From positions 1 through 64,000 of the forward strand of contig CANMSB010000003.1 in NCBI GenBank assembly GCA_947500445.1: a DNA stretch of 64,000 nt. The letters run 5' to 3'. This DNA comes from an uncultured Flavobacteriaceae bacterium (GTDB lineage Bacteria > Bacteroidota > Bacteroidia > Flavobacteriales > Flavobacteriaceae). A model generated the notes under the pieces. It made no database searches. It was not told the origin of the DNA and was given only the letters and a program-made list of their open reading frames with translations. Positions within the stretch are counted from its first letter, which is position 1. The number at the start of each line of letters is the position of its first letter. A program made the translations under genes and the position numbers. This document shows positions 1-64,000 of this stretch, piece after piece.

Positions 1-161
1 AATACTCAATACTCAATACTCAATACTCAATACTCAATACTCAATACTCAATACTCAATACTCAATACTCAATACTCAATACTCCATACTCCATACTCAA
101 TACTCCAAACTCCATACTCCATACCCCATACCCCATACTCCATACTCCATACTTAATACTC
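1..161. repeat. Heptanucleotide tandem array (AATACTC)n, 23 phased units
   Basis: The first 84 bases are twelve exact copies of AATACTC. Positions 85-161 hold eleven more units in the same phase, mostly CATACTC with CATACCC, CAAACTC, CATACTT and a final AATACTC. The array is already under way at base 1, so its full length is unknown. It ends at 161, directly against the stop codon of the phosphorylase gene (162-164 on the other strand). There is no spacer and no open frame of interest. Exact copies on the left and variants on the right suggest expansion from one side. Confidence 0.97.
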
Positions 162-977
162 CTAAAGCTCCTCGATCAGCGCCTTAAAGAGCTGTATCAT
201 TTTCGGTTCGGTCGCACTTGCAATTTTAATAATTTCCTCGATGTCCACCGGTTTTAGATCGTCCGGATCGCATTCATCGGTCAAAACCGATACGGCCGCA
301 ATGGGTAGTCGTAAATGATTGGCAACAATTACTTCCGGCACGGTACTCATGCCCACGGCATCTGCCCCCAGTATTTTGAGCATACGATATTCGGCCCTTG
401 TTTCCAGCTGTGGTCCTACTACCGAAACGTAAACGCCTTTTTTTATGGATACACCCTCTTTTTCGGCAATGGCCTTAAGCCTATCGTTCATATCCTTGTC
501 GTAGGGGGCGCTCATGTCGGCAAAACGATCGCCAAACTCGGCAACGTTCTTAAATGCCAGTGGCGAGCCACCCTGGAGGTTGATGTGGTCTTCGATCAGC
601 ATGATATCCCCTTTTTTAAAGGAGAGGTTAATGGCTCCGGCAGCATTCGAAATCAGTAATTTTTGGATGCCCAACAAGTGCATGACCCGAATGGGATAGG
701 TAACATCTAAAAAATCGTAACCCTCGTACAAATGGAACCTGCCCTGCATGACCACCACTTTTTTACCTGCTATGGTACCATAGATCAATTTGCCGGTATG
801 GAACTCCACCGTGGCCAAGGGAAAAAACGGAATATGGTTATAGTGGGCCTCGATCGGGTGCTCTATTTCATTTACCAATTGTCCCAGACCGGTACCCAAT
901 ACAATCCCTATTTCGGGACGGTCGAAACCCTTGTTCTTTAAATATGCTACCGATTCTTCCAGTTGTTTTTTAGTCAT
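162..977 (-). CDS. punA: Purine nucleoside phosphorylase (trimeric PNP family)
   Basis: Phosphorolysis of purine nucleosides to free base plus ribose-1-phosphate, in the cytoplasm. The 271-residue length fits the trimeric PNP family. Visible motifs are GTGLG (28-32, phosphate loop), GRFHLYEGY (79-87), NAAGAIN (about 112), GPQLETRAEYR (about 190, with the base-contacting Glu) and SVLTDECDPD (about 231-240). Human PNP has Asn243 in the matching ITNK segment. Here the aligned residue is Asp, a change known in human PNP to allow adenosine. The start ATG lies inside the end of the upstream transferase gene (8-bp overlap), so the two are translationally linked. The neighbours suggest a role in arsenosugar-type metabolism, but ordinary purine salvage cannot be excluded. 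Confidence 0.93.
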   Translation of the reverse strand: MTKKQLEESVAYLKNKGFDRPEIGIVLGTGLGQLVNEIEHPIEAHYNHIPFFPLATVEFHTGKLIYGTIAGKKVVVMQGRFHLYEGYDFLDVTYPIRVMHLLGIQKLLISNAAGAINLSFKKGDIMLIEDHINLQGGSPLAFKNVAEFGDRFADMSAPYDKDMNDRLKAIAEKEGVSIKKGVYVSVVGPQLETRAEYRMLKILGADAVGMSTVPEVIVANHLRLPIAAVSVLTDECDPDDLKPVDIEEIIKIASATEPKMIQLFKALIEEL

Positions 978-1620
978 TCTTTACATTTTTTAAAAAGGTA
1001 TCAAAGGCAGGATGGTCCTTGATATCTTCATAGGTGTCCACATCGTTTTTTTCCGGCAGTAAATGTACTTTTTCATTTTTTAAATCGGAAAGGGTATCCT
1101 TTAAAACCGTTTGTTCCCCCCATGATTTGTTTTGGAAGAGTGTGGGCGTATGTTTTTTCATTCCCAAAAGATAGTATCCGCCATCGGTTGCCGGCCCAAT
1201 TACAAAATCGTGCGTTTCCAAGCCGCGGAACGCCTTTTCCAGATCGTGTTGTCCCATATCGAACATATCGCTACCGATAATACAAATTTTATCGTAGCCC
1301 GCGGCAAAGCCGTCGGCGAAGGCTTTCGACATTCGGTCGCCAAGGGTGGCCCCGGACTGTACTTTTTTTGAAAAGGTTACATTGTCCCAAAGGTCGTTCG
1401 CACCGATTTTTTCTGAATAGTATACCTGTTTTTCAACATCAAGATTTTTGGTGATGTCCACCGTGTGCCGAAGCAAAAAAGTATAAATTTCCAAGGCCAC
1501 GTGATCTCCAACCGTGGCCGCCAACCTTCTTTTGCCCTTGCCCAGTTCGGGGTTTCGGGTAAAGATGATCAATGCATTTCGGGTGGCTGTCAAAGGCGTT
1601 TTGTTCTCTTTTGAGCTCAA
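970..1620 (-). CDS. TIGR04282-type transferase (arsenosugar biosynthesis glycosyltransferase family)
   Basis: Nucleotidyl/glycosyl-transferase-fold protein of 216 residues. Near the N-terminus it carries LIIFTRNPELGKGKRRLA, the family form of the GT-A nucleotide-binding motif. GSDMFDMG sits where the family has its GSD metal-binding motif, and GPATDGGYYLLG follows in the second half. This family is annotated with rSAM/selenodomain and arsenosugar gene clusters. The only plausible start is a TTG at 1620, because the first internal ATG would remove the nucleotide-binding motif. It overlaps punA by 8 bp and lies 66 bp downstream of the rhodanese gene on the same strand, so the three probably form one operon continuing past the left edge. 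The acceptor and donor are not visible from sequence. Confidence 0.82.
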   Translation of the reverse strand: MSSKENKTPLTATRNALIIFTRNPELGKGKRRLAATVGDHVALEIYTFLLRHTVDITKNLDVEKQVYYSEKIGANDLWDNVTFSKKVQSGATLGDRMSKAFADGFAAGYDKICIIGSDMFDMGQHDLEKAFRGLETHDFVIGPATDGGYYLLGMKKHTPTLFQNKSWGEQTVLKDTLSDLKNEKVHLLPEKNDVDTYEDIKDHPAFDTFLKNVKND

Positions 1621-1686
1621 CTATTCAGATATTAAGAGGGGTGTTCGTGTTTTTTGATTCGGATGGCTTGGTTAAGTAGTCAGGTG

Positions 1687-2190
1687 TCAAGGGTTTTTCG
1701 GATGTATCCTCTTTCCCTTTTTCAACAGTTTTCCCCATTCTCGGTCAAAGGCATGTACCTTATCGGTTTCGTTACCATCCATATCATATACGGGATTGCC
1801 CTTGTTTTTCCATTCAAAAATACCCCCATAAAGATTGGTTATCTGCGTGTATCCCAATTGCATCAATTTTTCCCCGATTTCTTCGGAACGCACCCCGATG
1901 CTACAATACACTACAATGGGAGCGGTCTTGTCGGGCAATTGTTGCTGCACCCTTTCGGCATCAAAATTTAAATAACCTACCCAAATAGCACCCTTTAAAT
2001 GGCTTACCTCAAATTCCGTTTTGGCCCGGGTATCCAAAAGAATCAGCTGTGAAGCGTTTGCCACCATATCGCTATAGCGATAAGGAACGCTTTCGGTATT
2101 GTAAGTCTCCAGGGTCTCTTGTATGGTCGATTGCCCCAATAGAACGCTGGTGCCGAAGCTAAAAATGAAAATGATTCGAAGAAAATCCAT
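1687..2190 (-). CDS. Exported rhodanese-domain protein
   Basis: Single-domain rhodanese of about 167 residues with an N-terminal hydrophobic signal (MDFLRIIFIFSFGTSVLLGQ) that predicts export to the periplasm. The active-site loop VVYCSIGVRSEE has the catalytic Cys followed by the usual Arg-Ser. LLDTRAKTEFEVSHLKGA is the standard first half of the domain, and GGIFEWKNKGNPVY the last part. An in-frame TTG at 2214 would add eight residues ahead of the signal, so the ATG at 2190 is preferred. Rhodanese proteins are common companions of TIGR04282 and PNP genes in arsenosugar-type clusters. The sulfur or other acceptor is unknown. Confidence 0.85.
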   Translation of the reverse strand: MDFLRIIFIFSFGTSVLLGQSTIQETLETYNTESVPYRYSDMVANASQLILLDTRAKTEFEVSHLKGAIWVGYLNFDAERVQQQLPDKTAPIVVYCSIGVRSEEIGEKLMQLGYTQITNLYGGIFEWKNKGNPVYDMDGNETDKVHAFDREWGKLLKKGKRIHPKNP

Positions 2191-2238
2191 TACTTTTTGT
2201 AAAAAACAGTTCAAAGATAGTATTTTCGAAGCGCGTTT

Positions 2239-2269
2239 TTTGAGGGCATAGCCCCCACATTTAAATTTG
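2239..2269 (+). promoter_or_regulatory. Bacteroidota-type promoter of the GH32 gene
   Basis: TTTG at 2239-2242 and TAAATTTG at 2262-2269 are separated by exactly 19 bases, matching the TTTG-N19-TAnnTTTG primary sigma consensus of Bacteroidota. It ends only 4 bases before the ATG at 2274. The transcript is therefore either nearly leaderless or begins translation at the second ATG (2292). Confidence 0.75.
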
Positions 2270-2273
2270 AACT

Positions 2274-3875
2274 ATGATTTGGTTAAAAAACATGGCCCTG
2301 CCAATATTGCTTCTTGTATTTTTAGGCTCTTGTAAGGAAAAGGAAAAAAACAAGAAACCCATGACACCAGATTTCAAGTCGGCCACTTATACGGAAACTT
2401 ACAGGCCGCAGCTTCATTTTTCGCCCCCACAATTTTGGATGAACGATCCTAACGGTTTGATCTATCATAAGGGCAAGTATCACTTGTTCTATCAATATTA
2501 CCCGGAGGATATCAAATGGGGGCCAATGCACTGGGGGCATGCCGTAAGTACGGATTTGGTACACTGGCAGCACAAACCTACCGCACTGTTTCCCGATGAG
2601 CACGGATATATTTTTTCGGGGAGCGTTGTTTTGGATTTTGGCAACACCTCCGGTTTGGGCAGCGCAGAAAACCCGCCAATGGTGGCTATTTTCACCTATC
2701 ATGATGCGGAGGCCAAGGAAGATGGTGCAAAGAATTATGAAACACAAGGGCTGGCGTACAGTTTGGATGATGGGGAAACCTGGGAAATGTATAAGAACAA
2801 CCCGGTATTGCCGAACGATGGAATGGAGGATTTTCGCGATCCAAAGGTTTTTTGGGACGCTTCCAATAATGCATGGGTAATGAGCATCGTAGCCGGGGAC
2901 CATTTGCAACTATGGAATTCTTCGGACCTAAAGTCGTGGAAGAAGTTGAGCAATTTTGGAAAACGACGTGGCGCCCACGGAGGGGTTTGGGAGTGTCCCG
3001 ATCTTTTTAAGATGAAGGTGGGCGATACGGATGAGGAAAAATGGGTGCTATTGATCAGCATCAACCCGGGTGGACCCAATGGGGGCAGTGCTACCCAATA
3101 TTTTGTAGGTGATTTTGACGGGCAACAGTTTACCAGCGAGCAACAAGAAACCCAATGGGTGGACTGGGGAACGGATAATTATGCAGGAGTCACTTACTTT
3201 ACACTGTCTAAGGATTATTACGGTGATACCTATGAAAACGATCCCGGGCAAGACCGCATTTTTATCGGTTGGATGAACAACTGGGATTATGGCCAGGAAA
3301 CCCCGACCACTCCCTGGCGTGGAGCAATGACCGTTCCCCGGAAGCTGTCATTGCAAAAGGTAGCTGGCCGTTACATGCTTTATAACTATCCCGTCCCTCA
3401 ATTGGAGCAATTAAAAACCGAGGTCCAAGAAACGGAACTGGAACTGGCAATAGGAGATAAAAAAGAAATCAAATTTGACGGTCTTGAGCAATCCGAAGTT
3501 CGTTTCACTACCGAATCGAAAGATTTTGTAGTAAAGTTAAAGAACGCTAAAAATGAAGAGGTGGTGCTTACCATGAACAGCGAACAAAAATTATTTTTAC
3601 TAGATCGTGTCGTATCCGGAAAAACCGATTTTAACGAAAAATTTGCCAACCAAATACAACAAATGCCGGTAGCCGAGCTTCCGGAGGGGCCTTACGAAGT
3701 TCGTATGCTCAACGATAGGTCTTCCATTGAGGTGTTTATCAATAAAGGACAGTATACAATGACCGCTCAGTTGTTTCCAACGGAACCATATGACGCATTG
3801 GAATTCGAAAACGTCTCGGAAACGAGCATCCGGTTCGATAACATTGTGCTTGCCCAAATGAAAACCATCTGGTAG
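2274..3875 (+). CDS. Glycoside hydrolase family 32 lipoprotein (levanase/fructanase-like)
   Basis: Predicted surface or periplasmic lipoprotein that hydrolyses beta-fructans or sucrose-type substrates. The lipobox ends at Cys20 (LVFLGSC). The GH32 signature residues are present: WMNDPNG (55-61, Asp58 the expected nucleophile), FRDP (187-190, transition-state Asp) and WEC (239-241, Glu240 the acid/base). A five-blade propeller spans about 45-350, followed by the C-terminal beta-sandwich. At 533 residues it is complete. The start may be ATG 2274 or ATG 2292; both leave a working signal. It stands alone with no susCD pair or fructokinase nearby, which is unusual for Bacteroidota fructan use. Levanase, inulinase and invertase cannot be told apart here. 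Confidence 0.92.
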   Translation: MIWLKNMALPILLLVFLGSCKEKEKNKKPMTPDFKSATYTETYRPQLHFSPPQFWMNDPNGLIYHKGKYHLFYQYYPEDIKWGPMHWGHAVSTDLVHWQHKPTALFPDEHGYIFSGSVVLDFGNTSGLGSAENPPMVAIFTYHDAEAKEDGAKNYETQGLAYSLDDGETWEMYKNNPVLPNDGMEDFRDPKVFWDASNNAWVMSIVAGDHLQLWNSSDLKSWKKLSNFGKRRGAHGGVWECPDLFKMKVGDTDEEKWVLLISINPGGPNGGSATQYFVGDFDGQQFTSEQQETQWVDWGTDNYAGVTYFTLSKDYYGDTYENDPGQDRIFIGWMNNWDYGQETPTTPWRGAMTVPRKLSLQKVAGRYMLYNYPVPQLEQLKTEVQETELELAIGDKKEIKFDGLEQSEVRFTTESKDFVVKLKNAKNEEVVLTMNSEQKLFLLDRVVSGKTDFNEKFANQIQQMPVAELPEGPYEVRMLNDRSSIEVFINKGQYTMTAQLFPTEPYDALEFENVSETSIRFDNIVLAQMKTIW

Positions 3876-4331
3876 ACCGTTCTCTACCATCGGATTACAA
3901 CGCTTACCCAGTACCGACCGACCACTTACCAACAGAACAAATCACCCGATTATCGGATTTTTACATTCCGATACATAAAGTAATACCAATTGTTGTTTAA
4001 AATGCACCTTATACCATTTTTGGTATGAGATAGCGAAGTTGCTTTTCATTTACTGGCGTGGTAAAGGTTTTGCATAGCATTAGCCAAGCCAAACGCTTAC
4101 AAGAAATGTAAATGGACAATGAACACGTTAGCTTGGCTCATTTTAAGTAGCAGTGGGTAGAACGCAAAAAAAGTAAGAAAAAACAACTAAAAAAAAGATA
4201 AAAAACGAAATAGCACAGGATTAGTCTGTAGTTCATCGATTAGTTATACTAATTTTTTTGAATTTCAGTTAAACCTATTGTTATGGGATAATGGACGCCC
4301 CCCCAAGTCCTTCTTAAACAGTCATCTACTT
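3876..4331. other. Long intergenic stretch with hairpins, no gene seen
   Basis: About 450 bases with no credible reading frame. ATACCATTTTTGGTAT (around 4010-4026) is a short palindrome sharing the AAATGGTAT core found in repeats elsewhere in the window. An imperfect stem-loop pairs AGCCAAGC at 4082-4089 with GCTTGGCT at 4131-4138, extended by a bulged AACG/CGTT pair. The right part (4160-4215) is very A-rich. No Bacteroidota promoter with both elements was found before the DUF1800 gene. A small RNA or the remains of a mobile element are both possible. Confidence 0.5.
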
Positions 4332-5774
4332 ATGAGTTCAAATTGTAACAGTGCCTCACTGAACGTCTACGTGCCTTCTGCTCAGAACCCATGGGACGCT
4401 AAAAAAGTTAACCATCTATTTAAAAGAATCGCTTATGGAGTTTCGGCATCCGATACGGAACAAGCGCTTTTGGAAAGTCCGGCAACATTGGTCGATCGTT
4501 TGATCGATGAAGCGTTGGCAAAGCCGTTAATGCGCAAACCTTCTTGGGCGGACGATTTTGAACCGGCAGATCCTTTTGCGAACGAACCCAGGCTGGAATG
4601 GAAGATTACCTACTTAAAGGCAATGTTGAATACCGGGTTTCGCGACAGGCTAAGCTTTTTCTGGAGCAACCATTTTGTTACGGGAATACCTGGGTATGCC
4701 TGTGCATCTTACATGTATCGTTACACAAGAGCATTACAAACAAACGCCTTAGGCAATTTTAAAACCTTTATTCATGAAATAGGTCTCGAATCGGCAATGT
4801 TGCTGTACTTGAACGGGAATCAAAATACCAAGAACCGGCCCAACGAAAATTATGCCCGTGAATTATATGAACTTTTTGCGTTAGGTGAGGGAAACGGATA
4901 TACTCAGACCGATATTGAAGAAACTGCCAGAGCGCTTACAGGGTATAACAAACGCGACACCCGCTGCTCGCCCCTCTATTTTGTAGAGAACAATTTTGAC
5001 GACGGTGAAAAAACGATTTTCGGAAGAACCGGAAACTGGGGCTATGATGATGTCATCACTATTTTGTTCGAGGAACGTGGGAACCAGATAGCCCGTTTTA
5101 TTGTAGAAAAGCTGTACCGCTTTTTTGTGCATCCCGAACTTCCGGAAAACCCCGCGGTCATCAATACATTGGCAGCGACCTTTGAAAATAATGGTTTTGA
5201 AATTGCACCGGTCCTTAGACAGCTGTTCAAGAGCGAGCACTTTTTTAATGGTGATGCCATGGATGTGATCATTAAGAGTCCAATAGATCTTTTCTTAAGT
5301 TTTTATGGGGAGACGGCCCTGACCGCCCCTGACGACGACTATATGGCCAACATATTTCGATGGTCGCGAAACGCCAACCAAGAAGTGCTGATACCGCCCA
5401 ACGTAGCGGGTTGGCAGCGCGATAAGGATTGGATCAGTTCGCCGACCTTGATTGCACGGTGGACCTATTTAGAGCGTATCATCCGAGATCAGTTTAAGGC
5501 GAACGAAGAGCAGTTCCGTTCCTTGGCGTTATCGATTACAGGCCCCAGTAACGACGTGGTGTACGTAAGCAACACCATCGTGAACAAATTTTTACCGGGA
5601 AATCTACTGACCGAACAAGATTATGAAAACGCTTTGGACGTTTTTAAATCGGATTCCGTACCGGAAAATTACTACGAGGACGGTTCTTGGAATCTGGACG
5701 ATGAGGCGGTCCCAAAACAGGTTTGCCTGTTGTTGAGCCATATTGTAAAACAACCCGAGTTTCAACTTAAATAA
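4332..5774 (+). CDS. DUF1800 family protein
   Basis: About 480 residues, recognised by the DUF1800 pattern: N-terminal HLFKRIAYGVSASDTE, RLSFFWSNHFVTG, NENYARELYELFALGEGNGYTQ and NVAGWQRDKDW. Its biochemical role is unknown. The family is almost always paired with a DUF1501 protein, as here (7-bp gap). An upstream TTG (4278) would add 18 residues of unlikely composition, so the ATG at 4332 (MSSNCNSASL) is taken as the start. No clear signal peptide is seen, while the partner has a Tat signal. Co-export as a Tat hitchhiker is a speculation consistent with this. The following porP/sprF-like gene suggests an envelope or surface role. Confidence 0.88.
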   Translation: MSSNCNSASLNVYVPSAQNPWDAKKVNHLFKRIAYGVSASDTEQALLESPATLVDRLIDEALAKPLMRKPSWADDFEPADPFANEPRLEWKITYLKAMLNTGFRDRLSFFWSNHFVTGIPGYACASYMYRYTRALQTNALGNFKTFIHEIGLESAMLLYLNGNQNTKNRPNENYARELYELFALGEGNGYTQTDIEETARALTGYNKRDTRCSPLYFVENNFDDGEKTIFGRTGNWGYDDVITILFEERGNQIARFIVEKLYRFFVHPELPENPAVINTLAATFENNGFEIAPVLRQLFKSEHFFNGDAMDVIIKSPIDLFLSFYGETALTAPDDDYMANIFRWSRNANQEVLIPPNVAGWQRDKDWISSPTLIARWTYLERIIRDQFKANEEQFRSLALSITGPSNDVVYVSNTIVNKFLPGNLLTEQDYENALDVFKSDSVPENYYEDGSWNLDDEAVPKQVCLLLSHIVKQPEFQLK

Positions 5775-5781
5775 GCCCGCT

Positions 5782-7422
5782 ATGTATCATAGAACAATTG
5801 CAAAAAAACATAAGGACGCACATTCTCACGATCACGAGCACAAGGTATGGAGCCGAAGGTCTTTTCTACAAGCGCTGGGAATAGGATCTACAGGTAGTTT
5901 GATGTTGGCCGGTAGCCAGTTGAGCGCCTCATCGGTATCCCCGTTGGCAATGGCGTTGAACAAATCCGATAACGATAATATTTTGGTGCTGATTCGTTTG
6001 TCGGGTGGTAACGACGGATTGAATACCATAGTGCCTGTCTACGATTTTGATACCTATGCCGGTGCCAGACCATCAATTTATCACAAGCAACGCGATTTGA
6101 TTACGTTGGACAACGATTTTGCAATGCCCAATTACATGCAACCCTTGGAATCGATGTGGGGCGACGGAATGATGAAGGTCGTGCACGGGGTAGGGTACGA
6201 AGGGCAAAACCTTTCCCATTTCAAGTCCTCGGACATTTGGGCGACCGCCAATACCAACTATGGCGATGCATTGAACCAAGGCTGGTTCGGAAAGTATTTC
6301 AAGGAAAATTATCAAGATTTTTTGTTGGCCCCTCCCGAAAATCCATTGGCCATTCAAATTGGTAGTGTAGGAAACCTGATTTTTAGCGATGAGGATGCTC
6401 AGTTCGCTTTTTTGGTGTCGAATCCCGGCCAGTTGGAAAGCATTGCCAAAAACGGTACCCAGTTCAACGTGAACGATTTGGACCTTAGCTGCAAGTCCGG
6501 GCAACAACAGGAGTTTTTGAGGGCGACATCCAATTCTACCTACATATATTCCGGTGTAATCAGCGATGCTTACAAAGCTACTTCCAATAGAGTGGAGTAC
6601 TCGGATAATAAAATAGCGGACCAGCTGGCGATCATTGCCAGATTGATCAAAGGAAATTTGGGCACCAAAGTGTTTATGGTGACCTTAAATGGTTTTGATA
6701 CGCATGCAAATCAGCCCGAGCGACATATGGAGCTCATGGGAGACCTTTCCAAGGCCGTAAAGGATTTTTATACCGATTTGGAAGAAACCGGCCACCATGA
6801 AAAAGTGTTGGGCATGACCTTTTCCGAATTTGGACGACGGTTTTTCGAAAACGGTTCGAACGGAACGGATCATGGGGCCGCTTCGCCCACCATGTTCTTC
6901 GGTCCAGCCTTAAACGGCAATGGATTTGTTGGGGAACATCCCGATATTGACAATTTGGATAGAAATAAAAATTTACAGAGTACGACCGATTTTAGAAGCC
7001 TATATGCCTCCGTGCTATCGCAATGGCTCTGTATCGATCAACCAAGTGTCGATAGTGCCCTTTCGGGTAGTTTTGATACGTTGGACCTAGGCTTTTCCTG
7101 CGGAGCGGAAGCCGTTGTGCCCACGCCGATCGAAGAAGTGCCAGGGGAGGCACAGGACGGTTTTTCGCATATGGCCCTTTATAGTGCGGAAGGAAAACCT
7201 TCCATTGCGCTGAACGTCGATAAGGCCCAACATGTCGATATTCAACTTTACAATATCATAGGACAGCGCGTAGGGACGATCAAAAACAGCTTTATGACGG
7301 AAGGCTCCTATACCTTCGATATAGACGAATCCCTTTTGGACGAAACGCTTACCGCGGGAGAATACATCTATCGGGTGACTACGGCCGCCGGTGCTTCCAG
7401 TAAAATCATATTAGTAAAGTAA
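5782..7422 (+). CDS. DUF1501 protein with Tat signal and type IX sorting domain
   Basis: 546 residues of the DUF1501 family (sulfatase/alkaline-phosphatase-like fold). A His-rich N-tail (HKDAHSHDHEHK) is followed by a twin-arginine motif SRRSFLQALG (about 24-33) and a hydrophobic stretch, so it should leave the cytoplasm folded. The core has LIRLSGGNDGLNTIVP, GVGYEGQNLSHF, TLNGFDTHANQ, FSEFGRRFFENGSNGTDHG and APTMFFG-like segments typical of the family. The last 80 or so residues form a type A type IX secretion C-terminal domain (IQLYNIIGQRVG, then AGEYIYRV and ending KIILVK). It lies between DUF1800 and a PorP/SprF-type protein, which fits secretion across the outer membrane. The enzymatic activity is unknown. 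Confidence 0.9.
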   Translation: MYHRTIAKKHKDAHSHDHEHKVWSRRSFLQALGIGSTGSLMLAGSQLSASSVSPLAMALNKSDNDNILVLIRLSGGNDGLNTIVPVYDFDTYAGARPSIYHKQRDLITLDNDFAMPNYMQPLESMWGDGMMKVVHGVGYEGQNLSHFKSSDIWATANTNYGDALNQGWFGKYFKENYQDFLLAPPENPLAIQIGSVGNLIFSDEDAQFAFLVSNPGQLESIAKNGTQFNVNDLDLSCKSGQQQEFLRATSNSTYIYSGVISDAYKATSNRVEYSDNKIADQLAIIARLIKGNLGTKVFMVTLNGFDTHANQPERHMELMGDLSKAVKDFYTDLEETGHHEKVLGMTFSEFGRRFFENGSNGTDHGAASPTMFFGPALNGNGFVGEHPDIDNLDRNKNLQSTTDFRSLYASVLSQWLCIDQPSVDSALSGSFDTLDLGFSCGAEAVVPTPIEEVPGEAQDGFSHMALYSAEGKPSIALNVDKAQHVDIQLYNIIGQRVGTIKNSFMTEGSYTFDIDESLLDETLTAGEYIYRVTTAAGASSKIILVK

Positions 7423-7446
7423 AAAGTGCTTCAACGCCTTCCAGTT

Positions 7447-8874
7447 ATGACAATCAAACGACTTTTTATTCCATTAGTGCTACTGATCACCGCATCGGGA
7501 CTTTACGCGCAGCGCATCGTTTTTCCAGGTCAGGACCATCTTGCCCCTTTTTTAAACGACCCTTCCAGGATCGGGGACGATGACCGTGTTTCGCTTACCG
7601 GTGCCTTGCAGGTGTCCGATTCGGAACGGAAACAAACCACACAATACATATTTGCACAGTTACCGGTGTATGATAACATCGCTTTTGGGGTAGACTTTTT
7701 TCAAGATCGTTTTGATTATTTTTCGTACTCCACGGCAATGTTGAGTACCGCCATACGGTTTGATCTTGGTGCGGAGGACCATCACCTTAAATTAGGGCTG
7801 TCCGGAGGTGTCGAATCCAAGCAACAGGAGCGTATCCCCCCGGGCCAAGTCCCCGATGATGTCGATTTTGTTCCCAATATCAATGGGTCGAATAGGGAAT
7901 TTACCTTTCGCGGTGGGCTTCACTACAAAATCAGAAATTTCATGATGGGCGGTTTTTATAATCGCTTGCCGATCCAAAGACTTCCTTTGGTGTCGGGGTC
8001 AGATCCCTTTTTGGCGTATCGTATAGAAGAGGGGTTCACGGCCTACGCGCAGTACGGTGTTTGGATTTCCACCACATCCCGTATCACCCCAATTTTTAGG
8101 TATCTCAGTTATTTGGACGATGCCATTTACGAAGGGGCACTTCGTTTTGATTATAAGAACAAGATACGGGCCAGTGTTTCCTACAAAAATGAGTACAGTA
8201 TCAATCCGGCACTCCAGGTATATCTTTTTGATGCCCTGTACGTCGGGTATTCCTACGAGTCCGCTTTGGAAGAAAATGTTTTTGAAGATGTACATGCCTT
8301 GAGCCTGTCGTATCGTTTCAAGAAACGTGCGGGTGAAGACGGTCCGGAATGGGAGAAGAACGCTAGGGAAACCGCTAACAAGATTGCGGAAATAGCCCCG
8401 GAAAAAAAGAAAACGCCAAAGCCTAAAAAGGAGGAAGAAACGATCGTACCGGATAAAAAAGAGACGCCCGCAGTTGCGGTAGAGGAACCGAAAAAGGACC
8501 CTGTGGCACCGGTAGTGGCCAAGGAAACCCCAAAAGTTACCGAAACAAAGCCCGAAACGGAAGTGGCGGTCGTTCCCGAACCGAAGAAGAAGCGAACCCG
8601 TACGATAGACCGTACGGTAGATGAAAATAGCAAGCTGTTAAAGCCAGGTTATTATGTGGTCATCGGTAGCTTTGCGAGTATGGCGGAAGCGGAAAAGGCC
8701 CAGGCCCGATTTAAGGAAAAAGAATACTATACCATTATTGGAAAGAAAGGTGTCGATAGCCGTTATTACCTGATTGTGGATACCGATACCGATAAAGTGG
8801 AGGCGGGCAAGCGATTGCGTGCGCACCAGCTGGATCGAAACTTTAGCAAGCCTTGGCTGCTCACCGTAGAGTAA
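7447..8874 (+). CDS. PorP/SprF-like outer-membrane protein fused to a SPOR domain
   Basis: 475 residues with a signal peptide (MTIKRLFIPLVLLITASGLYAQ). The N-terminal half (about 25-300) matches the PorP/SprF family, with its conserved start around FLNDPSRIG and a beta-barrel-like run of alternating residues. A linker rich in Pro, Glu, Lys, Val and Thr (about 310-405) leads to a C-terminal SPOR domain (about 410-475: GYYVVIGSFASMAEAEKA and following), which in other proteins binds denuded peptidoglycan. A GTG at 7426 would add seven residues ahead of the signal, so ATG 7447 is preferred. Last gene of the DUF1800-DUF1501 operon. The likely role is an outer-membrane partner for the type IX cargo upstream, anchored to the wall by SPOR. 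Confidence 0.87.
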   Translation: MTIKRLFIPLVLLITASGLYAQRIVFPGQDHLAPFLNDPSRIGDDDRVSLTGALQVSDSERKQTTQYIFAQLPVYDNIAFGVDFFQDRFDYFSYSTAMLSTAIRFDLGAEDHHLKLGLSGGVESKQQERIPPGQVPDDVDFVPNINGSNREFTFRGGLHYKIRNFMMGGFYNRLPIQRLPLVSGSDPFLAYRIEEGFTAYAQYGVWISTTSRITPIFRYLSYLDDAIYEGALRFDYKNKIRASVSYKNEYSINPALQVYLFDALYVGYSYESALEENVFEDVHALSLSYRFKKRAGEDGPEWEKNARETANKIAEIAPEKKKTPKPKKEEETIVPDKKETPAVAVEEPKKDPVAPVVAKETPKVTETKPETEVAVVPEPKKKRTRTIDRTVDENSKLLKPGYYVVIGSFASMAEAEKAQARFKEKEYYTIIGKKGVDSRYYLIVDTDTDKVEAGKRLRAHQLDRNFSKPWLLTVE

Positions 8875-8902
8875 CCGCTGCCGCTGTGTTTCGTATTGGA
8901 GG

Positions 8903-10213
8903 TCATTCTTTTTTCCGACCCTGCGCGCCGTTGGCGACCATGGTTTTGGCCAATGCCTTTAAATCGATTCCGATTACGGATTTGTTTACCGCTATCACCG
9001 TTTCCTTTAAATCGGTAGGCAGTCCATCATAGCCGATTTTTGCGCCGAGGATCATTCCCGCCAGTGCGGCCACTGTATCGTTGTCCCTCCCGTAGTTGAT
9101 AATAAACTGCATGGTCGCATTAAAATCGCCTTGCCCAAACTGGAGGGCGGTAATCAGTATTTGCCATATTTCCCCGGCATGAAAGGCAATGGAGCGTTGC
9201 TCCTTCTCCAAAAAACGATAGACCATTTCCTGTTTCACCCATTTGCGATAGGTTCCGGGAAAACCATCGGGCATGTTGTAGTTTAAACTATCTTTTATGA
9301 TAAGGGAATCGATCAACGGCATATTTTCTATGGCCAAAACGGTATTCACGGCCCCATTGGCGATACTTTGGGGGATACGGCCCACCAAGCGGCTGTCGTT
9401 ATATCCGTAAGGGTCTACAAAAGATACGGTGGCAATGATCGAATCCATAGCTGTTGTACGTAAGGCCATATGCGTCATCGATGCCACCAATCCGGAAATG
9501 TCTTTCGCGTACCCTAGGTCAAAAAGGGCGTGTTCATATCCTCTTTCATATGCCGTTTTTGGAGTGGCCGCTACCAATCCGAACATGGGCGTATACAATT
9601 GCCCTGCACAGGACATTTCGCCCCCATAAAACCGATTTAGGGCTTGTTGATAGGCTTCCGGTCCCGCTTCGTAGGCCATCGCTACCCGCGCCCACTCTTT
9701 TATCCATTCCATTCGTTTTATACGTTCGTCAAGAACATCGGTGCGGTTCATTGTTTCGGAGGCCGTCAAGGTTTTTACGATCGTTTTGTAACGGTCGCCG
9801 ATAAAACGGGCGAACTGTTTTGGGTTCTGTTGCGCTAGGGGCCGGTCAAGATAATGGGCCATTAGATGCTTCCATCGCGTATCGTCCGTAGTACCGCCAC
9901 CGATAAGGTTATGGCCCCATGGGCCTTCCGGGGATTGGGTGCGTATCACCGGGTCGAGCCTTTGAACATATCCATATTTTAACCGGATATCGTTTCGATG
10001 CCACATTTCGGTGGGGGCGCCCATGGCATCCCCGATGGCGGAGCCCACCAATGACCCCAGCACAGCGTTGTAATAAGTGCTATCGGCAAGCACTAGCGAA
10101 TCTTCCGAAAACCCTATTTTTTGGGGACTGCCAAGGTCGATTTTTGCTTCTTTTTCCGAATGTCCGCAGGCGAACAGTAGGGTCACTATCAAAAGAAAAA
10201 ATACCTTTTTCAT
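8903..10213 (-). CDS. ADP-ribosylglycohydrolase family lipoprotein
   Basis: 436-residue lipoprotein (lipobox LLFAC, Cys16) of the ADP-ribosylglycohydrolase (DraG/ARH) family, which removes ADP-ribose from proteins or cleaves related N-ribosyl bonds using a binuclear Mg centre. Metal-site motifs are GDAMGAPTE (61-69), TTDDTRW (108-114) and the C-terminal GRDNDTVAALAGM. A periplasmic or outer-membrane location is odd for DraG itself and points to a nucleoside or glycoside substrate. The start overlaps the stop of the kinase gene by 4 bp (ATGA), so the two are co-translated. The substrate is not known. Confidence 0.88.
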   Translation of the reverse strand: MKKVFFLLIVTLLFACGHSEKEAKIDLGSPQKIGFSEDSLVLADSTYYNAVLGSLVGSAIGDAMGAPTEMWHRNDIRLKYGYVQRLDPVIRTQSPEGPWGHNLIGGGTTDDTRWKHLMAHYLDRPLAQQNPKQFARFIGDRYKTIVKTLTASETMNRTDVLDERIKRMEWIKEWARVAMAYEAGPEAYQQALNRFYGGEMSCAGQLYTPMFGLVAATPKTAYERGYEHALFDLGYAKDISGLVASMTHMALRTTAMDSIIATVSFVDPYGYNDSRLVGRIPQSIANGAVNTVLAIENMPLIDSLIIKDSLNYNMPDGFPGTYRKWVKQEMVYRFLEKEQRSIAFHAGEIWQILITALQFGQGDFNATMQFIINYGRDNDTVAALAGMILGAKIGYDGLPTDLKETVIAVNKSVIGIDLKALAKTMVANGAQGRKKE

Positions 10214-11181
10214 TGGAGTATCATTTTATGGGCCAGTTCAAGAAGGCGTTCTTTTTCCGTTAAGGTACGTTTCATGGGCAGTTGTGCAAGTCCGATAATA
10301 CGTCTCATGATCTCGATACCGGCAACACTGCGCACCAGCGCAACATCGAGCTGCTGTGCATACTCGTTTAGAACAAGTTCCATAAGTGCTTGTTTTCCGA
10401 AGATCAGGATGCTATGGGCGACCATCACCCCTACATCGAATTCGGGAAATCCAACAAAACTAAATTCCGGGTCGATAACATAGGGACGCTCTCCCTTGCG
10501 CATCCAACTTCCGGGATAATAGTCGCCATGCAATAGTACCGTACCTTTTGCGAGGTACTTTGCTCCGATTTCTTTAATCGTTTTGGCGAGTTCGGTGTCC
10601 CTTTTAAACGGTTCGGAAAGAAGCTGTAACCCGGGTTGAACGCTGTCCAGCGCAAAGCCGTTCTCTTCCAAAAATGGCAATACAAAAATATGCTGATGGT
10701 TGAGTTCCCGAAGTATGGTGTTGGCGGGAAAATCGTCGGCAACTTCCGTTTCATGGATTTTTGATAACAGCCGTGCCAATTCTCGAAAGAGTTGCAGGTC
10801 TCCATTGTGTTGGTCGTAGGAAGCGGTCATGTCTTCGCAATCGCCAAGGTCTTGGAGCATGATCAGGTAATCTTCCGGGGCGTACTGGAGTACTGTTGGA
10901 AAGTAGCGGGCCGTGGTGCCCTGTTGCATGTTCCGGTAAAACAATTGTTCTACCGCGATACGTTCCAAAGGGGCTTGGATGTCTTGATATTTCTGTACAA
11001 AAGGTCGGGATTGTTTTAAAATAAAGGTCCTTTCGTTGGTGTGGACGCGCAATACCACGTTCATGTTTCCTTCTCCTGGCTTCGTGATACGGACTACTTT
11101 TTCCGCAGGACCGATCCATCGGTTATCCCACAGGTAGGCCGTTATGCTGTAGGGAGGGCTGTTGAGGTCGAATAGGTTCAA
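10210..11181 (-). CDS. APH-fold sugar kinase, methylthioribose-kinase-like
   Basis: 323 residues of the aminoglycoside-phosphotransferase fold. ILKQSRPFVQKY holds the ATP-binding Lys, and LLHGDYYPGSWM (about 213-224) is the catalytic loop. VIDPEFSFVGFPEFDVG holds the metal-binding Asp. The HGDxxxGS plus DPEF form resembles methylthioribose kinase rather than antibiotic kinases, so a ribose-containing substrate is plausible. No ATG fits, and the start is a TTG at 11181. The kinase is cytoplasmic while its 4-bp-overlapping partner is an exported ADP-ribosylglycohydrolase. Together they could scavenge ribosides, which is an inference. No mtn pathway genes are nearby. Confidence 0.8.
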   Translation of the reverse strand: MNLFDLNSPPYSITAYLWDNRWIGPAEKVVRITKPGEGNMNVVLRVHTNERTFILKQSRPFVQKYQDIQAPLERIAVEQLFYRNMQQGTTARYFPTVLQYAPEDYLIMLQDLGDCEDMTASYDQHNGDLQLFRELARLLSKIHETEVADDFPANTILRELNHQHIFVLPFLEENGFALDSVQPGLQLLSEPFKRDTELAKTIKEIGAKYLAKGTVLLHGDYYPGSWMRKGERPYVIDPEFSFVGFPEFDVGVMVAHSILIFGKQALMELVLNEYAQQLDVALVRSVAGIEIMRRIIGLAQLPMKRTLTEKERLLELAHKMILQ

Positions 11182-11304
11182 AAAGGAATGGTTGCAGGGT
11201 TATTGAAATGGCTACCGCGGTCACTTTACCAAGGGGTCGTTGAAAAACCACCCTTTAATGCAAAGCCATCCTCATTGTAGCTCATAGCTAAATATACATT
11301 ATTT

Positions 11305-11751
11305 TTAGAGGTCCAAGAGCCTTCTGTGGTAATTGATCTGTCCCAAATGATAGGTCAAATGCGTGGTCAGGTGCATCAAAAAATAGCCGGTCGTCATCGG
11401 TTTTTCAAATACGACCAACGGGTATTCCCGATCGAGTGCAGTTTCGTCCAATCGCTCTAAGGTTTCATCTACGGTATGCTTTAACGTCTTTATTTGCGCT
11501 AAAAGGTCGGTCGTTGAAACCGGTTTTCCATCAAATTCAAGCTCCCGCCGCCGCACATAGCCCGTATCCCCAAGTTCGGCCCCGATGAAGGCGTTCATAT
11601 TGCCAAGAAGATGCTTGCAAAGCGTACCCCCCGAGTTGGAGATCTGTGCAGTTATTTCCCAAAGTTTTTTTTCATTTGTATAGGCGGCGATTTCTTGGTA
11701 AAGCCTATCCAAGTCTCTATTGAACAGTATTTTTAAGGTGGTTTTTAACAT
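11305..11751 (-). CDS. DinB-like four-helix protein (DUF1572 type)
   Basis: 148-residue DinB/YfiT-fold protein. The three metal-ligand His positions of the superfamily appear as CKHLLGN (about 46) and HLTTHLTYHLGQINYHR near the C-terminus. Members are metal-dependent thiol or other small-molecule transferases, but the substrate is not predictable. It is 123 bp upstream of the kinase gene on the same strand, and the spacer (11182-11304) shows no terminator. Confidence 0.85.
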   Translation of the reverse strand: MLKTTLKILFNRDLDRLYQEIAAYTNEKKLWEITAQISNSGGTLCKHLLGNMNAFIGAELGDTGYVRRRELEFDGKPVSTTDLLAQIKTLKHTVDETLERLDETALDREYPLVVFEKPMTTGYFLMHLTTHLTYHLGQINYHRRLLDL

Positions 11752-11823
11752 GGCTATTTGACCCCGGTTTTCTTAAAATCTAACTAAAAAGAATAAATAG
11801 TTGGTTAAAGGTAGCATTCTTAA

Positions 11824-11849
11824 AACCAAAAAACCCCGCTTTTGCGGGG
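11824..11849 (-). terminator. Rho-independent terminator of tRNA-Phe
   Basis: CCCCGC at 11834-11839 pairs with GCGGGG at 11844-11849 around a TTTT loop. On the minus strand the stem is followed by a T-rich run (TTTTTTGGTTTT), just downstream of the tRNA. Confidence 0.9.
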
Positions 11850-11857
11850 ATTTCTTG

Positions 11858-11930
<73 letters not shown>

Positions 11931-11993
11931 TTACCATACTATATTTTCCTTCCACTTTCTATTGCTTTTCGCGATACCTCCTTGAAAGGGGTG

Positions 11994-12024
11994 CAAATAT
12001 AATTTCAAATTTGCGATATCCAAA
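11994..12024 (-). promoter_or_regulatory. Promoter of tRNA-Phe
   Basis: Read on the minus strand, TTTG (12021-12024) is followed after exactly 19 bases by TATATTTG (11994-12001). This is a full match to the Bacteroidota consensus, about 60 bases upstream of the tRNA 5' end. Confidence 0.8.
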
Positions 12025-12078
12025 CAAAAAAGTAAAAAAAGCGGAGGGTGGTATTTTTCAATTTATAATCTTTGCAGT

Positions 12079-12807
12079 ATGAATTTGATCATCGATGTGG
12101 GAAACACCCTGGTAAAGTACGCCGTTTTTAAACGGAACGAGCTCGTACATCGCCAAGAAACACCCCTAGGGACAATCGTGGAAACGGTGAAAAAAATCTG
12201 TGAGGAACACCCAAGGATAGAATGGGCGATCTTGGCCAGTGTAAATGTCCTAGCACCTAAAACGGTAACCTTGTTGTCCGTATACTGCCGGTTACATCAG
12301 TTGAGTCCCGCTACCAAAACCCCTTTTAAGAATTCCTATGCCACTCCCGGTACCTTGGGGGCCGACCGAGTGGCCTTGGCGACCGCTGCTTTTTACTACA
12401 ACCCCAATGGGAACACATTGGTCGTGGATGCGGGGACCTGTGTTACCTATGATATGGTGAACGACTACGGTGAATATTTGGGCGGGGCCATTTCACCCGG
12501 ATTGCAAATGCGGTATCGTGCCTTGCATACCCAAACGGCGCGCTTGCCCTTGTTGGAGCCAATGGAGATTCCCGATTTTATCGGTAACGCCACCGAGAAT
12601 AGCATCCATAGCGGAGTTTTGAACGGACTTTGCCATGAAATAGATGGTTTCGTTTTACAGTATAAAAGTCGTTTTTCAGATTTAACAGTAATTTTAACAG
12701 GCGGCAATGCTCAATTTTTGTCAAAACGATTAAAAAATACCATATTTGCGGATTCCAATTTTCTCCTATCCGGGTTGAATCATTTACTGGAATACAACAA
12801 GCATTAA
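12079..12807 (+). CDS. coaX: Type III pantothenate kinase
   Basis: Phosphorylates pantothenate, the first step of coenzyme A synthesis, in the cytoplasm. The 242-residue length is typical. IDVGNT near the N-terminus is the phosphate-binding motif, GTLGADRVA (about 91-99) the substrate motif, and VVDAGTCVTYD (about 116-126) holds the catalytic Asp region. VILTGGNA is the second ATP segment. It is the first gene of a same-strand run to 19828, and its stop abuts the next ATG (12808). Confidence 0.96.
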   Translation: MNLIIDVGNTLVKYAVFKRNELVHRQETPLGTIVETVKKICEEHPRIEWAILASVNVLAPKTVTLLSVYCRLHQLSPATKTPFKNSYATPGTLGADRVALATAAFYYNPNGNTLVVDAGTCVTYDMVNDYGEYLGGAISPGLQMRYRALHTQTARLPLLEPMEIPDFIGNATENSIHSGVLNGLCHEIDGFVLQYKSRFSDLTVILTGGNAQFLSKRLKNTIFADSNFLLSGLNHLLEYNKH

Positions 12808-14091
12808 ATGGTAAAAAAAATTGTGATTGCTGTAGTATGTCTCGCAGCTACAGGACTTTGTGCGCAAAACGGCACGGTTTCCCCTTATTCCTTTTTTGGT
12901 ATTGGTGACCCAAGATCTTTTGGTACCGTTGAAAATCAAATGATGGGTTCTTTAGGGGTGTACGGTGACAGTATCCATATCAACTTACAGAACCCTGCGG
13001 CCTATAGCAAGTTAAAGGTCTCACTGAACGATGGCGTAGGGCTCGCGGTATATGCCGCGGGAATATCCAACCGGCAAGTAGAAATAGAAAGTTTTACCGA
13101 AAGCGCACGCAGCGCTACCACTAATTTGGATTATCTGTCGCTAGGTTTTGGCTTGGGCAATGGTCTGGGTGTCGGTTTTGGTATCGCGCCCTACTCATCG
13201 GTGGGCTATAATCTCTTGACCGAAAGTAACGATGGTAGCGTACTCAACTTGTTTACGGGAGAAGGCGGGTTAAATCGGGTCTATCTATCCGTGGGATATG
13301 AGCTTTTTGAGAATTTCAGCATCGGTGCCACTTCGAATTTTAATTTTGGAAAGCTGGAAAGTCAGCGGGTACAGAGCATACAGGACGTTCAATTTGGAAC
13401 TAGGGACGAACGGACCTCCAGGGTAAACGGATTGGACTTTAATTTTGCGGCCTACTACACGCCTAAGGTGAACGACAAACATCGGTTGTTCGTTTCCGCC
13501 AGAGTGAACACTCAGGCGAACCTAACTTCTGAAAATACTAGGCGATTAGGGTCCTTTTTAAGTTCGATAGACCAAGAGATTGAGGCTTTTGATGTGGATT
13601 TGGCAGCGGAAGGGCTGCTACGGACCGATTTGAAAATTCCCGCTACCACTACTATGGGTGTCGGTTACGGGGAAGATAAAAAATGGTTTTTGGGTGCGGA
13701 GTACAGTTTTCAGCAATTTGGTGATTTTTCCAACGAATTTTTAGATGTTGAAAACGTGGGCTATAGCGATGCCAGTTCCATTTCGTTCGGGGGCTTTATC
13801 GTTCCCGATTACGACGCCTTTAACGGTTATTTGAAGCGGGTGACCTACCGTGCGGGAGTTCGTTATGATAAAACAGGTTTGGTCGTAAGCGATAGGGACA
13901 TCAATAACTTTGGCATAACTTTTGGAGTTGGTCTACCGCTAGGGCGAGGGCAGTACTCCAATTTGAACCTTGGTTTCGAACTGGGAAGAAGGGGTACTAC
14001 CGCCAATGACCTGGTTGAAGAGAGTTATTTAAAAATCAATATCGGCTTCTCTTTCAACGACCTTTGGTTTCAGAAAAGAAAGATAAATTAA
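12808..14091 (+). CDS. Outer-membrane beta-barrel protein of unknown role
   Basis: 427 residues with a signal peptide (MVKKIVIAVVCLAATGLCAQ). The mature start NGTVSPYSFFGIGD, repeated Gly/aromatic strands (YLSLGFGLGNGLGVGFGIAPYS and others) and a final strand ending in aromatic-rich residues predict a barrel of the FadL/PorV-like type. Translation is probably coupled to coaX, because the stop and start are adjacent. The lptC gene two genes on suggests envelope building, but no transport substrate can be named. Confidence 0.75.
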   Translation: MVKKIVIAVVCLAATGLCAQNGTVSPYSFFGIGDPRSFGTVENQMMGSLGVYGDSIHINLQNPAAYSKLKVSLNDGVGLAVYAAGISNRQVEIESFTESARSATTNLDYLSLGFGLGNGLGVGFGIAPYSSVGYNLLTESNDGSVLNLFTGEGGLNRVYLSVGYELFENFSIGATSNFNFGKLESQRVQSIQDVQFGTRDERTSRVNGLDFNFAAYYTPKVNDKHRLFVSARVNTQANLTSENTRRLGSFLSSIDQEIEAFDVDLAAEGLLRTDLKIPATTTMGVGYGEDKKWFLGAEYSFQQFGDFSNEFLDVENVGYSDASSISFGGFIVPDYDAFNGYLKRVTYRAGVRYDKTGLVVSDRDINNFGITFGVGLPLGRGQYSNLNLGFELGRRGTTANDLVEESYLKINIGFSFNDLWFQKRKIN

Positions 14092-14127
14092 ATAAAATTA
14101 TTACATTAACCATTTAAAACCGAACAG

Positions 14128-15498
14128 ATGAAAACGAAAATTTACTTCACGGCGATGTTAGTTTTGGGGATTATGGGCATCGGTAACGCTCAGGCAGCCA
14201 ACGCGGAGTGTACTACAAACCTTTCCATATTCGTAGAACATGCCAAAGTCAAAAACTATGATGCGGCGTATAAGCCATGGAAAATGGTATACGATGAATG
14301 TCCCGAATTAAACTGGGCGACCTTCGTTTACGGAGAACGTATTCTTAAGGACAAGATCAAAAAATCCAGTGGTGCCGAAAAAGAAGGTTTCATAACCGAT
14401 TTTCTGGAATTGACCGACAATAGTATGAAGTACTTCCCTAAAAAAGCCAAAATGGCCGAAGGGGAAATCGATAAAGTACTCATGAAGTACGACAACAAAA
14501 TGATTTCGACCAGTGAAATCTATGCTGCCTTGGATCATGCTTTTAAGGAAGATCGGGAAAACTTCACCAACCCAAAGGCACTTTATCTTTATTTCTCCAG
14601 TCTTGTAGATTTGAACGCCACCGGTGAGAAAGAATTACAGGAAGTGTTCGATGTATACGATGACGTTACCGAAAAGATCGAAGAAGAAAATAAAAAATTC
14701 ACCGATCGGATTGCAAAATTGTTGCCGAAGGAAGAAGAGGGCACGTTGACCTCCAAAGAGAAAAAGCGGTTAAAGTCCTATAACAGCTACTCGGAAAACT
14801 ACGGTAAGATCAGCGGTAGTATCGATACCAAATTAGGCCAATTGGCCGAGTGCGACAACCTTATTCCGTTGTATCAGAAGAGCTTTGAAGAAAAGAAGGG
14901 CGACGTAAAGTGGGTAAAGCGAGCGGTGAGCCGAATGTTCCAAAAAGAATGTATCGACGACCCATTATTTGTAAAATTAGTTGAAGAGCAAAAGAACCTA
15001 GATCCATCTGCTGATATTTATTTGTATTTAGGACAACTTAAATTAAAATCAGGAGACACTAAAGGTGCGGTGGCCGACTTTAACAAGGCGTTGGAATTAG
15101 AAACCGATTCCTATAAAAAATCGAACATAGCTTACAAGGTAGCGACCATTTACCGAAGAGGCAGTAAATCTACGGCACGTTCTTATGCGCAAAAGGCGAT
15201 AAATGCCAATGCGGCGAACGGAAAGGCGTATTTGTTGATCGCCAATTTATACGCTACCAGCGCCAATGCCTGCGGGAAAACATCTTTTGAAAAGCGCGCT
15301 ATTTATTGGAAAGCTGCCGAAATGGCCAGAAAGGCCGGTAGGGTAGATCCCTCGTTGAGCGGTCGCGCCAGCACATCGGCTACAAGCTACGCCGCTAAGG
15401 CACCTACCAAGGAAATGATCTTTACCGAAGGTATGGCAGGGAAGACCGTAACCTTCAGTTGTTGGGTAGGCGGCAGCGTAAAAGTGCCCAGTTTATAA
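14128..15498 (+). CDS. Secreted TPR-repeat protein
   Basis: 456 residues with a signal peptide ending around NAQA. The middle is a charged helical region (Lys/Glu-rich, about 150-230). TPR-like repeats lie around 285-400, the clearest being YLYLGQLKLKSGDTKGAVADFNKALELE and AYLLIANLYATSANACG. It probably acts as a periplasmic scaffold. It sits one base before lptC, within the envelope-biogenesis run starting at coaX. No enzymatic motif is seen. Confidence 0.82.
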   Translation: MKTKIYFTAMLVLGIMGIGNAQAANAECTTNLSIFVEHAKVKNYDAAYKPWKMVYDECPELNWATFVYGERILKDKIKKSSGAEKEGFITDFLELTDNSMKYFPKKAKMAEGEIDKVLMKYDNKMISTSEIYAALDHAFKEDRENFTNPKALYLYFSSLVDLNATGEKELQEVFDVYDDVTEKIEEENKKFTDRIAKLLPKEEEGTLTSKEKKRLKSYNSYSENYGKISGSIDTKLGQLAECDNLIPLYQKSFEEKKGDVKWVKRAVSRMFQKECIDDPLFVKLVEEQKNLDPSADIYLYLGQLKLKSGDTKGAVADFNKALELETDSYKKSNIAYKVATIYRRGSKSTARSYAQKAINANAANGKAYLLIANLYATSANACGKTSFEKRAIYWKAAEMARKAGRVDPSLSGRASTSATSYAAKAPTKEMIFTEGMAGKTVTFSCWVGGSVKVPSL

Positions 15499-15499
15499 A

Positions 15500-16099
15500 A
15501 TGTCGAAAACAAAAACATATGTTAAAAGCATCGCCATAGCAGTTATGGCGGTGCTTTTTTTTTCCTGTAAGGACAAATACGAGCGGGTAGGCGAAGAGGC
15601 CATCCCACAAGTGTTTCCGCAAGGGATCGCCGAAAATTTTGAGCTTACCTACACCGAAACCCTGGAAAGCCTTAAAATTGAGGATGCCGATTCCTCAAAG
15701 GTAATCGCGGTATTGACCAGTCCCCTAAGCAAAAATTTTGACAATTTGGAGTTCCCTTACCGTACCTTTCCGGACGGATTAAAAGTGGTTCTTTTCGATA
15801 GCCAGGGAAATCGGAATACCATAGTATCGGACTACGGCATTATCTATGCCGCCACGAATATTATCGATTTACAAGGGAACGTTGTGGTCATTACCCACGA
15901 CGGTAAAAAACTGGAGGCCCCACAATTGTATTACGATCAGGACAACGAATGGATTTTTACGCAGGAAAAATTTACCTTTACCAATCCCGAGGATGGTACC
16001 ATTATGGATGGGGAGGGAATGGATTTTAATAAGGACTTAAGTTTTTTCAACGCGCATAGGACCTATGGGCTTATGACGATTAAAGAAGAGAAAGAATGA
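15500..16099 (+). CDS. lptC: LPS transport protein LptC
   Basis: Periplasmic LPS-export component of the Lpt bridge. 199 residues with a lipobox (VLFFSC). The core has alternating strands typical of the LptC/OstA jellyroll (DSQGNRNTIVSDYGIIYAATNIIDLQGNVVVITHDGKKLEAPQLYYDQ). Bacteroidota LptC proteins are often lipoproteins rather than single-span proteins, as seen here. The stop overlaps the next gene's ATG by 4 bp. Confidence 0.9.
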   Translation: MSKTKTYVKSIAIAVMAVLFFSCKDKYERVGEEAIPQVFPQGIAENFELTYTETLESLKIEDADSSKVIAVLTSPLSKNFDNLEFPYRTFPDGLKVVLFDSQGNRNTIVSDYGIIYAATNIIDLQGNVVVITHDGKKLEAPQLYYDQDNEWIFTQEKFTFTNPEDGTIMDGEGMDFNKDLSFFNAHRTYGLMTIKEEKE

Positions 16100-16299
16100 T
16101 CAAAATTTTACGGTATACGGAATACGTTTATTTGGTGGTGGCGGTTTTTGCTGCCTATCGGGTATTTACCGATTGGAACATTGACCGCAATAATGCGTAT
16201 CTCTTTTTGTTTTTTGCAGTGGTCTCCATCGGTATGTTTTTCTTTCGGAGAAGCTTCCGACAAAAATTTGAGCGACGTAATCGCGAAAACCAACAATAG
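16096..16299 (+). CDS. Small two-span membrane protein
   Basis: 67 residues with two predicted membrane helices (about 10-22 and 34-50) followed by a very basic tail (FFRRSFRQKFERRNRENQQ). Overlaps lptC by 4 bp and ends 2 bp before the CNNM-type gene, so it is a real operon member and not a shadow. Function unknown. Confidence 0.8.
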   Translation: MIKILRYTEYVYLVVAVFAAYRVFTDWNIDRNNAYLFLFFAVVSIGMFFFRRSFRQKFERRNRENQQ

Positions 16300-16301
16300 T
16301 T

Positions 16302-17588
16302 TTGGAAACCGCATTGGTCATTATTGTATTGTCCCTGTTGTTTTCCGCTTTTTTTTCGGGAATGGAGATCGCTTTCATTTCCGCCAATAAAATCCATATT
16401 GAAATAGAGAAAAAGCAAGAGGGCTTTTTGGCAAAGGTACTTACGCGCCTCACCCGAAAACCGTCTAAGTTTATCGCCACCATGTTGATCGGCAACAACA
16501 TTGCCTTGGTCATATATGGCTTGTACATGGGCGATATGTTGGTGGATATGTTTCAAGGGATGCGTTCCGACAATGCTATGGTACATTGGCTGCTGACCGA
16601 CTTCAGTTTGTTGACACAAACGGTCATTTCTACCCTAGTGATTCTTTTAACGGCCGAATTTCTTCCCAAGGTGTTGTTCCAAATCTATTCGAACACCCTA
16701 TTGCGTATTTTGGCGGTACCGGCCTACCTCTTTTATGTGCTGTTCTCCTTTCTTTCCGATTTTGTGATCAAGGTTTCCGATGTTATTTTAAAGGTATTCT
16801 TTAAAACTGAGGGCGACGAGGTGCAATTGGCATTTAGCAAAATGGAACTTGGGGACTATATTACCGAACAAATGGAAACCGTTGAGGAAGAAGATGAGAT
16901 AGATAGCGAAATACAGATTTTTCAGAATGCCCTGGAATTTGCCGAGGTCAAGGCACGGGAAGTTATGGTTCCCAGAACGGAGATAACCGCGGTAGAGCTG
17001 CACGAATCCCCCAAGAATTTGGCAAAGCTCTTTTCGGAAACCGGCTATTCCAAAATATTGATATATAAGGATACCATAGACGATATTATCGGCTACGTAC
17101 ATTCTTACGAACTTTTCAAAAAACCAAAAACCATAAAAAGCATTCTGCTGCCGGTAGAGTTCGTTCCTGAAACCATGTTGATCCACGATATTTTGAACAT
17201 CTTGGTAAAAAAACGAAAGAGCATGGCCGTTGTGCTCGACGAGTATGGGGGCACTTCCGGAATAATGACCGTTGAGGACATCATTGAAGAGCTGTTCGGT
17301 GAAATAGAGGACGAGCACGATACTACCGATCTGATAGAGGAGCGGTTAAGCGAGAACACGTTTAAGCTGTCCGCCCGTTTGGAGGTCGATTATTTGAACG
17401 AAACCTATAAGTGGGAACTTCCCGAAAGTGACGAATACGAAACCCTTGGGGGATTGATCGTAAACGAAACCGGAGAAATACCCGAAAAGGACTCCGAAAT
17501 CAAAATACCTCCCTTTGCCTTTACCGTTCTTGAAGTGTCCAACACCAAAATAGATTTGGTGGCGATGGAAATTATTGAAAAAGAGTAA
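16302..17588 (+). CDS. CNNM/CorC (HlyC) family membrane protein
   Basis: 428 residues with three recognisable parts. The first is an N-terminal DUF21 membrane domain (about 1-170) with FFSGMEIAFISANK and LTAEFLPKVLF. Next is a CBS pair (about 205-325) including VPRTEITAVELHES and VVLDEYGGTSGIMTVEDI. Last is a C-terminal CorC_HlyC domain (about 345-425) with ETLGGLIVNETGEIPEKD. Family members handle divalent cations, usually Mg efflux; the haemolysin label is historical. The start is TTG at 16302. The next Met (21) would cut the first helix. Confidence 0.9.
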   Translation: METALVIIVLSLLFSAFFSGMEIAFISANKIHIEIEKKQEGFLAKVLTRLTRKPSKFIATMLIGNNIALVIYGLYMGDMLVDMFQGMRSDNAMVHWLLTDFSLLTQTVISTLVILLTAEFLPKVLFQIYSNTLLRILAVPAYLFYVLFSFLSDFVIKVSDVILKVFFKTEGDEVQLAFSKMELGDYITEQMETVEEEDEIDSEIQIFQNALEFAEVKAREVMVPRTEITAVELHESPKNLAKLFSETGYSKILIYKDTIDDIIGYVHSYELFKKPKTIKSILLPVEFVPETMLIHDILNILVKKRKSMAVVLDEYGGTSGIMTVEDIIEELFGEIEDEHDTTDLIEERLSENTFKLSARLEVDYLNETYKWELPESDEYETLGGLIVNETGEIPEKDSEIKIPPFAFTVLEVSNTKIDLVAMEIIEKE

Positions 17589-17710
17589 GGGTTCCCACCT
17601 TTTTTTGATGCTGTTTTTCAATTGTAAACCCCGTAAAACTTAAAACTTTAGGCTTTAATAATTGAAAAGAAAATAGTATTTTCGCCAACTGATTTTAAAC
17701 ATACCCCGTC

Positions 17711-19828
17711 ATGGCGATTTTAGAGAATATTCGAAAGCGTACCACCATATTGATTTTGATCATTGGGTTGGCGCTTTTTGCATTTGTAATTTCAGGAGTT
17801 TTTACCAGCAGTGGTTTTGGTGGTGAAAAGGTAGGGTCAACCGTGGCCGAAATAAATGGGGAAGAAGTCTCCATTGACGAATTTCGCCAGCAGGTAGAAA
17901 CGGTGCAGCGGAGCTCGCCCCCGGGCACCTCTTCCATGCAGATCGTGAACCGGGTATGGGACCAACAGGTACGTAACAGTATTTTGGAGGAACAGTTTCA
18001 GGATTTGGGCGTTTCCATAGAGCAGGACCAAATTTTAAATTTCTTAAAAACATCGGGTTATGCACAAAGCCCCGAATTCCAAAATGCTGAGGGTGTTTTT
18101 GATGAAAATGTATTCCGTAACGCGGTCGCCAATTGGAGGGACAACGAGCCGGGCCGATATGATCTTTGGTTGCAGACCGAAAAACAGATCATTCAACAAG
18201 CCAAAGAGCAAACCTATTTTAACCTGATCAAGTCGGGAGTTGGCGCTACATTAAAGGAAGGCGAATTCGAGTATCGGTTGGCCAATGAAAAAATGGACCT
18301 CAAATATGTTCGGGTTCCCTACACCTCCATTCCGGACAGTAGCATTACCATCAATAAAAGTGAGATACAGGCCTACATAGAGGAGCATAAGGACGATTTC
18401 AAACAGGAAGAGGCAAGGGACATACAGTTCGTTTATTTTGAGGAAAAACCTTCGGATGCCGATGTAAATGCCGTTAAGGATGAGGTACTCAAATTAATGG
18501 ACGACAGTATCGAATATAGTGAGCTTACCGGTTTGACCGATACCGTGGCCGGTTTTCGAAACACGACCAACATAGCCGACTTCTTGGATAGGAAGTCCGA
18601 TATAAAGTTCGATAGCATTTATAAAGAAAAGAAGGCCTTGCCACAATTGTTCGCCGATACGCTAATGACCTTGGCCGTAGGGGAAACCTATGGTCCCTAT
18701 CGCGATGGAGACTTTTTTAAGGTAACGAAAATGACCGGTAGAAAGCCCAATGGTAGCGTTAAGGCCAGCCATATCCTTATCACTTATGAAGGCGCGGAAA
18801 GGGCGAAGCCCGAAATCAAAAGAACAAAGGAAGAAGCTGAGGAAAAGGCAAAGGAACTTTTGATCGAAGCTAAAAAAACGGACGTAAAGTTTGTGGAATT
18901 GGCAAGGGACAATTCCGACGGACCTTCCGCACCGAACGGTGGGGATCTTGGTTATTTTAAAGAAGGGATTATGACCCCCAAGTTCAACGATTTTGCCTTT
19001 GATAATGCCGTAGGTACCATCGGATTGGTGGAAACCGATTTTGGTTTTCATATTGTAAAGGTCGACGACAAGCGTGATCTGGTACAGATAGCTACTTTGG
19101 CAAGGGAAGTGGAACCTTCCGAAGAAACCATCAACAAATTGTTTACCGATGCTACCAACTTTGAGTTGGAGGCAATTGCAAGCGATACGCCTTTCTCCGA
19201 CTTTGCAAAAGAGAAAGAATACACGGTACGGCCAGTGAACAAGGTAAAGGCAATGGACGAAAACCTACCGGGACTCGATGCGCAGCGCAATATCGTACAA
19301 TGGGCGTTCAATCCTGAAACGGGCCTGGGCGACATCAAGCGTTTTAATATCAATAGCGGATATGCCGTAGTGCAATTGACCAACAAGTTCGATGAAGGGT
19401 TGATGACCGTTGAAGATGCTTCGGCTACCGTGCTTCCCAAATTAAGGAAAGAAAGAAAAGCGGCCCAGATCATCAGTGCCAATAAAGGAAAGTCCATGGA
19501 GGACATCGCAAAGGACAATAACCTAACGGTATCCAATGCAACCGCGGTTACGGTAAAATCGCCTACCATTCCGGGAGCCGGACAAGAACCAAGTGTGGTC
19601 GGTACCGCATTCGCGATGAAAGAAGGGGAGACCTCTTCCTTGTTGGAAGGGAGCTCGGGAGTGTTTATGGTGACCGTTGCAAAACGGGAAGCGCCGATAA
19701 AACTGGACAACTATAGTACCTATGCCAATACCTTGCGAAATTCAAGTTCGGGAAAGGTAAATACCGCAGTCGTGGAGGCTTTAAAGGAAAAAGCGGAAAT
19801 CACCGACAAGCGTAGTACCTTTTACTAA
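17711..19828 (+). CDS. PpiD-like periplasmic peptidyl-prolyl isomerase
   Basis: 705 residues. An N-terminal membrane anchor (about 12-31) is followed by a SurA/PpiD chaperone N-domain (VAEINGEEVSIDEFRQQV). A parvulin domain lies at about 345-450 (KASHILITYEGAE, ARDNSDGPSAPNGGDLGYFKEGIM, DFGFHIVKVDD), with a long C-terminal chaperone part after it. It helps fold outer-membrane and secreted proteins at the inner-membrane face. Last gene of the coaX-to-ppiD run, with 122 bp between it and the CNNM gene. Confidence 0.9.
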   Translation: MAILENIRKRTTILILIIGLALFAFVISGVFTSSGFGGEKVGSTVAEINGEEVSIDEFRQQVETVQRSSPPGTSSMQIVNRVWDQQVRNSILEEQFQDLGVSIEQDQILNFLKTSGYAQSPEFQNAEGVFDENVFRNAVANWRDNEPGRYDLWLQTEKQIIQQAKEQTYFNLIKSGVGATLKEGEFEYRLANEKMDLKYVRVPYTSIPDSSITINKSEIQAYIEEHKDDFKQEEARDIQFVYFEEKPSDADVNAVKDEVLKLMDDSIEYSELTGLTDTVAGFRNTTNIADFLDRKSDIKFDSIYKEKKALPQLFADTLMTLAVGETYGPYRDGDFFKVTKMTGRKPNGSVKASHILITYEGAERAKPEIKRTKEEAEEKAKELLIEAKKTDVKFVELARDNSDGPSAPNGGDLGYFKEGIMTPKFNDFAFDNAVGTIGLVETDFGFHIVKVDDKRDLVQIATLAREVEPSEETINKLFTDATNFELEAIASDTPFSDFAKEKEYTVRPVNKVKAMDENLPGLDAQRNIVQWAFNPETGLGDIKRFNINSGYAVVQLTNKFDEGLMTVEDASATVLPKLRKERKAAQIISANKGKSMEDIAKDNNLTVSNATAVTVKSPTIPGAGQEPSVVGTAFAMKEGETSSLLEGSSGVFMVTVAKREAPIKLDNYSTYANTLRNSSSGKVNTAVVEALKEKAEITDKRSTFY

Positions 19829-19897
19829 GGGACGAAAGCCTAACACCAGAAATGGTACATGGCAAGCTATACTTCCTTTGTTGTAATAGGGTGGCGT

Positions 19898-20809
19898 TTA
19901 AGATAAGATCATTTTTGAAAAGGGTATGACCGTGTCATATCCTTTTTCTTTGAAATAGGTTGGGCTTGTCGCCGCATCTCCGGTAGCAAGCACAAAATCG
20001 CCCCCCCAAGCACCTAAGCTCTTAACGGCATGCGGGTAATCGTCGAACAATAGGTGTTGAACCGTGGCGATATCCAAGGCTTTGGAAATGAGGTTTTCAT
20101 GGGCGCTCAGCAACCGTTCGAATTCCGATAGCCGTTCTACCACTGTAAGTTGTTCCGTTATACTGCTGATGTCGGCTATAAGCCCATGATCCATATCACG
20201 TTTTCGATACATTGCAATGGCTTCCCTGCTGTTTCTTTTTTGGTTGAGGTATACAAAAAAGAGGCGGTCCTTAAAGGGTACGTCCCAAGCGATGGACTCG
20301 ACTTTCGGAACATTATTTTCAATTTGGTATAAGATCGGGGTGTCCGTTCCGGCACAGGCAATATCATAACCACTACCGCCAAAGGTGGCATGTAAAAGCT
20401 GATATGGGTCGATGTCGGCCCAGCAGGCAAGGGTATAGATCAAGGTAGAAGAGGTGCCCAACCCCCAGTTTTTAGGAAAACTTAGTCGCGTTTTCACCTC
20501 ATATCCGTTGGCACGGGTCAAAAAATCTGGATTCAAGGCCTGCGCTTGCCGCAGTATTCGGGTCAAAATCTCGGCCGTTTTGGTGTTGGTATTGGAGCGT
20601 TCCAAAAGGCCGTTTAAATCGTATTCGCCTTCGAACCAAGGGAGTCCGTTAGGATCGAGACTCTTCCAACGGAGCAGTCCGGAGCGGTTTTCGTTTACCG
20701 ATAATGCTTGTCCGTATCTGGTAGGCAGCGCAAGTCCCTTTGCACCGTCCAAGAGGACATATTCCCCGGATAGCAGTAGTTTGCCGTTACCATAAAATTT
20801 TTGCTCCAT
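19898..20809 (-). CDS. GYDIA family GHMP kinase (mevalonate pathway)
   Basis: 303 residues of the GHMP kinase superfamily: GKLLLSGEYVLLDGAKGLALP at the N-terminus, NWGLGTSSTLIYTLA as the ATP loop and GSGYDIACA, the motif that names this Bacteroidota subgroup. It is encoded with HMG-CoA reductase (the stop and start share one base, TAATG). This supports it being a mevalonate or phosphomevalonate kinase for isoprenoid synthesis. Which phosphorylation step it performs is not decided by sequence. Confidence 0.9.
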   Translation of the reverse strand: MEQKFYGNGKLLLSGEYVLLDGAKGLALPTRYGQALSVNENRSGLLRWKSLDPNGLPWFEGEYDLNGLLERSNTNTKTAEILTRILRQAQALNPDFLTRANGYEVKTRLSFPKNWGLGTSSTLIYTLACWADIDPYQLLHATFGGSGYDIACAGTDTPILYQIENNVPKVESIAWDVPFKDRLFFVYLNQKRNSREAIAMYRKRDMDHGLIADISSITEQLTVVERLSEFERLLSAHENLISKALDIATVQHLLFDDYPHAVKSLGAWGGDFVLATGDAATSPTYFKEKGYDTVIPFSKMILS

Positions 20810-22128
20810 TATGGTTGCCTCAATTTTTCAAAGGCCGAAACTACGGCACTGTGGGTTACGGTATGTTTTTTAAAATACGCGGTCAACACTTTCTTTTCCT
20901 CGGCATTTGCATGGAGCTGATTTAAGATGTTCATCAGATGCATTTTCATATGTCCTTCCTGTATACCGGTAGTGACCAACGAGCTTACCGCGGCAAAATT
21001 TTGAGCAAGGCCTGCGACTGCCACAAGTTGCATCAGCTCTTTTGCCGATGGGTTGCCCAAAATTTCCAAGGCCAGTTTTACCAAGGGGTGAAGGGAGGTA
21101 AGCCCACCGACCGTTCCCAAGGCCAAAGGAATTTCGATCCAAAAGGAAAAGATACCGTCGGTAACCGAAGCATGGGTCAAACTTTGATAACGGCCGTCTT
21201 TGGCGGCATAGGCATGAACGCCGGCTTCTACCGCCCTAAAATCATTACCGGTCGCCAAGACCACCGCATCTATTCCGTTCATAATGCCCTTATTGTGGGT
21301 GACCGCCCTATGGGGCTCTATTTCGGCAATGGTAACGGCTCGGACCATTTTTTCCGCAAAAACCGCTGGGGAAATATCGGGACGTAGCTGTAATTCGGAA
21401 ACGGGGCATTCCACTTCGGCACGTACCAGGCATTCCGGAACGTAGTTGGACAGAATGCTCATGACCACCTCAATAGTACTTTCGTCAGCGGTAAAAGGCC
21501 GATATATTTTTGCCTCTCGCTGGAGGGTTTCTGCAAATTGCTCCAAGCAGGAGTTGATGAAATTGGCGCCCATGGCATCCAAGGTTTCAAAGGTACAGTG
21601 TAGTTGGTAGTAATGTTGCAGTTCGGCGGTTTTGTCGCGAAGCACGATTCCCGTAATGCCGCCACCGCGCTTTTCCATGTTTTTGGTGATCGCAGCGGCG
21701 TCCGTAATAAAAACCTCTTGTATCGATTCGATAAAAGCATCTAGTTTTTCCGGGGCGCCATCGAACATAAAATGTACCTGTCCTATCTTTTGAGTGCCCA
21801 ATACCCGGGCTTTGAAACCGCCGCGATCAAGCCAAAATTTAGCCGCTTTACTGGCGGCCGCCACTACGGAGCTTTCCTCAATGGCCATCGGTAAGGCGTA
21901 CAACCGATCGTTGATCTTGAAGTTGGGGGCAATTCCCAAGGGAAGGTAAAAATTGGAGATGGTATTTTCAATAAACTCGTCGTGCAACTGTTGTAATTGC
22001 CGATCGGTGTTCCAGTACTGTGCCAACACTTTTTTGGCCTCATCGGGGTCACCTGTAAAATGCGTGGCCAGCCAATCGATTTTTGCCGTTTTGTCCAGTT
22101 TGGAAAACCCCTGTATCGGTTGGGTCAT
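20809..22128 (-). CDS. mvaA: Class II HMG-CoA reductase
   Basis: Converts HMG-CoA to mevalonate. About 439 residues from ATG 22128 (MTQPIQGFSKLDKT). The catalytic residues of class II enzymes are in AIEESSVVAAASKAAKFW (Glu), THNKGIMNGIDAVVLATGNDFRAVEAG (Lys and Asp) and GIQEGHMKMH (His). Earlier in-frame starts exist at 22164 (ATG) and 22197 (TTG). 22128 is preferred because it matches the family length and because a TAnnTTTG element (TATCTTTG, 22148-22155 on the minus strand) would otherwise be coding. Divergent from the peptidase gene and co-translated with the GYDIA kinase. Confidence 0.93.
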   Translation of the reverse strand: MTQPIQGFSKLDKTAKIDWLATHFTGDPDEAKKVLAQYWNTDRQLQQLHDEFIENTISNFYLPLGIAPNFKINDRLYALPMAIEESSVVAAASKAAKFWLDRGGFKARVLGTQKIGQVHFMFDGAPEKLDAFIESIQEVFITDAAAITKNMEKRGGGITGIVLRDKTAELQHYYQLHCTFETLDAMGANFINSCLEQFAETLQREAKIYRPFTADESTIEVVMSILSNYVPECLVRAEVECPVSELQLRPDISPAVFAEKMVRAVTIAEIEPHRAVTHNKGIMNGIDAVVLATGNDFRAVEAGVHAYAAKDGRYQSLTHASVTDGIFSFWIEIPLALGTVGGLTSLHPLVKLALEILGNPSAKELMQLVAVAGLAQNFAAVSSLVTTGIQEGHMKMHLMNILNQLHANAEEKKVLTAYFKKHTVTHSAVVSAFEKLRQP

Positions 22129-22279
22129 AGGGTCTTGGTTTTGTTGCCAAAGATACATATTCATGTCGGTTTCGCCCGATTTTGAAACCGCTAACAAAAG
22201 TGCTTGTTTTTATGCTAAAAGTTTATTTATTCCTAAAATTATCACTAAACTTGACAGATTTAACAAACCGCGATTCCAA

Positions 22280-24442
22280 ATGAAAAAAATAACAGGTTTA
22301 TTGCTACTGTTGTGCAGTATTTTTGGTTCCGTACAGGCCCAAAAGAAGATAACGGTAGAAGAAATTTATCAAGGTGCATTTCTTACGCAGGGCATGGAAG
22401 CCATTCGATCCTCGAAAAATGGAAAACAGTATACTATTTTGACGGTCGATCCTGGCAGGGGGAAAAGCACCATTGACCTATATGACTATACTACCCAGAC
22501 CAAAACCGCGACACTAGTTTCCTCCGACGATTTGGAGGGAATTGCAACTTTTTCGGCATATGCCTTCAGTGCCGACGAATCTAAAATAGTTTTGGCGACG
22601 AATGTAACACCGGTCTTCAGACGGTCAACACTGGGCGTATACTACGTATATGATGTGAAAACCAAAACCACGGTGAAAGTGGCGGACTTTCCGATCAGGG
22701 AGCCCCTGCTATCCCCTTCCAGTGAGAAGGTGGCCTATGTTGCCGAGAATAATCTGTACGTTTTTGACATTGCCACGGGGAACACCGAACAAATAACGAC
22801 CGATGGGGTGCTAAACAGTGTTATCAACGGGGTTACCGATTGGGTGTATGAGGAGGAGTTTGCCGTTGTACGTGCCTTTGAATGGAATTCCGATGGGTCT
22901 AAAATCGCTTTTCTTCGTTTCGACGAGAGCAAGGTTCCCGAGTTTTCAATGGATGTTTACGGCGCCGAGCTTTACCAAAAACCTTATGTGTTCAAGTATC
23001 CCAAGGCAGGTGAGGAAAACGCCAAAGTAAGCCTGCATTTGTTCGATTTGGCATCAAAAAAAACAATGGAGGTCCCGTTGGGGAATCCCCACTATATTCC
23101 GCGGATCAAATGGAGAAACCATCCCGACCATTTGAGCGTACATGCACTGAACAGGCATCAGAACCATTTGCAGTTATATGATGTAAATGCAAAGAAAAAT
23201 ACGGTATCCGTACTGTTGGAAGAAAAAGATGCGGCCTATATCGATATTACCGACGACCTTACCTTTTTGGAGGACGATAGTTTTATTTGGACGAGCGAAA
23301 AGGACGGGAACAAACACATATACCACTACGGCGAAGATGGAAAACTGATTACTCAGGTTACCAAAGGCCCTTGGGAGGTGACCGCCTATTACGGCTATGA
23401 CCAGAACGAGGATCGGGTATACTATCAATCGACCGAGAACGGTTCCATCAACCGGGGGGTGTATAGCGTATCCAGTGGTGGAAAGGAAAAAAAGGAATTG
23501 GCGGTATCGCCGGGAACGAACGGCGCCGACTTTAGTGCCGATTTCACTTATTTTATTAATACCCATTCCAGCGCTACCAGTCCATATCGGTTTACGCTGC
23601 ACCAAGCCCTGACGGGTAAAATGCTGACAGAGATCCGTAATAATGAGGCGCTATCCAAAAAATTGGAAGGTTATGAGATGCGCCCAAAGGAATTTGGCAC
23701 CATCGCGATTAATGGAAACGATTTGAATATGTATATGATCAAACCGAAAAATTTTGATGCCAACAAAAAATATCCGTTACTGCTATATCAATACAGTGGA
23801 CCAGGCTCTCAAAATGTTTCGAACAAATGGGGAGGAGCCAACGATTACTGGCATCAAAGTCTCGTTTCGGAAGGGTACATTGTAGCGTGCGTAGATGGCA
23901 GGGGAACGGGTTTTAAAGGACGCGATTTTAAAAAGGTGACCCAAAAGGAACTGGGCAAGTATGAAGTGGAGGACCAGATCGCCGTGGCGCAAAAGTTGAG
24001 TGAGAAGCCCTATATCGACGCCGAACGTACCGGTATTTGGGGCTGGAGTTATGGCGGCTTTATGTCGACCAATTGTATTTTAAAGGGCAACGATACCTTT
24101 GAAATGGCCATAGCGGTGGCCCCGGTCACCAGCTGGCGGTTTTACGATACCATTTACACGGAACGTTATATGCAAACGCCACAAGAAAACGCCTCCGGTT
24201 ATGATACCAACTCTCCTTTAAACTATCCCGAAAAACTAAAGGGCGACTACCTACTGGTTCATGGTTCGGGCGACGACAATGTGCATGTACAGAACAGTAT
24301 GCGAATGGTGGAGGCGCTGATCCAGGCCGATAAACAGTTCGATTGGGCCATCTATCCCGATAGGAACCATGGCATATACGGTGGAAATACCCGAATACAC
24401 CTCTACAACAAGATGACCGATTTTATAAAAGAAAACCTTTAA
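22280..24442 (+). CDS. Dipeptidyl-peptidase IV-like S9 peptidase
   Basis: 720 residues with a signal peptide (MKKITGLLLLLCSIFGSVQAQ), predicted periplasmic. An N-terminal eight-blade propeller (about 40-460, with NGVTDWVYEEEF containing the DPP-IV Glu pair) is followed by an alpha/beta-hydrolase domain. The catalytic triad is Ser in GWSYGGFMS, Asp in VHGSGDDNVHVQ and His in DRNHGIYGG. It removes X-Pro dipeptides from peptide N-termini. The open frame extends upstream to 21953 but would run antisense to mvaA, and the signal peptide fixes the start at 22280. A peptide transporter follows 18 bp later, so cleavage and uptake are linked. Confidence 0.95.
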   Translation: MKKITGLLLLLCSIFGSVQAQKKITVEEIYQGAFLTQGMEAIRSSKNGKQYTILTVDPGRGKSTIDLYDYTTQTKTATLVSSDDLEGIATFSAYAFSADESKIVLATNVTPVFRRSTLGVYYVYDVKTKTTVKVADFPIREPLLSPSSEKVAYVAENNLYVFDIATGNTEQITTDGVLNSVINGVTDWVYEEEFAVVRAFEWNSDGSKIAFLRFDESKVPEFSMDVYGAELYQKPYVFKYPKAGEENAKVSLHLFDLASKKTMEVPLGNPHYIPRIKWRNHPDHLSVHALNRHQNHLQLYDVNAKKNTVSVLLEEKDAAYIDITDDLTFLEDDSFIWTSEKDGNKHIYHYGEDGKLITQVTKGPWEVTAYYGYDQNEDRVYYQSTENGSINRGVYSVSSGGKEKKELAVSPGTNGADFSADFTYFINTHSSATSPYRFTLHQALTGKMLTEIRNNEALSKKLEGYEMRPKEFGTIAINGNDLNMYMIKPKNFDANKKYPLLLYQYSGPGSQNVSNKWGGANDYWHQSLVSEGYIVACVDGRGTGFKGRDFKKVTQKELGKYEVEDQIAVAQKLSEKPYIDAERTGIWGWSYGGFMSTNCILKGNDTFEMAIAVAPVTSWRFYDTIYTERYMQTPQENASGYDTNSPLNYPEKLKGDYLLVHGSGDDNVHVQNSMRMVEALIQADKQFDWAIYPDRNHGIYGGNTRIHLYNKMTDFIKENL

Positions 24443-24460
24443 CCCCAAAACACCTATCAA

Positions 24461-26026
24461 ATGGCGATTATAGAAAAATCACAGCATCAAAAAGAACTTT
24501 TTGGGCATCCAGTGGGACTTTACGTCCTATTCTTTACAGAAATGTGGGAACGGTTCTCCTATTATGGGATGAGGGCGCTGTTAACCTTGTACATGACCGC
24601 AAAAACGCTGGAGAACGATCCCCAGAGTGGATTGGGTTGGACTACCACGGAGGCGTTGGCACTCTATGGATGGTACACGATGTTGGTGTATTTAATGAGC
24701 ATACCGGGAGGGTTTTTGGCCGATAGGGTATTGGGGCAAAAGAAAGCCGTAACGATCGGTGCCCTATTGCTTACCGCTGGGCACGGGGTTCTGGCGATCG
24801 ATGCTATTTGGGCCTATTACTCCGGTTTAGGTCTTGTTATTTTGGGCGTTGGAATGTTAAAACCGAATATCTCTACGATGGTAGGGGGATTGTACCGGCA
24901 AAACGATATCCGCAGGGACAAGGGGTTCAGTATATTTTATGTAGGTATCAATCTTGGTTCGTTTTTGGCTTCCTTGTCCGTAGGTCTTGTGGCCAAATAC
25001 TACGGCTGGCACTACGGATTTGGATTGGCGGGAATCGGTATGGCCTTGGGCTTGCTCGTTTACCTATATGGGCAACGCTTTTTGGTGCATGTCGGAAACG
25101 CTCCCACGGTCGAGGAAAAATCCAACGATATCAGTTTGGCGAGCTTGTTTTCCCAATTGCTAAAATCACCGTTGCAACTGACAATCGTTTTAATATTATT
25201 GGCGCTTTCGGTTTATGCCGGAATAACTTTTAAAGGACCGGATCACTTGGGCTATGGTCTTCTTTTTATCGTAATATCCCTTATTACGGGACTTATGATG
25301 ATGATTTATAAGAACCTTAACGGGCAAGTAGAAAAAGACCGTTATGTGGTATTGTTATTATCCCTATTGATGGTATTGGTGTTTTGGGGATGTTTCGAGC
25401 AAATGGGGGGACTTATGAACCTGTATGCCGAAGACAAAACCGATAGAATGTTGATGGGCTGGGAAGTACCTTCTGCATGGTTTCAATCGGCCAATCCCGG
25501 ATTTATCATCCTTTTCGCCGTGTTGGTGGCCAACTTTTGGGCCCGAAGAAAGTTAAAAGGAAAAGCGGCGTCTTCCCTTTTTAAAATGGCAGTTGGTGTA
25601 ATTGTTATGGGGTTTGGTTTCATGTTTATGGTTTTTGCCTCCTTGCAGTATGAAGCAAATGGGAGTTCGGCCATGTATTGGCTTCTTTTCGCATACCTCT
25701 TTCATACCTTGGGGGAGCTGTGTTTGTCCCCGGTTTCCCTTTCGTTCTTTACAAAATTGGCGCCAGCTCGGTATATGGCATTGATGATGGGAGTATATTG
25801 GGCGGCCACAGGTTTAGGGAACAAAGTTGCCGGAGTTATAGGGGAAGAATCGGTTAAAGCTGGAGAGCTAAAGGTTTTTGGCGGACTTTTTGTATTTGCC
25901 GTACTTTTTGGAATACTTGTCATTCTATTGATCAAACCGTTAAAACGGCTTACTCATGGTGCCGAAGATAAGGAGACCGTTATCAAAGCGGACGAAAATA
26001 TAGGTTTTGAATCGGCGGATCGTTAA
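24461..26026 (+). CDS. POT family proton-dependent di/tripeptide transporter
   Basis: 521 residues with 12-14 membrane helices. The POT signature FFTEMWERFSYYGMRALL (ExxERFxYY type) is in helix 1, and GVGMLKPNIS and FSIFYVGINLGSF are the second family motif. It imports small peptides with protons across the inner membrane. Placed directly after the DPP-IV-like gene, it probably takes up the dipeptides released in the periplasm. Its stop is 6 bp from the stop of convergent comEC. Confidence 0.95.
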   Translation: MAIIEKSQHQKELFGHPVGLYVLFFTEMWERFSYYGMRALLTLYMTAKTLENDPQSGLGWTTTEALALYGWYTMLVYLMSIPGGFLADRVLGQKKAVTIGALLLTAGHGVLAIDAIWAYYSGLGLVILGVGMLKPNISTMVGGLYRQNDIRRDKGFSIFYVGINLGSFLASLSVGLVAKYYGWHYGFGLAGIGMALGLLVYLYGQRFLVHVGNAPTVEEKSNDISLASLFSQLLKSPLQLTIVLILLALSVYAGITFKGPDHLGYGLLFIVISLITGLMMMIYKNLNGQVEKDRYVVLLLSLLMVLVFWGCFEQMGGLMNLYAEDKTDRMLMGWEVPSAWFQSANPGFIILFAVLVANFWARRKLKGKAASSLFKMAVGVIVMGFGFMFMVFASLQYEANGSSAMYWLLFAYLFHTLGELCLSPVSLSFFTKLAPARYMALMMGVYWAATGLGNKVAGVIGEESVKAGELKVFGGLFVFAVLFGILVILLIKPLKRLTHGAEDKETVIKADENIGFESADR

Positions 26027-26032
26027 TGGATT

Positions 26033-28048
26033 TTATCGAAAAGAGTAAGCGCCCATTTCCCTGGTGCTGTGGAAAGGCACCCTTTTTGTTTGACAGGTCG
26101 CTTTCCATAAGGTAATAGTGCTGGTGTAGTTGCTGCCGTCCGCAATAATCACCTTGGGCGACAAGCTGTCGATGAGTCGCTCCAAATTCAATTTGGGCGA
26201 TTGGGTAAGGATTACATAATCGATTTCTTTTTGAAAAGGGGCATATACCCCCAAACTGTCGATAACAAGAATACTTTTTCCCTGCCACATGAGGGTTTCT
26301 TTCAAAGGCCTGTTTTGAATTGTTGGGATGTTCTCGCCCAGGGCATATGCTTCGGTAATACGTTCCGTGTTGTTTCCCTCGGGGGACAGTTGGTGGATCC
26401 GTTGCCCTGCGCGATGCAGGAGAACCGTTTTTCTGGGTACATGTCCCAAAAGCAACTGTTCCTTTTTCCGATGTTTCAAAACGGGATATACCGTAGCCAG
26501 TTGTAATAAGAGCAGCGTCGTTAAGATCAACGCCGTGCGTTTGAAAAAACGTACTGGAAAATAGCCAAACACCAAGAGCAACAGTACATAAGAGAGTACC
26601 AACTGCACACTATTGAAAGAAATGTTCGTAAAAAGAAAGCTTTCTTGCGCTGCTACCCAGGTGACCGTGCCGTTCATCATGGCAATCATTTGATTGTAAA
26701 TAGATGCCAAAAATGACGGCAAAAGGTCGAGTAACGAAAGGAACATTACCACTAGGCCCATACCGAGAACAATACCCAAAAAGGGAACGATCAACAGGTT
26801 CGATATAAAAAATAATCCGGGAAATTGATGAAAGTAGAAAAGGCTGATCGGAAGCACGCCCAGTTGTGCCACGATACTTACCGATAAGAGTTGCCAAATT
26901 TTCATCAGTATCGGGTTCTTGGGAGCCCACCACCGCATCAGTTTTGGGTACAGCCAAACGATTGCTCCCACGGCGGCATAGCTCATTTGAAAGCCGGCTT
27001 GAAAAAGAAGGTTGGCATCTATTACCAAAAGAATAAAGAGCATGCTCAGAGCCAAAATATTGAAGGCATTGCTCGGTCTGTTCAAAAAGAGGGCGTACGC
27101 CATAAAGCCGAACATGGTTACCGCCCGCACCACCGACGCGGACAGGCCCGCTAAAAACGCAAATCCCCATAACAATACAATAGCGAGAACAAGCTGTAGC
27201 TTGTCGCCATGCGGTAAGCGGCGCAGGGGACGCAATAGCGATTGGATCAGCAGTAAAAGAATACCCACGTGTAGGCCCGATACCGCTAAAATGTGTACGG
27301 CACCCGCTTTTTTATAACTGTCATAAGTGTTTTCGGAAATCGTGTTTCGTTGGCCCAGTAAAAGCGCTTTTGCGATGCTGAGCTCGTCGGGGCCAAAAGC
27401 GGCACGTTCCAAACTTTCAGCCAGTTTGTCCCGTACTGCGTTTGCCCTTCCCAAAAGCGTACGTTGCTGCGGCGGATGCCGTACAAACGCTCCCGTTTTA
27501 GGCCGTAATTGATGCAGTATCCCTTTTTGGGCCATATAATTACGGTAGTCAAAGGTGTAGGGGTTTAAAGCCGGAGGCATCGGGTCGGTCTTTGCCGCTA
27601 CAAGAACCCTATCGTCGACCGTTAAGGGTTTTGTAAAGGAATTTGGGGGAAACTTCAATAGTATCGGTCCGGTGCGGGCGGTTCCGTCCACCTTGATTAC
27701 CTCGGCGATGTATTGTTCGGAAAATACCGATGGTTTTTGTGCTTCCGTAATACGAAGCTCCCAGACGGTTGTGCTTTCCCGTTCGTGATTGGTATAATGG
27801 TCCGCCCAATTTTTAGGCTGGCTCATACTATACGCCAATATTCCCAGGCAAAAAGTGGTAAGCGCCGTACCCATATAAAACCATATGGGATTTGCCTTTT
27901 TCAATACAAAAAAGAACAGTAGCAACGCGATCGATAGTACCGTTGCACCTAGGGCAAAAAGGAGTCCGAGATTGAAAAAACTGGCGGTCAGTATACCACA
28001 GACCAAAAAGAGCGTTAAGCGAATGGGAACAAAGCGGAACAATCCCAT
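26033..28048 (-). CDS. comEC: ComEC/Rec2 family protein
   Basis: 671 residues. N-terminal membrane helices plus a DUF4131-type OB region (about 1-180) precede the competence domain (about 220-500, with SIAKALLLGQRNTIS and HILAVSGLHVGILL). The C-terminal region (about 530-671) sits where ComEC proteins have a metallo-beta-lactamase-like domain, but I see no HxHxDH metal motif there. The protein forms the inner-membrane channel for single-stranded DNA during uptake. It follows an NlpC/P60 lipoprotein gene by one base. Confidence 0.9.
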   Translation of the reverse strand: MGLFRFVPIRLTLFLVCGILTASFFNLGLLFALGATVLSIALLLFFFVLKKANPIWFYMGTALTTFCLGILAYSMSQPKNWADHYTNHERESTTVWELRITEAQKPSVFSEQYIAEVIKVDGTARTGPILLKFPPNSFTKPLTVDDRVLVAAKTDPMPPALNPYTFDYRNYMAQKGILHQLRPKTGAFVRHPPQQRTLLGRANAVRDKLAESLERAAFGPDELSIAKALLLGQRNTISENTYDSYKKAGAVHILAVSGLHVGILLLLIQSLLRPLRRLPHGDKLQLVLAIVLLWGFAFLAGLSASVVRAVTMFGFMAYALFLNRPSNAFNILALSMLFILLVIDANLLFQAGFQMSYAAVGAIVWLYPKLMRWWAPKNPILMKIWQLLSVSIVAQLGVLPISLFYFHQFPGLFFISNLLIVPFLGIVLGMGLVVMFLSLLDLLPSFLASIYNQMIAMMNGTVTWVAAQESFLFTNISFNSVQLVLSYVLLLLVFGYFPVRFFKRTALILTTLLLLQLATVYPVLKHRKKEQLLLGHVPRKTVLLHRAGQRIHQLSPEGNNTERITEAYALGENIPTIQNRPLKETLMWQGKSILVIDSLGVYAPFQKEIDYVILTQSPKLNLERLIDSLSPKVIIADGSNYTSTITLWKATCQTKRVPFHSTREMGAYSFR

Positions 28049-28049
28049 G

Positions 28050-28601
28050 CTACAGGATGCGGTTGGCCCTTACAAAAGCGTTGTTCCAAAAACCTTCCCG
28101 TAACGAAGATACAATGACCCCTCTGGAGGAAGAGGCATGAATAAATTTAATTTCGGATCCAACGGCCACCACCATGCCCACATGGTTGATCCGCTTAGCG
28201 CTTTTGCGGGTTCGAAAAAAAAGCAGATCTCCTTTTTCAACATTTCTCAGTTTTATCCGTTTTCCCTCTTCCGCCATGTGATAAGAGGTTCTGGGCAAGG
28301 AAACGTCGTGTTCGCCAAAGGATACATAAAGCAATCCGGAGCAGTCCATCCCTTTTTTGGTAGTACCGCCAAACTTATATCTGGTACCCGAAAACTTGAG
28401 CGCGGTATCGATAATTTCGTCGGCCTTGGATCGGGATGCCGTACCCCTGGCCCGATCATCATCGGATTTTTCGGTTACTATGGTCTTTTCTTTGGAAGCG
28501 GGAACCGAAACTTTACGGGTTTTGCTGTAGGTCGTTTTCTTTTTTACCGCACCGCAACCGGTTATAAGAATCGAAAGCACAAGAATACATATCTGACGCA
28601 T
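28050..28601 (-). CDS. NlpC/P60 (C40) peptidase lipoprotein
   Basis: 183 residues with a lipobox (SILITGC). The NlpC/P60 domain spans about 65-183: catalytic Cys in KGMDCSGLLYVSF, His in RINHVGMVVAV and a third polar residue in FIHASSSRGV. It hydrolyses peptidoglycan peptides. The basic, Ser/Thr/Lys-rich linker after the lipid anchor (about 20-60) gives reach to the wall. One base separates it from comEC. Confidence 0.93.
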   Translation of the reverse strand: MRQICILVLSILITGCGAVKKKTTYSKTRKVSVPASKEKTIVTEKSDDDRARGTASRSKADEIIDTALKFSGTRYKFGGTTKKGMDCSGLLYVSFGEHDVSLPRTSYHMAEEGKRIKLRNVEKGDLLFFRTRKSAKRINHVGMVVAVGSEIKFIHASSSRGVIVSSLREGFWNNAFVRANRIL

Positions 28602-28791
28602 ACTACACTGGGAATTAAATTTTCGCTCCGACCCAAAATTAGAGAATTAATTTGAAACGAATAAGACCCTTGGCGTAGTGCTCATATGCCGATCAGCGGA
28701 TTTAACTGCTTTGGGTAGTCGAAATATAAGCGTTCACCATATCCTCTAACACGTCCAATGGGAGTGCCCCGTTTTTGAGAATGACCTCATG

Positions 28792-28839
28792 TTAACTTTG
28801 AAATGGTTGATCAGTGCTATTTCAAAGTTAAAATGGTAT
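28792..28839. repeat. Perfect 13-bp inverted repeat joined to a dispersed AAATGGTAT-type repeat
   Basis: TTAACTTTGAAAT (28792-28804) is an exact inverted copy of ATTTCAAAGTTAA (28819-28831), with a 14-base loop. The right arm runs on into AATGGTAT (to 28839), giving the same core as repeats at 33540, 33884, 45774 and 53664. It lies in the 250-base gap between lpxB and the C40 peptidase gene. That gap (28602-28851) shows no reading frame. Confidence 0.85.
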
Positions 28840-28851
28840 TATTTGGTGAAG

Positions 28852-29976
28852 CTATTGAATTTCCGAGGTATTCGTTACGATCAATTCCGCAACCTTATCA
28901 CTGGCGCCCTTTCCGCCAAGCTTTTCGGATAATTCGTCATATGCCCTTAACATGGCGTCGCGAGCGGGGCCCTCCGTTATTTTTTTCAATTCGGATACCA
29001 GTGCGGTCGTATGCAGTTCTTCTTGAATGAGTTCCTTGACCACTTCTTTGTCCATAATAAGATTGACCAACGAAATGTACTTCAAGGTGATAATGCGTTT
29101 CGCAATTTGGTACGACACCCAATTTGCCTTGTAGCATACCACTTGAGGAACGTTGAAAAGGGCCGTTTCCAAGGTGGCGGTACCACTGGTGACCAATGCC
29201 GCATGGGCCATGCCCAAAAGGTCATAGGTTTTGTTCAGTACGAACTTCACGTTTGGGGTATTCAGGTACGGAGCGTAAAAATCCCCGTCAAGACTTGGCG
29301 CTCCGGCGATAACGAACTCGTATTCGGGAAAATGACCGACCACGGAAAGCATCGTTCGAAGCATTTTTTCCACCTCCTGTTTGCGACTGCCCGGTAGCAG
29401 GGCGATAATGGGTTTGTCCGCACTTAACCGATGTTCTTTTCGAAATAGGGGCTCCGATACCTCAGGTTTCTGCGCCAGGGCATCGATCAAGGGGTGGCCC
29501 ACAAAATGGACGGGATACCCGTGCTTTTCTTCATAGAACGCTTTTTCAAAAGGCAAAATGACATACATCCGGTCGATATCGCGCTTTATTTTTTCGATAC
29601 GTTTTTCGCGCGATGCCCATAGCTGTGGGGAAATGTAATATTGTGTGCCGAAACCTGCTTTTCGCGCCCATTTGGCGATGCGAAGGTTAAAGCCGGAATA
29701 ATCGATAAAAATGATGGTATCGGGTCGAAATTGGGCGATATCCGCTTTGCAAAAAGCAATGTTCTTGAATATTTTTCGCAGGTTCAGCACTACTTCAATA
29801 AACCCCATAAAGGCCATTTCTTTATAGTGCTTGACCAATGTTCCACCTGCCTCGCGCATGAGATCACCACCCCAGCAGCGAATATGGGCATCGGGGTCTT
29901 TGCGTTTTAAGGCGCGAATGAGGTTCGATCCATGAAGGTCCCCGGAAGCCTCACCGGCAATAATATAATACTTCAT
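28852..29976 (-). CDS. lpxB: Lipid-A-disaccharide synthase
   Basis: Joins UDP-diacylglucosamine and lipid X to form the lipid A disaccharide, at the inner face of the membrane. 374 residues. The N-terminal IIAGEASGDLHGSNLIRAL is the family signature, ALLPGSRKQEVEKM (about 190) is the glycosyltransferase motif, and TSGTATLETALF the donor-binding segment. Complete. Part of a minus-strand run with the small membrane protein and surE. Confidence 0.96.
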   Translation of the reverse strand: MKYYIIAGEASGDLHGSNLIRALKRKDPDAHIRCWGGDLMREAGGTLVKHYKEMAFMGFIEVVLNLRKIFKNIAFCKADIAQFRPDTIIFIDYSGFNLRIAKWARKAGFGTQYYISPQLWASREKRIEKIKRDIDRMYVILPFEKAFYEEKHGYPVHFVGHPLIDALAQKPEVSEPLFRKEHRLSADKPIIALLPGSRKQEVEKMLRTMLSVVGHFPEYEFVIAGAPSLDGDFYAPYLNTPNVKFVLNKTYDLLGMAHAALVTSGTATLETALFNVPQVVCYKANWVSYQIAKRIITLKYISLVNLIMDKEVVKELIQEELHTTALVSELKKITEGPARDAMLRAYDELSEKLGGKGASDKVAELIVTNTSEIQ

Positions 29977-30097
29977 TTAAAAACTAAGCTGCCCGCTGTT
30001 AGGTTCGGGCAAATTTTCTTGAATTCGAAAATCCTTTGTTGCACCGTAGCGTAAAGGAATCCGTCCGTTCGGTCATAAAAGAATCTTGATCGAACCC

Positions 30098-30382
30098 TTA
30101 TAGCAGTTTATAGCCAAGGATGACCAAGGCGGTTAGCAGCGTGGCGATCAAGACTCCTTTTGCCCGTTGGTCCCTTTTGATGCGTAAAAAAGCGAAAAAG
30201 GCGACCAGGTTTAAAATGGCGCCCAGTGCCAGCAAACTGCCCAAATGGTCCTGTTCGATCGCCGCAGCGAAGGTTTCGGCAATGCCGAGTTCCGAAAAAA
30301 GGGCGATATACAGTAAGGTGCCGATGGTATTGGCGATAAGCCCGACAAGAATACCGATTACGATTTCTTTTTTATGATTCAT
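30098..30382 (-). CDS. Small membrane protein, unknown
   Basis: 94 residues with three predicted membrane helices (about 7-29, 46-66 and 74-93). The Gly-rich first helix is EIVIGILVGLIANTIGTLL. It overlaps the 3' end of surE by 11 bp and precedes lpxB by 121 bp. The gene order is shared with other flavobacteria as far as I recall, but no function is known. Confidence 0.8.
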   Translation of the reverse strand: MNHKKEIVIGILVGLIANTIGTLLYIALFSELGIAETFAAAIEQDHLGSLLALGAILNLVAFFAFLRIKRDQRAKGVLIATLLTALVILGYKLL

Positions 30383-31154
30383 TTAAATTCCAAGTATTTA
30401 TTTGTTGTATGCAATGGTGTGCGGTCAGATCGAATTGCGTCGGTACTACGGAAACATAACCGTTGGCCAAGGCCCACTCGTCGGTGTCCTCGCCTTTGTC
30501 CAATAGTTCAAATTCCCCGGTCAGCCAATAATAATCCTTTCCCATAGGGTTGGTTCGCTTATCGAACTTCTCCTTCCAATTGGCCTTTGCCTGCCGGCAT
30601 ACTTTTATGCCCTTTATCCCCACATCGGTATTTTTGGGAATATTTACGTTCAGTACCGTGCCCATTGGTATTTGATGTTGCAAGGCCTGTTTGACGATTT
30701 GCTGGATATAGGGCTTTGCATGTTCAAAGTCGGCTTTCCAAGAGTAATCGCAAAGCGAAAACCCTATGGCCGGTACGCCTTCGATTCCTGCCTCTATCGC
30801 CGCGCTCATAGTACCGGAGTAAATAACGTTTATGGAAGCATTGGAGCCGTGATTGATGCCGCTGACACAGATATCCGGTTTGCGTTTTAAAAGCTCTTGA
30901 AGCCCTAATTTTACGCAATCCGCAGGTGTTCCGCTACAGCTGTATTCTTGCTTGGCGCCATCTTCCGGGGCGATGTTCAAAGAAGTGGAATATAAGGTGC
31001 TGTCGAGGGTAATGGCATGCCCCATGCCGGATTGCGGACTGTCCGGTGCAACTACGACAACCTCTCCCAATTCGCTCATAAAACGGATAAGAGATCGTAG
31101 CCCGGGAGCCGTAATTCCATCGTCATTGGTCACCAATATTAAAGGTTTTGCCAT
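30372..31154 (-). CDS. surE: 5'/3'-nucleotidase SurE
   Basis: Dephosphorylates nucleoside monophosphates and is associated with stationary-phase survival. 260 residues from ATG 31154 (MAKPLILVTNDDG); the frame continues seven codons upstream from an alternative start. Motifs are the metal-binding NDDG (about 10-13), VVAPDSPQSGMGHAIT, CSGTPADCV and SGINHGSNASINVIYSGTMSAAIEA. It diverges from the processing-protease gene across a 180-bp gap. Confidence 0.96.
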   Translation of the reverse strand: MAKPLILVTNDDGITAPGLRSLIRFMSELGEVVVVAPDSPQSGMGHAITLDSTLYSTSLNIAPEDGAKQEYSCSGTPADCVKLGLQELLKRKPDICVSGINHGSNASINVIYSGTMSAAIEAGIEGVPAIGFSLCDYSWKADFEHAKPYIQQIVKQALQHQIPMGTVLNVNIPKNTDVGIKGIKVCRQAKANWKEKFDKRTNPMGKDYYWLTGEFELLDKGEDTDEWALANGYVSVVPTQFDLTAHHCIQQINTWNLNES

Positions 31155-31334
31155 TTCACATAATTTACTGGACAAAAATACGTTTTTAAAAAGGATAAGA
31201 CCTATGAGCCGTTTAACAAAAAATTAATCCTTGTTGCAATCCATGGCATGGTTTTTTCAGTATCTTAGGGAATTACAAGGATTTTACCACCGCAGCAATT
31301 GCCTCTTTTAAATTGTCTGCCCAAAAACTGATAA

Positions 31335-33467
31335 ATGAAAAGGAACCTAGCCTACGCTTTATTTATAATGCTCATCGCGGTAGCCTCGTGCAGCTTTACA
31401 AATCAAACCGCCGAAAATTTCGAAAACGACGATAAAGACAAATTGCTCCTCGATCTTATTACCTATGTGTTGGAGAAAGGACATTATGAGCCCAAAGATA
31501 TCGACGATGACTTTTCGGTAAGCGTTTTTGAGGATTTCATAGAGATATTGGACCCGACCAAGCGTTATTTTCTGGAGGAGGACATCAAGGAATTTGAGCA
31601 ATACAAATTTCAGATAGACGACCAGATAAAGAATACCGAGATCGCTTTTTTTAATGTAGTCCACGAACGGTTGATGGAGCGTATGCAACAGGCGAAGGAG
31701 ATATACAAAGAGGTTTTGGAAGTTCCCTTTGACTACGGGCGCAAGGAGAAAATCGACATCGATTATGAAAAAATGCCCTTTGCCGATTCCAGAAAAGACT
31801 TGAAAGAACGTTGGAGAAAACAATTGAAGTACGCTACTTTAGGTACATATGATTCGAAGATAAAGCGCATTGAAACCCCTGAAGAGACCGATGAGGAGCC
31901 GATGACCAAAGAACGGGCGGAAATCGATTCCCGCGAATCGACCCGTAAAACCTTGGATGAGTTTTTCGACTTTGTGGACGATACCGAACGTAAAGACTGG
32001 TTCGTACAATACATCAATACCATTGTGGACGAGTTTGATCCGCACACCTACTATTTTGCCCCTGATGATAAGGAAAAGTTCGATATGAGCATGTCCGGAA
32101 AATTCGAGGGTATCGGGGCGCGATTGCAAAAAAAGCCAGAAGGCGCTAAAATCGTGGAAATCATTTCCGGTGGTCCCGTATGGCGGAACCAGCAGTTGGA
32201 GGTAGGGGACGAAATTATTAAAGTAGGGCAGGATGGCGAAGAGCCTATCAATATCGTCGGAATGCGCTTGGACGATGCCATAAAACTCATAAAAGGGCCC
32301 CAAGGAACCATCGTGGACCTGACCGTTAGAAAAGTGGACGGATCGTTGGATGTCATCTCCATCACTAGGGATGTGGTAGAATTGGAAGAGTCGTTTGCCA
32401 AATCGACCAAAATACAAAAAGACGATATTCGTTACGGACTTATCCATCTTCCCAAATTTTATGTGGATTTTGATGATTACAGCGAGCGAAATGCAGCTAC
32501 CGATGTGGCCAAGGAAGTAGAGCGACTTAAAACGGAAGGTGTTGAAGGCCTCGTTTTGGATCTGCGAGATAACGGAGGAGGATCATTAAAAACGGTAGTT
32601 GAAATGGCGGGACTTTTCATTAAAGATGGTCCGGTGGTACAAGTACAGTCGTCCGGTAAAAAGAAAGAAGTTTATGAGGACAAGGACGAACGCATTCAGT
32701 GGGACGGTCCGTTGGTGATATTGGTCAACGAACTTTCGGCTTCGGCATCCGAGATACTTGCCGCCGCCATGCAAGACTATAAAAGGGCCGTTGTTATCGG
32801 TAGCGAGCAGACCTTTGGTAAGGGAACCGTACAGAACGTTATTCCATTGGACAACATTGTAAGGAGCAACGACCATGGGAAATTAGGTGCCATAAAGTTG
32901 ACCACACAGAAGTTTTATCGAATTAACGGAGGATCCACACAACTCGAAGGAGTAAAAAGTGATGTGGTGGTCCCGGACCGTTATTCCTATATCGATTTAG
33001 GAGAACGCGACCAGTCCAACCCGCTAAAGTGGGATAAGATCACCCCTGCCGATTACAAACCGTGGGACGGCTATATCGACTATGAGCAAACACTGGCCAG
33101 CAGCAATAAAAGAATGGCGGGAAATGCCCAGATCGCGCTTATAGAGGAGAACGCGAAATGGCTGAAAGCCGAGCAGGAAGAAACCAAAATTTCCCTTAAC
33201 TATTCCGATTATAAGGTGGAGGAACAAAAGGATAAAGAAAAGCTCGATTATTTTAAGACACTGTCCGAATACGATAATAAACTATCGTTCAGTTCCCTTA
33301 AATATGAAGAAGCATTGTTTACAAAAGATTCCGTACTTCGGGAAAAAAGAAACCGTTGGCACCAGAACTTGGCCAAGGATGTATATGTTGAGGAAGCGGT
33401 GAACGTATTACAGGATCTGAAGATCAATAACATCAAAAACGGAAAACTGGCCAGTGTAAAAGGCTAA
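31335..33467 (+). CDS. Carboxy-terminal processing protease (Prc/Tsp type)
   Basis: 710-residue periplasmic serine protease. The signal MKRNLAYALFIMLIAVASC ends in a lipobox-like Cys. An N-terminal helical domain (about 30-240) is followed by a PDZ domain (about 250-340: GIGARLQKKPEGAKIVEI and VGDEIIKVGQ) and a peptidase S41 core with LVLDLRDNGGGSL. The catalytic Ser is in NELSASASEI and Lys in TFGKGTVQ. It has the C-terminal DUF3340-type extension of Tsp. It trims C-termini of envelope proteins. Confidence 0.95.
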   Translation: MKRNLAYALFIMLIAVASCSFTNQTAENFENDDKDKLLLDLITYVLEKGHYEPKDIDDDFSVSVFEDFIEILDPTKRYFLEEDIKEFEQYKFQIDDQIKNTEIAFFNVVHERLMERMQQAKEIYKEVLEVPFDYGRKEKIDIDYEKMPFADSRKDLKERWRKQLKYATLGTYDSKIKRIETPEETDEEPMTKERAEIDSRESTRKTLDEFFDFVDDTERKDWFVQYINTIVDEFDPHTYYFAPDDKEKFDMSMSGKFEGIGARLQKKPEGAKIVEIISGGPVWRNQQLEVGDEIIKVGQDGEEPINIVGMRLDDAIKLIKGPQGTIVDLTVRKVDGSLDVISITRDVVELEESFAKSTKIQKDDIRYGLIHLPKFYVDFDDYSERNAATDVAKEVERLKTEGVEGLVLDLRDNGGGSLKTVVEMAGLFIKDGPVVQVQSSGKKKEVYEDKDERIQWDGPLVILVNELSASASEILAAAMQDYKRAVVIGSEQTFGKGTVQNVIPLDNIVRSNDHGKLGAIKLTTQKFYRINGGSTQLEGVKSDVVVPDRYSYIDLGERDQSNPLKWDKITPADYKPWDGYIDYEQTLASSNKRMAGNAQIALIEENAKWLKAEQEETKISLNYSDYKVEEQKDKEKLDYFKTLSEYDNKLSFSSLKYEEALFTKDSVLREKRNRWHQNLAKDVYVEEAVNVLQDLKINNIKNGKLASVKG

Positions 33468-33485
33468 TTTTCCTATAACCGAATT

Positions 33486-33520
33486 AAAAATCCCCGGGAT
33501 GGCATATCTCGGGGATTTTT
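33486..33520. terminator. Bidirectional terminator
   Basis: AAAAATCCCCG (33486-33496) pairs with CGGGGATTTTT (33510-33520). The flanking A and T runs let it act on both strands. It follows the processing-protease gene and lies beyond the end of the broken msrA. Confidence 0.92.
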
Positions 33521-33539
33521 AGGTTTTGGGGGTCCCCTA

Positions 33540-33580
33540 ATACCATTTTTTAATGGGTGATTTCAAGGTAGAAATGGTAT
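33540..33580. repeat. 41-bp miniature copy of the ATACCATTT/AAATGGTAT element
   Basis: Bounded by ATACCATTT on the left and AAATGGTAT on the right. The right half (TAATGGGTGATTTCAAGGTAGAAATGGTAT in two pieces: TAATGGGTGA and TTTCAAGGTA, then GAAATGGTAT) is nearly identical to the right end of the element inside msrA. It sits 4 bases after the msrA stop codon. It looks like a copy from which the centre has been deleted, or the minimal unit of the family. Confidence 0.8.
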
Positions 33581-33584
33581 GATT

Positions 33585-34274
33585 TTAACCCTCTGGATGT
33601 TCGCGTTGGAACGCTTTCAGTTTAGGCCGGATAATCGTTTGGCAATAGGCCTGTTCCGGATTTTTCTCAAAATACTTCTGGTGATATGCTTCGGCCAAAT
33701 AGAAATTTTTCAGGGTAGCTATTTCCGTCATGATGGGCTTTTCGAAGTGCGGTCTTATACCATTTCTGCTTTGAAGTTACCCAAATAAAAAGCCGTCATT
33801 TTTTGCTTAGACGAAAAAGAAAAATCAAGCATAGCAGTAGCTACGGTTGTTTTTTATTTTGAAGTATAAACGGAAAAGGGCAATTTTTAATGGGTGATTT
33901 TAAGGTAGAAATGGTATTAACGTTTCGATCAGTGCAACTGCCGATTGCTGTTGTTGGTTGTTGTGAGTGTAGATTACAGAACGGTACTGGTTGCCTATGG
34001 AAACACCTTTGGTATGTGTTGTCGTTGGGTCGTGTACGGTCATAAAAAGGGTCAGCAATCGTTCGTACGAAATGAGCTCCGGGCAAAAAGTCACTTGTAC
34101 CACTTCGGCATGTCCAGTGCGGCCGGAACATACCTCCCTATAGGTGGGATATCCGGGTACGGACCCTCCACCATACCCCGATACGACCTGTTCAACACCT
34201 TTTACGATGGTAAAAAGTGCTTCGATACACCAAAAACAACCTCCGCCAAAGGTGGCTTTTTCAACTGTTTTCAA
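33585..34274 (-). pseudogene. msrA: msrA, methionine-S-sulfoxide reductase, split by an insertion
   Basis: The 5' part (34274 down to 33918) encodes the first 119 residues of MsrA, with the catalytic GCFWC at 13-17. After LIETL the frame enters an inserted element, adds five residues (IPFLP) and stops. The missing 3' part lies intact on the other side (33757 down to 33585), encoding 56 residues that include AEAYHQKYF and the C-terminal Cys in AYCQ. Removing 33758-33916 plus one TTA copy joins them exactly in frame as LIETLRPHFEKP, giving a 175-residue protein of normal MsrA length. The gene overlaps the end of msrB by 14 bp. The truncated product keeps the active Cys but loses a third of the fold, so it is probably inactive. 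Confidence 0.95.
33758..33916. mobile_element. 159-bp MITE-like inverted-repeat element inserted in msrA
   Basis: The ends are imperfect terminal inverted repeats starting TACCATTTCT. About 21 of the first 26 positions match, and all five differences are transitions. Left flank TTA (33755-33757) and right flank TTA (33917-33919) form a 3-bp target duplication. The inside is AT-rich and non-coding, so it would need a transposase supplied from elsewhere. Excision with one TTA restores msrA in frame. No known IS family can be named from 159 bp. Confidence 0.9.
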
Positions 34275-34734
34275 GCGTGTCCTCGGTATGCTTTGGTTGT
34301 AAGGTCATAGAAGCCGAATTGATACAGTACCGAAGGCCGCTAGGTTCCGGACCATCGGGGAATACATGCCCCAAGTGTGCGTCACAGGTATTGCAAAGTA
34401 CTTCTACCCGTATCATACCAAAGGAAACATCTTTAATGTAACTGATGGCATTCTCCTTTATCGGTTGGGTAAAACTGGGCCAGCCCGTACCCGATTCAAA
34501 TTTGATGGTGGAATCAAAAAGTGGTGTGTCGCAACAGACACAATTGTATTTTCCGGCTTCGTGTATACCACAAAGGTCACCGGTATGCGGTGCTTCGGTT
34601 CCTTTTTTTCGGGTAATGCGAAAAACGTCGGGTGTCAATACCTGTTGCCATTCCGCCTCGGTCTTCTCCACCCTTTTGTCGGGCTTCGGATTTCCTTTGG
34701 TACTAAAATGAATAACATCTTTCCAAGTGATCAT
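34261..34734 (-). CDS. msrB: Methionine-R-sulfoxide reductase MsrB
   Basis: Reduces methionine-R-sulfoxide in proteins. 157 residues. Two CxxC zinc pairs are visible (CVCCDTPLF and CNTCDAHLGHVF), with GTGWPSF and the catalytic Cys in RYCINSASM. No signal peptide is seen, so it is cytoplasmic. Encoded just ahead of msrA with a 14-bp overlap. MsrB is intact while msrA is broken, so the cell keeps only the R-isomer enzyme at this locus. Confidence 0.96.
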   Translation of the reverse strand: MITWKDVIHFSTKGNPKPDKRVEKTEAEWQQVLTPDVFRITRKKGTEAPHTGDLCGIHEAGKYNCVCCDTPLFDSTIKFESGTGWPSFTQPIKENAISYIKDVSFGMIRVEVLCNTCDAHLGHVFPDGPEPSGLRYCINSASMTLQPKHTEDTLENS

Positions 34735-34849
34735 AGCGCTACATTTTTGGTATAAGGTAATAAGAATTTCGCTTTTTTGGTCGAAATATTCGTGGAAAAC
34801 ATACAGTGATCAGGTGATGGAGGTAACCGTGAAATTTGTAGTTTTAATC

Positions 34850-35674
34850 ATGGTAAGGATATCGTTCAAAAATCGCAATAGCATCATCTATTCGGTGCTT
34901 ATGCTCCTTTGCATCGTCGGGTTTTGGTTGTTCCAGAATTTTTATACGCCCGCATCTTATTCCGAAGCACCGTCCGACACCCACGGGATAACATCCATAC
35001 CGGCTTTTGCCCTTCCCCGTTCTACCACGGGTTCGATAATCGACCACCGACATTACTGTCTATCCTATAGCGAAACCCATGAACAGGCCGAGTGGGTGGC
35101 CTATGTGTTAAAAAAAGAACACCTTACCTACGACGATCGTAAACGGCCTTATTTTATTGAAGATCCCAAAGTGTCCACAAAATCTGCCGACTGGAAAAAC
35201 TATAGGGGGTCGGGCTATGATCGCGGGCATTTATGTCCGGCCGGAGACCGGCGTTTTAGCGAACAGGCTTATAACGAAACGTTTTACACCAGCAACATTA
35301 GTCCGCAGGACAGGGATTTTAACGCTGGCATATGGAACCGCTTGGAGCAGCAGGTCCGTCGTTGGGCAAAAAAGAAGGGTACCTTGTATGTTATTACCGG
35401 GGGCATACTGGAAAATAATCTTGAGGAAATCGGAGCGGAGGCTGTTTCGGTACCCGAGTATTATTATAAGATTATTGCCAGCGGGAATGCTTCAAAAATG
35501 ACGGCAATCGCCTTTCTGATGGAAGGAAAAGAGCGCTCAAAGCCATTGCATACCTTTGTAGTGCCTATCGATGAACTGGAAAAACGAACTGGAATCGATT
35601 TTTTTTATCGGCTATCAGATCAGATGCAGACCAGTTTGGAAAGCGGTACGGATATCGGGAACTGGCCAATGTAA
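34850..35674 (+). CDS. DNA/RNA non-specific endonuclease (NUC1 type)
   Basis: 274 residues from ATG 34850. An N-terminal hydrophobic helix (IIYSVLMLLCIVGFWLF) is a signal or membrane anchor. The beta-beta-alpha-metal nuclease domain carries GSGYDRGHLCPAGDRR with the catalytic DRGH, and SNISPQDRDFNAGIWNRLE with the metal-binding Asn. It cuts single- and double-stranded DNA and RNA. An export signal suggests nutrient scavenging or defence outside the cytoplasm. Earlier in-frame starts (34817 ATG and the frame start near 34727) give a worse N-terminus. Confidence 0.92.
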   Translation: MVRISFKNRNSIIYSVLMLLCIVGFWLFQNFYTPASYSEAPSDTHGITSIPAFALPRSTTGSIIDHRHYCLSYSETHEQAEWVAYVLKKEHLTYDDRKRPYFIEDPKVSTKSADWKNYRGSGYDRGHLCPAGDRRFSEQAYNETFYTSNISPQDRDFNAGIWNRLEQQVRRWAKKKGTLYVITGGILENNLEEIGAEAVSVPEYYYKIIASGNASKMTAIAFLMEGKERSKPLHTFVVPIDELEKRTGIDFFYRLSDQMQTSLESGTDIGNWPM

Positions 35675-35686
35675 AATTGTTTCTTC

Positions 35687-36970
35687 TTAAATTCCCTCCT
35701 TCAACCGGTTGGTGTCCAGTTTTAAAAAGACAAAAAGGAGAATGCTGAAAAACAGTAGTCCGGAGCCCCCATAACTAAAAAAGGGTAGGGGAATGCCGAT
35801 GGTGGGGAGCACGCCGATAACCATCCCGATATTGATGAAGTAGTGGAACAGCAGTATGGAGATTACCCCATAGCCGTACATTCTACTGAAATTATTTTTT
35901 TGGCGTTCCGCCAAATGTACCAATCGCAATAGCATTAGCGTAAATAGAATAACTACCGTAGCGGTGCCGATAAATCCCCATTCCTCACCAACGGTACTAA
36001 AAATATAATCGGTATGTTGTTCGGGTACAAAATCGCCTTTGGTACGGGTACCCTCCAAAAAGCCTTTTCCGAAAAACCCGCCCGATTCGATCGCTTTTTC
36101 CGATTGGTAGGTATTGTAACCGATCGTTTTACGGATCTGCTCCAGTTTGGCCGGGTCTTTCTCCAGTCGCAACCAAAGACTAAAACGGTCCCTATGGCGC
36201 TGTTCGAATACGCTGTTAAAAACGAAATTTACCGATAGGGAAAATAGGATGGTGACCACCGCAAAGGTGATCAAGGGTACAATGGGCAGTTTAAAACGTT
36301 TCTTTTTGAGCAGAAAAAACAATACCAATAACAGGACAATGGTAAAGCCAACCCATAGCGTGCCGAACATTAAAGTGGTCACAAATACCAATACGGCTAG
36401 AAAGCCGATGGCCAGGTAATATAGGGGAAGGCCTTCCCTAAAAATGACAAAGATCAGCGCAAAAAAGATCAGGGCACTCCCGGGATCGGGCTGGGGCACA
36501 ATCAAAAAAGGCGGGATAAGAATGATTAAAAACGCGTATAATTGATCCTTTCTGCGTTTAATATCGGTTTGGATGTCGCTAAGGTACTTTGCCAAGGCCA
36601 GTGCCGTACCGACCTTTGCAAGTTCGGAAGGCTGTAAGTTGAAAAAACCAAGGCTGTACCAAGAGGTCGCTCCGGCTATCGTCTTTCCAAAAAAGAACAG
36701 CCCTAAAAGCAACACGACGGAAACAATATAGAGCAAGCTCGAAAAACGTTCAAAAAAGCTGGCCTCTAGGGCCATGATAACAATGATAGTAACGATACTG
36801 GCCCCAAAAAAGAAGAGCTGTTTACCGTGTAAGGTGGAAAAATTGAAAATGGAGGGATCCGCATCGGTGAACGTACTGGAGTAAATGTTCAGCCACCCGA
36901 TGGTGACCAGGAGTACATAAAAAAGTACGCTAAGCCAATCAATACGTTTTAAGACGCTTCTGCCCGACAT
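35687..36970 (-). CDS. rodA: Rod-shape glycosyltransferase RodA
   Basis: SEDS-family peptidoglycan polymerase, 427 residues with about ten membrane helices. LQPSELAKVG, PDPGSALIFF and the late GIPLPFFSYGGSGLL are the SEDS motifs. It works with PBP2 for side-wall growth, and their adjacency (6-bp gap) is why it is called RodA and not FtsW. Last gene of the purH-mreBCD-mrdA-rodA run. Confidence 0.95.
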   Translation of the reverse strand: MSGRSVLKRIDWLSVLFYVLLVTIGWLNIYSSTFTDADPSIFNFSTLHGKQLFFFGASIVTIIVIMALEASFFERFSSLLYIVSVVLLLGLFFFGKTIAGATSWYSLGFFNLQPSELAKVGTALALAKYLSDIQTDIKRRKDQLYAFLIILIPPFLIVPQPDPGSALIFFALIFVIFREGLPLYYLAIGFLAVLVFVTTLMFGTLWVGFTIVLLLVLFFLLKKKRFKLPIVPLITFAVVTILFSLSVNFVFNSVFEQRHRDRFSLWLRLEKDPAKLEQIRKTIGYNTYQSEKAIESGGFFGKGFLEGTRTKGDFVPEQHTDYIFSTVGEEWGFIGTATVVILFTLMLLRLVHLAERQKNNFSRMYGYGVISILLFHYFINIGMVIGVLPTIGIPLPFFSYGGSGLLFFSILLFVFLKLDTNRLKEGI

Positions 36971-36976
36971 ATGCGT

Positions 36977-38887
36977 TTATCTTGGAAGTATTTCCGGTTT
37001 GGGTGTTGGCCTTGGACTCCAGTTGTATTCGTTTATTCTGAATTCCTCACCGCTATAAGGTTTCGCATACTCATGCAGCAATGTGCGCTCCAACATTCTT
37101 TTTTCCAAGTCTTTTCTGGTAATCGTTCCTTTAAGGTATTTTTCGATCATTAAGGACGCGATATGTCCGGCGTACCGGGCCCCATAGTAGCCATTTTCGA
37201 TGTATACCGCAATGGCGATCTTGGGTTTGTCCACGGGAGCGAAGGCCACGAATACGGAATGGTCCGTAAGTTGGGTCTTTACGCTGTCGATGATGGTAAA
37301 ATTTTCTACGGTTCCCGTTTTTCCGGCGATTTCGATGTCGGGGATTTGGACCCCCCTTGCCGTTCCCCTCCGATACACTTCGGCCATTCCCTGCACAACA
37401 GGTTCAAAATGGTGCTTGTCTATGGTGGTATGCTTCGGTTTTACAAAATCGGGAAAGGTAATGTCCTTGCCCTCTACTTTTTTAAGCAGGTGGGGCGTAA
37501 AGTAATGGCCCCTGTTGGCAATGGCGGCCGTCATGTTGGCCAATTGTATAGGGGTTACCGCTATTTCACCCTGGCCAATGGAATTCGAGATGATGTAGGA
37601 AGACGACCATCGATTGTCGCCGTACCATTTATCATAATATTCTTTGGTCGGTATCCTACCTTTTCTTCCCGTATGCAGATCGGAACCTAAATAGTTGCCC
37701 AAACCAAAACTTTTCATGTGTTTTTCCCAAACATCATGGGCGTCGTCGGTGGTTTCAAAGCGTTCGTAAATTTTCCGGAAGGTACCGGCAAAGTAGGCAT
37801 TGCACGATTTGTAAATCCCCACGTTCATATTCCGTAACCCGCCACCGCAATGGCATCCTCTTTTGGTACGGCCTACATAAAATCCGTTATAGCACTGGAT
37901 ATTGGTATTCGGCGTAATGGCCCCTTCCTGCAGGGCGATCAACGCATTTAAGGTCTTAAAGGGCGATCCCGGTGAGCTTTCCGCCAATATGGCCCGATCA
38001 AAAGTGGGTCTTGAAATCGAATCGTAATGCAATTTGCTGTAGTTTGCCGATCGTTTTCTTCCCACTAAAAGGGAAGGGTCGTAAGTAGGGCCCGAAATCA
38101 TCGAAAGGATCTCTCCGGAAGCCGGTTCTATCGCTACGATGCCGCCCCATTTGCCGTGCATCAATTTTTCCCCGTATTCCTGTAGCACCTTATCAATGGT
38201 GATGTGTATTTCCTTTCCCTGTACGGGTTCTAGGTCCAGCGAACCATCCTTATAACGTCCGATATCCCTATTGAAACGGTCTTTTTGGATATACTGCACC
38301 CCTTTTCTACCGCGAAGGGTATCTTCATATACCTTTTCTACTCCGGTACGGCCCGTAAGTTCCCCTTGCGTGTATTCCGGATTCTTGGACAGGTCTCTTT
38401 CGTTCACTTCACTGATGTACCCCAGTACATTTGCCGCACTGTTGGTATCATAATAACGTAACGATCTTTTTTGAATGTAAAAGCCCTTATAATGCCGCAT
38501 TTTTTCCTGTAGGCGTGCATAGTCCTGTTTTGACAGTTGTGGAACGAATACCGAAGGCAATCGTGGCGAGTAGATTCTCGCCTTGCGTAATGATTTGATG
38601 AATTTTTCCCGATCTACACCCAATAATTTGCAGAATTCAAGGGTGTCCAATGGTTTTACTTCCCTGGGAATGACCATAACATCATAGGCCGGATCGTTCC
38701 CTACCAAAAGTTTGCCGTTACGATCGTAGATGTAGCCACGTTCCGGATAGTCATAAATCGCCTTTATTGCCGGGTCATCTTTCCACCATTTATCCGCCGG
38801 GGAGCTAAATACTTGTAGATAACTCAACCTTCCGAGAAAGGTGATCCCGATAATGACGATAATGGATGACAGCAATACTTTTTTCAT
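36977..38887 (-). CDS. mrdA: Penicillin-binding protein 2
   Basis: Transpeptidase of the elongasome, 636 residues. An N-terminal membrane helix (about 5-22) precedes the PBP dimerisation domain (about 45-220). The transpeptidase motifs are SPFK in ESSPGSPFK (SxxK), SCN in YKSCNAYF (SxN) and KTG in AGKTGTVEN. The SxxK has Pro in place of the more usual Thr. Overlaps mreD by 4 bp. Confidence 0.95.
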   Translation of the reverse strand: MKKVLLSSIIVIIGITFLGRLSYLQVFSSPADKWWKDDPAIKAIYDYPERGYIYDRNGKLLVGNDPAYDVMVIPREVKPLDTLEFCKLLGVDREKFIKSLRKARIYSPRLPSVFVPQLSKQDYARLQEKMRHYKGFYIQKRSLRYYDTNSAANVLGYISEVNERDLSKNPEYTQGELTGRTGVEKVYEDTLRGRKGVQYIQKDRFNRDIGRYKDGSLDLEPVQGKEIHITIDKVLQEYGEKLMHGKWGGIVAIEPASGEILSMISGPTYDPSLLVGRKRSANYSKLHYDSISRPTFDRAILAESSPGSPFKTLNALIALQEGAITPNTNIQCYNGFYVGRTKRGCHCGGGLRNMNVGIYKSCNAYFAGTFRKIYERFETTDDAHDVWEKHMKSFGLGNYLGSDLHTGRKGRIPTKEYYDKWYGDNRWSSSYIISNSIGQGEIAVTPIQLANMTAAIANRGHYFTPHLLKKVEGKDITFPDFVKPKHTTIDKHHFEPVVQGMAEVYRRGTARGVQIPDIEIAGKTGTVENFTIIDSVKTQLTDHSVFVAFAPVDKPKIAIAVYIENGYYGARYAGHIASLMIEKYLKGTITRKDLEKRMLERTLLHEYAKPYSGEEFRINEYNWSPRPTPKPEILPR

Positions 38888-39390
38888 TCCTTTTTAACGC
38901 TGAAGAGTGAGCTGAACAACAGGCAGAGTACCAATGAGGCCGCCCCGATGGCCACGATTTTTTTGAGCATCAATACTATATTGGCAAAGCTAAAGATTTC
39001 TAAGGCAAAGAATACGGCGTGATGCACTATAATTAATAACGCCAAAAACGTGATTTGTTGTGCCCGGGTGGTGTTGGAAAGCCGAAAACTTTGAAATTCG
39101 ATGTTCACTCCAAAAACAAAGCGCATCATGGTCGGTCTAAAATAGGCGATGGTAACCGTAGCCGCGGCATGTAGGGCCATGGTATCCGAAAACAGGTCTA
39201 CCAGCAGTCCCAGCAAAAAGCTCAGTCCGATCAGGGCGGCGCGGTTCTCCTTTATGGGATACCAATACAGATACAAAATATAGACCATAGGGTTGATAAA
39301 GCCGAAAAAGTTCAGCCGATTGAACACCAATACCTGTACCAATACCAGTAGGATAAAGCGGACGATATTTATGAAATAACTATTGTTCAT
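38884..39390 (-). CDS. mreD: Rod-shape determining protein MreD
   Basis: 168 residues with five or so membrane helices and the family pattern around LIGLSFLLGLLVDLFSDTMALHA. An inner-membrane component of the elongasome. It overlaps mreC by 11 bp and mrdA by 4 bp, so the three are translationally coupled. Confidence 0.92.
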   Translation of the reverse strand: MNNSYFINIVRFILLVLVQVLVFNRLNFFGFINPMVYILYLYWYPIKENRAALIGLSFLLGLLVDLFSDTMALHAAATVTIAYFRPTMMRFVFGVNIEFQSFRLSNTTRAQQITFLALLIIVHHAVFFALEIFSFANIVLMLKKIVAIGAASLVLCLLFSSLFSVKKE

Positions 39391-40201
39391 TGATGGTCTG
39401 CTCTTGGAGTTCCATAATTTCCCGACGGTCTACGTTTTGGACGATATATACGTTTTTCAGATTGGTCATGTCGTTAAAAAGCTGCACATCGATGCGGTAA
39501 AAACTCTTGGCGGTATCCAAATCGAATTTCTGGATGGTGCCTATGGGTACGTTCTCGGGGAAAATGCTGCTCATCCCACCGGTAACAATGGTGTCGCCGA
39601 CCATAAGGGGTACCAATCGTGGAATGTCTACCAGCTGTACGATGTTGAACCGTTTGGTGTTCCAGACCAAGGATCCAAAGTGGTTGGTGTTTTTCAGTTT
39701 TGCGTTGATGTTCGACTTCTCGTTGAGAATACTCTGGACGGTGGCATAGTTGCGGGAAACATTTTCTACGATACCGAGGATTCCTTTTGGTGTGATGACG
39801 CCCATATCCGCTTTTAGGCTATCGGTGCTTCCCAAATCGATCGTAATGTAATTGCGCGGGTCCGAATAACTATTTTTTATGACCTTTCCCGAAAGGATGG
39901 TATAAATGGAGCGCCCGGGCAGGCTCATAGTGTCCTTGTTTTCCGTCTCCTGATTGAACAATAACTTGCGCAGCCTTTTATTTTCGTCCACCAACTTTTG
40001 GTTCTCTTGGGAAAGTCCAAAATAGGAGGTAATGCCGTCAAATCCTTGGTATATGGATCCACTGATCCAATTGGAGGAATTGAAAAAACTGGATTGGTGA
40101 TACGAATGCGACTGTACCGTAAAACCCAACGAAACCATCATAAGAAACAAGTAGAGCAAAAAGTTCTTGTGCCGTATGACGAAGTTGATGATCTGCTGCA
40201 T
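39380..40201 (-). CDS. mreC: Rod-shape determining protein MreC
   Basis: 273 residues. One membrane helix (about 12-28) is followed by a coiled coil (about 65-85, ENQKLVDENKRLRKLLF) and the periplasmic double beta-barrel (about 100-255, with DLGSTDSLKADMGVITPKGILGIVENVS and GDTIVTGGMSSIFPENVPIGTI). It links MreB to PBP2 and RodA. Confidence 0.94.
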   Translation of the reverse strand: MQQIINFVIRHKNFLLYLFLMMVSLGFTVQSHSYHQSSFFNSSNWISGSIYQGFDGITSYFGLSQENQKLVDENKRLRKLLFNQETENKDTMSLPGRSIYTILSGKVIKNSYSDPRNYITIDLGSTDSLKADMGVITPKGILGIVENVSRNYATVQSILNEKSNINAKLKNTNHFGSLVWNTKRFNIVQLVDIPRLVPLMVGDTIVTGGMSSIFPENVPIGTIQKFDLDTAKSFYRIDVQLFNDMTNLKNVYIVQNVDRREIMELQEQTINEQ

Positions 40202-40289
40202 TCACACTTTGGTTTTAGCTACGTTGGCATGAACGGAAAAATCTAGGGAATAGCGCTTCCGATGCCCGTAAAAAGTCGTTTGTATTGTC

Positions 40290-41318
40290 TTATTTAATCA
40301 AGATGCTCTTGTAACGTTCCAAGTTTTTCAATGCGATTCCGGTACCACGTACGACTGCTCTAAGAGGGTCCTCCGCAATATATACGGGAAGATCCGTTTT
40401 TTGGGAAAGTCTTCGGTCCAGGCCTCTTAACATGGATCCACCACCGGCCAAATAGATACCGGTATTATAAATGTCCGCCGCAAGTTCGGGAGGCGTTTGG
40501 GACAAGGTCTCCATTACCGCATCCTCGACACGTAAAATGGATTTGTCCAGTGCCTTTGCGATTTCGCGATACGAAATTTGCACCTGTTTGGGCTTTCCGG
40601 TCAATAGATCACGACCTTGCACCGATTTATCTTCCGGTGGGTTTTGTAGATCTTCGGTAGCCGAACCGATCTCTATTTTAATATTTTCTGCGGTACTTTC
40701 CCCAACGTAAAGGTTGTGCTGCGTACGCATGTAATATATAATATCATTAGTGAATACATCGCCCGCGATCTTTACCGATTTGTCGCAAACGATACCACCT
40801 AGGGCGATTACCGCGATTTCCGTGGTTCCCCCTCCGATATCAACGATCATGTTTCCCTTGGGTTGCATGATGTCCAATCCGATACCGATAGCTGCGGCCA
40901 TGGGTTCATGGATCAGGTATACCTCTTTACCGTTCACACGCTCCGCAGATTCCTTTACCGCACGCATTTCCACTTCGGTAATACCGGAGGGAATACAAAT
41001 GACCATGCGCAATGCCGGTGGAAACCATTTTTTCTTTAACGCGGGAATGTTTTTGATGAACATGTTGATCATCTTCTCCGAAGCATCAAAATCGGCGATG
41101 ACCCCGTCTTTCAGGGGGCGTATCGTTTTGATGTTTTCATGGGTCTTGCCCTGCATCATGTTGGCCTCCTTGCCAACGGCTATTATTTTACCGCTGATGC
41201 GGTCCCTTGCTACTATGGAGGGACTGTCCACAACAACTTTGTCCATGTGGATGATGAGGGTGTTCGCGGTACCTAGATCGATAGCGATTTCCTCGGTCAA
41301 GAAATCAAAAAATCCCAT
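40290..41318 (-). CDS. mreB: Actin-like cell-shape protein MreB
   Basis: 342 residues. IDLGTANTLIH (phosphate 1), NMIVDIGGGTTEIAVIALGGIV (phosphate 2) and YLAGGGSMLRGLDRRL (adenosine motif) identify the actin fold. Polymerises under the inner membrane to guide wall synthesis. Start of the mre operon proper. A TACTTTTG -7 element lies 53 bases upstream (41371-41378, minus strand), with no good -33 element. Confidence 0.97.
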   Translation of the reverse strand: MGFFDFLTEEIAIDLGTANTLIIHMDKVVVDSPSIVARDRISGKIIAVGKEANMMQGKTHENIKTIRPLKDGVIADFDASEKMINMFIKNIPALKKKWFPPALRMVICIPSGITEVEMRAVKESAERVNGKEVYLIHEPMAAAIGIGLDIMQPKGNMIVDIGGGTTEIAVIALGGIVCDKSVKIAGDVFTNDIIYYMRTQHNLYVGESTAENIKIEIGSATEDLQNPPEDKSVQGRDLLTGKPKQVQISYREIAKALDKSILRVEDAVMETLSQTPPELAADIYNTGIYLAGGGSMLRGLDRRLSQKTDLPVYIAEDPLRAVVRGTGIALKNLERYKSILIK

Positions 41319-41370
41319 TTTACTTTGTTTGGTTATGTTACTAGTTCGAGTGGGGTGTGTACAATACGAA

Positions 41371-41378
41371 CAAAAGTA
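41371..41378 (-). promoter_or_regulatory. Candidate -7 element for mreB
   Basis: TACTTTTG on the minus strand fits TAnnTTTG, in the 66-bp gap between purH and mreB. No TTTG is found 19-21 bases upstream, so this is a weak call. It would let mreBCD-mrdA-rodA be transcribed apart from purH. Confidence 0.4.
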
Positions 41379-41384
41379 GTGAAA

Positions 41385-42914
41385 TTAATGCTTAAAATGA
41401 CGTGTGCCGGTCATTACCATGGCAACACCATTTTCATTGCAATAATCGATACTCAGTTGATCTTTGATAGATCCGCCCGGCTGTATAACGCTTGAAATAC
41501 CATTTTTATGCGAAATTTCCACACAATCCGGAAACGGGAAGAACGCATCGCTGGCCATTACCGCTCCCTCGAGGTCAAAATTGAACGACTTTGCCTTGTG
41601 AATCGCCTGATTGAGGGCATCTACGCGGGAAGTCTGCCCCGTTCCGCTGGCGCACAATTGCTTGTTTTTGGCAAGCACAATGGTGTTCGATTTTGTGTGC
41701 TTACAAAGTTTGGAAGCAAAGATCAGGTCCTCTAGTTCCGCTTTTGAGGGTTCCTTTTCGGTCACGTATTTCAAATCGGGGACCGTATCGGTCTTGTGGT
41801 CCTTGTCCTGTACCAATAAGCCGTTCAAACAGGTGCGTACGATGGTTTCGGGCAGGTCCGTCTCGTTCTGGATCAAGATGATCCGGTTTTTCTTGCCCTT
41901 TAAAATTTCAAGGGCATCATCGGCATAACTCGGGGCGATCACCACTTCGCAGAACAATTTATGGATTTCGTTGGCCGTGGCCGCATCAATTTCGACATTG
42001 CTGATCAAAATTCCCCCAAAGGCGGATACCGGATCCCCGGCCAAAGCATCTACATACGCTTGGTGTATGGAATCCCTAGTGGCCAGCCCACAGGCATTGT
42101 TGTGCTTCAATATGGCAAAGGTTGGGGCATCCTTGCGGAACTCGTTCATAAGCAATACCGCGGCATCCACGTCCAACAAGTTGTTGTACGATAGTTCTTT
42201 GCCGTGAAGTTTGGAGAACATGGCCTCAAAGTCCCCAAAGAAAAACCCTCTTTGGTGCGGGTTTTCCCCATAACGCAATACCTTGCCGTTCAGTTCACTT
42301 ATTTTAAGTGAAGCAATGGCGTGGTCTTTATTGAAATAGTTAAAAATTGCGGTATCGTAGTGTGAGGATACATTGAACGATTTTGCGGCAAATTGTTTGC
42401 GGTCTTCCAAAGTGGTGCTTCCGTTGTCCCTGGAGATGACGGTCAGGAACTCGGAGTAATCCTCCATGGAGGACACACAGAGTACGTCTTTATAATTTTT
42501 TGCCGCTGCCCGGATCAAGGAAATTCCACCAATATCTATTTTTTCGATAATATCTTGTTCCGAAGCTCCACTGGCCACGGTTTTCTCAAAGGGGTAAAGG
42601 TCCACAATAACGATATCGAGCTGTGGAATTTCGAATTCTTCCAATTGTGCCACGTCGCTCTCGTTGTCCTGACGGTTAAGAATTCCCCCAAAAACTTTTG
42701 GGTGCAGGGTTTTGACCCTTCCGCCGAGTATGGACGGATAGCTGGTCACTTCTTCCACCGGTATCACTTCGATGCCGAGATCTCGTATGAATTTTTCGGT
42801 TCCCCCGGTACTGTAGATGGTAATTCCCAGCTCTTGGAATTTTTTTACGATAGGTTCCAGGCCATCTTTATGAAATACTGAAATTAAGGCTGAAGTGGCT
42901 TTTTTAGTGCTCAT
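41385..42914 (-). CDS. purH: Bifunctional AICAR transformylase/IMP cyclohydrolase
   Basis: Last two steps of IMP synthesis. 509 residues: N-terminal MGS-like IMP cyclohydrolase (about 1-195, with YSTGGTEKFI, GGRVKTLHPKVFGGIL and GGISLIRAAAKN) and C-terminal AICARFT domain (about 200-509, with ILKHNNACGLA and VMASDAFFPFPDCVE). GQTSRVDA is the folate-binding region. A -7 element TACTTTTG lies at 42946-42953 on the minus strand. Confidence 0.97.
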   Translation of the reverse strand: MSTKKATSALISVFHKDGLEPIVKKFQELGITIYSTGGTEKFIRDLGIEVIPVEEVTSYPSILGGRVKTLHPKVFGGILNRQDNESDVAQLEEFEIPQLDIVIVDLYPFEKTVASGASEQDIIEKIDIGGISLIRAAAKNYKDVLCVSSMEDYSEFLTVISRDNGSTTLEDRKQFAAKSFNVSSHYDTAIFNYFNKDHAIASLKISELNGKVLRYGENPHQRGFFFGDFEAMFSKLHGKELSYNNLLDVDAAVLLMNEFRKDAPTFAILKHNNACGLATRDSIHQAYVDALAGDPVSAFGGILISNVEIDAATANEIHKLFCEVVIAPSYADDALEILKGKKNRIILIQNETDLPETIVRTCLNGLLVQDKDHKTDTVPDLKYVTEKEPSKAELEDLIFASKLCKHTKSNTIVLAKNKQLCASGTGQTSRVDALNQAIHKAKSFNFDLEGAVMASDAFFPFPDCVEISHKNGISSVIQPGGSIKDQLSIDYCNENGVAMVMTGTRHFKH

Positions 42915-42945
42915 TTTTGAAAGATACGTTGTGGTTATTTACGGG

Positions 42946-42953
42946 CAAAAGTA
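42946..42953 (-). promoter_or_regulatory. Candidate -7 element for purH
   Basis: TACTTTTG on the minus strand, about 30 bases before the purH ATG. The -33 position reads CTTT rather than TTTG, so the call is weak. The rest of the gap up to 43142 has no reading frame and no recognised repeat beyond a GAAATGGTAT near 43020. Confidence 0.45.
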
Positions 42954-43142
42954 CCTTTTTTAAGGGTTTGTAAAAGGTTGGGTTATCAACAAAAACCCTA
43001 AAGTTTTAAACGTTTTTTGGAAATGGTATAACCTGGGGTTCATTAGGCTTCCCGTCGTAACGGCCTACATCGTCTCTTGTATGGTGCGTTTGCTTCCCGA
43101 AGGGAGCATATGCACTATATAAATTGTTGTGGTGTCGTTTTT

Positions 43143-43427
43143 TTACGCTGAAATTGGTTTCACGTTGATTTGTCCGCCAATAGCTTTCAGCACTTTCATT
43201 ATTGTTCCGAATTGTGGTTTTGCCCCGTCAGATAATGCTTTGTAAAGGCTTGGTCGGCTCATTCCGGTTTTCTCAGCAATCTTTGTCATTCCGATTGCCT
43301 TTGCAATGTGTCCGATTGCCACAATTAAATCAGAACTGTCTCCATCTTCGAGAACAGTATTAAGATATTCAGCAATCATTTCTTCGCTGTCCAAATAATC
43401 CGCTATATCAAATTTTGTAGTTGCCAT
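43143..43427 (-). CDS. HigA-type antitoxin (addiction module antidote)
   Basis: 94 residues. The C-terminal half is an Xre-type helix-turn-helix (IAKAIGMTKIAEKTGMSRPSLYKALSDGAKPQFGTIMKVLKAIGG), matching the putative addiction-module antidote family. The N-terminal part (FDIADYLDSEEMIAEYLN) probably binds the toxin. The order toxin then antitoxin, with one base between them, is the HigBA arrangement. It should repress its own promoter through the dyad at 43740-43755. The region is visibly more AT-rich than its neighbours. Confidence 0.9.
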   Translation of the reverse strand: MATTKFDIADYLDSEEMIAEYLNTVLEDGDSSDLIVAIGHIAKAIGMTKIAEKTGMSRPSLYKALSDGAKPQFGTIMKVLKAIGGQINVKPISA

Positions 43428-43428
43428 T

Positions 43429-43731
43429 TTATTCGTCTTTTATTCTGTTCCAGATTTCTTTCGCTTTTTTAACATCCTTTTGTTGGGTCGATTTATCTCC
43501 GCCAATTAGAAGAACAACTATTTTGTTGTCTTTGTCTTTAAAGTAAACTCGATAGCCTTTAGCGTAATTAATTCTCATTTCGCTAATTCCGTCTCCAACA
43601 GGTTTGCAATCTCCGAAATGTCCATCCGTTTCGAGTTTCTGAATTCGGAAGAGGATTTTTGTTTTTGCTCTTAAATCTTTGAGCTTTCTAATCCACTTAT
43701 CGAATTCAGATGTCTTTTCGGTGATTACCAT
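43429..43731 (-). CDS. HigB/RelE-ParE type toxin (Gp49 family)
   Basis: 100 residues of the RelE/ParE superfamily, phage Gp49-like/HigB group. FDKWIRKLKDLRAKTKILFRI, GISEMRINYAKGYRVYF and KIVVLLIGGDKSTQQKDVKKAKEIW are the family pattern. Such toxins usually cleave mRNA on the ribosome. First gene of the module, followed one base later by its antitoxin. AT-rich base use and a stand-alone promoter suggest arrival by transfer between purH and the GAF gene. Confidence 0.9.
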   Translation of the reverse strand: MVITEKTSEFDKWIRKLKDLRAKTKILFRIQKLETDGHFGDCKPVGDGISEMRINYAKGYRVYFKDKDNKIVVLLIGGDKSTQQKDVKKAKEIWNRIKDE

Positions 43732-43739
43732 TTTAAAAT

Positions 43740-43755
43740 GTATCCGTTTAGATAC
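43740..43755. promoter_or_regulatory. Operator dyad of the toxin-antitoxin module
   Basis: GTATCCGTTTAGATAC is a dyad (GTATC-N6-GATAC) between the -7 element and the toxin ATG, where an antitoxin repressor would block transcription. Protein binding is inferred. Confidence 0.65.
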
Positions 43756-43785
43756 AAAAATAGATAAATATTCGGATTAATCAAA
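43755..43785 (-). promoter_or_regulatory. Promoter of the toxin-antitoxin module
   Basis: On the minus strand, TTTG (43782-43785) is followed after exactly 19 bases by TATTTTTG (43755-43762). This matches the Bacteroidota consensus fully. Confidence 0.8.
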
Positions 43786-43858
43786 CAGAATTTAGTTCGT
43801 TCTGAGCGGTCTGTGGAAATGTACCACAATTAAAAAATTATTGGGAAAAAGAAGGTTT

Positions 43859-44320
43859 TTACCCTTGGGTCATCAGTTTGGCCACGCGCTCGTTCACGAA
43901 CTCTAAAAAGCGCTCGTCCGCTTCTGTAAAGGGGTCCGGCGTATCGCTGTCGATGTCGATCTGTCCGATATTGACGCCGTTCACAAAAAGAGGGACTACG
44001 ATTTCGGCCTTTACCGATATGCTACAGGCAATATAGTTGTCCTGGGCCTGAACGTCGGGTACCACAAAATTTTGGTCGCTCACCGCCACTTGGCCGCAAA
44101 TACCCTTTCCAAAGGGAATGATAACATGGTCGGTAGGTGCCCCGGCATAGGGGCCCAATTTGAGTTCGTCCTTGTCGCCGTTTTTAAAATAGAACCCCAC
44201 CCAATCGTAATAGGGGACGGTATCCTTTAAAAGGTCGCAGATGGTTTGCAGCTTGTCGTCGGTAGTGCCTGCAGGGTTCGCCAACAACGTATCGATTTTA
44301 GGGCGCAAAGTGCTGAACAT
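43859..44320 (-). CDS. GAF-domain protein, free-Met-sulfoxide reductase-like
   Basis: 153 residues, essentially one GAF domain, from ATG 44320 (MFSTLRPKID). YYDWVGFYFKNG, KLGPYAGAP, IPFGKGICGQVAV, VPDVQAQDNYIACSISVKAEIVVPLF and GQIDIDSDTPDPFTEADERF follow the free methionine-R-sulfoxide reductase (fRMsr) pattern. Two of the three fRMsr Cys are present (in KGICG and IACS). The third position, in the GAPTDH segment, is not Cys. Either a one-disulfide fRMsr or a ligand-binding relative. The frame could extend to 44422 with an unlikely N-terminus. Confidence 0.82.
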   Translation of the reverse strand: MFSTLRPKIDTLLANPAGTTDDKLQTICDLLKDTVPYYDWVGFYFKNGDKDELKLGPYAGAPTDHVIIPFGKGICGQVAVSDQNFVVPDVQAQDNYIACSISVKAEIVVPLFVNGVNIGQIDIDSDTPDPFTEADERFLEFVNERVAKLMTQG

Positions 44321-44430
44321 AGTTGCTTTTTTCTGCAAAAATAATGGTTTTATCGCGCCGTACGAAACGTGTTTTTTGAATGGGTAGCGCTGTAGTGTTT
44401 TATGATTTGGTAATGAGTTCAATAAAAAAA

Positions 44431-44454
44431 GGGACGCTCCCTACGGAGCGTCCC
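44431..44454. terminator. Bidirectional terminator
   Basis: GGGACGCTCC (44431-44440) pairs perfectly with GGAGCGTCCC (44445-44454), with A and T runs on either side. On the minus strand it ends the lipoprotein transcript coming from 45574. Confidence 0.95.
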
Positions 44455-44482
44455 TTTTTCAGTTTACTATAAATATTTTGTG

Positions 44483-45574
44483 TTACGGCTGGATCTTTAC
44501 ATCGAACTCGATAAAATCGTTGTTCGCAAAACCGGCCTCTATCGCCGTTATTTTGATCAATCCTGTTTTGCCATAGTTATCGACAAACGCGATGACATCG
44601 CCAACGGCAAGATTCGTGATTTTTTGGATCCCGGAATTCATGATCGTTGGAAGGTCGCCCGAAAGTACTACGGCGTCAAAACCATCGGCATCCAAACTTG
44701 ACATTGCGAAAAATGTTTCGTTCAAGGTTTCGGTGGCGGCATCTTCTTCATCTTCCCCTGGCTCCAATCCTTCTACCGGAAATCCGAAAGAGGCATCGTA
44801 CGTTGCAGTGGAAGCAAAGGAGGCATCTTCACCATCCGATACGCCAGAAGCGCCGAAGTAATATCCAAAATCCCAAAAAGCCCTAAATTCAGGTCCCTCG
44901 TTGATCCGGTACACTTTTTCGTCCAATAAGGAAAAGAACGACTCCGTAGTGCCGTCCGCAGCTGGGGCAAAAAGTTGTATTCCGTTAAATTCCCGTACCG
45001 CAGCGGCAGGGTTGGTTCCATTACCGACGGTTACGGTAATGGTTCCTACGCCAAGGGCAAGCCGTTTGCTGGCATCCCTAAAGTCCCCTTTTCCGGTGGT
45101 GGTCCAAAAGCTATAGACAATGGAGCCATTGTCAATATTTGGAACAGGAAGCTCAAAGGTAAAATCGATTTCTTTTTTGGTGGCGCCGTCCAAATCGATG
45201 GAGCCATCCGCTTTCAATGCTTTTTGAAGGTCATCGCTATCCAAGTTAAAGTTGTTGAAAGGCATATCTCCCTGACCGGAAATGTTCTGTGTAATGTACA
45301 TTCTCCGTTGTGTTGTCGCCGAAGTGGTAAAGATTACCCTTCCAGGAACGCTGGTACCTACTTCGCCACTTGCCGAAGCGGTGGGGGTATTGTTTGCCGG
45401 GTCGTCTTCGTTGAAAACCAAGGTGGCTACCTGTGGAGCGTCCGGGTCATCTTGACCGGGTGTGTCCGGGGTATCGAACTCGTTACCGTCGTCCGATGAA
45501 CAGCTTGCGATAAAAAGCGTTAATGAGCAGGCAATAAGCGCCTTCCCTAATGACTTTCTAAATACTTTTTTCAT
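44483..45574 (-). CDS. Lipoprotein of unknown function
   Basis: 363 residues with a lipobox (LFIASC, then SSDDGNEF) and an acidic Asp/Pro-rich stretch after it (DTPDTPGQDDPDAPQ), typical of surface-exposed Bacteroidota lipoproteins. The rest is low in Cys and rich in Thr, Gly and Asp and looks beta-sandwich-like. Two segments with similar ending, IDFTFELPVPN and FDVKIQP, may be repeats of one domain. I do not recognise the family. Monocistronic, with its own terminator at 44431. Confidence 0.75.
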   Translation of the reverse strand: MKKVFRKSLGKALIACSLTLFIASCSSDDGNEFDTPDTPGQDDPDAPQVATLVFNEDDPANNTPTASASGEVGTSVPGRVIFTTSATTQRRMYITQNISGQGDMPFNNFNLDSDDLQKALKADGSIDLDGATKKEIDFTFELPVPNIDNGSIVYSFWTTTGKGDFRDASKRLALGVGTITVTVGNGTNPAAAVREFNGIQLFAPAADGTTESFFSLLDEKVYRINEGPEFRAFWDFGYYFGASGVSDGEDASFASTATYDASFGFPVEGLEPGEDEEDAATETLNETFFAMSSLDADGFDAVVLSGDLPTIMNSGIQKITNLAVGDVIAFVDNYGKTGLIKITAIEAGFANNDFIEFDVKIQP

Positions 45575-45922
45575 GTTAAAATAGAATTTAATGTGTTAGT
45601 GATGCACGTTAAACGGATTTATCGCGCATTTCGTATAATTTGTTTGTTTTTTTGAAAAAAGCAGCTAAAACCGCCTTTTTAAAAACATGGGGCACGCTAT
45701 ACGATAGCATCATGTTGCAACGTTTGTTAAGTGACGTGAGTTCAAATTGAAACATCCATTTTTTAGATACTGGCAATTTTTAATGGATAATTTCAAGATA
45801 GAAATGGTATGAAAGATAAAGAGCTGACCAACAGTGGTGATTTTGTAAAAAAAGGCTGTTTTTTATGTTGAACTAACGTTAAATAAAATGTCTATGGTTG
45901 GATGTTTTGTATTTTTGCTATT
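45575..45922. other. Intergenic stretch with a dispersed repeat copy
   Basis: About 350 bases with no reading frame of interest. It contains GCTATACGATAGC (a short palindrome near 45696) and one copy of the dispersed repeat at 45774-45810. A -7-like TATTTTTG lies at 45910-45917, five bases before the chosen start of the next gene, with no good -33 partner. Confidence 0.6.
45774..45810 (+). repeat. Solo end of the msrA-type element
   Basis: CAATTTTTAATGG, then ATAATTTCAAGATAG and AAATGGTAT closely match the right terminal repeat of the element in msrA (33882-33917). No matching left end is visible within 160 bases. Confidence 0.8.
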
Positions 45923-46318
45923 GTGAAACGATTGCTTCATTCCATATCGCACTTGCTCCTGGCGCTGCTCGTTTTGGCCTCTACGGTTTCGTGGAAGGTC
46001 GACAAACACTATTGTATGGGCCGTTTAATGGATATCGCCCTTTTCATAGGGGCCGATTCCTGTGGGATGGGCGTCAACGGACTTGAAGGCGAATTGCCAT
46101 CCTGTTGTGACGATGAAACCATAGTGATCGATGGACAGGACGACCTGTCCCCGATTTCCCAAGGATTTTCTTTTGATTTGCCATTACAGCCGACCGCTGT
46201 TTCGGAGTTTTTGTTTACTGCTTATCCCTACCATAGTCGTATCCTTCCAGAGGAACACTATCCACCACCCATTTTGATCGAGGACATTGTATTGCTCGAT
46301 CAGGTATTCCTAATTTGA
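45923..46318 (+). CDS. HYC_CC_PP family protein
   Basis: 131 residues from GTG 45923 (MKRLLHSISHLLLALLVLAS as read). The frame could begin seven codons earlier at ATG 45902, but that would place the -7-like TATTTTTG inside the gene. A signal or anchor helix is followed by the three motifs that name the family: HYC in VDKHYCMG, CC in LPSCCDDE and PP in EHYPPPILI. Conserved Cys and His point to metal or redox chemistry in the periplasm. First gene of the metal operon running to 50009. Confidence 0.82.
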   Translation: MKRLLHSISHLLLALLVLASTVSWKVDKHYCMGRLMDIALFIGADSCGMGVNGLEGELPSCCDDETIVIDGQDDLSPISQGFSFDLPLQPTAVSEFLFTAYPYHSRILPEEHYPPPILIEDIVLLDQVFLI

Positions 46319-46379
46319 TCTGTTTTTTCCGGTACCCGTACCCTCCGGTATTTCCCATACTGACGGGAAAATTCGGTGA

Positions 46380-46399
46380 TATTGCCGTATGCGGCAATA
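46380..46399. repeat. Intercistronic hairpin
   Basis: TATTGCCG (46380-46387) pairs perfectly with CGGCAATA (46392-46399) around a 4-base loop, between the HYC_CC_PP gene and the HMA-MauE gene. It has no T run, so it is more likely an mRNA-processing or stability element than a terminator. Confidence 0.6.
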
Positions 46400-46430
46400 A
46401 CCTAATTAAGGAAAATTAACAGACTTCAAC

Positions 46431-47156
46431 ATGATACATACGTATACGATCAAAGGAATGACCTGTAACGGTTGTGCCGCCGGTGTTACCAAAAAGTTAA
46501 GCGCGGTAGACGGTGTGCTGGACGTTCAGGTAGACTTGCAAAGGGAAATTGCGCAGCTTCTTTCAAAGAAGGGGATTCCCCTTGTACAGCTTCAAAAAGC
46601 ACTTCCCGAAAAATACACTATTTACCATACGGCCAACGCTGCTGATAACGAGACTTCCGTATCTGCCGAAAAGCCATCAAAACTGGTGCAGTTAAAACCC
46701 TTGTTGCTCATTTTTGCATACTTGTTTACCGCGGTATTCTTGATGCATTATAAAACGGGCGATCTCTCGGCCGCGATGATGGATTTTATGGGACTGTTCT
46801 ATTTGGTGTTCAGTTTTTTCAAGTTACTGGACCTTAAAGGGTTTCCCGAAAGTTTTGCCATGTACGATCCGTTGGCGGGCCGCTTGCCTTGGTACGGGCG
46901 CATATATCCTTTTTTGGAACTGACATTGGGCATATTGTTTTTATTGCGCGAACAGGTATTTTGGGCCTTGGTGGCAACACTATTGCTATTGGTACCCACT
47001 ACCTATGGTGTTGTAAAGAGCCTTTTAATTAAAAAGGACATCCGTTGCGCCTGCTTGGGAACGGCCCTAAAACTGCCGATGACCGAAGCTACCTTGATCG
47101 AAAATGCGGTAATGCTTTTTATGGCCTGTTATATGTTGTATCAATACATTTTTTAG
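46431..47156 (+). CDS. HMA domain fused to MauE/DoxX-like membrane protein
   Basis: 241 residues. The N-terminal heavy-metal-associated domain (1-66) carries GMTCNGCAAGV, the CxxC metal site. The rest is a four-helix membrane region (about 85-240) of the MauE/DoxX redox type, with a late Cys pair in IRCACLGTALKLPM. Likely role: metal binding and transfer, possibly with electron or thiol exchange, at the inner membrane. The stop abuts the ATG of the TonB receptor. Confidence 0.88.
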   Translation: MIHTYTIKGMTCNGCAAGVTKKLSAVDGVLDVQVDLQREIAQLLSKKGIPLVQLQKALPEKYTIYHTANAADNETSVSAEKPSKLVQLKPLLLIFAYLFTAVFLMHYKTGDLSAAMMDFMGLFYLVFSFFKLLDLKGFPESFAMYDPLAGRLPWYGRIYPFLELTLGILFLLREQVFWALVATLLLLVPTTYGVVKSLLIKKDIRCACLGTALKLPMTEATLIENAVMLFMACYMLYQYIF

Positions 47157-49625
47157 ATGAAAGCGATACTAAAAAACATACTAACGGCGATACTAGCGGT
47201 ATGCTGCCAATACGGGTTTGCACAGGATAAGGTGGAGGGTAGGATACTTGGGGCCGACAGTGAAAATAGTCCCTCCGGCCTGTCGGGTGCCAATGTGTAT
47301 TGGGTGAACTCCCAAATTGGAACGGTTACCGATACGGAAGGGGACTTTAGTATTCCGTATCGGAAGGAGTTTAACCAATTGGTGATCAGTTTTATCGGTT
47401 TCACCACGGATACCCTTACGGTAAATGCCCCTAAGACCATCACGCATCTTTTACAGCCATCCAATGTATTGGATGAGGTAATCGTGGAGCAAAAGAAGGA
47501 TGCGGTTCAAAAAGCGTTCCTTAGTGCGCGTAACGTGATTACGGTCAATAGTGCCGAGCTTTTAAAGGCGGCTTGTTGTAACCTTTCGGAAAGTTTCGAG
47601 ACCAATCCCGCCATTGATGTCAATTTTTCGGATGCGTTGACCGGAACAAAGCAAATTCAAATGCTGGGACTTACCAGTCCCTATTTGTTGATTACCCAGG
47701 AGAATATCCCCATGGTACGGGGCGCATCGCAGGCATATGGTCTTACCTTTACGCCGGGCACATGGGTAGAGAGCATTCAGATAACAAAAGGTGCCGGTAG
47801 CGTGGTCAACGGTTACGAAAGTATTTCCGGGCAGATCAACACCGAATTGATGAAGCCTTTAACGGATAAATTACTGTTTGTAAACGGTTATGCCAATCAA
47901 AATGGACGTCTGGAACTCAATACCCATATCAATCGACGGTTGAGCGAGCAATGGAGTACCGGTTTTTACATTCATGGAAACCAAAGGACCAGGGAAGAGG
48001 ACGGTAACGGGGATGGCTTTTTGGATGCCCCATTGGCGGACCAGATCAATGTGATGAACCGTTGGCAGTACCAAAATCCGGCTACGGGGTGGGTAAGTTT
48101 TATCGATGTCCGTTTTTTGAACGATGAAAAACAGGTAGGGCAGACCGGTTTTGATGCGGACCGATGGCGGGGTATTCTAGGAACTCCATCGGGCACGGGA
48201 GTGCCGAACACACCTGCCCTTCGGCTACGCTCAGGGCACGTGCCGAACGAAACTGGACCGCCTGCCCTTCGGCTACGCTCAGGGCACGTGCCGAGCGGAG
48301 TCGAAGGACCTGTGCTGAGCGGAGTCGAAGAACCTGTGCTGAGCGGAGTCGAAGAACCTGTGCTGAGCGGAGTCGAAGAACCTGTGCTGAGCGGAGTCGA
48401 AGCATGGGGAAGTGAAATCGATACCCGTAGGTTTGATTCATCGGTGAAGTTGGGATATGTTTTTCCCGAGCTCCCCTTCCAAAGTTTCGGTTTTCAGGCT
48501 TCTTATAGCCTTCATAAGCAAAACGCATACTATGGGTTTCGACAGTACGATATCGACCACGAAAGCTTGTACGGCAACCTGATATTCAATTCCATATTAG
48601 GGAGTACCCAAAACAAGTTTAAAACAGGGCTCAACCTAGCCTATGACGGGTATCGCGAAAGGGTGGATAACCGGAATTTTCAACGGGACGACCGCGCCAT
48701 TGGAGCATTTTTTGAGTACAGTTATGAAGATTTGGAAAAGTTGAGCTTTACGGCAGGGTTTCGTATCGATACGCACAATCGGCTCGGGGTTTTCGCAACG
48801 CCAAGGTTTCATTTAAGGTATACCCCTTGGGAAAAAGCAAGTTGGCGTTTTTCCGTGGGTAGGGGGAAGCGGGCCGCGAACATTTTTGCCGAGAACCAGC
48901 AGTTGTTCGCTTCTGCAAGGAGCGTTCAGCTATTGGATGCCGGTGGGGCAGTCTATGGGCTGGACCCTGAAATCGCTTGGAACTATGGCTTTGGATTTTT
49001 ACAGGGCTTTACCTTGTTCGATAGAAAAGGAACTGTTTCGCTGGACTTTTACCGAACCGATTTTGAAAACCAAGTGGTGGTCGATTGGGAAAATCCGAGG
49101 GCGATTTTTTTCTATAACCTTGATGGCAAGAGTATCGCGGACAGTTTTCAGATCGAGCTCAACTATGAGGTGCTCAAGCAATTGGAGCTGCGAACGGCCT
49201 ACAAATACTATAACGTGCGGACCGATTACCGTTCCGGACGTTTGCAGAAACCTTTACAGCCGCCACATCGGTTTTTTGTAAACGTGGGATATGAAACAAC
49301 AGCTAAGGATACCGGTGCCCAGTGGCGTTTTGATTATACGTTGAACATCTTGGGCGGGCAACGCCTTCCAAGTACCGGGGTAAACCCGCCCGAAGCGCGT
49401 TTGGGCGACGAAGTCGACGGCTATTCCCTTATGAACGCCCAGGTGACCAAGGTGTTTTCGGAACATTTTGAATTTTATATCGGAGGGGAAAACCTGTCCG
49501 ATTTTAAACAACCGAACCCGGTATTAGGGGCAGCGGACCCTTTTGGCGCAAATTTTGATACCACTATCGTATATGCCCCTATCATGGGTCGCATGTTTTA
49601 TGGTGGCTTTCGATATAAATTATAG
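47157..49625 (+). CDS. TonB-dependent receptor, probably for a metal, with an in-frame repeat array
   Basis: 822 residues. Signal peptide, then a carboxypeptidase-like domain (about 25-105, VEGRILGADSENSPSGLSGANVYWVN) and plug (about 110-235, with AACCNLSESFETNPAIDV and an odd CC pair), then the barrel. Neighbours are two HMA proteins and an HYC_CC_PP protein, so copper or another soft metal is the likely substrate. Codons for about 63 residues (48213-48402) come from tandem nucleotide repeats and give PALRLRSGHVP and PVLSGVEE repeats. They sit between GILGTPSGTG and GSEIDTRRF, in what should be an extracellular loop. The reading frame is kept. Confidence 0.92.
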   Translation: MKAILKNILTAILAVCCQYGFAQDKVEGRILGADSENSPSGLSGANVYWVNSQIGTVTDTEGDFSIPYRKEFNQLVISFIGFTTDTLTVNAPKTITHLLQPSNVLDEVIVEQKKDAVQKAFLSARNVITVNSAELLKAACCNLSESFETNPAIDVNFSDALTGTKQIQMLGLTSPYLLITQENIPMVRGASQAYGLTFTPGTWVESIQITKGAGSVVNGYESISGQINTELMKPLTDKLLFVNGYANQNGRLELNTHINRRLSEQWSTGFYIHGNQRTREEDGNGDGFLDAPLADQINVMNRWQYQNPATGWVSFIDVRFLNDEKQVGQTGFDADRWRGILGTPSGTGVPNTPALRLRSGHVPNETGPPALRLRSGHVPSGVEGPVLSGVEEPVLSGVEEPVLSGVEEPVLSGVEAWGSEIDTRRFDSSVKLGYVFPELPFQSFGFQASYSLHKQNAYYGFRQYDIDHESLYGNLIFNSILGSTQNKFKTGLNLAYDGYRERVDNRNFQRDDRAIGAFFEYSYEDLEKLSFTAGFRIDTHNRLGVFATPRFHLRYTPWEKASWRFSVGRGKRAANIFAENQQLFASARSVQLLDAGGAVYGLDPEIAWNYGFGFLQGFTLFDRKGTVSLDFYRTDFENQVVVDWENPRAIFFYNLDGKSIADSFQIELNYEVLKQLELRTAYKYYNVRTDYRSGRLQKPLQPPHRFFVNVGYETTAKDTGAQWRFDYTLNILGGQRLPSTGVNPPEARLGDEVDGYSLMNAQVTKVFSEHFEFYIGGENLSDFKQPNPVLGAADPFGANFDTTIVYAPIMGRMFYGGFRYKL
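48213..48402. repeat. Tandem palindromic repeat array inside the TonB receptor
   Basis: Two 48-bp units (48213-48260 and 48261-48308), each with CCCTTCGGCTACGCTCAGGG, are followed by four units of 24 bp (starting 48309, 48333, 48357 and 48381) with CTGAGCGGAGTCGAAG. GAGCGGAGTCGAAGG is a near-perfect inverted match to CCTTCGGCTACGCTC, so the array can fold into hairpins. This CTTCGACTCCGCTCAG-type sequence is a familiar intergenic repeat in Bacteroidota. Here it is in frame within a gene. Confidence 0.95.
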
Positions 49626-49655
49626 TTAGTGATGAACCAATTTAAAACAATACCG

Positions 49656-50009
49656 ATGAAAAAAATGATGATCGCACTAGTGTTACTGTTCTCGACGGTG
49701 GCTTTTGCACAGGAAAAAAACAAAAAAATGGCCTTTGATGTCGATGGCAAATGTGAGATGTGTAAAATGCGTATCGAAAAGGCCGCCTTAGGGGTCAAAG
49801 GGGTGAAGTTTGCCTCTTGGGACATTGCTTCCCATCAGCTATCGTTGATCCTAGATGAGCGAAAGACCGATCCGATGAAAGTAAAAACCGCTTTGGTCGC
49901 CGTGGGCCACGATACCAAGGAACTAAAGGCAAGTGAAGAAGCCTACGATTCCGTACATCCCTGTTGCAAGTATCGGGAGGATGCTACCGATGATTCGGGT
50001 TCCCACTAA
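49656..50009 (+). CDS. Exported heavy-metal-associated (HMA) domain protein
   Basis: 117 residues from ATG 49656 (MKKMMIALVLLFSTVAFAQ signal peptide). The frame extends to a GTG at 49629, but that start puts extra residues before the signal. One HMA domain follows, with CEMCKMRIEKA as the metal site, and a C-terminal HPCCKYRED adds a second Cys pair. It probably carries the metal in the periplasm after the TonB receptor takes it in. Last gene of the operon before a strong terminator. Confidence 0.88.
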   Translation: MKKMMIALVLLFSTVAFAQEKNKKMAFDVDGKCEMCKMRIEKAALGVKGVKFASWDIASHQLSLILDERKTDPMKVKTALVAVGHDTKELKASEEAYDSVHPCCKYREDATDDSGSH

Positions 50010-50080
50010 TAATAGCAATTACTGCATTTTCGACCCTCATGACAAAGTGCTAATGCATGAAGCGGGTTTATAAAAACAAA

Positions 50081-50113
50081 ACCGCCCCGACAATAGTGCC
50101 GGGGCGGTTTTTT
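50081..50113. terminator. Bidirectional terminator
   Basis: ACCGCCCCG (50081-50089) pairs with CGGGGCGGT (50100-50108), followed by a T run. It separates the convergent HMA protein gene and groL. Confidence 0.95.
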
Positions 50114-50131
50114 TATGCTATACTCTTGTGC

Positions 50132-51817
<1,686 letters not shown>

Positions 51818-51865
51818 CTAAATGTTTTGATTTTCGATCGTTGAAAAACACGACCAGGTACTTTC

Positions 51866-52144
51866 TTAGATGATCGCCAAAACGTCACTCTCTCGCATCA
51901 TCAAATAATCGACACCTTCTAGTTTGAGTTCGGTGCCCGCATACTTTCCGTACAATACCTTGTCGCCGACTTTTACCGTTACCTTTTCATCTTTGGTACC
52001 GGGACCAACGGCGACCACTTTACCTTGTTGCGGTTTTTCTTTTGCCGTATCGGGAATGTAGATGCCCGAAGCTGTTTTGGTTTCAGCTGCCATTGGCTCG
52101 ATCAATACACGGTCCGCCAATGGTTTAATAGTCACTTTAGCCAT
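51866..52144 (-). CDS. groES: Co-chaperonin GroES (10 kDa)
   Basis: 92 residues. [12 protein letters not shown] starts the fold, [21 protein letters not shown] is the mobile loop that contacts GroEL, and the C-terminal part [13 protein letters not shown] is typical. Lid of the GroEL chamber. First gene of groES-groL. The leader has a strong dyad and a sigma-54-like promoter. Confidence 0.98.
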
Positions 52145-52190
52145 ATTTTTTGTTTTTATAATTGGATTTTATTTATGCTGAAATGTGTGT

Positions 52191-52223
52191 GGCAGAAACT
52201 GTGCCATGTCATAAAAACTGACA
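52191..52223 (-). promoter_or_regulatory. Dyad plus sigma-54-type promoter before groES
   Basis: On the minus strand TGGCACAGTTTCTGCC (52206 to 52191) has GG and GC separated by exactly 10 bases, the -24/-12 spacing of sigma-54 promoters. The -12 part is TGCC, a little off the TTGC consensus. Directly upstream is a perfect dyad TGTCA-N7-TGACA (52207-52223). The start site would fall about 36 bases before the groES ATG. No full TTTG/TAnnTTTG pair is visible in this gap. Confidence 0.6.
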
Positions 52224-52234
52224 CTTTGTAAAAC

Positions 52235-52269
52235 AAAAATGCCAGCTTGTCATTTTAGCTGGCATTTTT
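52235..52269 (-). terminator. Terminator after secG
   Basis: AAAAATGCCAGC (52235-52246) pairs with GCTGGCATTTTT (52258-52269). On the minus strand it follows secG, so groES has its own transcript. Confidence 0.9.
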
Positions 52270-52283
52270 CAAATTGAAATTTC

Positions 52284-52661
52284 TTATTGTGCGCTGTCGC
52301 CCGGAACGGCATCTTCACCTGCCGGTGTCGGTAAGGCATCCGGAGCGGCTTCGGGTATGGTCTCTGGGACCGTGGTCTCTATTTCGTCCCCATTAAGGAT
52401 CTTGGAGTCGGATTCACCACCGAATTTTCCCGGAAGTGCAATGTTCGATGCCAATATAAGTATGACCAAAAGCCCTGCAAGTGTCCAAGTACTTTTATCC
52501 AAAAAGTCTCCCGTTTTTTTAACGCCGCCGACAACTTGGCTGCCACCGCCCCCGAAGGAGGAGGACAATCCGCCACCTTTTGGGTTTTGGACCATAATGA
52601 CCAAGACCAACAAAAAGCAAACAACAATGATTAAAACTAGGAATATGGTAAATGTACTCAT
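52284..52661 (-). CDS. secG: Preprotein translocase subunit SecG
   Basis: 125 residues. The first helix (about 3-24) is followed by the SecG motif VMVQNPKGGGLSSSFGGGGSQ and a second helix (about 58-77). The acidic, Pro-rich C-terminal tail (about 90-125) is a Bacteroidota extension. Part of the inner-membrane SecYEG channel. Confidence 0.95.
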   Translation of the reverse strand: MSTFTIFLVLIIVVCFLLVLVIMVQNPKGGGLSSSFGGGGSQVVGGVKKTGDFLDKSTWTLAGLLVILILASNIALPGKFGGESDSKILNGDEIETTVPETIPEAAPDALPTPAGEDAVPGDSAQ

Positions 52662-52667
52662 CAGGAC

Positions 52668-53579
52668 TTATTTTTGTTCTTTTCGAATTTTTTCTACTGC
52701 TTTAATTCGATCTGCAAAGAAACCACTTTTTTCCGGATATTTCAAACTTAAAATTTTGTAGGCCTGAATGGCTTTTTTATACTTTTTTTGCTCCATATAA
52801 ACCCTTGCCAAAGTCTCCGTCATAAGCTCCTTTTTATCTATTTTAACGGAGTCCGATATGTTTACTTTAGTCGGGTTTTCGGTTGGGGTGATCTTGGGGT
52901 TGGTCGCGATAAACTTATCGATGAGTTCGAAGTTTTTGTTCTTTAGAACGGACTCCTCCAATGGGAAATCAATGGGTTCCCGTTCTGCATCGATTTCTTT
53001 GTTCTTTCGTTTGACCGTTTTAAAAGAGGCCAGTTGTAGCCATTCCGCAAAGGAGTGCTTTTCCCTTTTCGTGAACGGCAAGGGTGCTCCATAGTCGGGG
53101 GTTTCTTCCTGGTCTATTTGCTGTTCGTCCTGCTTGTTTTTAGCGGTAAAAAGCTCAGGGTCCAAAATGATATTCGCCTCTTTCAGGTTTTGCGGTAAGG
53201 GAGCGTCTTCCGAAGGCTGTTCCACGGATGTGTTCGTGGCGTCGCTGTCGGCGTTCAAGGCCGTTTGTTCCGAAGGGGCTTCCTCAGCTGCGGTGAAGCC
53301 GTTTTTCTTTGATAGGGTATTTGCCAAATTGTTCTGCAGAAAATCCTGGGAGGTAATATAGTCGAACAACACTTCCCTGTCGGCCGTATGGGCAGCGGTT
53401 ATTTTTAAGGCTTTGTTGTATTTGAAGCTGTTGAGGTTTTTGAGTCCTTTTAGATGAAGGGCGCGCGCGGTTTGGAAAAAGGGATATTCCTGCAGTACCT
53501 CCTCCAATTGGTTGGTATGTACCGGGGATACTACTTTATCCGGATGTTGTAACAAATAAGTGAAGTCTTGAACGTTCAT
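52668..53579 (-). CDS. TPR-like cytoplasmic protein
   Basis: 303 residues without a signal. The N-terminal part (FTYLLQHPDKVVSPVHTNQLEEVLQEYPFFQTARALHLKGLK) is a helical domain common in this gene context. A low-complexity acidic middle follows, and one TPR closes the protein (TLARVYMEQKKYKKAIQAYKILSLKYPEKSGFFADRI). Six bases from secG. Its partners are unknown. The synteny lptE, this gene, secG, groES is typical of flavobacteria as far as I recall. Confidence 0.8.
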   Translation of the reverse strand: MNVQDFTYLLQHPDKVVSPVHTNQLEEVLQEYPFFQTARALHLKGLKNLNSFKYNKALKITAAHTADREVLFDYITSQDFLQNNLANTLSKKNGFTAAEEAPSEQTALNADSDATNTSVEQPSEDAPLPQNLKEANIILDPELFTAKNKQDEQQIDQEETPDYGAPLPFTKREKHSFAEWLQLASFKTVKRKNKEIDAEREPIDFPLEESVLKNKNFELIDKFIATNPKITPTENPTKVNISDSVKIDKKELMTETLARVYMEQKKYKKAIQAYKILSLKYPEKSGFFADRIKAVEKIRKEQK

Positions 53580-53663
53580 AGGTCGATAGGATGCAAGATA
53601 CCGTTTTTGTCAAATATGTTGATGCCCTTTTTGTATAGATGGTCGTACTTTTTGAATAATGCC

Positions 53664-53684
53664 ATTTCAAAGTTAAAACGGTAT
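53664..53684 (+). repeat. Copy of the ATTTCAAAGTTAAAA-GGTAT repeat
   Basis: ATTTCAAAGTTAAAACGGTAT differs from the copy at 28819-28839 by one base. It lies in the 187-base gap between lptE and the TPR gene. Confidence 0.75.
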
Positions 53685-53766
53685 AAGCGCCGTCCATACT
53701 TTTATAAACCCGTACTTGTTTTGCCTCTTAAAAAATATTCAATTTAAATTCCAGTTGCCCTATCGT

Positions 53767-54285
53767 TTACCAGTCGGCCAAAGAGGCGTTGAAAATATCT
53801 TGGGTAATCCGCTCAAAAATGATTTCATGGGCCTCACTTTTTACGGCGGACAACTGTTGGTTTGCGGGATAGTCGAAAAAGAAGGAGAAGCGTTGATCAA
53901 AATCCGAATCTTCCTTGGTATTGTTGTAAAAACGCACTTTTACGGACATGGTCAACCGATTTTGCGCTGCGGTCGATTGTGCCGTAGCACTCATTGGCGA
54001 TATACGGTATTCCACTATTTCTCCCTCATAGAGCAGGTCGCCCGTATTGTTGACCAATTGCAAGTTCGATTGGTCCTGTATCCTGTTTTGCAACGCTTGG
54101 GTAAAATCGCGATCGACGCCCGGTTCAAAAGTGGACCCCGGACTTTGGGTAGCGTAGTTTTGAAAGTAGGATACCTGAAAGGTTTTGGCCGTACCGGGAT
54201 TTCCGCCCGTAAAATTGTACACCCCGCAACCGTTCAATAAAAGCGTTGCGGTAATCGCTAGTAAAACGTATTTTAATTTGATCAC
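53767..54285 (-). CDS. lptE: LPS-assembly lipoprotein LptE
   Basis: 172 residues with a lipobox (LLLNGC). CGVYNFTGGNPGTAKTFQVSYFQNYA is the Bacteroidota LptE start, followed by a mixed alpha/beta fold. LptE plugs LptD at the outer membrane for LPS insertion, so with lptC (15500) both ends of the Lpt bridge are represented in this window. Confidence 0.88.
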   Translation of the reverse strand: MIKLKYVLLAITATLLLNGCGVYNFTGGNPGTAKTFQVSYFQNYATQSPGSTFEPGVDRDFTQALQNRIQDQSNLQLVNNTGDLLYEGEIVEYRISPMSATAQSTAAQNRLTMSVKVRFYNNTKEDSDFDQRFSFFFDYPANQQLSAVKSEAHEIIFERITQDIFNASLADW

Positions 54286-54321
54286 TTCTTCTAATTTTAT
54301 CTTATGATGAAAGGGAAACCC

Positions 54322-54397
54322 CTATTTCTCTCTTCTCTATTTTCTACCGTCTTTTTCTCTCCTCTAAGGTCTCTTCTCTTTTTTCTCTTCCCTATTT
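54322..54397. repeat. Heptad-phased polypyrimidine tract (TCTnnnn)
   Basis: TCT begins at 54329, 54336, 54343 and 54350, then after a 6-base unit at 54363, 54370, 54377 and 54384. This gives a degenerate 7-bp repeat in the gap between the activator gene and lptE. On the transcribed (minus) strand it is purine-rich (AGA heptads). It has the same period as the array at 1-161 but a different unit. Confidence 0.75.
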
Positions 54398-54413
54398 TCG
54401 AACTCCCCCGGTC

Positions 54414-55685
54414 TTAAAGATCATACTGTTTTATTTTGCGATAGAGGGTTCGTTCCGAAATGCCGAGCTCGGAAGCTGCGGCCTTGCGTTTTCCTCTATT
54501 TCGCTCCAAGGACTTTTTAATAAGTTCCACTTCCTTTTGTTGTAGGGATAGTGTTTCTTCCTCTTCTATTTCCTCCGCAAAATGATATTTATCTTCCGTT
54601 GCCGTTACGTAGGACGCTGTTTCGGTATTCGGTTTTTCCGGTAATTGCAATACCTCTAGGGTGTCCTCCTCAGGGTCCGGGTTGGGTGAAGGTTCGTTAC
54701 CGTATATTTTTTGGATCAGGCTTTCGTTCTCTTCCTGGACTTTTTCGGTGTCATTATTTTTGAGCAGCTCCAAAGTCAATTTTTTAAGGTCGTTCAGATC
54801 TCCTTTCATGTCAAAGAGCACCTTGTATAAAATTTCCCTTTCCGTACTAAAATCGGTTTCCTTTTTGGTGTTTCCGACGACTGCGGGTAAGTTGGAGCCG
54901 GCCATGGTCGGTAAATAACCGTTTAGGGTGGCGGCGGAAATACTTCTGCTTTTTTCGAGAACCGAAACCTGTTCCGCAATATTCCGCAGCTGACGGATGT
55001 TGCCCGGCCATCGGTAACGGCCAATCAATTCTACCGCATCGTTGTCCAACCGTATGGTGGGCATTTTATATTTTTGGCCAAAGTCCGAGGCAAATTTTCT
55101 AAACAATAGGTGTATATCGTCCTTTCGGTTCCGTAAAGGGGGAATGTTGATTTCTACCGTACTGAGCCTGTAATACAGGTCTTCACGAAATTTTTCCTTT
55201 TCGATGGCCTCGAACATGTTCACGTTCGTTGCGGCAACGATGCGCACATCGGTTTTTTGGGTCTGAGAGGACCCTACTTTTAAAAATTCGCCATTTTCCA
55301 GAACCCTTAGGAGCCGAACTTGGGTAGTAAGCGGAAGTTCCCCTACCTCGTCCAAAAAAATGGTTCCACCGTCGGCAACTTCAAAATATCCCCTTCGCGT
55401 TTGGGTGGCTCCGGTAAAGGCGCCTTTTTCATGACCGAAAAGTTCACTATCGATTGTCCCCTCGGGAATCGCACCGCAATTCACTGCAATATACTTGGCA
55501 TGTTTACGGTGGGAGAGGGCATGTATTATTTTTGGGATCGATTCCTTGCCCACACCGCTTTCCCCGGTCACCAATACCGAAATATCGGTGGGGGCGACCT
55601 GGATGGCTTTTTCTATGGCCCGGTTGAGTTTCATATCGTTACCGATAATTTCGAACCGTTGTTTTATTGATTGTATGCTTTCCAT
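54414..55685 (-). CDS. Sigma-54-dependent transcriptional activator
   Basis: 423 residues. The AAA+ domain (about 10-245) has Walker A GESGVGKES, the sigma-54 contact loop GAFTGA, Walker B GTIFLDEVGE and the arginine-finger region FREDLYYRL. A low-complexity acidic linker (about 330-380) leads to a Fis-type helix-turn-helix (about 385-423, RKAAASELGISERTLYRKIKQ). There is no receiver, GAF or PAS domain, so activity is probably controlled by abundance or by a partner. It heads the lptE-TPR-secG run and lies about 2.2 kb from the groES promoter, which has a sigma-54-like site. Confidence 0.93.
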   Translation of the reverse strand: MESIQSIKQRFEIIGNDMKLNRAIEKAIQVAPTDISVLVTGESGVGKESIPKIIHALSHRKHAKYIAVNCGAIPEGTIDSELFGHEKGAFTGATQTRRGYFEVADGGTIFLDEVGELPLTTQVRLLRVLENGEFLKVGSSQTQKTDVRIVAATNVNMFEAIEKEKFREDLYYRLSTVEINIPPLRNRKDDIHLLFRKFASDFGQKYKMPTIRLDNDAVELIGRYRWPGNIRQLRNIAEQVSVLEKSRSISAATLNGYLPTMAGSNLPAVVGNTKKETDFSTEREILYKVLFDMKGDLNDLKKLTLELLKNNDTEKVQEENESLIQKIYGNEPSPNPDPEEDTLEVLQLPEKPNTETASYVTATEDKYHFAEEIEEEETLSLQQKEVELIKKSLERNRGKRKAAASELGISERTLYRKIKQYDL

Positions 55686-55743
55686 TGTCTTTATTCATTT
55701 CCACGAAGGTGGAAATCTTTCCTTCCTGTTAAAATTTACTCCC

Positions 55744-57192
55744 TCACACCTGATTCTCCGAATATCCTACCGCCTCCCCGATAAGGGTGGCCGAAGTACA
55801 ACTGTTCATTTTTACCATTACAAATTCACCTACTTGATATCCTTCTTTAGGAAAAACGGCAACGGTATTCTGGGAGTTTCGGCCCATCCAATGTTCTTCG
55901 GATTTTTTAGAGGTGCCCTCGATCAATATTTCCTGAACCTGTCTTACATATTGTTCGGTGCGCAATTGGCAGTGTTTCCGTTGTAGGGCGATCACTTCGG
56001 ACAAACGTCTTTTTTTGGTTTCCAACGGCACATCGTCCTCCAACTTTCTGGCGGCCATGGTCCCGGGGCGTTCCGAATAGGCGAACATAAAACCGTAATC
56101 ATATTTTACGTATTCCATTAGGGACAAGGTGTCTTGATGATCCGCCTCGGTTTCGGTCGGGAAACCGGTGATCATGTCCTGGGAAATGCCACAATCGGGA
56201 ATCAGTTTGCGAATGTTGTCAATCAGCGCGAAGTACTCCTCACGGGTATGCAAGCGGTTCATGGCCTTTAAAATACGGTCGCTTCCACTTTGTACGGGCA
56301 GGTGAATGTAGTTACAGATGTTCTGGTGCCGTGCCATCACATGAATGACATCCAAGGTCATGTCCTGTGGGTTGGAAGTGGAAAAACGAATGCGCATCTT
56401 CGGTTGTGCTTGGGCGGTCATCTCCAAAAGTTTGGCAAAATTTACGGCAGTGGCCCGTTGCATTTCCGATGCCTTTTCAAAATCCTTCTTCATTCCGCCG
56501 CCATACCATAAGTAACTGTCGACGTTCTGGCCCAAAAGGGTAACCTCCCGATATCCCTTTTCCCAAAGTTCCGATACCTCTTGTAAAATCGATTGGGGTT
56601 CCCGGCTACGTTCCCTTCCACGGGTAAAGGGCACTACGCAAAAGGTACACATGTTGTCGCAGCCTCGGGTGATGGAAACAAATGCGGTTACCCCGTTGGT
56701 GTTGAGCCGTACAGGGGCAATATCGCCATAGGTTTCTTCCTTGGAAAGGATAACGTTCACGGCGTTTCTTCCTTCGTCGATTTCCTGTATCAGGTTGGGT
56801 AGGTCTTTATAGGCATCGGGGCCGACCACCATATCCACTATTTTCTCTTCTTCAAGAAGTTTGCTCTTGAGCCGTTCCGCCATACATCCCAACACGCCCA
56901 CTTTCATATGGGGCCGCGTCTCCTTTATCGCGTTAAATTTCTCCAAACGCTTGCGCACCGTAGCTTCAGCCTTTTCCCGAATGGAACAAGTGTTTACCAA
57001 TACCAGATCGGCCTCTTCCAAAGTATTGGTGGTGTTAAAGCCCTCATTGGCCAAAATCGATGCCACGATCTCACTGTCGGAAAAGTTCATTTGACAGCCA
57101 TAACTCTCTATGTAGAGTTTCCGGTCGTTGTCTTTTTTATGTTCCAAGGACAAGGAATTTCCCTGTACCGATTCGTCTATCGTTTTTTCCAT
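55744..57192 (-). CDS. miaB: tRNA methylthiotransferase MiaB
   Basis: Adds the methylthio group to i6A37 in tRNAs reading U-start codons, using radical SAM chemistry. 482 residues. An N-terminal UPF0004 domain carries three cluster Cys ([23 protein letters not shown] and LGCMAERLK). The radical SAM domain has [22 protein letters not shown], and a C-terminal TRAM domain follows ([15 protein letters not shown] and on). It is 58 bp upstream of the sigma-54 activator gene. Confidence 0.97.
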
Positions 57193-57223
57193 AACACTGC
57201 TTCCCGTCTATTTCGGGAAGGGT

Positions 57224-57256
57224 CAAAGATAGTACTAAATCCATTTTAGTGACAAA
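57224..57256 (-). promoter_or_regulatory. Promoter of miaB
   Basis: On the minus strand, TTTG (57253-57256) and TATCTTTG (57224-57231) are 21 bases apart. Both elements match and the spacing is slightly longer than 19. Confidence 0.65.
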
Positions 57257-57339
57257 TTGACAGGTATAAAATTATGATAAAAACGCAACGTGGCGGTCCA
57301 TTTCCCATCTTAAGGACATAACCAATAAAATCATACAAA

Positions 57340-58623
57340 ATGAAAAAGAAAATGAAAGGCCTATGCTTGATGGCCGTCCTTTTCCTGGCGTCCTGTTCGG
57401 ACGACGGGCCACAAGAAGGGTTTGCGGATTACGTGATCGCCACACCGATAACGGCCGATTTAGTGCAGTTTAAAGCGGAGGCCGTTGGGGTTTCCGAACC
57501 GGTTCCGATGCAGGAATCCGGTAAGATCTATGCCTATGGCGATTACATTTTTGTTAATGATGTGGGTAGGGGGTTCCACATTCTCGACAATACCGATCCG
57601 GTAACACCAGTGCCTATTGCGTTCATCAAATTAGAGGGGAATTTTGATATCGCCATAAAAAACAACCGACTGTTCGCGGACAGCTATGGCGACCTCGTCA
57701 TTTTTGATATCAGTGATATCAATGCCATTGGGGATGCCCAGCGGATCGAGAACGCTATTTATCAGCAGTTTTGGTGTACGTTCGATAGTACTGTCAAATG
57801 GCCGGAAGCGGACTACTATGATTACGACGGGTTTGATTATGGTTCCCAGGCCATTGTAGGTTGGGAAATGGAAACGAAGCGCATGCGGGTGACCGAATTC
57901 AACGATACCTACGGCTATGGTCAATATGAGGATATCGTTCTTTTTAACGACGCCGCCGCGCCCACGGCACCTACAACCGGACAGGGCGGGTCTTTTGCCC
58001 GTTTTAAGATCGTAGCGGATTATTTATATGCCGTAGAGCCGTTTACCATAAATGTTTTCGACATCTCCGATATCGACAACCCAATTATTTTGGAAGATGT
58101 GTATACCACTGGAGTGATAGAGACCATATACAATCAAGGCGATATTCTATTTTTAGGGGGGAGTAACGGGCTTTTTATTTACGATATTACCGATCCCGCC
58201 AAACCTGATTATGTTTCCGAATTCGTACATGCCACCGCTTGTGATCCCGTGGTGGTCGATGGCGACCATGCCTTTGTGACCTTAAGGGGAGGGAATGCCT
58301 GTGGGGCAGCGGAAAGTGGACTATACGTGATCGACGTTTCCGATTTGAATTCACCTACCCAAGAGGCTTTTTATCCATTGGTATCCCCCTACGGTCTCGG
58401 CTTTAAAGAGGATAAGCTCTTTGTTTGCGATGGTAGCAATGGTTTGTTGGTTTTTGATAAATCAACGGTTTCCGATCTGCAAACGCTTGACCATTTTAAG
58501 GAAGTAGATGCCTACGACGTTATTCCGTTACAGGAGTCGTTGCTGATGATCGGGAACAAGGAATTGCGACAATACCGTTATTCGGAAGACGGACTTACCC
58601 ATTTGAGTACGGTAGCGTTGTAG
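57340..58623 (+). CDS. LVIVD-repeat beta-propeller lipoprotein
   Basis: 427 residues with a lipobox (LFLASC, then SDDGPQ). Repeats of the LVIVD type form a propeller: GFHILDNTDPVTPVPI, LVIFDISDINAIGDAQ, INVFDISDIDNPIILED, LFIYDITDPAKPDYV and LYVIDVSDLNSPTQEA. Such proteins are surface-exposed; no enzymatic site is seen. It stands alone between miaB and topA, with a terminator 150 bp downstream. Confidence 0.88.
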   Translation: MKKKMKGLCLMAVLFLASCSDDGPQEGFADYVIATPITADLVQFKAEAVGVSEPVPMQESGKIYAYGDYIFVNDVGRGFHILDNTDPVTPVPIAFIKLEGNFDIAIKNNRLFADSYGDLVIFDISDINAIGDAQRIENAIYQQFWCTFDSTVKWPEADYYDYDGFDYGSQAIVGWEMETKRMRVTEFNDTYGYGQYEDIVLFNDAAAPTAPTTGQGGSFARFKIVADYLYAVEPFTINVFDISDIDNPIILEDVYTTGVIETIYNQGDILFLGGSNGLFIYDITDPAKPDYVSEFVHATACDPVVVDGDHAFVTLRGGNACGAAESGLYVIDVSDLNSPTQEAFYPLVSPYGLGFKEDKLFVCDGSNGLLVFDKSTVSDLQTLDHFKEVDAYDVIPLQESLLMIGNKELRQYRYSEDGLTHLSTVAL

Positions 58624-58776
58624 TGGGGCAACTGTTGGAATGTAGGTATTGCGACAATAAACGAAGGGCACGATGGACGCCGATGTCGTTGTCCTTCTTT
58701 GGTCTTAAGCTACTGTAAAACGTGCGTTTCAAGGCATTGCGGTACGGGTGTCGTACCGATAACAAGAATAGTAAAA

Positions 58777-58803
58777 ACACCTTCCGTTGGGAAGGTGTTT
58801 TTT
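58777..58803 (+). terminator. Rho-independent terminator after the LVIVD gene
   Basis: ACACCTTCC (58777-58785) pairs with GGAAGGTGT (58790-58798) around GTTG, followed by a T run to 58803. Confidence 0.92.
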
Positions 58804-58846
58804 AATACATATATATAAGGTATCGATTAAAATTAAAAAATTCGAC

Positions 58847-58854
58847 TACTTTTG
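58847..58854 (+). promoter_or_regulatory. Candidate -7 element for topA
   Basis: TACTTTTG fits TAnnTTTG, 18 bases before the topA ATG. The -33 position is not TTTG, so the support is partial. Confidence 0.5.
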
Positions 58855-58872
58855 TTCATCTAAAATCACCAT

Positions 58873-61377
58873 ATGGCCAAGAATTTAGTAATTGTAGAGT
58901 CACCGGCTAAAGCCAAAACGATCGAAAAGTTTTTAGGAAAGGACTTTAAGGTAGAATCAAGTTTTGGTCATATAGCGGATTTGCCCTCTAAGGAATTGGG
59001 CGTCGACGTGGATAATGACTTTGTGCCCAAGTACATTGTGGACGAGGATAAAAAGGCCTTGGTGAAAAAGTTGCGCGACCTTGCCAAAAAAGCGGAAACG
59101 ATCTGGCTCGCGAGTGATGAAGATCGGGAAGGGGAGGCCATCTCTTGGCATTTGGCGGAAACGTTGGATCTGGACAAGTCCAAAACCAAACGGATCGTAT
59201 TCAACTCCATTACAAAGAGCGCCATTCAAAAGGCTATTGAAAACCCAAGGGAGATCAACTATAATTTGGTGAACGCACAACAGGCCCGTAGGGTACTGGA
59301 TCGCTTGGTAGGATACGAGTTGTCGCCCGTGTTATGGAAAAAAATAAAACCGGGACTTTCCGCCGGGCGCGTACAATCGGTAGCGGTTCGGCTGATTGTC
59401 GAAAGGGAAAGGGAAATAGATGCGTTTACGCCGAAGGCTTCCTTTAAAATTTCTGCGGAATTTAAAACCGCCTCAGGCAGTACTTTTTCTGCCAAGTTGA
59501 ATAAGACGTTCGCTTCCAAAACGGAAGCCCAAACTTTTTTGGAACAAAATATAGGGGCCGATTTCTCTGTGGGGGAGTTGGATAAAAAGCCGGCGAAAAA
59601 ATCGCCCTCGGCACCGTTTACCACCTCCACTCTACAACAAGAGGCTTCCCGAAAACTCTATTTCTCCGTGGGGAGGACCATGCAGGTGGCCCAACGTCTT
59701 TACGAAGCGGGACTTATCACCTATATGCGAACCGATAGTGTGAACCTTTCGGGGGAGGCCATCGCTATGGCGAAAGAGGCCATTGTTGACAACTACGGGG
59801 AGGAATACAGTCAAGTACGTAACTTTAAGGGAAAATCAAAAGGGGCGCAAGAGGCGCACGAGGCCATACGCCCTACGAATATATTGAACCAATCGCCTTC
59901 TTTGGAGCGGGATCAATCGAAGTTGTACGAGTTGATATGGAAACGCGCGATCGCCTCGCAAATGGCCGATGCGCAATTGGAGCGTACCAATGTGAAGATC
60001 AAGGCCAATACCCATAACGAATTGTTTTCGGCCAATGGGGAGGTCATCAAGTTCGACGGTTTCTTAAAAGTATATATGGAAAGTTCCGATGAGGAGGATG
60101 CGCCCGAGGAGCAGGAGGGCATGTTGCCCGCAATGCAGATCGGCGACGCCCTTTCCAACAAGCACATTACCGCAACGGAACGTTTTTCCCGACCGCCGTA
60201 CCGGTTTACGGAAGCGTCCTTGGTTAAAAAGTTGGAGGAGCTCGGTATCGGGCGCCCGTCCACATACGCACCTACCATATCTACCATCCAAAATAGGGGC
60301 TATGCCGAAAAGGGAACGGTAGAGGGAACCGAACGAAATTATGTGCAATTGCTTTTGGAAAGCAATGCGGTACAGGAAAAAAAGTTGACCGAAATGGTGG
60401 GGTCGGACAAAGGGAAGTTGGTGCCTACGGATATCGGAATGATCGTAAACGATTTTCTGGTCAGTAATTTTGCCAACATATTGGACTATAATTTTACGGC
60501 CAAGGTAGAGGAGGATTTCGATGAAATCGCCGAGGGTTCGGAAGATTGGAAGAAAATGATGAAAACCTTTTATCAGGATTTTCATCCCAATGTGCTCGAC
60601 GTTTCCGAAAATGCCGAACGTGCCAGTGGCGAGCGGGTGTTGGGAAAAGATCCCAAAACGGGCAGACAAGTATCGGTACGGTTGGGCCGTTTTGGACCAA
60701 TGGTACAGATCGGTACCGTAGAAGAAGAGGAGAAACCACAGTTCGCTAGCCTTTTGCCCGAGCAATCATTGAACACCATTACCTATGAGGAGGCAATGGA
60801 GCTGTTTACCCTACCACGAAAATTGGGGGTATACAAAGGCGAGGAGGTCGAGGCCAACGTAGGCCGTTTTGGGCCTTATGTTCGCTACGGAAAAAAGTTT
60901 GTTTCCCTGGCCAAAGGAGAAAGTGCTTTTGATGTGGATATGGACCGTGCCTTGGAGCTGATCAAGGAAAAGGAAAAGGCCGATGCACCGATCATGTCCT
61001 ATGAGGAGAAGGACGTTACCAAAGGGAAGGGCCGTTTCGGACCTTTTATCAAATGGGACGGAATGTTTATCAATGTAAACAAGAAGTATGATTTTGATAA
61101 CCTTTCCAAAGAGGATATCATACAGCTGATCGAGGATAAGAAACAGAAAGAGATCGATAAGCTCATTCAAGAGTGGCCCGAAGAGGGCATCCGAATCGAG
61201 AAGGCCCGTTGGGGCAGACATAACATCATTAAGGGGAAAATAAAGGTGGAACTGGCCAAAACCGTCGACGCCACTAAAATTTCGTTGGAAGAAGCGCAAG
61301 CGCTTATCGAGAAAAAGGCCCCAAAAAAGAAAGCTGCAAAAAAGAAAACGACCAAGCCCAAAGCAAAGAAAAAGTAG
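58873..61377 (+). CDS. topA: DNA topoisomerase I
   Basis: Relaxes negative supercoils by a type IA mechanism. 834 residues. The Toprim domain has VIVESPAKAKTIEKF and SDEDREGEAISWH. The active Tyr is in LITYMRTDSVNLS. Three C-terminal repeats carry GRFGPMVQIG, GRFGPYVRYG and GRFGPFIKW, with no Cys-type zinc ribbons. The end is a very Lys-rich tail (AAKKKTTKPKAKKK), which should aid DNA binding. Confidence 0.97.
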   Translation: MAKNLVIVESPAKAKTIEKFLGKDFKVESSFGHIADLPSKELGVDVDNDFVPKYIVDEDKKALVKKLRDLAKKAETIWLASDEDREGEAISWHLAETLDLDKSKTKRIVFNSITKSAIQKAIENPREINYNLVNAQQARRVLDRLVGYELSPVLWKKIKPGLSAGRVQSVAVRLIVEREREIDAFTPKASFKISAEFKTASGSTFSAKLNKTFASKTEAQTFLEQNIGADFSVGELDKKPAKKSPSAPFTTSTLQQEASRKLYFSVGRTMQVAQRLYEAGLITYMRTDSVNLSGEAIAMAKEAIVDNYGEEYSQVRNFKGKSKGAQEAHEAIRPTNILNQSPSLERDQSKLYELIWKRAIASQMADAQLERTNVKIKANTHNELFSANGEVIKFDGFLKVYMESSDEEDAPEEQEGMLPAMQIGDALSNKHITATERFSRPPYRFTEASLVKKLEELGIGRPSTYAPTISTIQNRGYAEKGTVEGTERNYVQLLLESNAVQEKKLTEMVGSDKGKLVPTDIGMIVNDFLVSNFANILDYNFTAKVEEDFDEIAEGSEDWKKMMKTFYQDFHPNVLDVSENAERASGERVLGKDPKTGRQVSVRLGRFGPMVQIGTVEEEEKPQFASLLPEQSLNTITYEEAMELFTLPRKLGVYKGEEVEANVGRFGPYVRYGKKFVSLAKGESAFDVDMDRALELIKEKEKADAPIMSYEEKDVTKGKGRFGPFIKWDGMFINVNKKYDFDNLSKEDIIQLIEDKKQKEIDKLIQEWPEEGIRIEKARWGRHNIIKGKIKVELAKTVDATKISLEEAQALIEKKAPKKKAAKKKTTKPKAKKK

Positions 61378-61437
61378 GGTAGGCCGCTTTCGCGGAACCC
61401 TAAACCATATCACTAAACAACCCCAAAACACGTTTCA

Positions 61438-62595
61438 ATGGCATTTGATTTTTTGGTTCCCGTATCGGAAAAGGTACTCGCGCACAATGCGTTGCTGGCG
61501 CCGCAAGCTTTGGGAAACAATATTCAGCTGCACACTCCAAAAAACGGCATCCCCGATCTGGACAATGTCGACGTGGCATTGATCGGCGTTCGGGAATCGC
61601 GCAATGCCTTTGAAAAGAAAACGGAAAAACTGGATGTTTCCGGCATTCGATTGCAGTTGTACAAGTTGATGTTGGGCAACTGGAATACGCTTTTGGCCGA
61701 CATGGGGAACATTGAGGAGGGTGAAACCGTGGCGGATACCTATTTTTTGGTGCGGGAAACCGTGGCGGAAGTTTTGAAAAAAAATATAACGCCCATCGTC
61801 ATCGGCGCTACACAGGATATTACTTATCCCGTTTACCGGGCGTTCGACGGCATTCACGATATGATCAATATCGTATCGGTAGATAGCCGGTTCGATTTTG
61901 GAATGGACGACGAGCTGATCAGTTCGCATTCCTATATGAGTAAAATTATTACCGATAAACCCAACAACCTCTTTAATTTTTCAAACATCGGGTATCAAAG
62001 TTATTTCAACGCACAGGAAGAGATCGATCTTATGGAGCGTTTGTTTTTTGATGCTTACCGCTTGGGGGAAGTGGCCAACGATATCACCCTGGCGGAACCC
62101 GTGTTGCGAAATGCCCATATGGTAAGTGTGGATGCCCGGGCCGTTAGGTCGGGCGAGGTAGGGCATTCCGATAATTTCTCCCCCAACGGTTTTACCGGCC
62201 GTGAGATCTGCGCGATCGCCAGATATGCAGGGCTGAGCGAGAACGTTACCGCTTTTGGTATCTATGAAATGGAGAACCAACAGCAGTCCGCCCAATTGGT
62301 GGCACAAATACTATGGTATTTTATAGAGGGCCTGAATTTTCGCATGAAAGAGGCCCCGAATACCAACACTTCCGACTTCACAAAGTATACGGTTCCTACC
62401 GATACCGAGCAGTTGGTCTTCTATAAAAGTCATCTTACCGAAAGATGGTGGGTAGAAGTCCCCTCAATTTTGTCTTCGCATACTAAAACAAATTCAACGG
62501 CGTTATTACCATGCACTGAAAAGGACTATTTGGACGCTTGCGATCAGATCATTCCCGAAAGGTGGTTCAAAGCCTATAAGAAAGGTTTTAACTAA
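61438..62595 (+). CDS. Ureohydrolase-fold protein with degenerate metal site
   Basis: 385 residues of the arginase/agmatinase/formimidoylglutamase fold, annotated in this lineage as formimidoylglutamase. The metal-ligand motifs differ from active enzymes: GATQDI replaces GGGHS, VSVDSRFDFG replaces the DAHxD type, and VSVDARAVRSGE replaces SxDxxDP. The ligand His residues of the first two motifs are missing. It probably does not bind the usual Mn pair and may be a structural or regulatory protein. It sits between topA (60-bp gap) and gldK (123-bp gap), an order I recall from other flavobacteria, which hints at a type IX/gliding link. Confidence 0.85.
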   Translation: MAFDFLVPVSEKVLAHNALLAPQALGNNIQLHTPKNGIPDLDNVDVALIGVRESRNAFEKKTEKLDVSGIRLQLYKLMLGNWNTLLADMGNIEEGETVADTYFLVRETVAEVLKKNITPIVIGATQDITYPVYRAFDGIHDMINIVSVDSRFDFGMDDELISSHSYMSKIITDKPNNLFNFSNIGYQSYFNAQEEIDLMERLFFDAYRLGEVANDITLAEPVLRNAHMVSVDARAVRSGEVGHSDNFSPNGFTGREICAIARYAGLSENVTAFGIYEMENQQQSAQLVAQILWYFIEGLNFRMKEAPNTNTSDFTKYTVPTDTEQLVFYKSHLTERWWVEVPSILSSHTKTNSTALLPCTEKDYLDACDQIIPERWFKAYKKGFN

Positions 62596-62718
62596 TTGAT
62601 TTTTTTTTAAAGGATAATGTAACTGCATACAATAATTTGCTCAAAACGTAGTTTTAGAGTGTAGAATAAAACCATTGTTTTCGCAGTTAATAACCAGAAT
62701 CGAAATTTAACCTAAAGT

Positions 62719-64000
62719 ATGAAAAAGCTATTGTTATCATCTATAGCGTTTGTTTTTTTGCTCACTAGTTGTGGGTCCGGAACAAAAGGAGAGCTAGTTG
62801 GAGCCCAAGGAAAAAAGTGGTATCCCGAAAAACCTTATGGAATGGAACTGATCCCTAGAGGGTCTTTCATCATGGGTAAGTCCGAGGAGGACCAGGCTAA
62901 AGTATTGAACGCCCCTACGAAAACCGTTACGGTACGCTCGTTCTATATGGACGACACTGAAATTACCAATAGCGAATACCGTCAATTTGTGGAGTGGGTG
63001 AAAGATTCCATTACACGAACGCGTCTGGCCATGTTGGCAGATGAGTTGGGACTAGGGCCCGATGATGGTGGTATTGGGGAGTATGCGTTCAAAGACGCCG
63101 ATACGACCAAATCGTCCGCATACCAAAAGTACATGCTCGACAATTATGCGGGAATGGGTGAAACTGGTTTCGAAGGACGGGCATTGAATACTGACGAAGA
63201 TTTGGTATGGGAGACCAGCGAGTATCCCGACGAGTATTATGTTGAGGTAATGGATTCGTTATATATCCCTGAAGAGGAATCGTATAACGGACAACGTACC
63301 ATCGACGTTACCAAATTGAAATACAAGTATACATGGATGGATATCGAGGCTGCCGCACGTTCCAAAACAGGCCGAAGAAAAGACTTCATCCGACAGGAAG
63401 AACTTGAAATTTATCCCGATACAACGGTTTGGATCCGCGATTTCGAATACTCGTACAACGAGCCCATGCACAACGATTATTTCTGGCATGATGCATACAG
63501 CGATTATCCTGTGGTAGGGGTAAACTGGAAGCAGGCAAAAGCCTTCTGTAACTGGAGAACGAAGTTTAAGAACGATGACCAGAAAGATCGTGGCAAGCAG
63601 TTCGTAAACAAGTTCCGATTACCGACAGAGGCCGAATGGGAATATGCCGCTAGAGGTGGTATCGAAGGAGGTACCTACCCATGGGGCGGACCTTACGTGA
63701 TCAGTGATACCGGATGCTTTATGGCAAACTTCAAACCACAGCGTGGAGATTATGCCGCAGATGCCGCACTCTACACGGTAGAAGCCAAGTCCTATGAGCC
63801 CAACGATTTTAACTTGTACAACATGGCCGGTAACGTATCGGAATGGACAAATTCAAGCTATGATCCTAGTTCTTACGATTATGTATCTACAATGAACCCC
63901 AACGGTGGTGATGGCAGCAATGCCCGTAAAGTAATCCGTGGGGGATCTTGGAAAGATGTTGCTTACTTCTTACAGGTAAGTACCAGGGATTACGAATACT
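62719..64000 (+). CDS. gldK: Gliding motility/type IX secretion lipoprotein GldK (3' end outside window)
   Basis: 427 codons are visible, running off the right edge. ATG 62719 gives a lipoprotein signal (MKKLLLSSIAFVFLLTSC). The mature part starts GKKWYPEKPYGMELIPRGSFIMGKSEED, and the FGE-sulfatase fold follows: FYMDDTEITNSEYRQFVEW, VVGVNWKQAKAFCNWR, FRLPTEAEWEYAARGG, NMAGNVSEWT and KVIRGGSWKD. GldK (PorK) forms the periplasmic ring of the type IX system with GldN. GldJ has the same fold, but the topA-adjacent context favours gldK. gldL, gldM and gldN probably follow. Confidence 0.9.
   Translation, partial: MKKLLLSSIAFVFLLTSCGSGTKGELVGAQGKKWYPEKPYGMELIPRGSFIMGKSEEDQAKVLNAPTKTVTVRSFYMDDTEITNSEYRQFVEWVKDSITRTRLAMLADELGLGPDDGGIGEYAFKDADTTKSSAYQKYMLDNYAGMGETGFEGRALNTDEDLVWETSEYPDEYYVEVMDSLYIPEEESYNGQRTIDVTKLKYKYTWMDIEAAARSKTGRRKDFIRQEELEIYPDTTVWIRDFEYSYNEPMHNDYFWHDAYSDYPVVGVNWKQAKAFCNWRTKFKNDDQKDRGKQFVNKFRLPTEAEWEYAARGGIEGGTYPWGGPYVISDTGCFMANFKPQRGDYAADAALYTVEAKSYEPNDFNLYNMAGNVSEWTNSSYDPSSYDYVSTMNPNGGDGSNARKVIRGGSWKDVAYFLQVSTRDYEY

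Follow-up and report, generated by a model that had tools for sequence, protein, structure and literature searches.

The window, that is, the whole stretch of 64,000 nucleotides analysed here, belongs to a draft genome of 5.18 Mb in 177 contigs, and in it the msrA gene is split by a 159-bp element (Table 1). The frame of the N-terminal part stops five codons after LIETL, inside the element, and the 56 C-terminal codons (33588–33755, with the stop codon at 33585–33587) lie intact on the far side. On these points direct reading agrees with the earlier note, which had described msrA as interrupted by a block with inverted ends and TTA at both borders. The block and one triplet together make 162 bp, so the frame is kept when they are removed, as had also been claimed. 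On the coding strand of msrA the duplicated triplet is TAA, which at the joint is shared between the Leu and Arg codons, and both halves match the Pfam PMSR profile, at positions 1–112 and 119–153 of 153, which nearly meet. The msrB gene (157 codons) is intact beside msrA. It had been proposed that the cell keeps msrB and loses this msrA; msrB is indeed kept and this msrA is split, but the loss is overstated, since the search for a second msrA found two more MsrA-like frames in the genome (C14:107930, 46%; C4:245754, 35%). A terminator-like inverted repeat (16-nt arms, 94%) is present at 33485–33521, 3' of an S41 protease gene.

Table 1. Features of the split msrA locus and of the hairpin family in the window
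Feature	Position	Strand	Basis
16-bp remnant ATACCATTTTTGGTAT, outer ends joined	4011..4026	.	Direct reading
41-bp internal-deletion remnant, four bases after the msrA stop	33540..33580	+	Ends; weak match to model R2 (17.8 bits, E 0.54)
msrA C-terminal 56 codons and stop, separated, intact	33585..33755	-	PF01625, E 4.5e-10
TTA target duplication, left copy	33755..33757	.	Direct reading; TNA rule in related copies
Hairpin element, 159 bp	33758..33916	+	Direct reading; copies; fold; plus strand scores and folds better
Hairpin tip AAGCATAGCNNTAGCTACGGTT, nearly constant, A-C and G-G mismatches conserved	33827..33848	+	Reading, alignment, folding
msrA N-terminal part, 124-codon open frame ending LIETL-IPFLP-stop within the element	33900..34274	-	PF01625, E 5e-42
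TTA target duplication, right copy	33917..33919	.	Direct reading; single-residue spacing in MsrA of relatives
Remnant, right half only (L133)	45772..45810	+	Loci around single ends

Then, has the block been inserted, or did msrA always contain it? MsrA relatives are present in 56 of 59 other genomes, and the loci of 29 of these 56, namely those that had been given loci, were read. In all 29 the N- and C-terminal halves are in a single open frame from which the block is absent, and the gap between the halves is one residue in 23 and three residues in six more distant ones; the single residue is the Leu codon at the joint. Because the halves of the relatives are in one frame, with one residue between them in 23 of 29, the block in msrA is an insertion with a 3-bp duplication. 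Ancestral msrA sequence, which the earlier note had named as the finding that would overturn its reading, or an assembly artefact is a negligible prospect in view of these 29 loci, and also because the 161-bp unit recurs at dozens of places with duplications of its own.

The 161-bp unit used in the comparisons (33757–33917) consists of the element plus the inner A and T of the duplications. Its arms, 33757–33790 and 33884–33917, are 34 nt long and 76% complementary. In the element search 40 of 183 candidates were scored, and the genome has at least 39 more copies of nearly full length besides a split one. Here ATACCATTTCT occurs 116 times versus 7 for the reversed control. Therefore, the element in msrA is not a chance arrangement. 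The copies form two subfamilies of 21 and 18 full members, which differ from their consensuses by 2.5–16% and 1.2–10%, respectively, and both consensuses fold as one hairpin. Among the copies with both ends, the pattern is TN-ATACC...GGTAT-NA, with N equal on the two sides in 33 of 39. The outer T and A of the duplication (43/48 and 35/48) are less conserved here than the inner A and T (47/48 and 48/48). The split copy, at C17:84015–84337 (L006 and L080), has another copy nested within it, and positions 75–77 of this host copy are found on both sides of the guest copy, so a 3-bp duplication is seen within the family itself. Short length, terminal inverted repeats and the lack of a transposase gene are all found in the msrA element. 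Together with the same-genome copies, the 3-bp duplication and the uninterrupted gene of the relatives, they uphold the earlier view of a MITE-like, non-autonomous and mobile element. The proposed search for the element in the rest of the genome and in relatives was fruitful on both counts, and among nine genus-mates one has a weak match.

A recent burst was found in Aquimarina sp. RZ0 (7.0 Mb), where a 25-base pattern with four free positions matches 591 ends, versus 0 in the control, and therefore about 290 copies are present. Twenty of 34 copies are identical, and 33 copies differ by 1.15 per 162 bp on average. All 34 copies have the outer T and A, and N is equal in 33 of them; in six contigs (788,723 bases) with 31 copies, partly the same as the 34, T and A stand outside all 31 and N is equal in 30. 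Therefore, the duplication is TNA, and with these fresh copies a 1-bp or 2-bp duplication, as suggested by the window's own genome, was set aside. The target-site duplication of a MITE is thus seen in both genomes. As for gene context, three of 35 RZ0 copies lie inside frames, and the 29 copies with a gene on both sides are located between convergent (16), co-directional (9) and divergent (4) genes. Some loci of RZ0 (L174 at about 3744, L248 at about 888) carry ATACCATTTCT-type ends, and more than one subfamily may live there. Draft contigs L278, L279, L281, L283, L284 and L286 are among those ending inside element copies, and the element seems to break the short-read assembly of this genome.

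At E 0.001, at least 41 of 397 genomes of the same bacterial family have a match (the window's own genome included, with two candidates scored per genome). The match is nearly full-length, that is, at least 130 of 161 positions, in at least 19 of the 396 other genomes, and the remaining matches are shorter. Most of the homologues read measure 160–164 bp between the ends and fold as one long hairpin; it should be noted that the ends were sought within 10–14 bases of the expected place, so that the constant length is partly imposed. A first scan of genomes with an exact pattern gave zero matches. A scan of named genomes with the tip gave at least 113 stretches, 49 of them from RZ0; the other matches listed are mostly from Flavobacteriaceae, and also from Bacteroidales, Saprospiraceae, Flammeovirgaceae and Marinifilum. 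Outside those groups, the matches listed are one from Chlorobiota and two from gammaproteobacterial bins. Both gammaproteobacterial loci have a high GC content, and a core model whose training set did not contain them gives 35.0 and 30.4 bits (E 4e-4 and 0.004). It was the exact tip that retrieved them, however, and mis-binning is possible. The collections of phage, plasmid and viral contigs gave no match to the family. Two loci from different genera, L095 and L096, have the element at seemingly the same site with similar flanks, which hints at vertical inheritance of one insertion, and L198 (Flavobacteriales SZUA-72) contains a tandem repeat of TAGCTACGGTTAATAATTTT in the tip region.

The homologues were further compared as folded molecules, using 48 representatives; L109, which has no right end, was dropped beforehand, and 17 of the 48 were hand-picked from a list covering 80 of the at least 113 tip loci. 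Alignment A1 contains 38 of them (L091, L096, L098, L102, L104, L111, L112, L114, L209 and L213 are out), 23 of which had been found without the tip pattern. In A1 the consensus hairpin has 53 pairs, 39 of them with changes on both sides. The paired cells amount to 93.9%, versus 43–52% for slid partners, and the covariation is 0.494 versus 0.09–0.11; the structure was derived from the same sequences and beats its slid versions partly for that reason. The inner helices, which are separated by asymmetric loops, covary too, with double changes in 10 of 11 pairs of helix 3. Few parts of the hairpin are as constant as the tip, while the outer arms vary; the mismatches of the tip are kept, A-C in 32 and G-G in 35 of the 38 sequences. 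The tip-scan pattern fixes 20 bases, so the tip constancy in alignment A2 is imposed. Model R1 was built from 27 of 29 cores, L198 and L223 being left out for arm duplication or deletion.

The two strands are not equivalent. At the model's pairs, 183 G-T stand against 15 A-C, with G-T exceeding A-C in all 38 sequences, whereas the ratios in slid controls are 1.15 to 2.15; the program that chose the paired columns, from the same sequences, accepts G-U pairs and rejects A-C ones, and the counts are 184 and 47 when the A-C mismatch of the tip is included. Independently of the model, the AAGCATAGC strand folds better as RNA in 47 of 48 representatives (mean −50.0 versus −34.4 kcal/mol; the exception is L118) and in 38 of 39 own-genome copies, and DNA folding parameters agree on the better strand in 48 of 48. 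Model R2 gives the window element, which is in its training set, 153.6 bits on the plus strand and 72.4 on the minus strand. A cruciform or paired binding sites would be indifferent to strand. From these sequences, evolution seems to have preserved the folded shape of the family in addition to its ends, and one folded strand, probably as RNA, seems to be selected. An alternative source of the strand bias would be strand-asymmetric mutation. The earlier reading was right about a mobile element, but it missed how widely the family is spread, that its hairpin is conserved with a near-constant tip, and that the conservation is strand-specific.

MITEs are usually seen as little more than two ends. 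A plain MITE, in which the ends alone matter and the interior is a passive legacy of one old founder that spread between genera horizontally, would account for the ends, the duplication and the bursts, all standard MITE behaviour, and paired ends could covary simply because one enzyme binds both. It should, however, treat both strands alike, and for this reason selection seems to act on one folded strand, probably RNA. The double changes in the inner helices, a tip more constant than the outer arms, the 12-fold preponderance of G-T relative to A-C in the pairs of the model and the one-sided folding in 47 of 48 also speak against it, and we regard it as rather unlikely. The explanation that we prefer, with a probability of about 0.68, is a hairpin MITE with a conserved structured strand, moved in trans by a putative IS5/IS1031-like transposase. 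Such a transposase would recognise the paired ends and, on inserting the element at 5'-TNA-3', would duplicate 3 bp. The AAGCATAGC strand would be kept foldable as a single strand, and its transcripts would most likely form a structured RNA with a recognised tip. The copy in the window landed in msrA at codon 119 and broke the gene, and copies would later decay by deletions joining the foot of the hairpin, leaving remnants of 16–48 bp. Several points run against this explanation, among them that no partner transposase was found in the regions scanned, how the program chose the paired columns, and the closeness of hairpins to Y1 places in RZ0. In addition, L301, an IS5-family element of RZ0, has GAG ends, not ATAC ends, and the weaker conservation of the outer T and A in the window's genome is not what a plain 3-bp duplication predicts.

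Because the duplication is a 3-bp TNA, as the RZ0 copies display, the putative enzyme would be a DDE transposase like those of IS5/IS1031. In the IS1031 subgroup of IS5, TNA duplication is the rule according to the available part of PMC12016507. The transposase, which the earlier note had placed elsewhere or thought extinct, is indeed not beside the element, and a partner with matching ends was not found in any region scanned. In the window's genome, the loci read around the ends (100 of the 116 ATACCATTTCT places were listed) gave hairpins, remnants and single ends. No transposase with matching ends was found at the five PF01609 loci of this genome or at the PF01609 places of eight other genomes. 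In RZ0, the scans covered up to about 1.2 Mb (partly overlapping) of the 7.0 Mb, and no transposase flanked by ATACC or ATACG ends came to light. Two long end pairs there were rejected as the autonomous element: one encloses a gene of TonB-receptor look, judged by translation, and the other a gene between two separate hairpins. The element L301 mentioned above spans 884 bp and contains an open frame of 279 codons; its ends are GAGTATGTTTAAAAATAA and its duplication is TAA. The GAGTATG of L301 differs from the ATACC of the window ends, in a comparison with this one element.

Other end types were observed in a few copies. The tip-bearing hairpins L200 and L242 have GAGC..GTTTA ends, which are similar to those of L301 and resemble the IS1031-type ends quoted in the available part of PMC12016507. 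The flanks are TAA on both sides in L200 and L220 and TTT/TTA in L242, and most of the few CTAG-type copies are without clear duplication outside CTAG. Consequently, judging from very few copies, the same core may travel with different ends. A bolder reading, which we consider unlikely, is a phylum-wide element with a constant hairpin core, a tip recognised on one strand and exchangeable ends belonging to different transposases (ATACC with TNA, GAGC with TAA as in IS1031, CTAG-flanked and TATAC, taken jointly), whose RNA would aid its own movement or tame its effect on the host.

Could the hairpin instead depend on a Y1 transposase, as REP/RAYT-type elements do? A long hairpin, strand polarity and a bias to Bacteroidetes would fit, and the consulted part of PMC6006769 describes a Bacteroidetes subclass of TnpA-REP with atypical flanking structures. 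In RZ0 a hairpin lies within 200 bp of six of 15 Y1 places, versus 4.2% of 24,000 random stretches (binomial tail 2e-5), and the tip is present in three of 30 Y1 loci from 18 genomes (L324, L331 and L337). However, for at least four of those six places what matches Y1 is a fragment that touches the hairpin or lies beside it, and the PF01609 places of RZ0 have a milder excess of hairpins (3/15, two of them in one gene). At the end of G426:C47 and the start of G426:C233 (L399 and L400), a Y1 transposase gene is seemingly cut by a hairpin, with its halves on two contigs; the two look like halves of one gene cut by one hairpin, which would fit landing in dispensable DNA. The five Y1 loci of the window's genome are without the hairpin and IS200-like where the motif is readable, and the tip occurs in none of eight loci taken as RAYT-like by weak score and length. 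A search at 27 loci, a set that excluded L324, L331 and L337 among others, likewise gave 0. Y1 enzymes are not known to duplicate their target, and from them one would not expect a duplication whose base varies; such a duplication is seen in the element copies, including those of RZ0. The nearness in RZ0 probably reflects hairpins landing in dispensable insertion sequences, as for RUP, for which such landing is described in the available passages of PMC2229807. This nearness slightly raised our estimate for a Y1 link, which is still quite improbable, and lowered that of the preferred explanation from 0.70 to the value given above and, by less, that of a plain MITE.

At the gathering score, no Rfam family matches the element or 17 loci of relatives, and another search gave chance-level matches only. 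Among the best-ranked literature matches, with most subscription journals outside reach, no description of the hairpin family was found, in accordance with the earlier statement that no family with these ends is described. ERIC, YPAL and Correia elements and IS5-derived MITEs come closest by description. In the available passages of PMC2229807, ERIC/IRU (127 bp) and YPAL/RU-2 (about 168 bp) of enterobacteria are likewise small palindromic dispersed MITE-like repeats, and mobility of ERIC and YPAL by transposases is hypothesised, not demonstrated. YPAL has nearly the length of the hairpin element and is proposed there to affect RNA stability but, unlike the hairpin element, is not A+T-rich and has internal repeats and varying duplications. 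The same passages on ERIC and YPAL mention no fixed TNA duplication, a feature of the hairpin element. The Correia/NEMIS repeat of Neisseria is also a MITE, and its transcripts are proposed to form stem-loops cut by RNase III (PMC2229807, passages available); by that account it differs from the hairpin element, nearly the whole of which is one strand-specific hairpin with conserved mismatches and tip. The exclusive 3-bp TNA duplication is shared with the IS1031 subgroup as described in the part of PMC12016507 available, whereas the ends of the window group are ATACC and no transposase is linked to it. REP/REPIN with TnpA-REP are also many-copy hairpins, recognised by structure, but the REPs, at 21–65 nt with a GTAG or GTGG foot in the part of PMC6006769 consulted, contrast with the about 160 nt and varying outside base of the hairpin element. 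The element is called here a palindromic MITE of a known kind, what is new being the conserved folded strand, tip included. That the middle and one strand appear to be conserved across genera suggests that a folded single strand serves the element or the host. The about 290 near-identical copies of RZ0 make movement and RNA directly testable, and the spread of bacterial palindromic repeats becomes an approachable question.

Finally, the copies decay in a recognisable way. Deletion products, including forms of 26–48 bp, are plentiful among 40 loci around single ends, and the window itself holds at least two family remnants (4011–4026 and 45772–45810) besides the 41-bp one. The latter, previously described as a mini-copy, is real, but its duplication is imperfect (flanks TAA and TGA) and it looks like an internal-deletion remnant. 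The 16-bp ATACCATTTCTGGTAT occurs as a remnant at eight places, and TN..NA has been retained outside it in seven of these. A ninth match (L083) belongs to a longer copy, of which it forms the left end. The insertion had also been called reversible, which does not agree with the losses seen: these are internal deletions that leave 16–48 bp and mostly keep the duplication, and no precise excision was seen among the deletion products at single-end loci. One subfamily carries the 4-base repeat TGGT at both of its feet, which is compatible with deletion across the hairpin, and the remnants may well have been made by such deletions across the foot. Two further places in the window have weak model matches: 3983–4160 matches the full hairpin model (17.7 bits, E 0.56) and contains the GCATAGCATTAGCC motif, and at 28784–28839 (18.4 bits, E 0.42) a small hairpin is followed by AATGGTATTA.
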